Source of the DNA: an uncultured bacterium | GTDB taxonomy: Bacteria; Hydrogenedentota; Hydrogenedentia; Hydrogenedentales; CAILVY01 | Reading direction: 5' to 3' | Length of the DNA stretch: 47,691 bases | Assembly: GCA_937951485.1 (NCBI GenBank) | Contig: CALEDJ010000041.1 | Coordinates: forward strand, 1 to 47,691 | In this document: positions 1 through 47,691 of the stretch, one piece after another | Layout: the number at the start of each line of letters is the position of its first letter | Position numbering within the stretch: position 1 is the first letter of the stretch | Program-made: the position numbers and the translations under genes | The notes under the pieces: generated by a model | The model's input: only the letters and a program-made list of their open reading frames with translations | The model's database searches: none | Told to the model about the DNA's origin: nothing

Positions 1-204
1 CATAAACGCCCTCTCCCAGCAGGAGAGGGAGCAACAGCATTCATCAGGTTTTGTCATAAACGCCCTCTCCCAGCAGGAGAGGGAGCAACAGCATTCATCA
101 GGTTTTGTCATAAACGCCCTCTCCCAGCAGGAGAGGGAGCAACAGCATTCATCAGGTTTTGTCATAAACGCCCTCTCCCGCTGGGAGAGGGGTGGGGTGA
201 GGGC
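1..204. repeat. 54-bp tandem repeat, three full copies plus a diverged fourth
   Basis: Three identical 54-bp units lie at 1-54, 55-108 and 109-162. A fourth partial unit starts at 163 and diverges after CCCTCTCCC. Each unit holds a perfect 8-bp stem (CCCTCTCC / GGAGAGGG) with a 5-nt CAGCA loop. The diverged last copy (CCCTCTCCCGCTGGGAGAGGGG) resembles REP-like palindromes that are widespread in bacterial intergenic DNA. There are no unique spacers, so this is not a CRISPR array. The repeat runs off the left edge, so the total copy number is unknown. Confidence 0.9.
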
Positions 205-641
205 GGAAGAATGGGAAACCTTGGAGCACGGGATCAATGAAGTGTCAGGAATGCCTCGTGGGAAGTTTTCGCATGGAAAAAGCCCTTGAAATCATCTTGA
301 TTCAATTGGATTTTCCGAGGCTTTTGGTCATTTCCGTTAAGTTACTGAACAACTCATTTTGGGCAACGCTGACACGCTATGTTGGGCTGTTCTCCACCAA
401 CCTGCCCCTCTCCCAGACGAGGCTCCAAGAGTTCTTGGCATCTGGCTTGGACAGCCCATAACATTTTTTGGGCAAACACGAGGAACGTTTTGACATGCCA
501 TGTCTCCTTGGCCAGGAATGGAAATCCCTGCATTTGACTCATTCATTCGCGTCTATTGGCGTTCATTCGTGGTTTAATTGTGGAAAATGCGCCGCAATCG
601 TGAAATACATCATGAATATTTGACTTGACAGGAATCCCACA
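205..641. other. Intergenic region, no gene recognised
   Basis: Short open frames on both strands (about 60-75 codons near 237-546) have no recognisable motifs and no convincing ribosome binding site. Near 540-575 the sequence carries the phrase CATTCGCGTCTATTGGCG followed by TTCATTCGTGG, which looks like degenerate internal repetition of a 'TTCGTG/ATTGGCG' phrase. I see no RNA gene and no clear terminator. Confidence 0.5.
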
Positions 642-1247
642 ATGGCGATTGAAATTCGTGAGTATCGCGACACAGACCGTGACGAATGGATGCGAGTCCA
701 CGCCATCATCCTCAGCATCTCCCACGCATGGAACTACAGCATCCAGGAACGCCCCGACTACGAAGGCCACCAAAGCACCCGCCTCGTTGCCGTCGAAGAC
801 GGCCGCATTGTGGGCCTGCTCGACGCGCAATATGACAACACCCCCGGCGATCTCTGTTTCCTCAAGGACAGCCCCGGCGGCTACGTGCTCGAATTCGGAC
901 GCCTCCCCGAATATAAAGGTCGCCGCATCGGCTCGCTGCTCATTGACGCCGCCGTCGAAGACGCCCGCCGCAAAGAATTCCACCGCCTCGAATTCTGGAC
1001 CCAGGACCGCGCCGCACAGCGCTTCTACCGCCGTATTGGCCTCCCCGAAATCGGACGCCACTACCGGTTCCGCATCCGACCGCCCCAGGACATCACCGAG
1101 CGCATGCGCCGGGATGCCGTCGGTGTCGAATACCTCTATTGCGTCTGCCTGCCGGAAGAATGGCCCCTGGTCAAGCAACAATACGATGTCATCCTGAAGC
1201 ACCCCCTCGAACCCCACCTTTGCATCGGCTATGAGCGGCGATTCTGA
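642..1247 (+). CDS. GNAT-family N-acetyltransferase
   Basis: A 201-residue cytoplasmic protein, the usual size for a stand-alone GNAT enzyme, which transfers an acetyl group from acetyl-CoA to an amine. The acetyl-CoA-binding motif A is visible around residues 88-110: a beta strand, then a basic glycine loop (YKGRRIGSLLIDAA) leading into a helix. The motif B strand and helix follow (RLEFWTQDRAAQRFYRRIG). The opening IEIREYRDTDRDEWMRVH is typical GNAT beta1/alpha1. The ATG at 642 follows a weak AGGAAT element. The substrate cannot be inferred. The gene stands alone between a repeat region and a broken hydrolase on the other strand. Confidence 0.85.
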   Translation: MAIEIREYRDTDRDEWMRVHAIILSISHAWNYSIQERPDYEGHQSTRLVAVEDGRIVGLLDAQYDNTPGDLCFLKDSPGGYVLEFGRLPEYKGRRIGSLLIDAAVEDARRKEFHRLEFWTQDRAAQRFYRRIGLPEIGRHYRFRIRPPQDITERMRRDAVGVEYLYCVCLPEEWPLVKQQYDVILKHPLEPHLCIGYERRF

Positions 1248-1270
1248 AGGGCTGCCTTTGGGACTGCCTG

Positions 1271-1435
1271 CTATTCAAGAATCGCATTGCGTATCTGAAC
1301 GACTGCATCGTTAAACTTGTCGGCCTGACCCATAAATGGCGCATGACCGGCGTTTTCAAACCAGATGGTTCTTTTCCCAGCGGGGGCATGCCGTTCGGCG
1401 CAATAATGTTCAACCAGCAATTCGGGAGTGCCATT
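1271..1435 (-). pseudogene. C-terminal remnant of an alpha/beta-hydrolase
   Basis: On the minus strand, a 54-residue stretch ending at a stop near 1271 reads like the last part of an alpha/beta-hydrolase-fold enzyme: TPELLVEHY, then KRTIWFENAGHAPFM with the catalytic-His region (NAGHAPF), then the final helix QADKFNDAVVQIRNAILE. The rest of the fold (lid and GxSxG nucleophile elbow) is absent. Reading upstream past about 1435 gives unrelated sequence that runs antisense into the GHKL ATPase gene. The remnant is best explained as the tail of a gene cut off by the event that placed the ATPase here. A short expressed product is unlikely. Confidence 0.6.
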
Positions 1436-1532
1436 TGTCAGATTCTGCGAGAGGGTGCTATGATTGCATTTCCGTTCCCATGCGCGTTGCATGGGCGCGT
1501 GGTGGGGAAGATTTTCAGGGAGTGGTGAATCC

Positions 1533-2768
1533 GTGAAAACGATCAAGGTGCAGGTCCGGGAGGACCACTTGGAAATCCTGTCGCGCACGAAACCGATGAC
1601 GGCGTTGGCGGAACTGGTGTGGAATGCGCTGGATGCGGATGCGACGGAAGTTCGCATCGAGTTTGACACAAACGAAATGGACGGGATTGATTGCATCCGT
1701 ATTCGGGACAACGGCCATGGCCTGAATTATGAAGATGCGCTGGTGGTGTTTCGAAACCTCGGCGGTTCCTGGAAGCGCGCGGGGATGCGGTCGCCGTCGC
1801 GGCGGCGCGTCTTGCACGGACAATATGGGAAAGGGCGCTTTCGCGCCTTTTCGCTGGGGCAAAAGGTGGCATGGCACACGGTCTATGAGAATAAGGGGGC
1901 CGTTTGCACTTTCACAGTGACCGGCCGCGCCGAGACCCCGGGCGAGTTCACCATCACCAATCCCGTTCCTGTGGAAAACGCCGCCACGGGGATGCTTGTC
2001 GAGATTCACAACGTCCCGCGCAGCGCCGACCTGCTCCGCGGCGTCAAGGCGCTGGAGGAAATCACGGAAATTTTCGCGTTGTATCTGCGGCAGTATCCCG
2101 ATGTTCGCATCTGGCATGACGGCGTGCTCATGGACCCCGCGCATGTGGAGCGGCGCATCACGGAGTATGAACTTGATGAAATGGTCATGCAGAACGGTGA
2201 GCGTGTCCGCGCCACTCTGACTGTTGTGGAGTGGAACACCCCGGGGAAACGCGGAGTCTTTTTGTGCGACGCGGAGGGATTCATGCGCGGTCATGCGTTG
2301 CCCCGGCTGTATTTTCGCGGATTCAGTTATACGGCCTATCTCAAATCCGATCATATCGCGGCGCTTGACCGCGAGGGACTGCTCCAGACGGAGGAACTCG
2401 CAACGGATGTGCGTCAGATGCTCGACGTGGTGCGCCGCAAACTCCGTGAGCATTTCACCCTGCGCGAAGCGGAACAAGCCCAGGATGTGCTGGAAGAATG
2501 GAAAGAACTGGACATCTACCCATACGCGGGCCGTCCAAAAACCGACGCCGAAGCGACAGAGCGCCGTATTTTCGACATCTACGCCACGCATCTCAATCAG
2601 ATTTTTTCTGATTTTGCGACGGCGTCCCTGCCCGTCAAACGCCTTACCCTGCGCATGATCCAGGAATTGGTCCATGCGGAACCCACGCGCCTCGCGCGCA
2701 TTCTCGACGAACTCCTCGAATTCCCCGAAGAGAAGGAAGGAGAAGTGATGGAGTTGGTTCGCGCATGA
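1533..2768 (+). CDS. GHKL (Hsp90/MutL/MORC-type) ATPase, probably C-terminally truncated
   Basis: A 411-residue protein with a clear N-terminal GHKL ATP-binding fold. The N-box ALAELVWNALDADA (E27, N31) carries the catalytic Glu and Mg-binding Asn, the G1 box is RDNGHGL (D59) and the G2 box is GQYGKGRFRAFSLG (residues 97-110). A beta-rich segment to about residue 290 is followed by a helical, charged tail. I chose GTG 1533 because AGGGAG lies 10 nt upstream (1517-1522); the open frame extends to 1464 but without a ribosome site. It is not a histidine kinase, having no DHp or receiver domain. It resembles large GHKL ATPases found near restriction or defence genes (recalled family knowledge). 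Those usually continue well past the point where this protein stops, so truncation is my inference. It sits beside a truncated hydrolase. Role unknown. Confidence 0.7.
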   Translation: MKTIKVQVREDHLEILSRTKPMTALAELVWNALDADATEVRIEFDTNEMDGIDCIRIRDNGHGLNYEDALVVFRNLGGSWKRAGMRSPSRRRVLHGQYGKGRFRAFSLGQKVAWHTVYENKGAVCTFTVTGRAETPGEFTITNPVPVENAATGMLVEIHNVPRSADLLRGVKALEEITEIFALYLRQYPDVRIWHDGVLMDPAHVERRITEYELDEMVMQNGERVRATLTVVEWNTPGKRGVFLCDAEGFMRGHALPRLYFRGFSYTAYLKSDHIAALDREGLLQTEELATDVRQMLDVVRRKLREHFTLREAEQAQDVLEEWKELDIYPYAGRPKTDAEATERRIFDIYATHLNQIFSDFATASLPVKRLTLRMIQELVHAEPTRLARILDELLEFPEEKEGEVMELVRA

Positions 2769-2998
2769 CGCCATTGTTTGACGGGCATTCGCCGTCAGTC
2801 AGGAGGGATCTCACTTCGTTTTACGGCCATCACCGCCTGAGATCGCCCAAAAACGTGTCCGAGAGATGGGGCGCACCTCACCTGAACAATTCGTCCAGCC
2901 ATCGAATCGGTTGAAACTATTGCGTGGGAACACACCAAGAACTTTCTCACGCGAACAAGCACACATGCACGAAAGAAGGAATTTTTCCTTGTAACGAT

Positions 2999-4204
2999 TC
3001 ATTCGCTTGCGAGCGGGCGTTTGATCGTCACCGGCGTTGCCAAAAGCCGTTCCAGATCGTGACCTTCTGTGAGCCATGCAAGGTCAAACCTGGCAACGGA
3101 TATGGTTTCGCAGGGTTGCTTTTCGCCTTTCTCGAAAAGCAGGTAAACGTTGCCTTGTTTGTCCACTGCGAGGGAGGAATAGGCGCTTGGTCCCTCGTAA
3201 ACGAGGCGTTTCACCGGCCAGGTCTTTCCCCTGTCGAAACTGGCCCATGCCGTCATGCGAATCCGCGTCTTGCCGGGATTGTCCGGGGTGCTGAAAATCA
3301 GTACGTCCTTCCCACCGGTAGATTCGAGCGGCAGACGCACCAGGCCCGCGTTGCAGCCGTAACTGGGTTCAGCGCCGTACTTGAAATAAAATGGCTCGCC
3401 CACCTCGCGTAATTCATCGCAGACGCGCCAATCCACATACATCGCGCCGCCGTCATAACTCCATGAAATGCGCCGCCGGTGATCCACGGACATGTGCGAC
3501 CGCGCATTGTAATAGATATCCCCGTTGGACATTTCCGCCAATGTGCCTTCGCCGGTGCCGCTTTGGACCGGCGCGCTTGTCTGCCATGTCCTGCCACCGT
3601 CGTCGCTGTAGATGGACGTGTTGTAGTGATACGGCCACCACTCCTGGTCATTACTCCCAAACGGCGCCATGACGCGCGCGGGCATCAGCAACCGCCCTGC
3701 GTGCGCGCCGTATTGCAACGTTACGCCGGATTCCGAACAAGTGGTTTCCGCGGGGACGCCGTCCGGAATGCCGTGCCCGTAAGCGTTCGGCTTGAATACA
3801 GCGGCTTCCTTTGTCCAGGTTTTGCCATGGTCTTTGCTGCGCCACAGGTAGCCCTTGCCCGCGCACACCATCATCACGTCGCCTGTCTTACGATCCACGA
3901 TACAACTTCCTTCGGTATCTTCGCCTAACTGCTGCGTCACGCTCCAGGTTTTTCCGCCGTCTTCGCTGCGCCGCAACAACTTGCCGGAGTCGGCAAAGGC
4001 AAGAATGGTCCCATCTTCGGCCACATCAATGTTCGGGATGCGCACTTCCTCGAACAGGTCCAGGATTTCAATCGCTGGCGCAAGTTCCTGCGCCACTGCG
4101 AAGGATATCGGGCACCCCACTCCGGCTGTGACCAGGGCGGCCGCAGGAAAAAACGCAGCAAACAACAAACTGTGATGGAGTGGCACGAAACAATACGATT
4201 TCAT
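2999..4204 (-). CDS. Secreted BNR / Asp-box sialidase-like protein
   Basis: A 401-residue protein with an N-terminal signal peptide (hydrophobic residues about 10-35). The beta-propeller signature is a VRIPN motif (FRIP-like) followed by four Asp boxes: SEDGGKTW, SKDHGKTW, SDDGGRTW and SFDRGKTW. The motif GEGTLAEMSNGDIYYNAR fits the catalytic-Glu blade of GH33 exo-sialidases. The start is ATG 4204, preceded by AGAAGGA 8 nt upstream; the open frame extends 31 codons further without support. The loop that normally follows AFAD in GH33, carrying the second Arg and the acid/base Asp, is missing (AFADSGKLLRRSEDGG). A sialidase-like fold is well supported, but sialidase activity is not. A possible promoter lies at 4303-4332. 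Confidence 0.75.
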   Translation of the reverse strand: MKSYCFVPLHHSLLFAAFFPAAALVTAGVGCPISFAVAQELAPAIEILDLFEEVRIPNIDVAEDGTILAFADSGKLLRRSEDGGKTWSVTQQLGEDTEGSCIVDRKTGDVMMVCAGKGYLWRSKDHGKTWTKEAAVFKPNAYGHGIPDGVPAETTCSESGVTLQYGAHAGRLLMPARVMAPFGSNDQEWWPYHYNTSIYSDDGGRTWQTSAPVQSGTGEGTLAEMSNGDIYYNARSHMSVDHRRRISWSYDGGAMYVDWRVCDELREVGEPFYFKYGAEPSYGCNAGLVRLPLESTGGKDVLIFSTPDNPGKTRIRMTAWASFDRGKTWPVKRLVYEGPSAYSSLAVDKQGNVYLLFEKGEKQPCETISVARFDLAWLTEGHDLERLLATPVTIKRPLASE

Positions 4205-4302
4205 GGCTGATTTCCTTCTGGTTGTTTCCTGTTTCTTCCTGTTCTGGCAGGGATTTACTGCGGCGCTTTTCTTTTGGTTTTTTCCCTGTCTTGTCACGCT
4301 TC

Positions 4303-4332
4303 ATTGTACGTTTTGACTTGTCAATAAGACAA
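4303..4332 (-). promoter_or_regulatory. Possible promoter of the sialidase-like gene, with TTGACTTGTCAA palindrome
   Basis: On the minus strand TTGTCT (4327-4332) and TACAAT (4303-4308) are separated by 18 bp, upstream of the gene starting at 4204. The spacer contains the perfect 12-bp palindrome TTGACTTGTCAA (4313-4324), which could be an operator. The call rests on sequence match only. Confidence 0.35.
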
Positions 4333-4795
4333 GGGTGTCTACGCCTTGTTTTCCGTCAGACGCCTGCGGCGCCGCTTTGGATTGCACCGTGTTTGCGGAG
4401 ATTTCTAAATGATGCTCTTGAGAATCGAGAGGGAAGCGTCGGTGAGCGGCAAAGACTCCGCTTCCCGACAGGCCCTGGTATTGTCATCGCCCTGTCTTTC
4501 GGGCAATTTCAGAACGCACATGCGCCGCACCGCCTAACCGTCAGGCCGTTAGGCGGTCAGGCCGTTGTCTTTCGGGCAATTTCAGAACGCACATGCGCCT
4601 CACCGACACAGTAAGTTCACACCTCTTCTGTTTGCCGTCAGTGGTGTGCCAACGCGATAGCAAGCGTTGCCGGTTCAGCAGATTTTGAGAGGCCAACAGC
4701 CTCTTTCACAACCCCCTTACCTTGAATTCAGGGCGGAAGTCTGTGATACTTATCAAAGGCCTTATACACACGATACGACCGGAGGAATACAGGGC
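4333..4795. other. Intergenic region with a duplicated 34-bp block around a palindrome
   Basis: Two identical 34-bp blocks (4493-4526 and 4566-4599, starting TGTCTTTCGGGCAATTTC) flank a 9-bp perfect stem (CCGCCTAAC at 4530-4538, GTTAGGCGG at 4548-4556). No gene is recognisable in the rest. Confidence 0.6.
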
Positions 4796-5218
4796 ATGAT
4801 TAAGCAGGCGATATTTTCTGCGGCATTGCTGATTGGGACGTTGTTGGTGCTGGTGGTGTTCGTTCTCGGTGGTTCGGTGGGCGCGCAGTGCCCGCTGGCG
4901 CAGCGCCCCCCGCAGGTCTTGCGCCACGTGGTCCTCTTCAAATTCAATGAAGGAACAAGTGCGGAGAACATCCGAAAGATCGAGCAGGAGTTCTGTGCGT
5001 TGCCGGGAAAAATTGATGCCATCATTGATTTCGAGTGGGGCACTGATGTCAGCACGGAGAACCTGTCCGAGGGTTTTACACATTGCTTCGTGGTGACCTT
5101 CCGCGACGAAGCGGGACGCGCCGCGTATCTGCCGCACGAGGAGCACGAGGCCTTTGTGGCGTTGCTGCAACCCCATCTCGCGAAGGCGCTGGTGGTGGAC
5201 TATTGGACCAGGCCATAA
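4796..5218 (+). CDS. Secreted Dabb (stress-responsive A/B barrel) domain protein
   Basis: A 140-residue protein. Residues 5-32 form a hydrophobic signal peptide or signal anchor ending near GSVGAQ. The remainder is one Dabb domain: LRHVVLFKFNEGTS at the start, the helix AENIRKIEQEFCALPGKI, then DFEWGTDVS, the HCFVVTF strand and the conserved YLPHEEHEAFVALLQP. Dabb proteins are small dimeric ferredoxin-like barrels, some acting as polyketide cyclases; exported versions are mostly of unknown function. I chose ATG 4796 because GGAGGA ends 9 nt upstream. The stop is 6 nt before the next gene, so the two probably share a transcript. Confidence 0.85.
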   Translation: MIKQAIFSAALLIGTLLVLVVFVLGGSVGAQCPLAQRPPQVLRHVVLFKFNEGTSAENIRKIEQEFCALPGKIDAIIDFEWGTDVSTENLSEGFTHCFVVTFRDEAGRAAYLPHEEHEAFVALLQPHLAKALVVDYWTRP

Positions 5219-5224
5219 GCGGCC

Positions 5225-6229
5225 ATGACCAACCGGGAACGCACAGTCGCCGCGCTGGAACACCGGCAGCCGGACAAGACCCCCTATCACATCGAGTTCA
5301 CCATCCCCATGCGCGAACGCATGGCCGCGTATTACAACGATCCCGAATTCGAGAAAAGCATCGGAAATGCCTTTTCCGTGCTCAGTACCCAGTTGCCGGA
5401 CGGATGGCGCGAGGTAGAACCGGATATCTGGGAAGACGAATTCGGCGTCCGGTGGAACCGCGAAATAGACAAGGACATCGGGGTGGTCTGTAACCGCGTG
5501 GTTACGCAGGACACGCTGGATGCTGTCACGTTTCCAAATCCCGCTGATCCGCGCCGCTATGCGTCGTATTCGTCGGCCCGGACCGCCGCGTCCGACCAGT
5601 TTCTTCTGGTCAATCTGGGATTCAGTCTTTTCGAACGCGCCTGGACGCTATGCGGCATGGAAGAACTGCTTGTTGCGATGGTGGCGGCTCCGTCATTCGT
5701 CCACCGGTTGCTGGACCGCATTCTCGAACACAATCTGACGCGCATTGAGCATGCATGCGCGCATGACATTGACGCAATGCTGTTTGGCGACGACTGGGGT
5801 TCACAACGCGGTCTGATCATGGGGCCCCTGATGTGGCGCGAGTTCATCATGCCGCGCGTGCGCGCAATGTATCAGGCCGTGCGGCGTCACGGGAAATACG
5901 TCTTCATCCACAGTTGTGGCTGCGTGGGCGAGTTGTTTCCTGAACTCATCGAATGCGGCGTGCAATGTTTCAATCCCTTTCAGCCCGAAGTGATGGACCC
6001 CTTTGAAATGAAAAGACAATATGGCGATGCGCTCAGTTTCTACGGCGGCATCAGCACCCAGCGCACCTTGCCTTATGCCGATCCTCAGGCGGTGCGCGAC
6101 CAGGTGCGGCGGCTTATCGAAGAAGTGGGACGCGACGGCGGCTATGTTGCCGCGCCCGCCCATGCCGTGCCCGCCGATGCGCGCCCTGAAAATGTCGCGG
6201 CGATGATCGAGGTGCTTCAGGAACAGTAA
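5225..6229 (+). CDS. Uroporphyrinogen decarboxylase-family (URO-D / corrinoid methyltransferase-like) protein
   Basis: A 334-residue cytoplasmic TIM-barrel protein. It opens with MTNRERTVAALEHRQPDKTP, the standard start of this superfamily. It then shows a MLFGDDWGSQRGL block, the barrel-strand motif FIHSCGCVGELFPELIECG and a C-terminal YGGISTQRTLPYADP segment. The HSCGC motif fits zinc-dependent methylcobamide:CoM-type members (MtbA/MtaA-like) better than true HemE, which lacks such a Cys/His site. The real substrate is unknown; many PVC-group genomes carry numerous such paralogues. It lies 6 nt after the Dabb gene and converges on the HDAC-like gene with a gap of only 24 nt. Confidence 0.8.
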   Translation: MTNRERTVAALEHRQPDKTPYHIEFTIPMRERMAAYYNDPEFEKSIGNAFSVLSTQLPDGWREVEPDIWEDEFGVRWNREIDKDIGVVCNRVVTQDTLDAVTFPNPADPRRYASYSSARTAASDQFLLVNLGFSLFERAWTLCGMEELLVAMVAAPSFVHRLLDRILEHNLTRIEHACAHDIDAMLFGDDWGSQRGLIMGPLMWREFIMPRVRAMYQAVRRHGKYVFIHSCGCVGELFPELIECGVQCFNPFQPEVMDPFEMKRQYGDALSFYGGISTQRTLPYADPQAVRDQVRRLIEEVGRDGGYVAAPAHAVPADARPENVAAMIEVLQEQ

Positions 6230-6253
6230 CGCCCCCCGAACGCAGCGAACTGG

Positions 6254-7171
6254 TCAGCAGTCTTCCTGCAGCGCCTTGAAGTGCGCGACTGCGGATGCGC
6301 CGAGTGCGTCCAGATGATAACCGCCTTCCAGCAACGACACAATGCGTCCGCCCGCAACGTGTCGCACACGGCGCGTCATTTCCGAGAAATGGTCCGTTTC
6401 AAGCAATTGCCTGCCGAGCGGGTCCATGCGGTGCGCATCGAAGCCGCTGGAAATGAGCAGAAACTCCGGGTCAAACCGTTCGAATTCCGGAAGAATCATC
6501 TTGTCCAGTGCGGCAAGCCACTGGTCCGGGTCGCAACCCGGCGGCATCTGCACGTTAAGGTTGGTGTTGTTCTTGCCACGCTCGTCGGGATACCCCGTCC
6601 CCGGGTAGTGCGGATGCTGGTGGATACTGGCGTAGTAAACGGCGTCGTCCTCGTAGAAAATGTGCTGTGTGCCGTTGCCGTGGTGAATGTCCCAGTCCAG
6701 GATGGCCACCCGCTTAAGTCCCGCTTCTTCCAGCAGCCACCGCGCCGCAATCGCGATGTTGTTGAAAAGACAGAAGCCCATCGCCTGATCGCGTTCGGCG
6801 TGGTGTCCGGGGGGACGCATCGCCCAGAACACATTGTCGAACTCCTTTGCCAGAACGGCCCGACATGCCGCAATAGCGCCGCCTGCGGCCAGCAGCGCCG
6901 CGTCCCACGAACCGCGTCCCATCGAAGTGTCCAGATCCGGGTAGGGATAGCCATGCGCGCAGGTTTCGCGAATCGTTTCCACATGATCTTCGGAATGCAC
7001 CCGCAGCAAATCCGCGCGCGTCGCAGGGTCCACCTGGATCCGCGGAGTTTCAATTTCCGCGCGCTCAAACGCTTTCAGCACTGCCAGCAACCGTTGCGGC
7101 GACTCCGGATGCAGCGGCCCCGTGTCATGCAGCAAACCCTCTTCCCGAAACACAAACCCGGTTCTTGCCAT
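6254..7171 (-). CDS. Histone deacetylase-family hydrolase (class II HDAC / acetoin utilisation type)
   Basis: A 305-residue zinc hydrolase with every family motif intact. RPPGHHA (H123, H124) is the catalytic His pair. GFCLFNNIAIAA follows. DWDIHHGNGTQ carries the zinc ligands D161 and H163. SSGFDAHRMDP carries zinc ligand D245. LEGGYHL holds the transition-state Tyr (Y285). Bacterial members deacetylate polyamines, acetyl-lysine or small amides; the substrate here is not evident. The start ATG 7171 has AAAGGA about 8 nt upstream. The gene stands alone, convergent with the URO-D-like gene. Confidence 0.9.
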   Translation of the reverse strand: MARTGFVFREEGLLHDTGPLHPESPQRLLAVLKAFERAEIETPRIQVDPATRADLLRVHSEDHVETIRETCAHGYPYPDLDTSMGRGSWDAALLAAGGAIAACRAVLAKEFDNVFWAMRPPGHHAERDQAMGFCLFNNIAIAARWLLEEAGLKRVAILDWDIHHGNGTQHIFYEDDAVYYASIHQHPHYPGTGYPDERGKNNTNLNVQMPPGCDPDQWLAALDKMILPEFERFDPEFLLISSGFDAHRMDPLGRQLLETDHFSEMTRRVRHVAGGRIVSLLEGGYHLDALGASAVAHFKALQEDC

Positions 7172-7445
7172 CAGTGAATCCTTTGCCTCTGCGCGGCACG
7201 TTTTTCATTCTACCCGGCCATACCGCATGATGCAACAATAGGATTGCGTGTCGCGAATTACCGTTCAGTCTTTTCGAGGGAGCATAAGCGACCGGGAAAT
7301 CCTGACCTATGCTGAAGATTTCTCGCTTCGTTCGAAATGACAATGCTTCGCCCGCAATGACGCAGTTCTCCGCAATGATTACTTCAGTCCGCTGAAATGA
7401 TACCAAAGTGTTAACCTGTACGGCGGGAAACGGTATTGTCCGGAA

Positions 7446-8252
7446 TCAGCGCCAGAGCAACAACAGCACCAGCATCGCCAGCGCAATCCGATAATATCCG
7501 AACACGGTGAAACGGCGCTTTCGGATATAGTTCATGAAGAACGCCACCACGCTGTATGCGACCATAAAAGAGACAACGGACGCCACGGCGATAAGGCCCC
7601 ACTGGTGCGGTGTAAAATTGACTCCGTTCTTGATGAGTTTGAAGGTTGTTGCGCCGACCATGGTGGGAATGGCGAGGAAAAACGAAAACTCCGCTGCGGC
7701 AGGCCTGCTCGCACCCAGCACCATCGCCCCGATGATGGTGGCGGCGGACCGGGAAGTGCCGGGGATCATCGCCAGGCATTGAAAGAAACCTATAGCGATG
7801 CCGGTGGCGTAGGTGATGGCGTGTACGGTGGGAATGCGTACCGGACGCTCGCCGCGTTCCAGCAGGATCAGCACGACACCGCCCACGAGCAGCGCCACCG
7901 ATACGGTGAAGGGGTTGAACAGTTTCTCCTCGATGAAATCATCCAGCAGAACGCCGAGTACGGCGGCGGGCAGGAACGCCGCCACGATCTTTGTCCACAA
8001 CATGAGGATTGCATGGGCGTCCTTTTCCGCGCCGAAAGGCCACAGCGCGTGCCAGAAATAGACCACCACCGCCAGAATGGCCGGCAATTGGATGACCACC
8101 ATGAAGGTTTCCGCAAAACCCGGTTCTCCGCCCAGCCGAAGATAGTCCTCCACCAGAATCAGATGCCCCGTGCTGCTTATCGGCAGAAACTCCGTCGCCC
8201 CTTCCACTATCGCCAGAATGATCGCCTTCAGATACTCCACAAAACCCTCCAT
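7446..8252 (-). CDS. uppP: Undecaprenyl-diphosphatase (BacA/UppP)
   Basis: A 268-residue integral membrane enzyme that dephosphorylates undecaprenyl pyrophosphate, recycling the lipid carrier for peptidoglycan synthesis. The two signature motifs are present: EGATEFLPISSTGHLIL near residues 16-32 and PGTSRSAATIIGAMVLGASR in the second half. About seven to eight hydrophobic segments are visible, and the length is normal. I chose ATG 8252 (MEGFVEYLKAI); the open frame extends 48 codons upstream, but that part is hydrophilic and unlike the family. The ribosome site is weak. It is divergent from mpl, another peptidoglycan-recycling gene, about 130 bp away. Confidence 0.93.
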   Translation of the reverse strand: MEGFVEYLKAIILAIVEGATEFLPISSTGHLILVEDYLRLGGEPGFAETFMVVIQLPAILAVVVYFWHALWPFGAEKDAHAILMLWTKIVAAFLPAAVLGVLLDDFIEEKLFNPFTVSVALLVGGVVLILLERGERPVRIPTVHAITYATGIAIGFFQCLAMIPGTSRSAATIIGAMVLGASRPAAAEFSFFLAIPTMVGATTFKLIKNGVNFTPHQWGLIAVASVVSFMVAYSVVAFFMNYIRKRRFTVFGYYRIALAMLVLLLLWR

Positions 8253-8384
8253 CGTTTTCTTGCAGGTTGATGCCTGGGTCGCGTTTGCCTGGGCGATGGT
8301 ATCACAAGCGTGCGCATTTTGATCAACGCATGAAAACGTCCCGCGCTCTGCTATACTCTTGTGCGGCGACGGAGACCGGTACTC

Positions 8385-9803
8385 ATGGACACACAATCAG
8401 CGGCGCGAACGGGACGCGTGCATTTTTCCGGCATTGGGGGGACTGCAATGGTCGCGGGCGCGAGGATCGCCCTGGAGGCTGGCTGGGAGGTGCGCGGGAG
8501 CGACATGCCCCTGTATCCGCCGACTTCGGATATGGTCGCCGAACTCGGCGCACCCGTATATGTCGGCTACGCGGCTGAGAATCTGGACTGGAACCCGGAT
8601 GTGGTCATTATTGGCAACGCGCTCAGCCGGGGCAATCCTGAAGTGGAGGCGACGCTGGACCGTGGATTGCCTTATACGAGCCTGCCCGAATGGCTGAAAG
8701 AGCATGTACTGCGCCGCCGCCGTCCGGTGGTCGTGTGCGGCACGCATGGTAAAACCACCACCACGGCGATCGCAGCGTATCTGATGGACCGCTGCGGCCT
8801 CGCGCCTGGTTTCCTTATCGGCGGACAGCCATTGGATTTCCCTTTTTCGGCGCGCCTGGGCCAGAAGGATGGGCCCTTCGTCATCGAAGGCGACGAATAC
8901 GACACGGCCTTCTTTGACAAACGCGCCAAGTTCTTCCATTACCTGCCGCATATCGCCATTGTCACCTCCATCGAATTCGATCACGGCGACATCTATCGCG
9001 ACCTGGAGGAAATTGAAACGGCGTTTCAGCGCATGCTGCGGCAAATCCCGCGCGGCGGTCGCCTGATCGCCTGCGCCGATAATCGCGCCGCAAGCAGCCT
9101 CAGCACCCATGCCTTCTGTCCCGTAGAAACATATGGGTTTTCCGAACTGGCGCATTGGCGCGGGGAGATTCTTTCATCCCGAGAAGGCATACAATGCTTG
9201 CGCATACACCGAGAGGGTGCGTTGTGGGGAGAATTTGAAACCACCCTGGCCGGGCGACACAACCTGCAGAACGCCGTCGCCGCCATTGCCGCTGCGGCCC
9301 TGGCCGGAGCCGAGAAAGCCGATTTGCAGGAAGCGATAAGGACTTTTTCGGGTGTGCGTCGCCGCATGGAAGTTTTCCACGAGGTCGGGGGTATGATTTT
9401 TGTTGACGACTTCGCCCATCATCCCACCGCCATCCGCGAAACCATTGCCGCCGCGCGCTTGCGCTGGCCCGACGGCCGCATCCGGGTCCTGTTCGAGCCG
9501 CGCTCAAATACTACGGTCACCCGGCGTTTCCAGCGCGACCTGACCGAAGCCTTCTCCGGCGCGGATGATGTCTGGCTGGGGCCGATTTATCGCGCCGAGC
9601 GCATCCCCGAAGAAGAACGGCTTGACCGCGCCGCCGTGGCGGATGCGTTGCGCAGGCGGGGCCTCGTCGCGCAATTCTCCGACGACGTGACCGCGATTGT
9701 GCGCGAAGTGATTGCGACAGGCAAACGCGGCGATGTTGTGCTGGTGTTGAGCAACGGAGCCTTCGGCGGTATTCACGCCCGTTTCAAGGAAGCCGTTCTC
9801 TGA
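8385..9803 (+). CDS. mpl: UDP-N-acetylmuramate:L-alanyl-gamma-D-glutamyl-meso-diaminopimelate ligase
   Basis: A 472-residue Mur-ligase-family enzyme that re-attaches recycled murein tripeptide to UDP-MurNAc. The N-terminal Rossmann part starts VHFSGIGGTAMVAGARIALEAG, and the ATP-binding P-loop is VVVCGTHGKTTTT. IEGDEYDTAFFDKRAKF is diagnostic of Mpl rather than MurC. VTSIEFDHGDIY, AGRHNLQNAVAAIAAA and DDFAHHPTAIRETI follow. ATG 8385 has GGAGA 9 nt upstream; an in-frame upstream Met at 8361 lacks support. A TATACT -10-like box (8352-8357) precedes it. The neighbour uppP is divergent, and both serve cell-wall recycling. Confidence 0.92.
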   Translation: MDTQSAARTGRVHFSGIGGTAMVAGARIALEAGWEVRGSDMPLYPPTSDMVAELGAPVYVGYAAENLDWNPDVVIIGNALSRGNPEVEATLDRGLPYTSLPEWLKEHVLRRRRPVVVCGTHGKTTTTAIAAYLMDRCGLAPGFLIGGQPLDFPFSARLGQKDGPFVIEGDEYDTAFFDKRAKFFHYLPHIAIVTSIEFDHGDIYRDLEEIETAFQRMLRQIPRGGRLIACADNRAASSLSTHAFCPVETYGFSELAHWRGEILSSREGIQCLRIHREGALWGEFETTLAGRHNLQNAVAAIAAAALAGAEKADLQEAIRTFSGVRRRMEVFHEVGGMIFVDDFAHHPTAIRETIAAARLRWPDGRIRVLFEPRSNTTVTRRFQRDLTEAFSGADDVWLGPIYRAERIPEEERLDRAAVADALRRRGLVAQFSDDVTAIVREVIATGKRGDVVLVLSNGAFGGIHARFKEAVL

Positions 9804-9869
9804 TGAAAGATGCATGATGACAGCAGCGATAATAGGCGGGAAGAACGGGCGACCGAGGGGACGCATAAA

Positions 9870-9906
9870 AGGCATTGCGGCGGATTTGTCGGGTCCGCCG
9901 CAATAC
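9870..9906 (-). terminator. Rho-independent terminator downstream of the xylanase gene
   Basis: An 11-bp perfect stem, ATTGCGGCGGA (9874-9884) and TCCGCCGCAAT (9894-9904), has a 9-nt loop. Read on the minus strand it is followed by GCCTTTTATG, so it best serves the minus-strand xylanase gene ending at 9927. It lies between convergent genes and may also slow plus-strand transcripts from mpl. Confidence 0.65.
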
Positions 9907-9926
9907 CTGGTGGAAGAACAGAGAGA

Positions 9927-12074
9927 CTACTGTACATAGACCGTGCGAACAGCCTGGCTGGTATTTCCGACGTCATCTTTCACGGTGTACACCACGGAAT
10001 AAGTGCCGCGTTTCCAAGTGTTGACGTTGCTCGTGGTGATGATACGGGCAGTGACATCGCCGCACATTTCGTCCCATGCTGTGGCGCCGGCATCAACATA
10101 CTTGGAAAAACGGCGCACGGTTACCACAGAAGACCCCTTCAGCGTAATTACCGGTGCGGTGCGGTCCAGTATCAGTTGATTCACCGCCTCCACGGTGGCC
10201 GATTTCTTCTCGCCACTGCGCGCCAGTGCACGCACCTCGTAGATGCCGTCGGCCAGCGGCTGTACGATCTGCGCCGACCAGGTGGAACCCGATACCGTGG
10301 CACGGTGATAGTTCACGCCATCCACGCTCACATCAACAATCGTCGCATTCTCCACAGTGCCGGTTATTTTCGGATACGTCGCACTGGTGGTGAGGGGATC
10401 CACCGTTACCTTCATCTCGACCGGCGCCGATGTCGCCAGCGTCACTGTGACCGCGTTGGTGCCGTCCGGGCGGACATAAATCTGCGCTTCCTTCGTGGCG
10501 CCATTATGCTGCACCACAACGCGATAACGGCCGTAAAAGCCATTGAACTGGTACTGGCCGGAAACGGATTGTCCCGTCTGCGTCGTTTTCCATTCATTAT
10601 GAATAAGTTGCATGAGCGTGGTATAAACGGGTTTCGGCGTGCAATCGCTGCGCAGCATGCCGCCGCCCGGCACCCACGCGCCGGTATCGGAAAAATCCCA
10701 CCAACTGATCGCTTCCACGGCGGGGTGCGCAAAACAAATCCGATAGAAGGCTTCGGCATAAGCCGCCTGGGTGTTTTCATCCCACACACCGCGCCACACC
10801 GCCCCGGTGACGGGCTGACCGTTGGCGGGCGGGGTGAATTCCGTGATGTGCACTTTCTTGCCCAGGGAGGCGTACCGATCAAGGATATACTTCACATGCT
10901 CCAGGGGAAATGCACGGTCCACCGGCGCGTGCGCCTGAAAACCCATGGCATCAAAGGAGATGCCATCCGCGATGGCCTGCTGGATCAGGTTGTAATATTC
11001 GGGAAGACCGTTGTAGAAATGGCCGTATTCGTTCACAATCAATCGTCCGGTGGGATCAATCGCGCGCGCCCATTGATGGGCCGGATTCAGGGTAAGCCCC
11101 GATGCGTTCACCGGCTCATTCACCACTTCCCAGTTCCTGATCAACCCGGCATAGCGCTCCATGATGTCCGTCACATGCGCCTGCTGAAGGGTGGCATTGG
11201 GCATGCCGCCGGACCAGGGCGGAATCGCCGCCGGATCGGTCCACAGCAAGGCGTGTCCCTTGACCTCGATGCCATTCGCAACACACCAGTTCACCATGGC
11301 GTCAATCCACGCATACTGGCGCTGGCCGCGCACCGGTTCAACCAGCGACCAATAGAACGGGACCGTGGCATAGTTGAAGAGTTCCGCAAAACGTTCCTTG
11401 TAGGCATTGTTGAGCGCCGAATCGCTGAACTGCTCGTAACCGCAGATGTTCGCCCCGAACAGGAATTCGTGGCCGATCTGTTCCACCCTCACGGAGGCGC
11501 CTTCGACCGGATTGCCTGAAGCATCCAGCACTGTCACCGTTGCCGCGCCCATGCGATGCGCCGCTATGGCGGCGGGTGTTGCGGCAAGCAGCGCATTCTC
11601 GCGCGCCTGCACGCTCGTCAGCCACGCCGACCGCGTGGTGATCACGGGGTCCGTCGCGCCGCCCGGCGCAAATACACCAATGGCGTCAAGATAGATATTG
11701 CGGTCTTCGAAGGCGTTGACGGCGTCGTTCAGGAAGGCCATTCCGATGGTATATACACCCGGCTCCAATGCCACCGAGAAGTTGTACTGCACCATGGTCA
11801 TTGTACCGACCGTCACGGTGTCACGGGGCAGGCCGTCAATGCTCAGTCCCATGAGCGGCCATACGCCGTCCAAGGGAGTGCCCAGCGCCAATACCGCCAC
11901 CTGATACGTGCCACTCTGGTAGATGCGCACGTATTCAGCCACTTCGCCCTTAATATACAGATGACCATCCGGGCTGTCCTTCAGTGCAGCATTCCGTGCC
12001 TGGAAAACCAACGCTGCGGCATCCATCGCACACAGCGCCACTCCGAGGAGTATCATGTTTGTCATTTTTTTCAT
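9927..12074 (-). CDS. Secreted GH10 endo-1,4-beta-xylanase with N-terminal CBM-like and C-terminal Ig-like domains
   Basis: A 715-residue exported enzyme cleaving xylan backbones. It has a signal peptide at residues 1-21. Residues about 22-135 form a beta-rich module (LKDSPDGHLYIKG ... GVYTIGMAFLNDA) resembling calcium-dependent xylan-binding CBMs. The GH10 barrel spans about 195-495, with acid/base E320 in NWEVVNEP and nucleophile E412 in VHITEF. KGHALLW and SWWDFSD are typical GH10 strands. A linker beta domain (500-635) is followed by a DUF5011/HYR-like Ig fold (640-715). I chose ATG 12074 (MKKMTNMILLG) because GGAGGAAAG lies just upstream; the frame stays open for 272 more codons, but that part is antisense to gpsA and not credible. 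Confidence 0.9.
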   Translation of the reverse strand: MKKMTNMILLGVALCAMDAAALVFQARNAALKDSPDGHLYIKGEVAEYVRIYQSGTYQVAVLALGTPLDGVWPLMGLSIDGLPRDTVTVGTMTMVQYNFSVALEPGVYTIGMAFLNDAVNAFEDRNIYLDAIGVFAPGGATDPVITTRSAWLTSVQARENALLAATPAAIAAHRMGAATVTVLDASGNPVEGASVRVEQIGHEFLFGANICGYEQFSDSALNNAYKERFAELFNYATVPFYWSLVEPVRGQRQYAWIDAMVNWCVANGIEVKGHALLWTDPAAIPPWSGGMPNATLQQAHVTDIMERYAGLIRNWEVVNEPVNASGLTLNPAHQWARAIDPTGRLIVNEYGHFYNGLPEYYNLIQQAIADGISFDAMGFQAHAPVDRAFPLEHVKYILDRYASLGKKVHITEFTPPANGQPVTGAVWRGVWDENTQAAYAEAFYRICFAHPAVEAISWWDFSDTGAWVPGGGMLRSDCTPKPVYTTLMQLIHNEWKTTQTGQSVSGQYQFNGFYGRYRVVVQHNGATKEAQIYVRPDGTNAVTVTLATSAPVEMKVTVDPLTTSATYPKITGTVENATIVDVSVDGVNYHRATVSGSTWSAQIVQPLADGIYEVRALARSGEKKSATVEAVNQLILDRTAPVITLKGSSVVTVRRFSKYVDAGATAWDEMCGDVTARIITTSNVNTWKRGTYSVVYTVKDDVGNTSQAVRTVYVQ

Positions 12075-12383
12075 GGCACTTTCCTCCACGACGCTTCGGC
12101 GTTCAGTTTCATGCGCGGAAAGAGCACGGTTCGTGCCATGACGATCCGAAAAGAGACAAGATTTATAAATCGTTTTATCTGCGTGGTTTATGGGTTCTTG
12201 AAAGAATCCGGAACACAAAGAATTGCTTGACGATCCGGCGAAGCATTGACAAAGTGACGGATTCCTGTCAGCAAGGGAGCGCCGGGCGAACAGCAAACAA
12301 ATAGCGACCGCCCGGACCTTGCGGGATCGGTAGCGTTCGCACAGGTGCCGTACCATGCACACCAGGGATACAATCGCAGTGTT
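12075..12383. other. Divergent intergenic region between the xylanase gene and gpsA
   Basis: No gene, strong hairpin or RNA is seen. On the minus strand an AT-rich stretch near 12160-12180 (TTTATAAATC) could hold a -10 element for the xylanase gene, but I find no good partner -35. The gpsA promoter lies at the right end. Confidence 0.4.
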
Positions 12384-12413
12384 TTGCGCTTTCCTGAACG
12401 CCTTCGCTAGAAT
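12384..12413 (+). promoter_or_regulatory. Promoter of gpsA, predicting a leaderless transcript
   Basis: TTGCGC (12384-12389), an 18-bp spacer and TAGAAT (12408-12413) place the expected transcription start about 12419-12421. The gpsA ATG is at 12420 and no Shine-Dalgarno sequence precedes it. Confidence 0.5.
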
Positions 12414-12419
12414 CCGTCC

Positions 12420-13397
12420 ATGAAAATTCAAGTCATTGGCGCGGGAGGTTGGGGGCTGGCCCTCAGCCGCCTGCTTGCAATACGCGGCCATGCCGTTCAT
12501 CTCTGGTGTCGGGAGGAGGATGACCCCGACCACCTTCGTGAGACCCGGCGCAGCGATGCCTACCTGCCCGGCGTGGACTTGCCGGACAAGGTGGCGGTGG
12601 CGCGCGAGGTGGAAGAAACGGCCGCCATGGTCGTTCTGGCTGTGCCTTCCCACGCCATGCGAAGCGTGCTCAGAAGTCTGCCCATCCCCAGGGAAGCACT
12701 GCTTGTCAGCGTCGCAAAAGGTATTGAAAACGACACGCTCATGCGCATGAGCGAGGTGATTGCGGAATGCATCCCCGGCAGTCAGATCGCAGTGTTGTCC
12801 GGGCCGAGCCACGCGGAAGAAGTGGCCCGTGATCTGCCCGCTTCGGTGGTGGTCGCCAGCGCGGCTTCGTCCGTCAGCGATAGCGTGCAAGAAGCCTTTT
12901 TCGGACCGACCTTTCGCGTATATACCAGCGATGACGTGGTCGGGGTGGAACTGGGCGGTGCGCTGAAAAATGTCATCGCCATTGCGGCAGGCGCCTGCGA
13001 CGGGCTGGGCTTGGGAGACAACGCCAAGGCCGCACTAATCACTCGCGGCCTTGCCGAAATAGCGCGTCTCGGCGTCGCCTGCGGCGCTTCTCCCCTAACC
13101 TTCGCCGGCCTGAGCGGCATGGGTGACCTCATCGTCACCTGCGCCAGCCGCCTCTCCCGTAACCGTCGTGTGGGCGAAGCCATCGCACGCGGCGAGACGC
13201 TTGACGCTGTGCTCGCCGCCTCGCCCATGGTCGCCGAAGGCGTGCGCACCGCCCGCGCCGCACAAGGCCTCGCCCTGCGCCACAACGTAGATATGCCCAT
13301 CACCCATGCGGTCTGCGAAGTACTCTACGAAGGCGCATCGCCCCGCGCCGCTGTCGCCGCGCTCATGCAGCGCGACGCCCGACCCGAGCGGGGATGA
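12420..13397 (+). CDS. gpsA: NAD(P)-dependent glycerol-3-phosphate dehydrogenase
   Basis: A 325-residue cytoplasmic enzyme reducing dihydroxyacetone phosphate to sn-glycerol-3-phosphate for phospholipid synthesis. The nucleotide-binding loop is at the very N-terminus (VIGAGGWGLALSRLLAIRGH). The family motifs SVAKGIE, LSGPSHAEEVARDLP and VELGGALKNVIAIAAG (with the catalytic Lys) follow, then GLGLGDNAKAALITRGL and GLSGMGDLIVTC. The length is normal. ATG 12420 is the only start that keeps the Rossmann motif intact. There is no ribosome binding site, and the promoter -10 box ends 6 nt before it, suggesting leaderless translation. Confidence 0.95.
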   Translation: MKIQVIGAGGWGLALSRLLAIRGHAVHLWCREEDDPDHLRETRRSDAYLPGVDLPDKVAVAREVEETAAMVVLAVPSHAMRSVLRSLPIPREALLVSVAKGIENDTLMRMSEVIAECIPGSQIAVLSGPSHAEEVARDLPASVVVASAASSVSDSVQEAFFGPTFRVYTSDDVVGVELGGALKNVIAIAAGACDGLGLGDNAKAALITRGLAEIARLGVACGASPLTFAGLSGMGDLIVTCASRLSRNRRVGEAIARGETLDAVLAASPMVAEGVRTARAAQGLALRHNVDMPITHAVCEVLYEGASPRAAVAALMQRDARPERG

Positions 13398-13606
13398 AAC
13401 GTTTCCGCCGGCAGGGAAGGAATCTGCATGGGCATAGGGGAAAAGGAACATTGATGTGCGCTAATCACCACAAATTGAATATTTTTCGCATCCCTCATAA
13501 TCAACAGCATGGATGCCCCAAATGATTCTCTGCCCCGGGCGTGCAACATGGATATGCGATGTCATTCGTGCCGATTAGCGCAGATCAGTGTTCCAAACCG
13601 TCCGGT

Positions 13607-14212
13607 TCAGAGCGTCAGGCGTTTGGGGCGGGTGATCTTGGTGTTTGGCAATTCAAGCAGGTGTTGAACCCGATCCTTGAGTTCCTCAATCTTAAACGGC
13701 TTTTTCAGAAAATCATCGAAGCCATAGTCCGCAAGTTGCCGGATTTCTGCTTCCTCAATGAATCCGGATATGCCAAGGATACGGGAGTTGCGGGTCTCTG
13801 CGCGGCTTTTGATACGCTCACAAACCATCCTCCCATCCATATCGGAGAGGTGAATATCCAGGATCACCAACTGCGGATTGTGTTCCACTACCATTGCGCC
13901 CGCATCGAACCCGGTGGAGGCCGTCAAGACCAGCATATCGCCTTCATGCGACAGCGCGGTGGGGATGATATCCAGGTAGAAGGGGTCGTCATCCACCACC
14001 AGCACCCGGCGCTCGCCTTCTTCGAGGCGTTCCAAGGGGATCCCGTGGCTGAGCATGAACTTGCGCAGGCTCTCATAGGGAATACGCCGGTCGCCGCCGG
14101 GACCGAGCCGGTAGCCGTCAATCTGCCCCAAATCGAACCAGCGCGACACGGTATCCGCGGATACCCCGCAAATGGTGGCCACTTCACCCGTAGTAAAAAC
14201 CCTGTTTTTCAT
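13607..14212 (-). CDS. Response regulator with N-terminal MerR/excisionase-type HTH and C-terminal receiver
   Basis: A 201-residue protein whose layout is the reverse of the usual one. Residues 1-55 are a helix-turn-helix of the MerR/excisionase (HTH_17) type: FTTGEVATICGVSADTVSRW, then RLGPGGDRRIPYESLRKFM. Residues 68-190 are a CheY-like receiver with the acidic pocket D74-D76 (VVDDDP), phospho-acceptor D119 (LVILDIHLSDMDG), the S149 switch position and K171 (FLKKPF). Phosphorylation probably controls DNA binding, but no histidine kinase lies in the window. It is transcribed toward gpsA and follows two prepilin-like genes on the same strand, though its own promoter (14284-14312) and a terminator separate it from them. 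Confidence 0.85.
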   Translation of the reverse strand: MKNRVFTTGEVATICGVSADTVSRWFDLGQIDGYRLGPGGDRRIPYESLRKFMLSHGIPLERLEEGERRVLVVDDDPFYLDIIPTALSHEGDMLVLTASTGFDAGAMVVEHNPQLVILDIHLSDMDGRMVCERIKSRAETRNSRILGISGFIEEAEIRQLADYGFDDFLKKPFKIEELKDRVQHLLELPNTKITRPKRLTL

Positions 14213-14283
14213 TTCACTGCCTCGTCCTCACGCGCCTGTTCCCCGACCTGGATTCGCCGGATATTCGGACTTTTCCCCTCCAT

Positions 14284-14312
14284 AATTTACCAGCATTTTG
14301 TTGATTTGTCAA
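14284..14312 (-). promoter_or_regulatory. Near-consensus promoter of the response regulator gene
   Basis: On the minus strand a perfect TTGACA (14307-14312), a 17-bp spacer and TAAATT (14284-14289) lie about 70 bp upstream of the ATG at 14212. The match and spacing are excellent for a housekeeping sigma factor. Confidence 0.65.
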
Positions 14313-14354
14313 AAAGGTATTCTTCAACTAGTCCAGTATATTTCTCTTTCTCAA

Positions 14355-14400
14355 CTTCCAAACGAAAATGAAACGCCCCCTGTCTGGGACAGGGGGCGCC
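14355..14400 (-). terminator. Rho-independent terminator of the prepilin-like gene at 14429
   Basis: An 11-bp perfect GC-rich stem, CGCCCCCTGTC (14374-14384) and GACAGGGGGCG (14388-14398), has a 3-nt loop. On the minus strand it is followed by TTTCATTTTCG. It lies 30 bp past the stop of the gene at 14429-15415 and insulates it from the response regulator promoter. Confidence 0.8.
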
Positions 14401-14428
14401 ATCTGACCGTGCAGAATCAGATTGACAG

Positions 14429-15415
14429 TCAGTTCGCCGAACTGAACAAACCGATAATGGATGCGAGACTCGGCAGGACCGGGGGCGTGGCGCTTTGGTC
14501 CATGTTGGGACCTTCCGGCGCGCCCACGTAACGGATGAATTCAACATGTCCATCCATAAACAGGACATTGCAGCCGCCGGGGATATGGTTGAAGTACTGA
14601 ACGGCGGCCGTGCCGCCATACAGGTCCAACATTACCCACAGTGTGCTTTGCGCGGCAGCGGATGCAGCCGGATTGTTGATGTCGGTGATCAGGAAGCGTT
14701 CGATACCTTCCCGGAGGCGATAGATCGTTGTCCCACCACCATTGCCATAGCCACTGGATACGCTGACATCGCCGTCCGCAATTTGCTGAAGTTTGATGCC
14801 GGGCTGCGGATGTGCGATGTTGTTCAACGCATCCTGAAGTATTGCATTGACCCCTGCGCCGAACTGCGCGGAAACAAGACCGCTTCCGGGAATCTGGAAG
14901 CCGAATGCGCTGGCCGCTGCGTGGAGCGCCGGGAATGAAGTGACCGGAACCGGCGGCAGTTCGGGAACATTCAAGCGGTCAAAAACCCACCCGGTGTAAA
15001 TGTAACTATAACCGATTTTTTTGGGGTCCAGATGAATGTTGAACTCCCCCGAACTATCCTTCAGGCTGTCAACCGTATTTTCTGCATCGGAAGGACAGAT
15101 GATGATGGAGGGGTCCGTCAAGTATTCCGGATAAATGGAATGAACCTGTGGCCCTGCAGCGATATCCACGCGCATTGCGGTGGGATAGTCGCTACGCGAG
15201 GGATTGCTCACCTGAAGATGCGGAAACCGCTCACCTTTGGACTCGTTGGCGTACATCTTGTACACCAGGCCCCATTGCTTGAGATTGTTCTGACAACTGG
15301 AGCGCCGCGCCGCTTCGCGTGCGCGCGCCAGCGCCGGCAGCAATATCGCTGCCAGGATACCGATAATAGCGATGACTACCAGCAGTTCGATGAGTGTAAA
15401 ACCCTTTTTACGCAT
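14429..15415 (-). CDS. Prepilin-type protein with H-X-DG C-terminal motif (DUF1559-like), copy 1
   Basis: A 328-residue exported pseudopilin-like protein. The N-terminus MRKKG then [19 protein letters not shown] is a perfect type IV prepilin / type II pseudopilin leader, with cleavage after G5 and Glu at position 5 of the mature protein. The helix continues with [20 protein letters not shown], the classic PVC-group signature. Near the C-terminus, [17 protein letters not shown] is the prepilin-processing-associated H-X9-DG motif, here with ten intervening residues. A block [19 protein letters not shown] is shared with the two other copies. AAGGAG lies 6-7 nt before ATG 15415. No prepilin peptidase or secretion ATPase is in the window, so the machinery is elsewhere. 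Function unknown. Confidence 0.85.
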
Positions 15416-15736
15416 GTTGCTCTCCTTTTGTTCTTGTTTATTCCCTGACGGAAAACCTGCAGATTAAACCCAAGATTGTTCGCGGTGCAATGGGCATCGC
15501 GTCAAAGGTCAATGGAACTATACCACAGCGCCGAATAAAATTCAAGTATTTTTTCAGGATTTTCTTGTATCAATGTAAGTTATTATATATCATTATGTTA
15601 TGTATAATTCAGAACAATTAATTTCTGGAAAATATTACTTCGAAATGAAATATGAAGAGAAAAAATCCAACAATTCCGATGCTGTAAAAATCGGCCCTAA
15701 CCCGAATATTCCACAGGCAATATAGGGAAAAGCAAC
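15416..15736. other. AT-rich intergenic region upstream of prepilin-like copy 1
   Basis: This region holds the promoter at 15517-15545 and an AT-rich stretch (15540-15660) without a recognisable gene. I see no clear terminator for the upstream minus-strand gene that ends at 15737. Confidence 0.5.
15517..15545 (-). promoter_or_regulatory. Promoter of prepilin-like copy 1
   Basis: On the minus strand TTGAAT (15540-15545), a 17-bp spacer and TATAGT (15517-15522) lie about 100 bp upstream of ATG 15415. Both hexamers are close to consensus. Confidence 0.6.
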
Positions 15737-16711
15737 CTAAAAAAGAGTGTAATCGATCAATTCCAGGGCCGTTGTGGCCCGTGCGACACCGGCGCATACA
15801 GGGGGAGGGCCGCCTTCCTGGTAACGCAGGAATTCCACGTGGCCGTCCATGAAGAGCGTATTGGCGCCGCCGGGGATGTGATTGTACAGGGCGGGGTCCA
15901 CGGAAAGTTTGTCCATCATCACCCACATTTCGCTCTGGGCCTTGGCAGAGGCGGCGGGATTATTGATGTCGGTGATGAGGAAGCGTTCAATACCTTCTCT
16001 CAGGCGGTAGACAGTATCGCCGCCGCCATTGCCCACCGGCGGCCCCCCGGTAAGCGCAGCCGTGGTGGAAGAAATTTTAATGTCGCGGTCGGCGACGGCG
16101 TTGTCCTGCTGCAACAAGAAGGGCAACAGGACTTCAATCAATCCCTGTACAATTTGCCGCGGGGCGTTGCCGGAGACCGGACTTATCGGCAATACGCCGA
16201 GATTGGTCTGGGGGTCAGTGTCCGCGCCGACGTCGAAGACCCAGCCGAGATAATAATAGCAGGCGTCAACGAGAAGCATACCCCGGTTGCGTTCGACGCA
16301 GGGGATATGGAAATCGGGTTCGCCTGTCACGGGATTGTAGAGCGAATCCGGGCCGTGCCTGGCGTCGGAAGGACACAACAAAACGCTGATATCGGTGAGG
16401 TACTCGGGGTAAATCGCGGAGGGGAGCGGTCCGGCGGCGATGATGGCCTTGTAGCCCGCTGATTGGATGGGGTTGCTTTCGCAGGCGAATGCATTCATCC
16501 GTTGCATCAAAGCGGGAGGATAGCGGTTTCCGCTGGATTCGTTGGCATACATCTTGTACACCAATCCCCACTGCTTGAGATTGTTCTGGCAACTGGCGCG
16601 CCGGGCGGCTTCCCGGGCGCGGGCGAGGGCCGGCAGCAGAATGGCCGCCAGGATGCCGATGATGGCGATGACCACCAACAGTTCGATCAGGGTGAAGCCG
16701 TTTCTTTTCAT
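15737..16711 (-). CDS. Prepilin-type protein with H-X-DG C-terminal motif (DUF1559-like), copy 2
   Basis: A 324-residue paralogue of the gene at 14429. The leader MKRNG precedes [19 protein letters not shown], and the helix [20 protein letters not shown] is almost identical. The region between residues about 60 and 230 is much more divergent, and ends in the shared [19 protein letters not shown] block and [17 protein letters not shown]. The conserved ends with a variable middle suggest a duplicated surface or pilus-tip-like protein under diversification (inference). AAGGA lies about 9-10 nt before ATG 16711. Copy 1 has its own promoter 190 bp downstream of this gene's stop, so the pair may be co-transcribed but can also be expressed separately. 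Confidence 0.85.
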
Positions 16712-17002
16712 TAATGCGATTCCTTGGATGATTCCATTCAGACATCAGGCAGGGGCGAAGCGCCCGTTTTTGACTTCGGCATCTGCGAAAACCCACGATG
16801 TTTCCCGGGAAGGTTGTTCCTGTGTGCGACCAGACAGTCCATTTCGCAATCGCCTCACCAGTAACAGTAAATACTTCTTCTTGCTTAGTTGTTCCAACGC
16901 CGGCGCTGTTACATGCGAGGCAGGGATTCTGTGGAACCATTGTCGTGACTTACGGCCCGGGAGACTTCAGTATATCTCATGTGCGCGGTTTGGCACAAAT
17001 GC
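16712..17002. other. Divergent intergenic region, no gene recognised
   Basis: The space between prepilin-like copy 2 and the porin promoter holds only short frames without ribosome sites or motifs. The frame of the porin gene stays open across it, but the extra sequence is low-quality and antisense to prepilin copy 2 further left. No hairpin or RNA is recognised. Confidence 0.45.
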
Positions 17003-17032
17003 TTGTTCTTGCGCGTGGCATGACGCTAGAAT
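17003..17032 (+). promoter_or_regulatory. Promoter of the outer-membrane porin gene
   Basis: TTGTTC (17003-17008), an 18-bp spacer and TAGAAT (17027-17032) would give a 5' leader of roughly 150 nt before ATG 17193. The TAGAAT -10 box is the same as that of gpsA. Confidence 0.45.
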
Positions 17033-17192
17033 ATGCGCCAGGAACGGTGCTCCGGTGACTCGGTGCGCTGACGGACGGAGAAACGCGCGTGGCGGTTCCT
17101 TGGCTGCCTGTGAGGGAAAAGGAACAATCCTGCGCAATCAGGGCAAAGGCGTGTATCCCTTGCATGGGGACGCGCGGGGAAAGGGAACAACG

Positions 17193-18791
17193 ATGACCAT
17201 GTGGCGGCGATTGGCGTGTATGGCGGTTGTAACAGTTTGGGCGGGTATCGCCTGTGGGGAATTGCAGAACGTTCAGGTCGGGGGGGAAATCCGCATCCGC
17301 GGCCGTTACTGGGAAGGCGGTTGGGCGGGCGCCCCGATACAACCAATTCCCGCCCAATGGGCGCGGGGGCGTAGCCTCGGGCCTTTCGGGTTGACCAGCA
17401 TGTACAACTGGGACAACCGTCGCTACATCACCCAGCAAATCGCCCCCGGCGTATGGCGGCGCAGCAAGGTGGACACGGGGCGGGCGTATGTTGAGCAGCG
17501 AACGGCTCTGCATGTCAAGGCCGACTTCACGCAGAATGTGTCGGTCTATGTGGATATCCACGATTTCGCCATCTGGGGCGAGGATTTTCGGTCGGATTAC
17601 GTCACCGGGGCCGACCGGCGGGCCAATACCTCCAACGATGTGGAGATTTATCAGGGCTATATCGAGGCGGACCAGATATTCGGCGTGCCTTTGCGGCTGC
17701 GCCTCGGACGCCAGGAACTGGTCATGGGCAAGGGCTGGCTTGTCGGGAACATGATTTCCCCTGTGGTGGGCATGTCGTTTGATGCTGCGCGACTGACTTA
17801 TACCCATGAGATGTTCACGGTGGATGCGTTTGCGGCGAAACTCGTGGAAACGATGGCGTGGGATGATGACGTGAATCTTTTTGGAATCTACGCCACGTAT
17901 ACGGATTTTGCGCCGCTGCAAGTGGCGGGTTACTACTTTCTGGTGCGCGATGCCCGGGAGATTGACGATTCACCCAATTCAACACCGATTCGCGACTGGG
18001 TGGAGGACGTGCTCGGGTATAACAATTACAACGACACCTATTTGCATACCGTCGGCCTCCGTCTGAATGGCAGACATTGGGGTTTCGATTATGACGCCGA
18101 AGTGGCCTATCAATTCGGCGAGGCAGATCAGGTGGGCACGCTTTTCCGCCGTTTTCCCGGCGGTTACGGTGATCAGTACGCCCGATGGGACAACTGGGCC
18201 ACGGATGTGGAAATCGGCTACACGGTGGATGTGAAGTGCAAACCGAGGTTCTTCATCGGCGGCGCGTATTATCAGGGTGATGATAATCGCGATATGAGTT
18301 TCTTCGACTGGATCAACCCCTTCAACACCAAGGGCAAGGCCAGTGTATCCTTTAACCGGCTCTTTTCCAACATCTGGTACAGTTCCATTTTCGACATCCT
18401 CGGCGGCGCTTCGGCCTTCACCAATTTCTACCAGGTGCGCGGCGGCGCCACGGTCAACATCACTGACAGCGTATCCACGGGACTGCGCGTGGCGCAGTAC
18501 TGGATTGATGCCACCTTCGATCTGCCGGTGACGTGGGGAAATATCCCCATTGCCTCCGTGTTCCCCTTCATGACGAAGCCCGCCAAGAATGATCTGGGCA
18601 CGGTCGCCACGCTCTGGCTGAAATACAATTACACCGAAGACATTTTCATCACCATTGGCTGGGAGCACATGTTCACCGGTCGTGGCGTGGACGGCGGCAG
18701 TTATATCATGAAACACGGCCTGGAATATGCCGGCGGCACCAACAGCCGCGACGCGGACTATATCTGGTTCGACACTGGCATCAAATTCTGA
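17193..18791 (+). CDS. Outer-membrane beta-barrel porin, alginate-export family-like
   Basis: A 532-residue exported protein with a signal peptide at residues 1-22 (LACMAVVTVWAGIACG). The rest alternates short amphipathic strands rich in Tyr, Trp and Gly, such as GGEIRIRGRYWEG, LRLRLGRQELVMGKGWLVG and FDYDAEVAYQFGEA. It ends in a terminal Phe strand (FDTGIKF), the usual BAM recognition signal. The GRQEL...G segment followed by FDAARLTY matches alginate-export (AlgE-like) barrels, which pass anionic polysaccharides or oligosaccharides. Substrate specificity here is unknown, but a porin for oligosaccharides fits the surrounding glycosidases. ATG 17193 follows GGGGAAAGGG; the frame is open back to 16542 without support. 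Confidence 0.75.
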   Translation: MTMWRRLACMAVVTVWAGIACGELQNVQVGGEIRIRGRYWEGGWAGAPIQPIPAQWARGRSLGPFGLTSMYNWDNRRYITQQIAPGVWRRSKVDTGRAYVEQRTALHVKADFTQNVSVYVDIHDFAIWGEDFRSDYVTGADRRANTSNDVEIYQGYIEADQIFGVPLRLRLGRQELVMGKGWLVGNMISPVVGMSFDAARLTYTHEMFTVDAFAAKLVETMAWDDDVNLFGIYATYTDFAPLQVAGYYFLVRDAREIDDSPNSTPIRDWVEDVLGYNNYNDTYLHTVGLRLNGRHWGFDYDAEVAYQFGEADQVGTLFRRFPGGYGDQYARWDNWATDVEIGYTVDVKCKPRFFIGGAYYQGDDNRDMSFFDWINPFNTKGKASVSFNRLFSNIWYSSIFDILGGASAFTNFYQVRGGATVNITDSVSTGLRVAQYWIDATFDLPVTWGNIPIASVFPFMTKPAKNDLGTVATLWLKYNYTEDIFITIGWEHMFTGRGVDGGSYIMKHGLEYAGGTNSRDADYIWFDTGIKF

Positions 18792-18862
18792 TTTCGGTCG
18801 TGCCGTCAGGCATGGCGATGCCGGTGAACAATGCATATGCGGGGGGATGGAGGGAATTGTTC

Positions 18863-19816
18863 ATGAAAGTCCTTGTCATGGGTGCCGGCGCCATCGGCTC
18901 GGTTGTCGGCGGATTCATGGCGAAGGCCGGACATGAGGTTATGTTGGTAGGCCGTGACCCGCATATCGAAGCCATTGCCCGGCATGGCCTGCACATCAGC
19001 GGCATCTGGGGCGACCACGTGGTATCGGACCTGCACGCCGGCACCGGTTCCAGGGGATTCGGCCAACGGTCTTTCGATCTCATCCTCATCACCGTAAAAT
19101 CCTATGATACCCTCGATGCGACACGGTTTATCTATCCACTGGTGGAGGCGCAAACACTGGTCTGCGCGTATCAGAACGGGCTGGGCAATGCCGAGACCAT
19201 CGCCAGACTGGTTGGATGGGAACGCACCATCGGCGCGCGCGTCATTTTTGGCGCGCGTATCACTGCGCCAGGCCATGTCGAAGTCACGGTTATCGCCAAT
19301 CCCACTGCGCTCGGTGTGTATCATCTCTCCGCACCGGCGAGCCGCGTCCGCGCCATCGCCGAAACGATGAACGAAGCGGGCATTCCCACGGTCTTCACCG
19401 AAAAAATCGCCACGTTGCTTTGGGCCAAGGTGGCCTATAACTGCGCCTTGAATCCGCTCTCCGCCCTGCTGGATGTCCCCTATGGAGTCCTTGCGGAAAC
19501 GGATTACACCCGCAGCATCATGGAGGAGGTCATTGATGAACTGTACCGGGTCGGGCATGCCGTGAACGTGGACCTCGAACCGGCGGCGGCCGACGACTAT
19601 AAGCGGTTGCTCTTCGACGAACTGATCCCCCCGACCGCCACGCATTACGCCAGCATGCGCGAAGACTTGCTGCTGCGCCGCCGCACCGAAATCGAGGCAA
19701 TCAACGGCGCTATCGTCCGCAACGGCGCAAGACACGGCATCGTCTGCCCTGCCAACGCCTTTCTCACCCGGATGATCCATGCGCGCGAACATGCCCTGGG
19801 AATCCCATTGGAATAA
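18863..19816 (+). CDS. 2-dehydropantoate 2-reductase-family (ApbA/PanE) protein
   Basis: A 317-residue NADPH-dependent reductase of the ketopantoate reductase family. The N-terminal dinucleotide-binding motif is VLVMGAGAIGSVVGGFMAKAGH. ITVKSYDT holds a Lys typical of the family, AYQNGLGN and GARVIFGARI follow, and the C-terminal helical domain begins TLLWAKVAYNCALNPLSALL. The length is normal. PanE makes pantoate for coenzyme A, but paralogues reduce other 2-oxo acids, and there is no panB or panC neighbour, so I leave the symbol empty. ATG 18863 has GGAGGGA 8 nt upstream; an in-frame Met at 18800 is less likely. It is 71 bp downstream of the porin gene on the same strand. Confidence 0.85.
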   Translation: MKVLVMGAGAIGSVVGGFMAKAGHEVMLVGRDPHIEAIARHGLHISGIWGDHVVSDLHAGTGSRGFGQRSFDLILITVKSYDTLDATRFIYPLVEAQTLVCAYQNGLGNAETIARLVGWERTIGARVIFGARITAPGHVEVTVIANPTALGVYHLSAPASRVRAIAETMNEAGIPTVFTEKIATLLWAKVAYNCALNPLSALLDVPYGVLAETDYTRSIMEEVIDELYRVGHAVNVDLEPAAADDYKRLLFDELIPPTATHYASMREDLLLRRRTEIEAINGAIVRNGARHGIVCPANAFLTRMIHAREHALGIPLE

Positions 19817-19985
19817 CACGTGAATCGAACGGCAGGCAAGAAAAGTATGAAATATGACCTATAGGTCCTGTGAGTCCAGTGGGTCCTGTTGAGCACGCAA
19901 AGTCATTGCGTGAAATTGGAACATGGTCGCGCAATGTTATGTTCACTGACAACACATTTACGCATAACCGGAGCATAATTCGACC

Positions 19986-21017
19986 ATGCGGGCGATAAAA
20001 TGGTTCGGCACCAGAGATTTACGGCTGATAGAAACCCCGAAACCCATTCCTCGTCCGCATGAGGCGTTGGTGCGGGTGGAATCCGTGGGCGTCTGCGGGT
20101 CGGATATTCATTATTATCTGGATGGTCGCATCGGGACCCAGGTGCTGACTGAGCCGGTGATTCTGGGGCATGAATACGCCGGAGTCGTTGAGGCGGTGGG
20201 AGAGTTGGCTGACCCTGCACTTGTGGGGCGTCGTGTGGCGGTGGAGCCGGGCATACCGTGTCAACGCTGCGAGTGGTGCCGCACCGGACACTACAATGTG
20301 TGCCGGGACATGTTTTTCCCCGGTGGGCCGGGTTGCGACGGGGCATTATGCGAGTACATGGCGGTGCATGCGGCGTTCTGTTTTCCCGTGCCGGAGGGGA
20401 TGCGCGCACAGACGGCGGCGATGATAGAGCCGGCAGCGGTTGGCCTGCACGCGGCGGCGCTGGCCGCGCTGAGGCCGGGCGCAACGGTGGCCGTGCTGGG
20501 ACTTGGGCCTATCGGCCTCCTCACGGCGCAGGCGGTGAAGTTGTGCGGCGCAGGCATGGTGTATGGGACCGATTTGCTCGCGTATCGCGTGGCCGCAGGC
20601 GCCTGTAATGGCGCGGATGCAACATTTGATGCATCCTCCGGCGAGACGGTGGAGTGGATCATGGACCAGACCCATGGCCGGGGCGTGGATGTCGCCATTG
20701 ACTGCACGAATCGCTCCGAGGGGCTGGCGCTGGCGGTGGCGGCCACGCGCCCTGCCGGGCGATGCGTATTGGTGGGCATCTCCGGAGAAGAATACGACGC
20801 GCTGCCGGTCAGTATCGCGAGACGGCGCGAATTGCAATTAAATTGGTGTCGCCGGTTCCGGGACAACTTTCCGGCCACTATAGCACTGGTGGCGAACGGT
20901 CGCCTGGATGTGGATTCATTGATCACCCATTCATTTCCTTTGGACCGGACGGCGGAAGCATTTGAACTGGTCGCCTGCGGCGGCGATAATGTGTTGAAGG
21001 TATCTATAGACCAATAA
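19986..21017 (+). CDS. Zinc-dependent medium-chain alcohol/polyol dehydrogenase (sorbitol dehydrogenase-like)
   Basis: A 343-residue MDR-family oxidoreductase. The catalytic zinc site is C37 (VGVCGSDIHYY), H62 and E63 (ILGHEYAGVV). The structural zinc site has four Cys at residues 92, 95, 98 and 106 (PCQRCEWCRTGHYNVC). The Rossmann motif VAVLGLGPIGLLTAQAVKLCG follows. SDIHYY and FFPGGPGCDGALCEY point to the sorbitol/xylitol/L-threonine dehydrogenase branch. It would oxidise a polyol or secondary alcohol with NAD+. The ATG at 19986 has no strong ribosome site. It may feed sugar alcohols from the surrounding polysaccharide-degrading genes into metabolism (inference). Confidence 0.85.
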   Translation: MRAIKWFGTRDLRLIETPKPIPRPHEALVRVESVGVCGSDIHYYLDGRIGTQVLTEPVILGHEYAGVVEAVGELADPALVGRRVAVEPGIPCQRCEWCRTGHYNVCRDMFFPGGPGCDGALCEYMAVHAAFCFPVPEGMRAQTAAMIEPAAVGLHAAALAALRPGATVAVLGLGPIGLLTAQAVKLCGAGMVYGTDLLAYRVAAGACNGADATFDASSGETVEWIMDQTHGRGVDVAIDCTNRSEGLALAVAATRPAGRCVLVGISGEEYDALPVSIARRRELQLNWCRRFRDNFPATIALVANGRLDVDSLITHSFPLDRTAEAFELVACGGDNVLKVSIDQ

Positions 21018-21131
21018 CCTTTGGCGAGGCGGGGGTCCGAACATGGGCGGTCAAGCGCTGTCCGTGTCGGATACCCCGCGTTTCCCAACCAACCTGCGGC
21101 GGCGCGCCGCGGTTCTGGAGAGAGCATAATC

Positions 21132-22538
21132 ATGGTCAAGAAAATCCTGAAGGTCACCGGTCTGGTCATGTTGGCGCTGGTGATCCTGTTTCTTGTCGTG
21201 GTGGGACCTTGGCCGGCTTACAAGGATTCGCGTTTTCAGAGCGCGGCATACTACAAGCGCGCATTGGCGGCCCTTGAAGACAACATGCGGACACAGCATC
21301 TCACGGCGGATCCCGGCCGCCTGCAAGCGGGGTGGGCCACGAGGATAATCACCCCGAAGGTGGGCACGCCGCTGGGCGGCTACGGAGACCGGCGCGGCGC
21401 GCCGTCCACGGGCGTCCGGGATGATCTGTATGCGAAGGTCCTGGTGCTGCATGACGGGAACGACACCGTCGCCATCGTGGGCACGGACCTGCTGCTCGTG
21501 CCGCCCAATGTGGCCGACATCGTTCGCAAAAAAGTCAACGGCAAGACCGGCCTGACCGCCAATGAAATCTACTTCACCGCAAGCCATACACACTGCGGCC
21601 CGGGCGCGTGGGCGCCGGGCATCGCGGGTTATGTCACCGGCGGAAAATATGACCCGTCGCTGGTGGACTTTCTGGGCAACGCCATCGCAGACGCCGTCAT
21701 CGAAGCCCACGCCCGTCTGAAACCCGCGAAACTGGCGCACGGCGCTGTGGATGCGCCCCAGTATATCCGCAACCGCACCCGCAGGGCGCCGATTGACACG
21801 GAGTTGAGTTTCTTGCTGGTGGAACAGGACGCGGGCAATCGTTGCTACATGGTCCGCTATTCCGCGCATCCCACGGTGTTTTCTGGTCGCATGATGGAGT
21901 TCAGTGCAGAATTCCCCGGTGCGATGCAGCGCTATCTTGAAAACGCCACCGGCGCAACGGCTATCTATTTGGGGGGCGCGTTGGGTTCCAGCGGCCCGGT
22001 GGCCCCGGAAGGCCCCAATGCCTCCGCGCGGGTGGACGCAATGGGCGAAGCGCTCGCGAAACTGGTGCTGGAGCATAGCGCCGACCTGGAATTTCATACC
22101 CACCTGGACATTGCTTCGGCGGGCGCGGAAATCGGCATGGCATCCATGCAGATGCGTCCGTTTGCCACAAAGTCAAAATGGCGCGTGTCGCCGCTGTTGG
22201 GAAGGGTCTTCGGCGTGCCGCCGCTGGGCTGGATTCATGCCGTGCGGGTCGGCGATTTAATGTTTATCGGCACGCCTTTTGATTTCAGCGGGGAGACCAG
22301 CAAGGAGTGGAAAGAATGGGCGGCGCGCCGCAATATCACGCTTTGGCCCACCAGTTTTTCCGCCGCCTACTGCGGTTACCTGTCACCCGACCGATATTAC
22401 TGGGAAGAGCCGCTGAATTATGAAACCGGCCTGATGAGTTGGTTCGGGCCGAACATGGAGGCATACTTCACAGCCTTGCTGCACCGCGCAACCGAACTGA
22501 TGTATCCGCCGCAGGCGCAGGCGGCGCTTGCGCAATGA
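21132..22538 (+). CDS. Membrane-anchored neutral/alkaline ceramidase-like hydrolase
   Basis: A 468-residue protein with an N-terminal membrane anchor or signal (residues 8-28, VTGLVMLALVILFLVVVGPW). It then shows the neutral/alkaline ceramidase N-terminal domain: AGWATRIITPKVGTPLGGYG, a DDLYAKVLVL strand, TDLLLVP and the conserved FTASHTHCGPG (H152, H154) of the zinc site. This family includes true ceramidases and many uncharacterised bacterial hydrolases. The usual long C-terminal domain is reduced, so substrate identity is open. ATG 21132 has GGAGAG 9 nt upstream. The stop codon overlaps the next gene's start (ATGA at 22535), indicating translational coupling. Confidence 0.8.
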   Translation: MVKKILKVTGLVMLALVILFLVVVGPWPAYKDSRFQSAAYYKRALAALEDNMRTQHLTADPGRLQAGWATRIITPKVGTPLGGYGDRRGAPSTGVRDDLYAKVLVLHDGNDTVAIVGTDLLLVPPNVADIVRKKVNGKTGLTANEIYFTASHTHCGPGAWAPGIAGYVTGGKYDPSLVDFLGNAIADAVIEAHARLKPAKLAHGAVDAPQYIRNRTRRAPIDTELSFLLVEQDAGNRCYMVRYSAHPTVFSGRMMEFSAEFPGAMQRYLENATGATAIYLGGALGSSGPVAPEGPNASARVDAMGEALAKLVLEHSADLEFHTHLDIASAGAEIGMASMQMRPFATKSKWRVSPLLGRVFGVPPLGWIHAVRVGDLMFIGTPFDFSGETSKEWKEWAARRNITLWPTSFSAAYCGYLSPDRYYWEEPLNYETGLMSWFGPNMEAYFTALLHRATELMYPPQAQAALAQ

Positions 22539-23989
22539 GTGAATTTTCCCCTGCGCCGATGATGGATGATCCGGCGTGTTCTCCCGCACCGCCGCCACCG
22601 CTGTTGCCCCGTGGGCTGCTCCTCGGGCTGCTGCTTATCATAACGGGCATGCTGACCATGATGGTTGTGGGGGGCTTGGAATACGGTTGGCTTGCGGAAC
22701 AGCCCTGGCATGCCGCGCTGGTTGTGGTCGGTCGCGAAGCGGGTGCGGACGACGCGCTGCCCGTGTGGATTCGCGCTGTTCCGCGCGGGAAGGCCGAGAC
22801 CGGCAATCCCTTCCTGGATGAATTGCAGGCCGGATTCGATGCGCAGGGTCTTGATATCATCGTTTTTCCTGAAGAACGCGCCATCATGGCGGAGGTGTCG
22901 GAGGATATGCTGGCGTGGCTGACGGCTACGGGCCGTCCCCCCGTGCCAGGGCGTGCTGAGGCGTTGGCGGGTGATCTGGCCTTGGGAACGCCGTTCGTTC
23001 TGGATGGCGTAACCTTTGAAGTGGTGGGGCGTCTTCACCAGGGGGTATCGGGGTTTCCGTTTGCGTATCTGGTGCCGCGTCATCCGGCCATGGCGGCCAT
23101 CTTCGAGGATTCACCCGAAACCCTTGAAGGGGTGCTGATAGAAGATGGATTGGTACGGCTGTATGAGTTCTTTGGAAAGGAGGAGGAAGAAGACGCCTTG
23201 GACTTGGTGGACGTAGTGGACCCGGTAGACGATGCGGAAGATGAAACAGAGACGTTGATGCTGGGTGGGAGGGCGCGAACCCGTCTGAGTTTCGCGTGGA
23301 TCGTCTTTGCGGCGCTGATGGTCACGGCATTGGGCGGCACAATCGTCCATGTCAGCATCTTTGTCCGATGGGGGAGCCAGGCGCCGCGTGTGCTGCGGCC
23401 TGCGCTGCGCGAAATCGCCGCACATCCGGCACTGTTCGCTCTCATGCACATGCTCCTATATGGTCTGTTCTTCGCCGCCATGGCGCAAGGCATTGCCCAG
23501 CCCGTACTGAATTATCGAGCGGCTGACTATATCGGTTCCATCTTCACGGAAGGCGGACTGAGTTATATCGGCGACGCCTATGCCTCCGGGGAAATTGTAC
23601 GGGCCGCGGCGGCGACCTTCTTCAACAACTATGTGGTGCAGACGCTCGGCTTGACCTTCGGCATCTCGATAATTCCACTGGCGCTCGGCGTGGTGAAGAC
23701 CGCCTTGAGTTTTGTCATGGTGGGTTTTGTCATGGCGCCGGTCTGGACCGGCATCGCCGCCGGCTATTCATTTCATTGCATCACGATGGTCCTGGAACTG
23801 GAAGCCTATATCGTGGCGTGTTTCGTGGTCGTGTTGTGGACCCGGCGCTGTTTTCAAGCCATGTACGAGAATCGAATCGTCGGGGAAATGCGGGAAAACT
23901 TCGCGTTGTACGGCAGCGGCATCATGCTTACGGGGCTGATGCTCGCCCTGGCCGCATTCTACGAAGCGACAACCCTCATTCTGCTCTGA
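22535..23989 (+). CDS. Multi-pass membrane protein with SpoIIM-like C-terminal region
   Basis: A 484-residue protein starting inside the ATGA overlap with the ceramidase-like gene. One transmembrane helix near residues 27-47 is followed by a soluble acidic domain (about 50-250) containing a run rich in Asp and Glu (EEEEDALDLVDVVDPVDDAE). Five or so further hydrophobic segments follow. The pattern FFNNYVVQTLGLTFGISIIP, ending in an HCITMVLELEAYIVACF helix, resembles the SpoIIM/DUF95 family (N-N pair and H...E-A-ILA motif). The function of non-sporulation SpoIIM homologues is poorly known. The soluble insert domain is not recognised. Coupling suggests it works with the ceramidase-like hydrolase at the membrane. 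Confidence 0.5.
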   Translation: MSEFSPAPMMDDPACSPAPPPPLLPRGLLLGLLLIITGMLTMMVVGGLEYGWLAEQPWHAALVVVGREAGADDALPVWIRAVPRGKAETGNPFLDELQAGFDAQGLDIIVFPEERAIMAEVSEDMLAWLTATGRPPVPGRAEALAGDLALGTPFVLDGVTFEVVGRLHQGVSGFPFAYLVPRHPAMAAIFEDSPETLEGVLIEDGLVRLYEFFGKEEEEDALDLVDVVDPVDDAEDETETLMLGGRARTRLSFAWIVFAALMVTALGGTIVHVSIFVRWGSQAPRVLRPALREIAAHPALFALMHMLLYGLFFAAMAQGIAQPVLNYRAADYIGSIFTEGGLSYIGDAYASGEIVRAAAATFFNNYVVQTLGLTFGISIIPLALGVVKTALSFVMVGFVMAPVWTGIAAGYSFHCITMVLELEAYIVACFVVVLWTRRCFQAMYENRIVGEMRENFALYGSGIMLTGLMLALAAFYEATTLILL

Positions 23990-23998
23990 GGCAGGGGG

Positions 23999-24856
23999 CT
24001 ATGTCGCTGTGGACCCCGTGCGATAGCCCGCCAAATCGAGCGTGACGTAGCGGTAGCCCACTTTCTGCAGGGCGTCCAGCAATTCGCTGCGCGCGTGCAC
24101 GTCCAGGATGCGCGCAAAATCTTGGGGATCAATCTCAATACGGCAGATATCCCCATGATGCCGGGCGCGGTACTGCCGGAAGCCCAGGCGCCGCAGCACC
24201 TGTTCCGCGCGCTCCACCTTCAGCATCTCCTGGATGTCCAATCGCGTGCCTTTCGGGAAGCGCGAAGAAAGACATGCAAAACTCGCCTTGTCCCACGTGG
24301 GCAGGCCGCGCCGGCGGCTCAGCGCGCGGATCTCGTCCTTGCTCAGACCCGCCGCCGCAAGCGGCGCGGTCACCTGCCGTTCCTGCGCGGCGCGCGCGCC
24401 GAGGCGCGTCGGGTCCAGCGCGTCGTCCGCGATTTCGCCGTAGGCCAGCACGGCGATGCCGTGTTCCTGCGCGAAGGCGTCCATCTGCGCAAACAGTTCC
24501 GACTTACAGAAATAGCATCTCCGCCCGTCGTTGCTCAGGAATTCCTCGATCTCAAATTCCCGCGTCTGAATCACCGAAAGCCGCCACCCCCGCGCCGCTG
24601 CCAGTGCCGTCGCCTCCTGCAACTCTTCGCGTGGGATGCTCGGCGAGTCCGCCAGCACCGTCCACGCGTTTTCGCCCAGAACCTCGTATGCGACGTCCGC
24701 CAGATAACTCGAATCCACCCCTCCTGAATACGCCACCGCCAGCGACCCATAGCCCGCAAGCAGTTGTTTCAGCGCCGTCTCCTTCGCCTCTATCTCCGGC
24801 GTGATGGGCAGCAGGTCGGACTGTTGCATAGAATGACTTGTTTCCGGATTGGTCAT
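23999..24856 (-). CDS. larE: ATP-dependent sacrificial sulfur transferase LarE-like
   Basis: A 285-residue PP-loop enzyme. LAVAYSGGVDSSYLADVA is the ATP-pyrophosphatase loop. LarE makes the thiolated nicotinic-acid cofactor (nickel pincer) of lactate racemase. Three Cys are notable: C114 and C117 (RRCYFCKSELF) and C195 (KASFACLSSRFP). A CxxC plus a third Cys marks the catalytic LarE type that holds a [4Fe-4S] cluster, instead of the single-turnover type that sacrifices one Cys (family knowledge; cluster is inference). AGAGG lies 5 nt before ATG 24856. No larA, larB or larC is present nearby, so the partner enzyme is not visible. It is downstream of mtaB after a 217-bp gap. Confidence 0.82.
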   Translation of the reverse strand: MTNPETSHSMQQSDLLPITPEIEAKETALKQLLAGYGSLAVAYSGGVDSSYLADVAYEVLGENAWTVLADSPSIPREELQEATALAAARGWRLSVIQTREFEIEEFLSNDGRRCYFCKSELFAQMDAFAQEHGIAVLAYGEIADDALDPTRLGARAAQERQVTAPLAAAGLSKDEIRALSRRRGLPTWDKASFACLSSRFPKGTRLDIQEMLKVERAEQVLRRLGFRQYRARHHGDICRIEIDPQDFARILDVHARSELLDALQKVGYRYVTLDLAGYRTGSTAT

Positions 24857-24869
24857 GAGAACCTCTCAA

Positions 24870-25073
24870 AAAAAGGACACACAGGACAACAACGAGATAA
24901 AGGACATCGGGGTCAAGAGTGCCAATCCCTGGAATGGGGAACCCCGTATATGCAGGATATACTGTCTTCTTGTTCCGTCATCTTTTCCTTGTACTTTTTG
25001 TCCCTGTTCTTACCATTCGTCCTACAGACAACGAAAAATTCAAGGCTATGATTCCCCAAAAATTTCTTACTGC
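24870..25073. repeat. Intergenic stretch with phased GGACA motifs
   Basis: GGACA occurs at 24875, 24884 and 24902, spaced by 9 and 18 bp, so a degenerate 9-bp period is visible. A TTTTTGTCC inverted counterpart lies near 25000. There is no gene between mtaB and larE. Short GGACA-type iterations like this may be decayed microsatellites. Confidence 0.35.
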
Positions 25074-26366
25074 TCAACTATCTTGTATCCAGCCAAGAAT
25101 GGCATCTTCTTGGATTCGCACCAGGTTCACGCGCCGGATTTCGTTTTCAAGCGGCATATCGCTGTGCGCGGCGACACGGAGGTAGTTCTCGGTGTAGCCG
25201 GTCCAGAGGCCGTTTTCGCAGGACTCGAAGAGGACGGGCATGGCGTGGCCAAGATGTGCCTCCTGGAAGACGCGGGTCTTTTCGGTGCTGATCTGGTGCA
25301 GCCGGGCGCTGCGCGCGGCGACGATCTTGGAGTCCACCTTGTTCGGCAAACGGGCGGCGGCGGTGCCGTCGCGCGCGGAGTATTTGAAGATGTGGGCGTA
25401 GAAGGCGGGGCTTTCGAAGAAAGTTTGACAGGAGGCCTCAAAATCGTCGTCGGTTTCGCCGGGGAATCCGACCATGATATCGCATCCGATGCCGATGCCG
25501 GGGACGGCGTCCGCGGCGCGGCGGAGCAGATGGAGAAATATTTCGCGGCCATGGGGCCGGCGCATGGCTTGGAGGATGCGGTCAGAGCCGGACTGGAGCG
25601 GGACATGGAGGAAGGGCATGAGGGGGTGCTCCGGGTCGCGCATGAATTGCAGGAGTCCCTCCGGCGCGGCGGCGGGTTCGATGGAACTGATGCGGATGCG
25701 GCGCAGTCCGGGGATTTCACCCAGCCGGGCCACGACATCGTACAGGGTCATTCCGTTGCAGGCGTAGGAGGCCGTATTGACACCCGTAAGCACCAGTTCC
25801 TTTGCGCCGCGCTGCACCAGCGCGCGCGCTTCGGCCAGCAGGTTTGCCATGTCTCGCGACCGGGAGCGCCCCCGCGCAGACGGCACGATGCAAAACGAAC
25901 ACATCGCATCGCACCCGTCCTGAATCTTGAGGTTGACGCGCCGCCGGACGGGTGCGGCGTGCGCATCCGCGAAGTTCAGCCGGAATGTGTCGCGCGCGAT
26001 TTTTTCGCGGACGATCAGAGGGCGTTCCTGTTTGGCGGCGGCGACATAGTCCAGCACCTTCATTTTCTCGCTGTTGCCAAGGATCAGGTCCACACCGGGA
26101 ATCTCGGCGATGCCGGCGGCGGATATCTGCGCATAGCAGCCGATGACAACGGTGAAGGCGTGCGGATTGCGGCGGATGAATTGCCGCAGCATCTTGCGCG
26201 ACTTGGCGTCGGCCTCACGGGTGACGGTGCAGGTATGCACGATGCCGAGATCGGCGGGCGCGTCAAAGGGCACAATGTCATAGCCGGCGGCGATCAATTG
26301 GTCGGCGATCAGGGCGGATTCCGCCTGATTCAGGCGGCATCCGAGGGTGTGAATTGCGGCGCGCAT
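25074..26366 (-). CDS. mtaB: tRNA t6A37 methylthiotransferase MtaB-like
   Basis: A 430-residue radical-SAM methylthiotransferase that converts t6A37 to ms2t6A in tRNAs reading ANN codons. The N-terminal UPF0004 domain gives three cluster Cys: HTLGCRLNQAES, HTCTV and IGCYAQ. The radical-SAM CxxxCxxC is DGCDAMCSFCIVPSARG. The opening THTLGCRLN-type motif and the lack of a CQMN motif place it with MtaB and not MiaB or RimO. The C-terminus is a short TRAM-like segment. GGAGG lies 7 nt before ATG 26366, inside the end of miaB; the two genes overlap by 37 bp, so translation is probably coupled. Confidence 0.9.
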   Translation of the reverse strand: MRAAIHTLGCRLNQAESALIADQLIAAGYDIVPFDAPADLGIVHTCTVTREADAKSRKMLRQFIRRNPHAFTVVIGCYAQISAAGIAEIPGVDLILGNSEKMKVLDYVAAAKQERPLIVREKIARDTFRLNFADAHAAPVRRRVNLKIQDGCDAMCSFCIVPSARGRSRSRDMANLLAEARALVQRGAKELVLTGVNTASYACNGMTLYDVVARLGEIPGLRRIRISSIEPAAAPEGLLQFMRDPEHPLMPFLHVPLQSGSDRILQAMRRPHGREIFLHLLRRAADAVPGIGIGCDIMVGFPGETDDDFEASCQTFFESPAFYAHIFKYSARDGTAAARLPNKVDSKIVAARSARLHQISTEKTRVFQEAHLGHAMPVLFESCENGLWTGYTENYLRVAAHSDMPLENEIRRVNLVRIQEDAILGWIQDS

Positions 26367-27778
26367 GCCGTTTCCTCCGCCTGCTCCGGAAGCAAGGTTC
26401 CTTCCAGCCAGTGCCCGCGATGTCCGGTGACCCGCACGCGCACGAGTTCGCCGACTTCCAATGCCCCGCCGCGCACGCTGATGGCGCGGTAGCCGTCCGT
26501 GCGTCCGTTCATCAGGGCGCTGTCGCGCGGATGCGCGCCGTCAATCAGTACCTCCTGGACGCTGCCGCACAGGGCGCGCTGGCTTTCCTCGTTGATGCGG
26601 TCCTGCAGGGCGATGACACGCGCGAGACGTTCCTCCTTCACTTCGCGCGGCACGTCATCGGGCATTTCCGCCGCCGGCGTGCCGGGACGCGGCGAGTATT
26701 TGAATGGAAAAACCTGGCTGAACCGGACGGTTTTCAGCGCGTGCAGGGTCTGTTCAAAATCAGTTTCGCTTTCTGTCGGGAAACCGACGATGAGGTCAGT
26801 GGAGACCTCGACGTGGGGGATGACCCGGCGCAGATAATGGATTTTTTCCAAGTAGTCCGCCAGCGTGTGGTTGCGGCGCATCAGTTTCAGGATACGGTCC
26901 GACCCCGCCTGAAACGGCAGATGGAGATGTTTGCAGATGTTCCGGCGCTCCGCCATGAGATCAGAGAGCCGGTTGTTCCAGTCCTTGGGATGCGGCGAAG
27001 TGAAGCGAATTCGCAGCAGCCCCTCGATCTGCGACACCGCGTCGAGCAGTTCAGGAAAGCGGTAGCCGTCGCCCGCGCGGTAGGAATTCACGTTCTGCCC
27101 GAGTAGCCAGATTTCCTTTGCGCCCCCTTCCACCAGGCTGCGCGCTTCCCGAAGAATATTCCCAGGCTCGCGCGAGACCTCGCGCCCGCGTGTATGCGGC
27201 ACGATGCAGAACGTGCAGAGGTTGTTGCAGCCCTTTGTAATCGCCACATACGCCTTCACCCCCTCGACATGGCCGCGTTCCACCCACTCTTCGGGGATGA
27301 AGTTCTGGATGCGGCGCGTACGCGGCAGCCACTTCGTTTCGCAAACCCGTTCGCCCCGGCGCACCGCCGCCAGCATCTCGGGCAACCGGAAATAGTTGTC
27401 CGGGCCGAAGACCATGTCCACGGTCTTTTCTCGCGCCAGCAGGCGCTCGCCTTCCTGCTGGGCGACGCAGCCCGCCACGCCGATAATCAGGCCGGGATGG
27501 GCGCGTTTCCAGGTGCGGGCCGCGCCCAGATAACTGTAAACTTTATTTTCGGGATTGTGCCGAACCGAACAGGTGTTCAGCAGAATCAGCGTGGCTTCTT
27601 CCGGATGGTCGGTGAATTCATAGCCTTCCTGGCGCAGAATTTCCATCATCCGGAAACTGTCATGCTCGTTCATTTGACAGCCGAAAGTCTTGATATGCGC
27701 TTTCTTGTCCATGAATTGCGGGGTAATCCCTTGAGCGTCCGGAGGCCGCAGCGCATTTCCTGCCGCGTTGGCGGACAT
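26330..27778 (-). CDS. miaB: tRNA-2-methylthio-N6-dimethylallyladenosine synthase
   Basis: A 482-residue radical-SAM enzyme adding a methylthio group to i6A37 of tRNA. The UPF0004 Cys residues are in TFGCQMNEHDS (the MiaB hallmark), NTCSVR and AGCVAQQEG. The radical-SAM motif is GCNNLCTFCIVPHTRGRE. LGQNVNSY, HLPFQAGSDRIL and DLIVGFPTE follow, and the C-terminus is a TRAM RNA-binding domain (about 405-470). The start may be ATG 27778 or the internal Met at 27712. A promoter at 27806-27835 predicts a transcript beginning about 20 nt before 27778, which favours the longer form. The stop lies inside mtaB. Confidence 0.93.
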   Translation of the reverse strand: MSANAAGNALRPPDAQGITPQFMDKKAHIKTFGCQMNEHDSFRMMEILRQEGYEFTDHPEEATLILLNTCSVRHNPENKVYSYLGAARTWKRAHPGLIIGVAGCVAQQEGERLLAREKTVDMVFGPDNYFRLPEMLAAVRRGERVCETKWLPRTRRIQNFIPEEWVERGHVEGVKAYVAITKGCNNLCTFCIVPHTRGREVSREPGNILREARSLVEGGAKEIWLLGQNVNSYRAGDGYRFPELLDAVSQIEGLLRIRFTSPHPKDWNNRLSDLMAERRNICKHLHLPFQAGSDRILKLMRRNHTLADYLEKIHYLRRVIPHVEVSTDLIVGFPTESETDFEQTLHALKTVRFSQVFPFKYSPRPGTPAAEMPDDVPREVKEERLARVIALQDRINEESQRALCGSVQEVLIDGAHPRDSALMNGRTDGYRAISVRGGALEVGELVRVRVTGHRGHWLEGTLLPEQAEETACAPQFTPSDAA

Positions 27779-27805
27779 GTTATGGTGACTATCACAGGCG
27801 AAATA

Positions 27806-27835
27806 AGTATATCATTCCCGGATTCCGGCTCACAA
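27806..27835 (-). promoter_or_regulatory. Promoter of the miaB-mtaB unit
   Basis: On the minus strand TTGTGA (27830-27835), an 18-bp spacer and TATACT (27806-27811) precede the miaB start by about 28 bp. It lies in the 98-bp gap shared with the divergent M16 protease gene. Confidence 0.5.
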
Positions 27836-27876
27836 AGCCTTGTCGGTTTTTGAACTGTATCAGTATGGAGAACAAC

Positions 27877-30804
27877 ATGACATTCGCAAAACCTTCCGAA
27901 GTCGGCACAGTTTTTTTTCTTGCTGCGATGGCAGCGGTCTGCGTGGCGGCGGTCGCCGGCGACCCGGGCTATCGCCTGGTGCGCGCTCCCAATCCCGATG
28001 ACCCCATGCAGGCGTTCATCTACCGGCTGGACAACGGCCTGGAGGTGCACATCACCGAGAACCGCGAAGCGCCGCGTTTCTATGCGGAACTCGCCGTGCG
28101 CGCGGGCAGCAAGAACGACCCGCCGGAAACCACCGGCCTCGCGCATTATTTCGAGCACCTGATGTTCAAGGGCAGCGAACGGCTGGGCACGCTGGATTAC
28201 GAAAAGGAAAAGCCGCTGCTGGACCGCATCGAGGAACTGTATGAATTGCATTTCCGGGAGACAGACCCGGCGAAACGCCGGGAGATTTACGCGGAGATTG
28301 ACCGCGTCGCGCAGGAAGCCGCGCAGTACGCCGTGCCCAACGAACTGGACCGCCTGTACTCCGCCATGGGCGGCGACGGGCTGAATGCCCATACCTGGCT
28401 TGAGGAAACCGTGTACAAGGTGGACCTGCCCGCGAACCGGCTGCGGCAATGGGCGCTGATCGAAGCGGATCGCTTCGCAGCGCCGGTCTTTCGTCTGTTT
28501 CCGACCGAACTGGAGACAGTGTATGAAGAAAAGAACCGGTCCATGGACAACAAGGGCCGTATCATTTATGAGGCGGTAAATCAGTTGTTGTTCAAGAAAC
28601 ATCCCTATGGGCAACAGACCACCCTCGGCGATCCGGAGCATTTGAAGAACCCGTCAATCAGGAACATCACGCGATTTTTCGAGCAGTGGTATGTCCCGGA
28701 AAACATGGCCATATTCATTTCCGGCGACATCCGCCCCGACGAAGCCATTACAGTCATCGCCGAACATTTCAACGCCCTGCCCCGGCGCTCGCCGCCAAAG
28801 CAAAAGAAATGGAAAGACCCCAAGCCCAGGGGTCGAGAGTTCGTGGAGGTGTCGTTTGAGGCTGAGGAATTCGTGTTGCTCGCCTTTCGCACGGTGAAGC
28901 GGTCACACAAGGACGCCGAGGCCCTGCAGATGCTGGACATGATCCTTGACAACGCCACTGCCGGCCTTATCAATCTGAACCTGAACCAGCGACAGCGGGT
29001 GCGGCATGCAGGCGCTGCTCAAATGCAGTTGAACGACTATGGCGTGCAGTATCTCTACGGCATTCCCAAAGACGGGCAGACCCTGGAGGAAGTGGAGCAG
29101 TTGCTTCTGGAACAACTGGAAATCATCAAGCGGGGCGAAATCGAGGATTGGATCATCCCCGCGATCATCAACGACTTCAAGAAAAACGAAAAGGCGGCGC
29201 TGGAATCCAATGTATCTCGCGTGTCCATGATGTGCCGCGCCTGGCTGGGATATCAGAGTTGGGATCATGCATTGCAATACATTGCCCGCATGGAACGCAT
29301 TGCCAAGAAGGATGTGGTGCGTGTCGCACGCAAGTATTTTCAGGGAGAGTATGTCGCCGGATTCCGGCGGGATGCCCCGCACAGCCCCATGGTCGTCGAG
29401 AAACCGCCAATTACGCCTGTCGAGATAGACCCCACGCGGCAGTCCTCTTTTGCGAGTGAAATACTTGCCTTGTCCGTGGAGCCCATCGAACCGGTTTTCG
29501 TGGACCCGGAAAAAGATTTTCAGAGGATTGAAGACGAACACGGAGTCACCGTCTACCACGCGCCGAATCCGATCAACGACATCTTCACTTTCAGCATCGC
29601 CGTGGAATTCGGCAGCCATCAGGACAACATGATCGCGCCCGCCGTGCAGTTGCTGGAGAAATCCGGCACCGATCGCTTATCGGCGGAAGACCTGCAGAAG
29701 GAATGGTATAAACTCGGCACGAATTTCGGCATCGGCGCCGGGGATAACCAGACCACCATCACCTTGTCGGGGCTGGATGAAAATTTCGAGGCCTCGCTGG
29801 CGCTGTTGATGGAGGTGCTCCGCACGCCTGCCGCGCCGCCGGAGACGCTGGAGCAATTGAAACGCATCATCCTGGTGCAGCGCGCCGACGCCAAAAAACA
29901 GGCGGAGAGCATTTCCAGCGCGCTTATTCAGTTCAACCGCTATGGACAGGATTCCTATTTCCTGCGCATGCTGCCCGACGCCGCCATCCTGGAATTGACG
30001 GTTGACCAACTGCACGGGCTGACGCGTCGCCTGCTGGATTACAAGCACACCGTCAGTTATACGGGCACGCTGCCGATGGACCGCGTGCTCGCCCTGTTGC
30101 GGCAATACAATCCAGTGGATGCCCCCCTCGCGGACCCGCCGCCCTACCGTTACCTGAAAGCACGGCGGCCTGGCCAGACCGAGGTCTATCTTTTCGACAA
30201 GGAGATGGCCCAGTCCCATATTCGCATCGAATTTGGCGGCGTAGAATATGACGAAACGCTTGTCCCGGCTATTGAGTTGTTCAACGACTACTTCGGTCTG
30301 GGCATGGCCGCCGTCGTCTTCCAGGAACTGCGCGAAGCGCGCGGCCTCGCATATGTCGCTGGCGCCCGTTATCTCACCGGCTATCGCGCCGGCGATGAAA
30401 ACCTGATGATCGGCGTCATCCAGACGCAGACCGACAAAACCATCGAAGCCGCCGAGGCGTTCATTGCGCTCTTGGACCGGATGCCCGTGTCACAGGAGCG
30501 CTTCGCCGCCGCGCGCGAGGCGATCATCAACCAATACCGCACCGGAAAGATCGGTTTTCGGGGTATTCTGGGCGCTGTGCAGGCGTGGAGACGTCTTCAA
30601 GTGCCCATTGATCCCCGTGTGCAACGCTACGCAGCGATCAGAAACAGCGACCTGGCCATGCTCGTCGGTTTCTTCGAGGAACACATTGCAGGCAGGCCGA
30701 AACTCATTTCACTGGTCGGTGAAAAGGCGCGGATGGACCTGGATGCGCTGAAGAATATCGGCCCCATCCGCGAAGTGGGTTTGGACGATATTTTTGTGAA
30801 ATAA
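27877..30804 (+). CDS. Secreted M16 (pitrilysin/insulinase-family) zinc protease, two-unit form
   Basis: A 975-residue exported protease with a signal peptide (residues 10-28). The N-terminal catalytic unit has the inverted zinc motif HYFEH (H90, E93, H94), a long charged insertion (about 104-165), and the distal zinc Glu near E217 (TVYEEKN). The C-terminal half is the partner unit without HxxEH, ending in the conserved R/Y motif (LREARGLAYVAGARY). Such enzymes form a clamshell and degrade peptides in the periplasm. I chose ATG 27877 because GGAG (27867-27870) lies 6 nt upstream. ATG 27865 and TTG 27850 are in frame but unsupported. A second exported protease gene follows 58 bp later. Confidence 0.9.
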   Translation: MTFAKPSEVGTVFFLAAMAAVCVAAVAGDPGYRLVRAPNPDDPMQAFIYRLDNGLEVHITENREAPRFYAELAVRAGSKNDPPETTGLAHYFEHLMFKGSERLGTLDYEKEKPLLDRIEELYELHFRETDPAKRREIYAEIDRVAQEAAQYAVPNELDRLYSAMGGDGLNAHTWLEETVYKVDLPANRLRQWALIEADRFAAPVFRLFPTELETVYEEKNRSMDNKGRIIYEAVNQLLFKKHPYGQQTTLGDPEHLKNPSIRNITRFFEQWYVPENMAIFISGDIRPDEAITVIAEHFNALPRRSPPKQKKWKDPKPRGREFVEVSFEAEEFVLLAFRTVKRSHKDAEALQMLDMILDNATAGLINLNLNQRQRVRHAGAAQMQLNDYGVQYLYGIPKDGQTLEEVEQLLLEQLEIIKRGEIEDWIIPAIINDFKKNEKAALESNVSRVSMMCRAWLGYQSWDHALQYIARMERIAKKDVVRVARKYFQGEYVAGFRRDAPHSPMVVEKPPITPVEIDPTRQSSFASEILALSVEPIEPVFVDPEKDFQRIEDEHGVTVYHAPNPINDIFTFSIAVEFGSHQDNMIAPAVQLLEKSGTDRLSAEDLQKEWYKLGTNFGIGAGDNQTTITLSGLDENFEASLALLMEVLRTPAAPPETLEQLKRIILVQRADAKKQAESISSALIQFNRYGQDSYFLRMLPDAAILELTVDQLHGLTRRLLDYKHTVSYTGTLPMDRVLALLRQYNPVDAPLADPPPYRYLKARRPGQTEVYLFDKEMAQSHIRIEFGGVEYDETLVPAIELFNDYFGLGMAAVVFQELREARGLAYVAGARYLTGYRAGDENLMIGVIQTQTDKTIEAAEAFIALLDRMPVSQERFAAAREAIINQYRTGKIGFRGILGAVQAWRRLQVPIDPRVQRYAAIRNSDLAMLVGFFEEHIAGRPKLISLVGEKARMDLDALKNIGPIREVGLDDIFVK

Positions 30805-30862
30805 AGAATCGTAGCAATTGCCTCAAAGCCCTAAGCGCGATGAAAACAGAAGGATCACAACG

Positions 30863-32587
30863 ATGAACAGATTATTGGCCGCCTTGTTATTTGCGCTGTC
30901 TTACGGTGTCGCGTTGCCCGCCCATGCGGAATGGGTGGCCTTGGTCATGCCGCATTACGGCGTGGAACTCATTGACACAACGGACCCCGCGAAGTGGATC
31001 AAGACGACGCCAGATGAAATATTCACGGCGCACGGAATCACCTTCAACCTGGACTTCGAGGACCCGGATGGCTTTGGATTCAATGATACACTGCTGGGCG
31101 AAGCAAGACGCGAGCGCTTGAAGGATGTGCTCGAGTATGTTGCCGAGACGCTCAACATGAGCGGCGAACTCGACATGAAAGTGAACGTGTCGGAAACCAA
31201 TCCGGGCGGCCCGCTGGCGTTCGCGGGATCGGTGTATCCGTTGCTTGCCGGTTTTCACGATGCAAGTAGTTTCATTCGGTTGAACACGGGCGCAAAACCA
31301 TACGCCGGCTTTCCGGAAATTGAGTTGACGGTGAACTTTTATTACAACTGGCATCTGGGCACGGACAATCCGCCATCGAACAAGGTGGATTTCTTTTCGG
31401 TAATGCTCCACGAGATGACCCATGGTTTGGGCTTTACCACGCTCTCCACCAATACCGGCGCCAGCATGACCGTCCCCGGCGCGTATACCAGATTCGACCA
31501 GTTCATGGTGCGGCGCAGCGAAGCGCGTTACCTCTTCGAAGATGCGCCGCCCGCTTTCGCCGGTACACCCAATGATTTGATCAGCGGTGACCTGGGTTTC
31601 AATGGCGATACAGCGTTCACTAACTACGGGCAGGGCATTGTGCCCCCCTTGTATGCGCCGAATCCGTTCCTGGTGGGCAGCAGTCTCCAGCATTGGGATA
31701 CGGGGCATATCGTCGGCGGGGCGGTCATGGAGCATCAATTTGCGCCGGGCCAATCCAAGCGCAGTTATTCTCCCTTGGATGTCGGCGCATTGGTGGACCT
31801 GGGTTATGCAAACGCTTCGGTGATAGATTTGCCGTGGTGCGGATTGCAGTCGTTCGCCATCACGCAGCCCACGGGAAATTTCACGGTGTCGCCAGGGCAA
31901 CAGGCGACCATCGCGCTGCGCGCGTCCGTGACATTCGACCATAATGTGGATTGCCGGGAATCGGACGTGCTCGTGACGTACTATATCAACACGCAGAAAG
32001 TGGGGGAATCCCCGGACAGGACGGGCGGATTCCCGGTAAGCATTCAGCGGGGCGCGGGGACCTATAATCTTCTTGCCGAAGCCAAAGTGATGCAGACGGG
32101 GGAGACAATGACTGCCTCCAAGTCCTTCAGCGTCACTGAGGCGCCCGCCTTGGCAGTGACGCCAAGCGCAAGCACCGGCCTGATCTTTCCCGACGTGGTC
32201 GTAGGCGGCGCGGCGGACCGGAACGTGACTGTGCAGAACACCGGCGGCACTGCGGTATCGGGCACGGCCACCGTCGGCGCGGGGCCATTTGCATTCAGCG
32301 ATGGCACGAAAGTGAAGGATTTCTTGCTGAATCCCGGCGCATCTGCATCATTTGCGGTGCGGTTCAGCCCAACGCGCAAGGCCCTGGAGAATTCCACGCT
32401 GACCATCACCAGCGATCCTTCCGGAGCAATCACCCTCGCGCTGAAAGGCAACGGCATTCAAACGGGCGCGTTCAGTTGCGGCGCAAGTGATGCGTCGCCG
32501 GGCGCAGCAGACGGCTTTGTCGTCGCGCTGATGTTTATCGCCCTGCTTGTCACCTCGCGCCGCCGCGCGATCCGATGCAATTGGTGA
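30863..32587 (+). CDS. Secreted metzincin (leishmanolysin/M8-like) protease with choice-of-anchor D domain and C-terminal sorting tail
   Basis: A 574-residue exported protein with a signal peptide at residues 1-22. The zinc site is HEMTHGLGF (H183, E184, H187). The usual third His within that motif is absent. A later LQHWD and VMEHQF look like the distant third ligand and Met-turn seen in leishmanolysins. Residues about 440-530 form a choice-of-anchor D (HYDIN-like) beta domain. The C-terminus has a Cys-Gly segment (FSCGASDASPG), a hydrophobic helix (FVVALMFIALLV) and basic residues (RRRAIR), the tripartite layout of MYXO/Synerg-CTERM-type sorting signals. AGAAGGA lies 8 nt before ATG 30863. 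Confidence 0.75.
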   Translation: MNRLLAALLFALSYGVALPAHAEWVALVMPHYGVELIDTTDPAKWIKTTPDEIFTAHGITFNLDFEDPDGFGFNDTLLGEARRERLKDVLEYVAETLNMSGELDMKVNVSETNPGGPLAFAGSVYPLLAGFHDASSFIRLNTGAKPYAGFPEIELTVNFYYNWHLGTDNPPSNKVDFFSVMLHEMTHGLGFTTLSTNTGASMTVPGAYTRFDQFMVRRSEARYLFEDAPPAFAGTPNDLISGDLGFNGDTAFTNYGQGIVPPLYAPNPFLVGSSLQHWDTGHIVGGAVMEHQFAPGQSKRSYSPLDVGALVDLGYANASVIDLPWCGLQSFAITQPTGNFTVSPGQQATIALRASVTFDHNVDCRESDVLVTYYINTQKVGESPDRTGGFPVSIQRGAGTYNLLAEAKVMQTGETMTASKSFSVTEAPALAVTPSASTGLIFPDVVVGGAADRNVTVQNTGGTAVSGTATVGAGPFAFSDGTKVKDFLLNPGASASFAVRFSPTRKALENSTLTITSDPSGAITLALKGNGIQTGAFSCGASDASPGAADGFVVALMFIALLVTSRRRAIRCNW

Positions 32588-32602
32588 TTGCGAAGGCCGG
32601 TG

Positions 32603-33919
32603 TCAGGGCGTCAGTTTGAACACATAGGCGTGGCGGCAGGGCATGGCGTCAATGTGGAGCGCGGGGGGGACGACGCGCACCGTGTTGCCGCTGACGGCCA
32701 TCGCGAGGGGCTGATCATGCCCGAGCATTGTTGCCGTCTTCGGGGAGAATCCGACAGGCGTCTCGATGACCAGTTCCGGGTGCGGCCATTTCAGGCAGAT
32801 GGCATAGACAGCGCCGTCCTTGGTCGTGAATCGTACATCTTCCATTTTCGGCGCGTCTTTCCAGGGCTGTGTGCCGTAAATGGCCTCGCCGTTCACCTCC
32901 AGCCAGGCGCCCATGTCCAGCAGCCGTTCCTCCATGATCTCCGGGATGCGCCCGTCCGCCGTCGGGCCGATGTCGAGCAGGAGATTCCCGCCCCGGCTCA
33001 CGTTGTCAATCAGCAAATGCAGCAGTTCCGTCGCGCTGCGGTAACATTCCGCGGTTTCGTTGCGGTTGTAGCCGAAGGATCGGCCCATGCCCTGGCATTC
33101 CTCAAAACGGCCCATGCTTATCAGTCGCCCTTCCGGGATGTGGCCGTATTCCGGGGTGGCGAAACCGCCGTGGCGGTTTCGGGTTTCCTTGCCCCACCTG
33201 TCGTTGATGACGATGTCCTCGGGGGCGGAGGATTCATTGAAGAGCCACGCGATGAATTCCGTGCTGCGCCACGTGTCGCTGGGGTGGTCCCATTCGCCGT
33301 CCGGCCAGAAGATGTCCGGCTTGTAACGTTCGACAAGGTCCTTCATTTGCGGCAGCATGTGCTGGTCCACATAGCGGTGCACATCCGCACGGTAGATGGG
33401 GTTGTACCATTCATAAAAGGAGTAGTAAAAACCGATGCGCAACCCCCGCCTGCGTACTGCTTCCACAAGGTCGCCCGCCAGATCGCGGTGCGGTCCGATG
33501 TCCACGGCGTTCCAGTTCCAACTTTCCGCGCTGGGCCACATGCAGAATCCGTCGTGATGCTTGGAGGTTTTCACCACATATTTCGCGCCCGATCGCGCAA
33601 AAATATCCGCCCAATGGTCCGGGTCATAGAGTTCCGCCTTGAACATGGGCGCGAAGTCCTGGTACTGAAACTTCGCGCCGTAGGTCTTCTCGTGAAACTT
33701 CCAAGTTTCCCCGTCCTTGTTCTGCATGTGATTCCAATACCACTCGGAATAGGTGGTCTTCGGCGCCCATGCCGGCACGGCATAGACGCCCCAGTGAATG
33801 AAAATGCCGAACTTCGCATCCTCGAACCACTGTGGATTCGGACGGGCATCCAGCGATTCCCATGTGGCCTCATAGGGGGCCGCCGTCGCGGCCATCAAGA
33901 TCAGGGCAATCATCGTCAT
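32603..33919 (-). CDS. Exported GH29 alpha-L-fucosidase
   Basis: A 438-residue glycosidase with a short signal peptide (MTMIALILMAATAAP). GH29 motifs: WFEDAKFGIFIHWGVYAVPA, the substrate-binding pair in TSKHHDGFCMWPS (H121, H122), GFYYSFYEW, and PDIFWPDGEWD with the catalytic nucleophile D207. NVSRGGNLLLDIGP follows. It hydrolyses terminal alpha-L-fucose. Only a short beta-sandwich follows the barrel. I chose ATG 33919 because AAGGAG lies 7 nt upstream; the frame is open further, but that part overlaps another small gene. A GH95 fucosidase on the same strand lies 3.5 kb to the right. Confidence 0.92.
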   Translation of the reverse strand: MTMIALILMAATAAPYEATWESLDARPNPQWFEDAKFGIFIHWGVYAVPAWAPKTTYSEWYWNHMQNKDGETWKFHEKTYGAKFQYQDFAPMFKAELYDPDHWADIFARSGAKYVVKTSKHHDGFCMWPSAESWNWNAVDIGPHRDLAGDLVEAVRRRGLRIGFYYSFYEWYNPIYRADVHRYVDQHMLPQMKDLVERYKPDIFWPDGEWDHPSDTWRSTEFIAWLFNESSAPEDIVINDRWGKETRNRHGGFATPEYGHIPEGRLISMGRFEECQGMGRSFGYNRNETAECYRSATELLHLLIDNVSRGGNLLLDIGPTADGRIPEIMEERLLDMGAWLEVNGEAIYGTQPWKDAPKMEDVRFTTKDGAVYAICLKWPHPELVIETPVGFSPKTATMLGHDQPLAMAVSGNTVRVVPPALHIDAMPCRHAYVFKLTP

Positions 33920-33932
33920 CGCGTTTCTCCTT

Positions 33933-34187
33933 CTACTCGCCGAGAATTTCGACGCGCGCCTTATAACCAAGTTGATGGAGCAATTTCTCACAATCCTTCC
34001 AGGCCAATCCGAAGTTGCGCACATCGGCGACGCCCAGCCGCGCAAGCACCTCGGCAAGTCCCCCGGTGTGTTCTTCGGCCAAGTCGCCTTCCATGAGCGC
34101 GCACTCCGCCCAGTCCGCCCACTCATCAACACATGTTTCATGCCGCAGACAGGCCCAAGTTTTTTGGGGATGTCCCATTTGTAACAC
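33933..34187 (-). CDS. Small hypothetical protein or gene remnant upstream of the GH29 gene
   Basis: An 84-codon frame, GTG start, ending 13 nt before the fucosidase ATG; its stop precedes the fucosidase ribosome site. The last 60 codons have the GC-rich third positions of genuine genes in the window, and the sequence looks globular (LAEVLARLGVADVRNFGLAW, then CEKLLHQLGYKARVEILGE). The first 20 codons look poorer. It could be a small protein co-transcribed with the fucosidase or the tail of a truncated gene. I recognise no family. Confidence 0.4.
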   Translation of the reverse strand: MLQMGHPQKTWACLRHETCVDEWADWAECALMEGDLAEEHTGGLAEVLARLGVADVRNFGLAWKDCEKLLHQLGYKARVEILGE

Positions 34188-34198
34188 GCATGATTATT

Positions 34199-34414
34199 TC
34201 ACATTACGATGTCCGTATCTATGGGATATTTCTCATGCGCTTCAATGAGTTCTCCTATCTAATTATAGATTTCCTGACGAAAGGATACAATCCGTTCATC
34301 CTTGTCAACCTCTTTGATGTAAACTGCGCGCCACTTCAAGCATCCAGATACTGTGCGCGAAACGCGGACGCTCAAATCTCTGTAGACAATGGTGTATTCC
34401 ATCTCCCTTGGCAT
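34199..34414 (-). pseudogene. 72-codon frame interrupted by an in-frame TAG
   Basis: From ATG 34414 the minus strand reads MPREMEYTIVYRDLSVRV and continues for 51 codons to a TAG at 34259-34261. In the same frame it continues GELIEAHEKYPIDTDIVM to a TGA at 34199-34201. Both parts look protein-like (charged, amphipathic). A single-base change of the TAG would restore one small protein. No family recognised. The short frame just upstream (to 34545) also reads protein-like, suggesting a decayed small-gene cluster. Confidence 0.35.
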
Positions 34415-34663
34415 TGATCTGCCTTATAGCAAAACTAGATTGGAGTTATGCTCAGGAAGGGAATAGCGTTGGCGGATCGCACCAGTCACCAGCATCCTAT
34501 TGATTACCTTGTCGTAGACCAATGTGACATAAATAAAGCAGAAATTAATTGACTAAAATAAAATATAAATACGCAATAAATTTATAATAAGAATAAGAAG
34601 ATAAAGAAGTAAGATGCCATAGATTGGCCATTTTCCCTGTTGCCAGGAGGGAAAATTTTCCAC
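34415..34663. other. AT-rich intergenic region
   Basis: Very AT-rich between 34500 and 34620, unlike the surrounding genes. A weak minus-strand frame (about 34425-34545) precedes the interrupted ORF. No RNA gene or strong hairpin is recognised. Confidence 0.4.
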
Positions 34664-34695
34664 TTGACAAGATCGGGGGGGGGAGGGGGTAAAAT
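34664..34695 (+). promoter_or_regulatory. Promoter with a poly-G spacer upstream of prepilin-like copy 3
   Basis: A perfect TTGACA (34664-34669) and TAAAAT (34690-34695) are separated by 20 bp. The spacer contains nine consecutive G (34675-34683), one A, then five G. The predicted start is near 34702, giving a leader of about 28 nt before ATG 34730. The optimum spacer is 17 bp, so slippage of the G run could tune or switch expression. Confidence 0.5.
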
Positions 34696-34729
34696 AGGAA
34701 GTGATGTAAGAATTGAAAGTAAGTCGTAT

Positions 34730-35716
34730 ATGCGCAAGAAAGGCTATAGCCTGGTTGAGTTGCTTGTGTCCCTCTCAATCCTGAGCATGCTTGCAGCCAT
34801 GCTCTTGCCAGCGTTGTCGCGCGCCAGAGAAGCCGCCCGCCGCGCTTCATGTCAGAATAATCTGCGGCAATGGGGTTTGATTTTCAAAATATACGCAACC
34901 GAATCCCGTGCAGCGCTTTGGCCTCCCATGCAAATATATGCGCCAACTCGCCCTAATGATCTTCGCACCATTGCCGCCGGCCCTTGGGTGGCAGCCCTCT
35001 ATCCCGATTATTTTGTGGAAACCAACATCGCCCTCTGTCCTTCCAGCAATATACTGGGAGACCCCACGCTCTTCGATCAAAAAAAGAAGTTCGCACTTGC
35101 GGAACAACCGTGGTTGATTGACATCAGTTATGCATATCTTGGCTGGGTCCTCGATAAAACGAACCGGCCGCTGGCCGCTGCCTCGGATTTTCCTTTCTTG
35201 GTACTGCTCGAAGAGATTCTTGGCCTCAATATGCACCTTGAGGGCAATCAGGTGAACGCCCAGATGGCAGCTGGATTGGAGGCCATCCTGTACCATCATG
35301 CGGCGCCGTCAATATCGCCCATTGTCGCCCAACGTATCTTGGATGAAAACATTCAAAATGTTCGGCCCCATCCACTGACCGGTGAGCCTTTGGGAACTGG
35401 CGCAAGCACAACAATATTTCGCCTCAGAGAAGGTGTTGAACGCCTGCTCGTCACCGATGTCAACAACCCCGCTTCTGCCAAAATGGCTCAGAGCGTAGTG
35501 TGGGTTATGTTTGATCATATCATCAGCAAAGGGCCCACAACGGTTCTTAACCATGCCCCAGGGGGATCAAATGTACTCTATATGGATGGGCATGTCGCTT
35601 TTGTTCCATATCTTCGGGCCGCTTATGGCGAAAATGACGCTAATCAATGGATTCAGCCGGTATCGCCCAGCGTAGGGGAAATGCTGGGCGCTTTGATTGC
35701 GAGCAAAAAAACTTAG
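34730..35716 (+). CDS. Prepilin-type protein with H-X-DG C-terminal motif (DUF1559-like), copy 3
   Basis: A 328-residue exported pseudopilin-like protein. The leader MRKKG precedes [19 protein letters not shown] (Glu at mature position 5), then [20 protein letters not shown]. It shares [19 protein letters not shown] and [17 protein letters not shown] with the two copies at 14.4-16.7 kb, but its leader helix is more divergent. ATG 34730 keeps the canonical leader; the frame is open to 34640 without support, and the ribosome site is weak. A Cys-rich exported protein follows after 13 nt with a very strong ribosome site, so the two are probably in one transcript. Confidence 0.85.
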
Positions 35717-35729
35717 AGGAGGACATCCA

Positions 35730-36134
35730 ATGTTAAACATCTACTGAATTGTCACTGTCTTGATTGCATGTTCATGTGCAGTCGCCCTTCAATCCTGCTG
35801 TTATTGTAGTTATTCGTTTTTCGCTTGCCCTGATGGCAGCACCCCAACTCCACCTGCCGCGGGATGTGTATTTGACCCTGGATGGTTTAATCCGGGTGGT
35901 GTATTGGCAGGAACATGCTACTGCCCCGCTGTTAGGAAATGCTATGGACGAACACAATGCGTAACGGGTAGCACTGGATCCGGGACCACACCTTGCTGCA
36001 ATATTGATGGTTGCGGCGGCAAGTGCGTGGAATGCTCTTTTGAGGTTTATCTTCCGGCAGGTGAGAATACCTGTGGCAATCACGATATCGCAGAGTATTG
36101 TATACCAGACATGTCATGCAGGTATGCAGCATGA
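35730..36134 (+). CDS. Cys-rich exported protein with an in-frame TGA at codon 6
   Basis: A strong ribosome site (GAGGAGGAC) 5 nt before ATG 35730 opens the frame MLNIY, then TGA (35745-35747), then IVTVLIACSCAVALQS in the same frame to a stop at 36132. If the TGA is read through or was once TGG, the product is a 134-residue protein with a normal signal peptide. Otherwise translation would have to restart at TTG 35760, which has no ribosome site. The mature part holds about 20 Cys in 120 residues, in pairs and clusters (SCCYC, GTCYC, TPCC, CGGKCVEC), suggesting a disulfide-rich or metal-binding extracellular protein. I recognise no family. The stop overlaps the possible start region of the next gene. 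Confidence 0.55.
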
Positions 36135-36159
36135 ACGTATTTTGTTCGTGCTCCACAAG

Positions 36160-37407
36160 ATGGCCGTAATGAAGAAAATCGAAATGAAACTCAATATTGC
36201 TCCAGTGTCTCCTCACCGTTGGCACGTGCGAGACGCCCACCATTGCATATTCCGCCCGGTTCTTTTGGTGTTATTGATTTGTATTGGGACGGTTGTTTTC
36301 GCTGCCGACGTGGAAACAACGGCCATAAAAACAAAAGCATCAGACTTGGAAACTGTGAAGCGCGCATTGCTCGACTGGTCAATGTCTGTTGAAAACTTTG
36401 ATATTCAGTACGCAATTCGCAGCGTGTTGATAGACGGTGATGGAGAGAAGTTCCGGGGCCACTGGCGTTTTGATTACCGCCGAGCGGGCGAGAATTTCTA
36501 TTTTCTGCGGGAAACGTTTGACGAGAGCGGCGCCTCGAAAGAAACTCATATTTTGGCCTGTGTCGGTGGGACGGGTGAGTTCCTTCAGACCCACAGAAGT
36601 GGTGATGTTACCGGGACCATAAACATAAAGGCGCCGGCGTTTCCGTATTTTCCCTGGGGCGCCTATATCACCCCCGAAGAAATTCTGGGGGAGTATATGG
36701 AGCGGCCTTTGCGTCAAATGCTTTCAAGCGGTGCTTCAAGTTTGCGCACGAAAGACGGCGACTTGCTGTTTGTCCATGAAAACTATGATCTGCGCTGCTC
36801 CGTGGAAGTGTTTTTTGATGAAGCCCTGCGTGTGAAGCGCATTGACTGGTTTTTTCGGCCCTATGAACTGACTGAAGAGGAACTGGAAGTTTTATGGCCC
36901 GGCGATCCGCTCGATTTGCGCCTTTTGATGACATCACTTGTTTTTGACGATATAACGGAAGTGGACGGCGTTCCCTTTCCTGCTACAGTAAAGAAAATTT
37001 GGTGGGACTCCGACGAAGCGCCTAAGCAACGTCTCGTTCGTCAGCGGGATAGTGGCGAAATAGGCAACGCGGAATTCTTGGTAAAGTATTTTTCGAGGCC
37101 GCAATTTGCAGTAGTAGTGCAAACCTTCAATATTGAATCCATAGGATTCAATCAACCCTTGACAATTGCGGATTTCAAGATCGCTTGGCCTGAGAGCGCG
37201 ATTCTCTTCGACGCGGAGACCGACAGGCAGGTGGCAAATCCAAATGCTTCCCGATGGAGGCAACTGCTTTCGCGGGGTTATTGTATTCCCCGCCTTACAG
37301 AGTTGAGCGTCTATCAAGTGTCACTCTTGCTTTCTGTCCTGTCGCTCATGTTCGCAGTGTCGGCGGTTGCCATTGTAAGGTTGCGCCGAAAATCTTCGGT
37401 CAAGTAG
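36160..37407 (+). CDS. Membrane-anchored secreted protein of unknown function
   Basis: About 415 residues from ATG 36160. The start is uncertain: ATG 36124, 36169 and 36178 are also in frame, and none has a good ribosome site. A hydrophobic segment (FRPVLLVLLICIGTVVFAA) acts as signal peptide. A long beta-rich soluble domain follows (LLDWSMSVENFDIQYAIRSV ... GHWRFDYRRAGENFYFLRE), with a pattern loosely like LolA/outer-membrane lipoprotein-sorting folds; this is a guess from texture, not a motif. A C-terminal helix (SLLLSVLSLMFAVSAVAIV) with RLRRK anchors it, with the domain outside. It directly follows the Cys-rich gene and may be its partner. No family recognised. Confidence 0.6.
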   Translation: MAVMKKIEMKLNIAPVSPHRWHVRDAHHCIFRPVLLVLLICIGTVVFAADVETTAIKTKASDLETVKRALLDWSMSVENFDIQYAIRSVLIDGDGEKFRGHWRFDYRRAGENFYFLRETFDESGASKETHILACVGGTGEFLQTHRSGDVTGTINIKAPAFPYFPWGAYITPEEILGEYMERPLRQMLSSGASSLRTKDGDLLFVHENYDLRCSVEVFFDEALRVKRIDWFFRPYELTEEELEVLWPGDPLDLRLLMTSLVFDDITEVDGVPFPATVKKIWWDSDEAPKQRLVRQRDSGEIGNAEFLVKYFSRPQFAVVVQTFNIESIGFNQPLTIADFKIAWPESAILFDAETDRQVANPNASRWRQLLSRGYCIPRLTELSVYQVSLLLSVLSLMFAVSAVAIVRLRRKSSVK

Positions 37408-37475
37408 TTTTTCGCCTTCTGTGACAAACAGTACTTTACCTGTAATTCAGCGAGATTATACAAAAGGGGTTACTC

Positions 37476-40409
37476 TTACTCCGAAGTGATCGTGTATCTC
37501 TTGCCTTTCTCCACTGGAAACGTAACGACGAATTCGCTGCGGTCGGATATTTCCTGGCGGTTGGTTTCGGTCAGGGGGATGGGGCTGTCGTCGGCGTGGA
37601 CGGTGATGCCCGCGACGTTGGGGATGCGGATGCGGCAGAGGCCGTCGTGCTTGGGGCGGATTTCGGCATGGGTCAGTGCGCCATTTTCCCACGCGATGTC
37701 CACTTCGTAACCGCCGCGTGCGCGGAGGCCCTTGACGCTGCCTTTCGGCCAGGCTTTTGGCAGGGCGGGCAACAGGAATATCTCGCCGGTGTGGCTCTGG
37801 ATCAGCATTTCGGCGATGCCCGCCGCGCCGCCGAAGTTGCCGTCAATCTGGAATGGCGGGTGATCGTCGAAGAGATTCGGCAACGTGGATTTTGCGAGCA
37901 ATGCCTGGAGGTTCTCATAGGCCTTTTCGGCGTCATGGAATCGCGCGAAGAAACTGATGATCCACGCGCGGCTCCAGCCGGTGTGGCCGCCGCCGTGGCT
38001 CAGCCGATACTCCAGCGATTTCCGGGCGGCCTCGAAGAGTTCCGGCGTGGCGTTGCGGGTCAATTGCCGGCCAGGATGCAGCCCGTACAGGTGCGACATA
38101 TGCCGGTGGCCCGGTTCCGGTTCGTCGTAGTCTTCGATCCATTCCTGGAGGCGTCCCGTTTTGGGGCTGATTTGCAGCGGCGGCAAGCGGTCCAGCGCCT
38201 GCCGCAGGTCCTCCCGGAACGCCGCATCCGTGTCCAGCAAGGTTGCGGCCTCGATGCAGTTCGTGAACAGGTCGTGGATGATCATCAGGTCCATGGTCGC
38301 GGCATAGGTGAACATGGACTGCGTGCCGTCGGGCTTGCGGAACGCGTTCTCCGGTGAGTGTGAGGGATTGGTGACGAGGCGTCCCTGCGGGTCTTCGACG
38401 AGGAAATCCAGGAGAAACAGGGCCGCGCCTTTCATCAGCGGATAAGCGCGTTTCTCCAGGAATTCCAGGTCGCCGCTGAACAGGAAATGATCATAGGGGT
38501 GCTGCGCCAGCCACGCCGCGCCCATCGGCCACACGCCCCACACGCCGTCGGCGGGGGTGGTAAAGCCGAAAATGTCGCTGAGATGGTGCACGACCCAGCC
38601 GCGCGCGCCGTAGTGCACGCGGGCGGTGCGCTCTCCGGAAGGCACAAGGCTGTCCATGTAGTCGAAGAGCGGCAGATGACATTCGGCGAGGTTGGCGACT
38701 TCGGCGGGCCAGTAGTTCATTTGCAGGTTGATGTTGGTGTGATAGTCGCTGTTCCAGGGCGCGTTGATGTGTTCGTTCCAGATGCCCTGCAGGTTCGCGG
38801 GCAGGCAACCCGGTCGGGAACTGCCCATCAACAGATAGCGTCCGAATTGGAAATAGAGCGCGGCGAGATGGGGGTCGTCTGCGCCGGTGCGCACCATCGC
38901 GAGGCGTTCATTGGTCGGGAGCGCCGCATGGGCGGTGCGCCCCAAGTCCAGAGAGACCCGGTGAAACGGCGACTGGTGGTCGGCGATGTGATTGGCCTTC
39001 AGGGCGGCATACGGTTTTTTTCGGGCTGCCTCGAGCGTGGCAGCGCACAGCGCCTCGGGATCATCGCCGCGATAATTTGTGGCCGCAGCGACCAGCATCA
39101 CCGCCGCGTCGGCCCCGCGAATGCTGATCGCGCCGTCACGGTTGGCCGTTTCGCCGCCCTGCGGCAAAGCGAGCAAGCGCGCGGCAAAGCGCATCCCGAC
39201 GTTCTCACCGGTTTCATGGTGTTCGCGCTGAATCTGCCCACGCAGGATCAGGCTGTTTTCGCCTTCGCTGAAACATTGCGCATCCTGGGGGCGCGACATG
39301 CGTAAATCGAGATGCAACGCACCCGGCGTGTTCGCCTTGATGTGCAGCACGAGCACATTGTCCGGCGCGGACGCAAAGACCTCGCGCCGGATGGCCGCGC
39401 CGTCGGCGTCATATTCGACCGCGGCGATGCCGGTACCGAGGTCGAGCATCCGGCGATACCCGCGCACCGTTGCGGGTTTCCGAAACGTTATCCAAAGGTC
39501 GCCCAGTGTCTGGTAGGATTTGATGCGCTGCGGATCGCCCATGAGCGCCTCTCCGGCCAGCGCTCGCGCTTCTTCATTCTTGCCTTCAAACAGCAGACGG
39601 CGCACTTCGGGCAGTGCTTCCAGCGCCTTGGGATTTGTCGTGTCGCGGGGGTAGCCGTCCCACACTGATTCCTCGTTCATCTGGATGCGCTCTTCGTGAA
39701 CCGACCCGAAAATCATCGCGCCCAGGCGGCCATTGCCTACCGGCAGCGCCTCGACCCACGCGCCCGCCGGGCGCCGATACCATAGAAGCCAGTCTCCCTC
39801 CGGGGCATTTGCCTCCCCCTCGAAGACCACGCCCTCTGATCCGGGAACCGAATGGAAGGTCGTGTGAAATGTCTCGGCCATTTTGATTGCCTCGTTACTC
39901 TCCGGGGGCGCCGGCCACTGGCTCCAGGCAGGGTCATCGCCGGTCCGGAAGCGCCATACGCCTTCCAGACCAATCAGGCCTTTTGCGGAAGTCAATATCT
40001 GGCCACCTTGCCAGATGCCGCCATCGCCCCGCCGGTCATAAACCCGCACCGCGACCAGATTCCATCCGCCGAAGCGGATGCATTCCTGCGGCAGCGCATA
40101 GCGCCGTTCCGCTTTATACGCCCCTTGGTATGGCGGCGGGAACGATCCGGTCGTGCCCACCTTCACCCCATTGAAAAATGTCTCGTCCACATCGTCTATC
40201 GCGCCGAGATGAAGCGTCAGTGATTCCCCCGTCCAATCCGCGGGAATAAAAACAAAACACTGGTACCAGGCAAAACCGTCGTATTGTTCCAGTCCCGGGA
40301 TGCCGGACTTTTCCCAATGCCCAGGCACGCGCATCGGCATCCAATCGGCCCCGGCACTATGTGCCCATATCCCACATCCTGCCACAAGGACCAGTATGAT
40401 TCGCTTCAT
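37476..40409 (-). CDS. Exported GH95 alpha-L-fucosidase with N-terminal GH2-like sugar-binding domain
   Basis: A 977-residue protein with a signal peptide at residues 1-21. Residues about 24-165 form a jelly-roll typical of the GH2 N-terminal domain ([18 protein letters not shown]), unusual for this family. GH95 follows: [21 protein letters not shown] near residue 210, then [20 protein letters not shown] and [10 protein letters not shown] with N559 and N561, SPENAF with the probable acid E687, and [10 protein letters not shown] with D856. These residues match the Asn-assisted inverting mechanism of characterised GH95 1,2-alpha-L-fucosidases. Some members act on galactose instead. ATG 40409 is preceded by GGAAGGG. 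With the GH29 enzyme it suggests use of fucosylated glycans or algal polysaccharide. Confidence 0.9.
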
Positions 40410-40447
40410 GGTTTACCCTTCCATGCGGTGGAGCCGTGCATTTGAAA

Positions 40448-40483
40448 ACAAGCCCGAAGGCCTGATGAGGCCTTCGGGCTTGT
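40448..40483 (-). terminator. Rho-independent terminator after tRNA-His
   Basis: A 16-bp perfect stem (ACAAGCCCGAAGGCCT at 40448-40463 and its complement at 40468-40483) has a 4-nt loop. On the minus strand it is followed by TTTC. It lies 10 bp past the tRNA 3' end and 39 bp before the GH95 start, so the two units are insulated. Confidence 0.8.
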
Positions 40484-40492
40484 GCTGCTGAC

Positions 40493-40569
40493 TGGTACCG
40501 GGGCAGGGGGTCGAACCCTGGACCTTTGGATCCACAATCCAACGCTCTGACCAACTGAGCTACCCCGGC
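40493..40569 (-). tRNA. tRNA-His (anticodon GTG), CCA encoded, without G-1:C73
   Basis: A full cloverleaf reads on the minus strand: acceptor GCCGGGG pairs with CCCCGGT, T8-A9, D-arm GCTC...GAGC, anticodon stem TTGGA/TCCAA with loop TTGTGGA (anticodon GTG), variable AGGTC, T-arm CAGGG-TTCGACC-CCCTG, then A73 and CCA. Position -1 is C, and the first acceptor pair is G1-U72. Most bacterial tRNA-His have an encoded G at -1 paired to C73; this one has neither. Confidence 0.95.
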
Positions 40570-40724
40570 GCATGACGTCATATGATACATTTTGTGCCGC
40601 GTTTTCGCACATGCCACCCCCTCCGCCAGACACGCATGTGGTACCGGTGCGCAGATGCTGTTTTTCTGTGATTCGCCCAAGTATAGGACATGTTCCCGAG
40701 ACGATGCAAACAACCCATGCGTCA

Positions 40725-42992
40725 CTATGGTGAAGTTTGTGGCGGATGCCCAGGCGGAAATGCAGGGGCCACAGCATGAAGCCAGGCGATGACGTGCTGT
40801 TGCATGATGTTGTCGAAGTGGTTATAGGCGATGGGCATGTCATGCAGGAAGGTCTCAGATGCGCCGAAGGCGGCATAGGCTGCTGCCACGTGTTCGCCGG
40901 CGGGCCGCATCAGTTCGAGCGGCGCTTCGCGGTCAAGCGTGGGGGAGACCAGCAGCAGAGGCCGGGGCGCGATGCAGCCCAGCACTTCATCCACATCATA
41001 GGGCACACGGCCCTCCTGGCCCACGAAATACCCCAATTGCGGCAGAATCATCTGCACCTGCGCCCAGCGTCGGATGCCGCCGGTGCGCAGCAGGTCAATG
41101 TCGAGTCGGAATGGCGGCGGGGCGCAGACGAGGGCGTAGCCGGCAGGCCGGTCGTCCAACGCGGCAAGATGAATCGCGACCATTGCACCAAGGCCGTAAC
41201 CCACCACATAAATCCGGTCAGGGGCGACATAGGGCAGGTCGGTCATGGTATCGAGCGCGGCGCGGGCATCCCGGACCATTTGCCCCAGCAACGACCAGCG
41301 CGGATAGCGTTGGTAAAATCCCTCCACTTCCTCAATACGGCGGCCAAATCCCGGCAAATCGAAGCAGAACACGGGATAGCCCGCCAAGGCAAGGCTCAGA
41401 TACGGCTGTTCCCCCCGGCGATATCCGGCGGCATAGCCGTGGGGCGTGGACCATGGATGCAGCCACAGAACGGCGGGATGGCGCTGTCCGGATTCCGCCA
41501 GTCCTTTGGGGTAATACACATCGGCGTTGATGTAATCGCCGAACATCAGGTCGTGCTTCTCCAAAGCGGGAGGGAGCATACCGCGTCCCAGCATCACCTC
41601 GATGGGGGCCGGTTCGCGGCCATAGGTGCCGATGGGGGAATAGGCCGCCGGCGGCGCCTGCCCCAACATGGCGTTGACGGCGCGGCGGATTTCGGGCTTC
41701 CGGCTTTCCCATGCTTCCCGGGACGCAGGCATGACATCCCAAGGTCTTGATGGCAAGGCATTTACGTCAAATGCCGACGGAGTTTGCGCGGTCCATGCCT
41801 CCCAGTCGTGGGGATGTATCAGTCGTTCAGGGAAGGGATAATCGCCGCGCCCGAACTGGGCGTCGCACCAGTCCAGGTAACGCTCTATCACCGCAGGCCA
41901 GGTTTCATGGCTGCCGAAGCGCCAAAGAATGCGCAGCCGCTCTTCCGCCTCATGCAACGCATAGACTGGCTTTACGGCCAGATAGGTCTTTTCCATTGCC
42001 CATGTGGATTCCACAGGGTCATTGATAGCGATGCTCAGCAGACAGGCCCGCGGCGCGACCATGGCCACGAGGTCCGGCAGGTCCACTGGCAATTTGTGTT
42101 CGCGCCCCACGAAAAAGCGCCAGCGGGGATGGAACCAATCCGGAAAACGGCGCGTAATGTTTTCGATGCCTTCACCAAAGTGATGCTCGCCAAAATATCT
42201 GGCGGACAGCGATCCGCCCGCCCCGGAACTGCTCGATATGACGACGGCGATGCGTTCGTCCATAGCCGCCGCCATCAGCGACATTTTTCCGTTGCGTGAG
42301 TGGCCGGTGAGGGCAATCTGGTCCATGTCCGCCTGCGGCACCGTGGCCAGATAATCCACGCAGCGTGCGGCGGCCCATGCCCGGCGGCAAAGCAGCGACC
42401 AGTCATATCCCGGATATGCCGCCAGGAAGGAGTCGGTATCATCGTAATCATCACATCCGAAATAAACGCAGGCGAGATAGCCGCGACGCAGGGCGATCAA
42501 CGCCCAGTCCCGGTGGTTGGTCTGGGTCATGAACACGGGGAATGGTCCCTGTCCATCGGGAATAAGCAACTCGACCCGCAAGTGCGCGGCACTGTTCGGA
42601 CCGAAACGCAACAGGACCCGTCGCGACAGCGCACCGGATTCCGGGCGTTCTTCCAGAATCTCCGCTTCCACGCGGTCAGGGGGCGGCGGCACATTGCCCA
42701 GAATCCAGTGATGCAGCAGGGCGAGGGTCTGTTCCCGGCGGCCCCGCCACTCCTCCACGCTTTCTATCCTGTCTTCCGGCGCGTCCGGCGCGCCGCCAAG
42801 CATATCCGGCAATTCCGCGCGGTCGGGCAACGCATCGAAATCCGGTGGAACCTCCCCCGACGTTTCCAGCCACGCCTCCCATTCTTTGCTCGACGGCAGG
42901 ACGGCCTGCAGTTCCACCATCCGTTCCCGTCCTGCCGCTGATATCATGTCTTCTGCCGCTACGAGAGTCAAGACAATCAGCATTGAAGTCAT
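40725..42992 (-). CDS. Exported tandem alpha/beta-hydrolase (CE15/acetyl-xylan-esterase-like), second domain lacking its nucleophile
   Basis: A 755-residue protein with a short signal peptide. Two homologous hydrolase units each begin with a similar lead-in (EEWRGRREQTLALLHHWILG; EAWESRKPEIRRAVNAMLG). Unit 1 (about 80-390) has LTGHSRNGKMSLMAAAMDER, the GxSRxGK elbow of CE15 glucuronoyl esterases with Ser232, and a GSHETWP His region. Unit 2 (about 420-740) has VVGYGLGAM where GxSxG is expected, so the nucleophile is Gly600, while a late His region (YNHFDN) remains. Unit 1 probably cleaves lignin-glucuronoxylan or acetyl esters; unit 2 may be structural or substrate-binding. GGGAGGGG precedes ATG 42992. 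A promoter lies at 43065-43094. Confidence 0.75.
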   Translation of the reverse strand: MTSMLIVLTLVAAEDMISAAGRERMVELQAVLPSSKEWEAWLETSGEVPPDFDALPDRAELPDMLGGAPDAPEDRIESVEEWRGRREQTLALLHHWILGNVPPPPDRVEAEILEERPESGALSRRVLLRFGPNSAAHLRVELLIPDGQGPFPVFMTQTNHRDWALIALRRGYLACVYFGCDDYDDTDSFLAAYPGYDWSLLCRRAWAAARCVDYLATVPQADMDQIALTGHSRNGKMSLMAAAMDERIAVVISSSSGAGGSLSARYFGEHHFGEGIENITRRFPDWFHPRWRFFVGREHKLPVDLPDLVAMVAPRACLLSIAINDPVESTWAMEKTYLAVKPVYALHEAEERLRILWRFGSHETWPAVIERYLDWCDAQFGRGDYPFPERLIHPHDWEAWTAQTPSAFDVNALPSRPWDVMPASREAWESRKPEIRRAVNAMLGQAPPAAYSPIGTYGREPAPIEVMLGRGMLPPALEKHDLMFGDYINADVYYPKGLAESGQRHPAVLWLHPWSTPHGYAAGYRRGEQPYLSLALAGYPVFCFDLPGFGRRIEEVEGFYQRYPRWSLLGQMVRDARAALDTMTDLPYVAPDRIYVVGYGLGAMVAIHLAALDDRPAGYALVCAPPPFRLDIDLLRTGGIRRWAQVQMILPQLGYFVGQEGRVPYDVDEVLGCIAPRPLLLVSPTLDREAPLELMRPAGEHVAAAYAAFGASETFLHDMPIAYNHFDNIMQQHVIAWLHAVAPAFPPGHPPQTSP

Positions 42993-43064
42993 TTTTCCCC
43001 TCCCGGATCGTTAATCTGCAAAGTCTTCGGCCTGGATGGGCCTTCTCGACGCACATCGGCGCTT

Positions 43065-43094
43065 ATGTTAGGCCCATCAGACCGTTATGTGCAA
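43065..43094 (-). promoter_or_regulatory. Promoter of the tandem esterase gene
   Basis: On the minus strand TTGCAC (43089-43094), an 18-bp spacer and TAACAT (43065-43070) lie about 70 bp upstream of ATG 42992, back to back with the promoter of the next gene. Confidence 0.4.
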
Positions 43095-43130
43095 ACTATT
43101 TAAGGCGCTGGACCCAGCAGCCCAAGAATC

Positions 43131-43159
43131 TTGACTTTTTTCCGTGACAGGCGTAAAGT
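43131..43159 (+). promoter_or_regulatory. Promoter of the LRR surface protein gene
   Basis: TTGACT (43131-43136), a 17-bp spacer and TAAAGT (43154-43159) precede ATG 43249 by about 90 bp. The spacing is ideal and the -35 hexamer is near consensus. Confidence 0.6.
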
Positions 43160-43248
43160 AGAAAACGGTCAAGAGAACAGTGTGTGTTTGGGAATAACGA
43201 ATGGCGTCGGTAGGGGCGTTATTCACAAGATGCAAGAAGGAGAACACC

Positions 43249-46200
43249 ATGAAACGATTAGTGTTAATAGTAATTCCGGTAATGATGTGTGCCGTGGGAC
43301 TTTCCGCTTATGCTGACCCCGGAGACGTACCGATGCCGGACCCGATTCTGGAAGCGGCTGTCGAGGCCATCATAGGCGATGACGGTGTACCTGGGGCGGT
43401 GGATGGAAACTGGCTTATCGGCGATGGCAACTCCAGCGCTGGACCGGGACTCAATGACCCGGATGGCCTGGTGGAATTGGGAAGTCTGGACGACTTTATA
43501 GTTGGTGTGACTGATTTGACGGGTTTGGAAGCGGCATTGAATCTGGAAGTAATGGTTTTGGCACTAGGCGATATTGCCAGTCTGGAACCGATTAAGGATT
43601 TGCCAAACCTGTTTGGTCTTGCCGGCGTCAACGTTGGTATTGGAGATGCGGAATTGGCCGAACTTGCAAGCGGCAGTGCTCCTCTGGCAGTCCTGCTATT
43701 ACTCAATGTTAACCTGGACGATTTCCCGAATGACATTACGACAGCGGGTATCAACAGCATCGGCGCGCTGAGTGGTCTGGTGGAGTTAGCGGTTGTCAAT
43801 ACCGGAAATGATCTGGACATCTCAGGACTGAGCGGATTGTCCCTCGGCGACTTGGGGTTGGGAGTCGGTTTAAACCTCTCTTCGAACAATATCGTTGGCG
43901 GCCTGGACGTCATTGAGGAGTTTGTCGGCCTGGCCAATCTGACCTTGGATGATATCGGCATGACCGACAGCGATTTGGGCGGGATTGACTGGTCCGTCTT
44001 CACCGCTCTGACGGAGAGTTTGAGCCTCTCCGGGAATGAACTGACGGATATCAGCCCCCTTGCGAATCTCGGTGCGACCCCTGCGTTATTGGGCCTGTCT
44101 TTCAACGATATCTCCACAGGGCTGAACGCACTGAATGTGTTGTCCGACGTGAATGAATTGTATTTGGGCGGCAATGCGATTGATGACGCTGCATTGGCGG
44201 AAGTCAATTGGGCCAATTTCGTCAATCTGGTCTGGCTGGGACTTGCCCTGAATGAGATCACCGATTTGACGCCGTTGCTTGACCTGGTTGGACAGGCTGC
44301 GCCAGGACTGGAGATATATCTCTTTGGCAACCCGTTGAGCAACGAAGCGTTATGTGTCCAAATCCCCCTGTTGGAGGCGGCGGGATTTGTCGTGAGTCCG
44401 GCAAGCGGACCGTGTTATGACTTGACGATTGCCGTGACGGGCGACGGCACGACCGACCCTGCGCCGGGTACGTATTCTTATCCGGAGGGGGGGGGCGTGT
44501 TGGTCCTGGCCATAGCCGATCCGGGATGGGGCTTCGTGGAATGGCAAGGGGACATCGGCGGCGCCGATCCGAATAATCCATCGCTGTTTGTTACGATGGA
44601 TCAAGACCGCGTGGTCACAGCGGTCTTTGCGGAATTGATCTATTCGGTAACGGTTGCTGCCGGAGCGAATGGCACCACCAATCCTGCGCCGGGCGTCTAT
44701 GGCTTCACAAGCGATCAGTTTTTTGTTGTTGAGGCCATTCCGGATGCAGGCTTTGCATTTGATCGTTGGGAGGACGGGATGGGCAATCCTATTCCGTTCG
44801 CCGAAAGAATCTTTGGCTTCAACGTGTCGCAATACGACACCATTGTGGCGATATTCGTGCCGGCGGACTACACGGTAACGATTAACGCGGTCGGTCCGGG
44901 CACTGTCTACCCTGTGCCGGGAGTCTATGGCATGCTTGCCGGTCGCTCTTTCTATGTTGTCGCATTCCCCGATCCCGGCGCCTATTTCGGCGGTTTCACG
45001 GGGGATATCGTCAGCGGCAACCCGTGGTTGAATTTCGTCGTTGATCAGGACTATGACATTACCGCGAACTTCACCAATACGGGCTACGAACTCACGATCC
45101 AAAAAACAGGTGACGGGTTCCTCATCCCGGCGCCAGGCGTCTATCGTGTGGCCGACGGCCTGAGCCTCACGCTGAAAGCGTTCGCAGCGCCCGGGTGGCA
45201 GTTCAGCGAATGGCAAACCGAGGATTTTGTGTTGGCTGATCCGACGAATCCCGAACAGGAGATCACGATCAGCGGCGCCGACGCCACAATAACGGCCGTG
45301 TTCGAGCCGATCCCCACGGCTACGGTGACCATCACCGTAGGCGGTGGGAACGGCACAACCGACCCTTCAGGTGCGATTGAAGTTCCGGTGGGCAATCCCA
45401 TTTTCATCCAGGCAATACCCGACCCCGGATGGGTGTTTTCCCATTGGGAAGACGGAGATGGCGCCGTTATCGGAACGTTCCCGTTCCTGTCCTTCTTCGT
45501 GACGGAGGACATCACCGTCGTGGCGTTCTTCGTTGAGGCGGATTATGAAGTGGTCATCCTGCCCGCCGACAATGGCACAACGCTGCCGCCGCCGGGCACA
45601 TATTACGTGCTGGAAGGCGCATCGCTCTTTATCGCTTCATTGCCGGACCCCGGATATGCACTGGGGTGGTGGGAAGACGGTGACGGCGGGTTGTTCAGCA
45701 CCACCATTAATCTGTTTTTGGGCAATATAGAACAGAATATCACTGTAAAGCCTGTTTTCGTCGTAGCCGATTACACCTTGACGCTGTCCAGGAGCGGTCC
45801 CGGTTCGGGCAATGTGTTCCCATTCGTTGGCAGCCGGGGCTACCGCGCGGGCGACGAGGTTTACATCTTTGTGACTCCTGACCCCGGCAGTTATTTCGGC
45901 GGATGGCAGGGCGATGCCACCGGATACGCTATGGGGATCGTTGTGGTGATGGATGAAGACAAATCCATTGAGGCTGTATTGGCGGACAGTGGATATAATT
46001 TGACCGTGGCAATAGACGGTTTCGGGTTCGTCAACTATCCTCTGGGGACTACCCCTCTGGCAGAAAACGTGACGTTTGATATCGTCGCCAGGCCGGGGGT
46101 CGGTTGGTTGTTCGGCAGTTGGCAGGGCGATATCGGCGACGAAGACCCGTATGATCCGACCTTGTCAGTTGTGATTGATCAAGACCGGTCGGTTCTGGCC

Positions 46201-46719
46201 GTTTTTGTTCCGGAAGGTGGTGAAGGCGAAGGCGAAGGCGAAGGCGAGGGAGAAGGTGAGGGCGAGGGTGAAGGTGAAGGCGAAGGCGAGGGCGAAGGCG
46301 AAGGTGAAGGTGAAGGCGAGGGCGAAGGCGAAGGTGAGGGTGAAGGCGAGGGTGAAGGCGAGGGCGAGGGTGAAGGCGAAGGCGAAGGCGAAGGTGAGGG
46401 TGAATGCGAACGTGAGTTCCACAGCGCCGATACTAATGAGAATAATCTCATCAGCCTGTCCGAACTGCTGCGGGTGATTCAGTTCTTCAACTCAGGTGGA
46501 TATCACTGCGCCGTTCCGCCAGAGAACACTGAAGACGGATACCTTGCCGGTCCCGGCGAGGACAGGGATTGTTGCCCACACACCAGCGACTACAATCCCC
46601 AGAACTGGGTTATCAGCCTGTCCGAATTGCTGCGGGTGATCCAGTTCTACAATGCTGGTGGCTACTACTATTGTCCGCTGCAGGGCACGGAAGACGGCTA
46701 CTGCGTCGGCCAGCCGTAA
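43249..46719 (+). CDS. Secreted LRR / InlB-repeat surface protein with (Gly-Glu)n linker and dockerin-like tail
   Basis: A 1156-residue exported protein. The signal peptide is residues 1-21 (ending SAYA). Residues about 85-385 are leucine-rich repeats of the bacterial kind (LSLSGNELTDISPLANL, LYLGGNAIDDAALAEV). Residues about 389-988 are eight InlB B-repeat-like beta modules, each starting Y-x-V/L-T and ending x-AVF, with PDPGWGF-like cores. Residues about 989-1052 are about 30 Gly-Glu dipeptides. The last 100 residues hold two copies of ISLSELLRVIQF followed by F/YN-S/A-GGY, a dockerin-like pair each preceded by an Asp/Asn-rich loop, with several Cys. AAGGAG lies 6 nt before ATG 43249. It probably acts in adhesion or binding at the cell surface; the tail may be the attachment device (inference). 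Confidence 0.8.
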   Translation: MKRLVLIVIPVMMCAVGLSAYADPGDVPMPDPILEAAVEAIIGDDGVPGAVDGNWLIGDGNSSAGPGLNDPDGLVELGSLDDFIVGVTDLTGLEAALNLEVMVLALGDIASLEPIKDLPNLFGLAGVNVGIGDAELAELASGSAPLAVLLLLNVNLDDFPNDITTAGINSIGALSGLVELAVVNTGNDLDISGLSGLSLGDLGLGVGLNLSSNNIVGGLDVIEEFVGLANLTLDDIGMTDSDLGGIDWSVFTALTESLSLSGNELTDISPLANLGATPALLGLSFNDISTGLNALNVLSDVNELYLGGNAIDDAALAEVNWANFVNLVWLGLALNEITDLTPLLDLVGQAAPGLEIYLFGNPLSNEALCVQIPLLEAAGFVVSPASGPCYDLTIAVTGDGTTDPAPGTYSYPEGGGVLVLAIADPGWGFVEWQGDIGGADPNNPSLFVTMDQDRVVTAVFAELIYSVTVAAGANGTTNPAPGVYGFTSDQFFVVEAIPDAGFAFDRWEDGMGNPIPFAERIFGFNVSQYDTIVAIFVPADYTVTINAVGPGTVYPVPGVYGMLAGRSFYVVAFPDPGAYFGGFTGDIVSGNPWLNFVVDQDYDITANFTNTGYELTIQKTGDGFLIPAPGVYRVADGLSLTLKAFAAPGWQFSEWQTEDFVLADPTNPEQEITISGADATITAVFEPIPTATVTITVGGGNGTTDPSGAIEVPVGNPIFIQAIPDPGWVFSHWEDGDGAVIGTFPFLSFFVTEDITVVAFFVEADYEVVILPADNGTTLPPPGTYYVLEGASLFIASLPDPGYALGWWEDGDGGLFSTTINLFLGNIEQNITVKPVFVVADYTLTLSRSGPGSGNVFPFVGSRGYRAGDEVYIFVTPDPGSYFGGWQGDATGYAMGIVVVMDEDKSIEAVLADSGYNLTVAIDGFGFVNYPLGTTPLAENVTFDIVARPGVGWLFGSWQGDIGDEDPYDPTLSVVIDQDRSVLAVFVPEGGEGEGEGEGEGEGEGEGEGEGEGEGEGEGEGEGEGEGEGEGEGEGEGEGEGEGEGEGEGEGECEREFHSADTNENNLISLSELLRVIQFFNSGGYHCAVPPENTEDGYLAGPGEDRDCCPHTSDYNPQNWVISLSELLRVIQFYNAGGYYYCPLQGTEDGYCVGQP
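46213..46404 (+). repeat. Degenerate hexamer tandem repeat encoding Gly-Glu
   Basis: About 30 copies of the hexamer GARGGY (GAAGGC, GAGGGT and variants) lie in frame inside the surface protein. Changes by whole hexamers preserve the reading frame and alter only the linker length. Third-position variation shows that the protein sequence, not the DNA, is conserved. Confidence 0.9.
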
Positions 46720-46742
46720 ACGAAGGTTAATCATAACAGTAC

Positions 46743-46780
46743 GGGGCGGCCTCGGCGTGCCGGGGCCGCCTCACTTTTTT
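46743..46780 (+). terminator. Rho-independent terminator of the LRR surface protein gene
   Basis: A GC-rich stem, GGCGGCC (46745-46751) and GGCCGCC (46764-46770), with further inner pairing is followed by TCAC and six T. It lies 24 bp past the stop. Confidence 0.85.
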
Positions 46781-47060
46781 GCCTTGTTGGAATGTGTCTT
46801 CTGACGAAACACAATTCGTGTTGCTCATGGTGGTTTTTCGGTTTTGCACCGCTGTCTTTGTTGCACAAACTCATATATGCCACGAAGAATCCTTTCTTTT
46901 CATTCATCCTGAATTAATCTGAAACGAGTCCCCAGTCACACAGTTTTTGGTGAAAGGATTAAATACGGCGCGCCACGGGCGAACAAGGTCCGCACAGGGG
47001 GATTGCGCACGGGGAAGCGATGTTATGAGTAAGCGGTGATTTCCTTGTGTTCTTGGGAAG
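46781..47060. other. Intergenic region before the broken beta-helix gene
   Basis: No convincing gene. A 57-codon minus-strand frame (about 46725-46905) overlaps the terminator and has no family likeness. No RNA or repeat is recognised. Confidence 0.45.
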
Positions 47061-47501
47061 GTGGCTGGTCTGCTTGTCGTTTGTGTCGCCATGTGTGCGG
47101 GTTCCGGAGTGAGGGCGGCGGAGTAGCAGGTTACAGACACAGGCGACGCCGGCCCAGGCACCCTGCGCCGGGCGATCACCCAGGAGAACGCCAATCCGGG
47201 ACCGGACAGCATCACCTTCGACCTCGGCCTGCCGACTGCCAGTGTAATCCACCCGCTTTCCTCACTTCCCGCGTTGAGCGACATAAGCGGCGGTACTGCG
47301 TTCACCACCCGCTTCGGCGTGGTATCAGACGGTACGCTTGCGGAGGAACTTAGCGTCAATGGATTGCATCTTATTTCCAATGATAATGACATTGGCTGTC
47401 TGACCATCCGCAACTTCAGCGGCAACGACATCCGCATAGCCGGAAAAGACAACATCGTCAAGAATTGTCTTATCGGCTGCTGCGTCGGCCCGCCTCCGTA
47501 A
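47061..47501 (+). pseudogene. Broken right-handed beta-helix (parallel beta-helix/adhesin-like) gene
   Basis: From GTG 47061 the frame reads a signal-peptide-like start (AGLLVVCVAMCAGSGVRAAE), then an in-frame TAG (47124-47126). It then continues VTDTGDAGPGTLRRAITQEN and DSITFDL, the hallmark N-terminal repeat of secreted parallel beta-helix proteins. It goes on through HLISNDNDIGCLTIRNFSG and DNIVKNCLIGCCV to a TAA at 47499. Such proteins are normally many hundred residues long; this one stops after about 125. The stop at the signal-peptide border plus the truncation make it a likely pseudogene. Confidence 0.6.
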
Positions 47502-47691
47502 TCCGCGGCTTTGTGTGTTTCCAGTGCTGTCCAAAATATGCTAAGCGTTAAGTAACCGTTCACGGGGTCAAGAATGCGAAAACACCCGGAAAACCGCACT
47601 TTTTCGGCGCACAAGTCGTCGCATTTTGCCGCATTTTCGCGCCGTTCTCCCGCTGCAATTGCGAAAAACCCCATGTTTTTGGGGGGTTCAA

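Follow-up and report, generated by a model that had tools for sequence, protein, structure and literature searches.

A recurrent double loop-helix tail on exported proteins of Candidatus Hydrogenedentota, a probable dockerin-like docking module

The closest described counterpart of the protein tail analyzed here is the type I dockerin (PF00404), which pairs with cohesin (PF00963) both in cellulosomes and in systems unrelated to them. Dockerins are usually about 60 residues long. In the cellulosome, dockerin tags hold the enzymes, and the scaffoldin bears several cohesins per protein. The tail resembles type I dockerins in having two tandem loop-helix units with calcium-type loops and in being a terminal module, placed at either end of many unrelated exported proteins; cohesin proteins are encoded in the same genomes, and dockerins are its best, though weak, structural neighbors. 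It is probably comparable in role to the cellulosomal tags without being a standard dockerin.

Cohesin-dockerin systems have also been proposed outside cellulose degradation. The sections that present the "Planctosome" model of freshwater Planctomycetes describe cohesin and dockerin modules together with peptidases, including M14, and no cellulose link; they include an anchoring cohesin protein, for which anchoring via a lamin-tail domain is proposed, and an adaptor with both modules (PMC6461901). Unlike the tail, the modules in these sections are annotated dockerin domains and belong to another phylum (PMC6461901). A cohesin-dockerin model is outlined for Cloacimonadota (PMC8542988), and dockerin annotations appear for two Hydrogenedentes MAGs (PMC9377139), where the passages concerned give no sequence or separate family, and a standard dockerin is indistinguishable there from the tail. 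Our literature searches of open-access papers found no description of the tail.

The window, that is, the whole stretch of 47,691 nucleotides analyzed, is an entire contig (C41) of a 4.55-Mb genome. The tail-bearing gene lies near its end, with the following features:

37476-40409, minus strand: neighboring gene for a GH95 family glycoside hydrolase
40493-40569, minus strand: tRNA-His
40725-42992, minus strand: neighboring gene, glucuronyl-esterase-like with a further alpha/beta-hydrolase part
43201-46719, plus strand: tail-bearing gene, an ORF of 1172 aa as listed
43249-43314, plus strand: predicted signal peptide MKRLVLIVIPVMMCAVGLSAYA (home-made scan and sequence; cleavage site by eye)
44416-46218, plus strand: Divergent InlB B-repeat region (Flg_new_2, PF18998), eight matched stretches, outer borders approximate
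46219-46404, plus strand: (Gly-Glu)31 linker, by sequence count
46405-46716, plus strand: tail of 104 residues, a double loop-helix-hairpin, docking-like by recurrence and structure model; then the stop
46429-46464, plus strand: loop 1, tail D9 to E20, 12 residues, EF-hand-type, with D9 and E20 invariant
46456-46491, plus strand: helix 1, tail residues 18-29 (LSELLRVIQFFN), from the structure model
46588-46626, plus strand: loop 2, tail D62 to E74, 13 residues, with D62 and E74 invariant
46618-46653, plus strand: helix 2, tail residues 72-83 (LSELLRVIQFYN), from the structure model

Translation probably starts at the second ATG (43249, Met 17, MKRLVLI...), a choice made by eye from the signal peptide. 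The Pfam scan matched PF18998 to the protein with 181 bits over the 8 stretches (best 406-477), preceded by a leucine-rich-repeat-like region that stays below Pfam cut-offs.

Within the tail, a unit made of a loop, the helix SLSELLRVIQF(F/Y)N and a TEDGY hairpin occurs twice. The two helices agree at 12 of 13 positions without gaps, a level reached by none of 1000 tail shuffles (shuffled maximum 7), which bears out the original description of them as near-identical; the motif E[LIVM]LRx[IV]Q occurs twice in 132 of 133 tails. Conservation was assessed in two alignments, one holding 31 of the 32 near-full-length tails of the own genome (the degenerate copy C16:90134 was left out) and the other holding the window tail and 63 of 102 distinct tails chosen by eye for variety (64 sequences). 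D9 and E20 of loop 1 and D62 and E74 of loop 2 are invariant in all 31 and all 64 rows, and conserved Asp positions are therefore present in both loops, as had been supposed. Other positions invariant in the 31 own-genome rows include H6, A8, I16, L22, R23, Q26, C35 and D44 in the first half, and C56, H59, W68, L76, R77, Q80 and Y87 in the second. The earlier likening of the loops to the Asp/Asn-rich loops of dockerin EF-hands holds for loop 1, which has the EF-hand ligand pattern in the own-genome rows (D at 9 in 31/31, N or D at 11 in 31/31, D or N at 13 in 30/31, and I16 and E20, corresponding to EF-hand loop positions 8 and 12, in 31/31). Loop 2 is one residue longer (13 versus 12), and the full pattern of ligands at 1, 3 and 5, Ile at 8 and Glu at 12 is seen in loop 1 only.

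An AlphaFold2 model computed on the 64-sequence alignment is confident (mean pLDDT 95.5, pTM 0.85) and shows two helices and two hairpins. As modeled, the loop-helix repeat occurs twice in tandem as in type I dockerins, with the helices at residues 18-29 and 72-83 each ending a D...E loop. Structural similarity to known proteins was weak: Foldseek against the PDB returned 17 matches at E up to 10, none below 0.001 (best E 2.1), of which 11 were dockerin-bearing chains and one came from a calmodulin complex, and VIA-align of the tail model on 31 chains gave Z <= 3.7, with no row at Z >= 5. A search of solved-structure sequences with the tail profile gave nothing under E 0.17.

Sequence comparison with dockerins gave little more. 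PF00404 matched neither the window protein nor the tail up to E = 1, and a genome-wide PF00404 search reached the tails only in pieces below its cut-off (at most 19.3 bits). When the 64-sequence alignment was compared by hhalign with eight standard dockerins of the phylum (57 columns), the probability was 6.7% over 21 columns, with one loop aligned. These eight dockerins also supplied the local form DxNxDGxVxxxD with both loops of 12 residues, from which the tail departs by having Glu at position 12 of loop 1 and 13 residues in loop 2. The tail is further unlike type I dockerins in its length (~95-104 residues), its conserved Cys, the TEDGYxPG hairpin after each helix and the lack of a useful PF00404 or profile match. 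The tail is thus laid out like a dockerin, but its membership in the dockerin family is unsupported by sequence, and the weak fold matches do not decide it.

The EF-hand superfamily (PF13405, PF13202, PF00036) is matched weakly by loop 1. The window tail alone reaches 19.1 bits with an EF-hand profile, below the cut-off of 25. One whole tail protein (L068) passes PF00036 (30.9 versus a cut-off of 25.4) with its best stretch in the tail and no single stretch passing; other loops of this protein may add to its score. Unlike an EF-hand, the tail is modeled without a helix ahead of loop 1, its second loop is non-standard, and it forms a separate terminal module. No dedicated Pfam or NCBIfam family model matched it, Pfam giving only weak sub-cut-off EF-hand matches, and PHROGs gave no tail match at E <= 0.1.

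The genome-wide profile search located the tail at 37 places in the own genome, and the reading of a tail specific to the window gene was thereby ruled out; the recurrence that had been foreseen is real. Of the 37 places, 26 hold the full tail at the C-terminus and 5 hold it at the N-terminus, behind a signal peptide; the other 6 are 1 degenerate and 5 partial copies. Four of the partial copies are cut by contig ends, and the frame of one N-terminal copy ends at the downstream contig end. For twelve of the 37, a contig end is no more than 800 bases away (on C16, C63, C38, C46, C24, C4, C51, C55, C9, C21, C52 and C43). The repeated linker and tail probably break the assembly, which may leave copy numbers underestimated. 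Two degenerate copies outside good gene context, L041 4135-4413 on the minus strand and L053 (C34:112360-112458, minus strand), are likely remnants.

Across the phylum, the tail was found in 41 of 68 Candidatus Hydrogenedentota genomes (E <= 0.001), with at least 74 copies in each of G001, G002, G039 and G040. Of 432 relatives, the 80 best (75 loci) were considered, and those with titled records are labeled Hydrogenedentota, Hydrogenedentes, Hydrogenedens or "uncultured bacterium". The named loci contain 103 tail ORFs, 102 of which have the tail within 15 residues of the C-terminus; the remaining protein (L090 5395-6981, plus strand) combines a weak cohesin, a Gly-Glu linker, a mid-protein tail, an Ig-like-looking part and a C-terminal membrane helix. 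Tails group by genome on a tree (30 label changes versus at least 64 in 200 shuffles), and those of the own genome are no closer among themselves (mean likeness 0.647) than to the JAKQOG tails (0.66).

The expectation that the tail would end many unrelated secreted proteins was supported, since its carriers are exported proteins of many families. By a home-made signal-peptide rule, an export-like start was assigned to 21 of the 24 own-genome tail ORFs with an intact 5' end versus 46 of 151 tail-less neighbors; two of the three misses look signal-peptide-like by eye, and the third is the degenerate copy. A Pfam scan of 18 tail proteins and the window protein identified bodies of the Trypsin, Peptidase_M14, Peptidase_C25, Lactonase, PhoPQ_related and CHRD families, as well as Kelch/PKD, P-domain, EF-hand array, GLUG, LRR and InlB repeats, and gave no match at E <= 0.001 for L065, L043 and L072. 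The tail is a reusable tag on dozens of unrelated exported proteins of one genome. Matches to PF22807 (TrAA12-like), several of them below the cut-off, were also recorded in proteins with Gly-Glu tracts (L060, L061, L062, L063, L068, L073 and L044) and are probably low-complexity artefacts.

The linker accompanies the tail less strictly. In the window it consists of 31 uninterrupted Gly-Glu pairs encoded by mixed codons (GGC 18, GGT 12, GGA 1; GAA 21, GAG 10), which point to more than exact copying of one DNA hexamer; mixed codons together with the conserved tail ruled out a plain microsatellite. At least 4 Gly-Glu pairs stand within 40 residues before the tail in 16 of the 26 full C-terminal own-genome copies, with a shorter tract in 3 and none in 7, and 4 of the 5 N-terminal tails have a tract behind them. 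Among the named relatives, 55 of 103 tail ORFs have a tract of at least 4 pairs, and some carry other Glu/Gly-rich linkers ahead of the same tail. A scan for the Gly-Glu pattern gave 735 overlapping places versus 0 in the reversed control. Among the tracts listed, one (L268, C7:23458-23487, minus strand) lies in a tail-less 900-residue frame with CxxCH motifs close to its end, which shows that the linker also occurs apart from the tail. Acidic linker and duplicated tail had been proposed as one module; both parts are present in the window protein, but the linker is an optional companion of the tail rather than an obligatory part.

Standard dockerins are widespread in the phylum as well. PF00404 matched in 60 of the 68 genomes (E <= 0.01), in low numbers in most. 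More than 10 standard dockerins were found in seven genomes only, all of one family (f11) and none with the tail, and none of the 11 tail-rich genomes (at least 10 tails each, among the 68) exceeds 10 dockerins. Tail-rich genomes are thus dockerin-poor and vice versa, a complementary pattern that is suggestive rather than statistically strong because the dockerin-rich genomes are close relatives from one family; it may reflect one or two events. We compared protein bodies using 5 of 8 dockerin loci (L193, L195 and L197 were left out) and 20 regions, from genomes G048, G049, G061-G064 and G066, plus G059, which has 5 dockerins only. The body was similar to that of a tail protein (E <= 1e-5) in 13 of 26 dockerin ORFs from f11 loci, seven of them aligning over at least 240 residues and the rest over shorter stretches. 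In the clearest pair, a dockerin protein (L237) and a tail protein (L064) are 40% identical over 525 aa; the dockerin follows 39 residues past the aligned body, behind an acidic linker, and the tail 5 residues past it. A trypsin-like body likewise occurs with a dockerin (L224) and with a tail (L052), at 58% over 283 residues, the latter with more domains between.

Cohesins, the type of receiver raised in the original prediction, gave 2 hits in the own genome (one over the cut-off) and occur in 59 of the 68 phylum genomes (E <= 0.01), including most of the tail-less ones. The own-genome cohesin protein at C29:137106 has a tail at its N-terminus, and that on C27, below the Pfam cut-off and strong with the phylum's own profile, has a C-terminal membrane helix with a basic end. 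Cohesins occur in each of the 11 tail-rich genomes. Ten of these showed helix-ended cohesins, the exception being G027, in which the cohesin frames read were tail-ended or incomplete. Tail and cohesin counts gave a Spearman coefficient of 0.24, uncorrected for kinship, and cohesin count is a weak predictor of tail count.

The ends of cohesin proteins were tallied in 61 ORFs from chosen loci, a sample of the cohesins of the phylum, with 5 incomplete ORFs set aside. Among the 56 complete ORFs, 41 end in a membrane-helix-like stretch (called by a hydropathy threshold) and 10 in the tail, while 2 carry the tail at another position and 3 have neither. The 12 tail-bearing ORFs represent 12 of the 38 complete ones in tail-rich genomes versus 0 of 18 in the others. 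Each of the 61 ORFs contains a single cohesin match, but ORFs with several cohesins, as in the cellulosomal scaffoldin, exist elsewhere in the phylum (for example G048:C185 and G061:C210).

Among the loci listed, several genomes have an operon that encodes dockerin-type proteins together with two to three single-cohesin proteins, and dockerins exceeded the Pfam cut-off in 3 of the 4 operon ORFs tested (G030, G040). The first cohesin gene of the operon is tail-ended in G001, G002 (one of two operons), G027, G030, G039 and G040. The operons of G003 and G004 are similar in gene order, but their first cohesin ends in a membrane helix, as does that of the second operon of G002; in the tail-rich G041, none of the cohesins read was tail-ended. 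Our cohesin alignment took in 27 of 32 loci (L164, L167, L168, L173 and L180 were left out). The deep forks of a cohesin-domain tree did not resolve whether tail-ended and helix-ended cohesins are orthologous, so the swap of helix for tail rests on gene order. The recurring cohesin/dockerin operon was seen at L198, L199, L200, L202, L204, L205, L210 and L213; at L200 (G001), pilin-like and type II secretion-like genes, judged from sequence, adjoin it.

Taken together, these results lead us to favor, with good though not full confidence, the reading of the tail as a lineage-specific, calcium-dependent, dockerin-like docking module of Candidatus Hydrogenedentota that tethers exported proteins. 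Calcium binding, docking and surface location are what we infer here, next to the observed recurrence, positions, conservation and export-like starts, the predicted fold, the distribution complementary to that of standard dockerins and the tail that stands in for a membrane helix in cohesin operons. Exported proteins would carry the tail at either end, often beside a flexible acidic Gly-Glu spacer; the fold of the tail would comprise two calcium-binding loop-helix units plus short hairpins, and the tail would tether its protein noncovalently to an envelope-borne or scaffold receiver. The same place would be filled elsewhere by standard dockerins and, in cohesin proteins, also by C-terminal membrane helices. 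The tail would thus probably hold exported proteins at the cell surface. Several points count against this reading: weak fold matches, the low profile probability, the restriction of dockerin-rich genomes to one family, a helix-for-tail swap known from gene order and with exceptions in G002 and G041, and the L090 protein, in which the tail is accompanied by a C-terminal membrane helix.

For the receiver, we tentatively put forward membrane-anchored single-cohesin proteins as the most concrete candidate. In a cohesin-first version of the mechanism, the small proteins with both cohesin and tail would act as adaptors that link dockerin cargo to an anchored cohesin. Against a cohesin receiver, the cohesin operons bring their own standard dockerins, which could be the true partners, the own genome has 37 tails versus 2 cohesin hits, and cohesins are also present in most tail-less genomes. 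We consider some other receiver no less likely.

The strongest rival accordingly keeps the docking role and changes the partner: an unknown envelope protein or the S-layer would be the receiver, the cohesins of these genomes would serve only those standard dockerins that share their operon, and the tail would be the own anchor of the cohesin-plus-tail proteins. We regard it as a serious possibility, a little short of even. It accounts for the standard dockerins within cohesin operons, for the tail standing where other genomes have a membrane helix, for cohesin counts that follow tail counts poorly and for the distance of the tail from dockerins in sequence and fold. However, no receiver candidate of this kind was found in our analysis, dockerins outnumber other EF-hand proteins among the weak structural neighbors, and cohesins are present in all 11 tail-rich genomes. 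A related reading, to which we give a lower though still appreciable chance, assigns the tail a separate origin: it would be the phylum's own double EF-hand-type tag, of non-dockerin origin and with a non-cohesin receiver, in a phylum-wide system for protein attachment, and the cohesin-plus-tail proteins would be plug adaptors connecting this system with the older cohesin-dockerin one.

It is improbable that the tail is a partner-less structural cap or a calcium-triggered folding aid of the kind provided to secreted proteins by RTX-like repeats. The calcium-loop pattern, export-like context and acidic linker would suit such a role, but the tract of at least 4 Gly-Glu pairs between body and tail in 16 of 26 copies fits a tether better than a cap, the polar helix residues R23, Q26, R77 and Q80 are invariant, and homologous bodies and cohesin proteins bear dockerins or membrane helices instead.

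We consider it quite unlikely that the tail serves for C-terminal sorting, whether by a dedicated exporter or by a sortase-like enzyme. The type IX secretion CTD stands at the C-terminus; a PEP-CTERM/exosortase substrate has a C-terminal membrane helix with a basic end, and a sortase substrate an LPXTG motif followed by a membrane helix. The mostly C-terminal position of the tail agrees with a sorting signal, as do the exosortase present in the own genome and a tail-bearing gingipain-like C25 protease (L045 6855-9986, plus strand), although the latter carries its tail N-terminally in a genome without a SprA match. The five N-terminal own-genome copies, however, make an obligatory C-terminal signal unlikely, and the type IX CTD was rejected on the ground that these copies follow a signal peptide instead. 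SprA (PF14349) was over the cut-off in 0 of 68 genomes, with a single piece below the cut-off in a stop-interrupted frame; the search, of unestablished sensitivity, matched 0 of 14 control genomes as well. An exosortase substrate was likewise rejected: the tail sequence has no hydrophobic segment with a basic end and hence no fitting C-terminal helix, and 7 of the 11 tail-rich genomes lack an exosortase match (PF09721, E <= 0.001). Nor does the tail contain an LPXTG motif with a following membrane helix. Of the two roles originally offered, sorting or docking, the N-terminal copies thus argue for a docking module. Least probable of all is a selfish or recombination-prone cassette of tail and (GE)n copied onto genes without function, which would explain the high copy number and the grouping of tails by genome (though own-genome tails are no more alike than they are to the JAKQOG tails) but is contradicted by protein-level conservation with mixed codons, enrichment on exported proteins, phylum-wide occurrence on diverse bodies and a linker that is often missing.

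Under the favored reading of a docking module, the same tag marks dozens of exported proteins in some genomes of one uncultured phylum, and, since it is shared and without a Pfam or NCBIfam model, it allows many candidate surface proteins to be listed at once. The replacements described above suggest that standard dockerins, membrane anchors and the tail are able to take each other's place. The tail and an anchored cohesin form a clear testable pair, and enzyme display could gain a new protein-coupling pair from the tail.

Two further sequences deserve mention. The plasmid collection contained no match to the window tail, and a virus-classed IMG/VR contig (L278 966-1352, plus strand) encodes a 495-residue protein with an open start that matches CBM5/12 and contains, internally, a divergent double repeat of the tail type, 37% identical to the window tail; neither the phage nor the plasmid collection gave a match to it, and IMG/VR showed no other close relative. 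In the window itself, downstream of the tail-bearing gene, a decayed gene (47025-47502, plus strand) has a signal-peptide-like start, a GDAGPGTLRRAI stretch in its body and two in-frame stops, and its final residues, CCVGPPP, are similar to tail ends.
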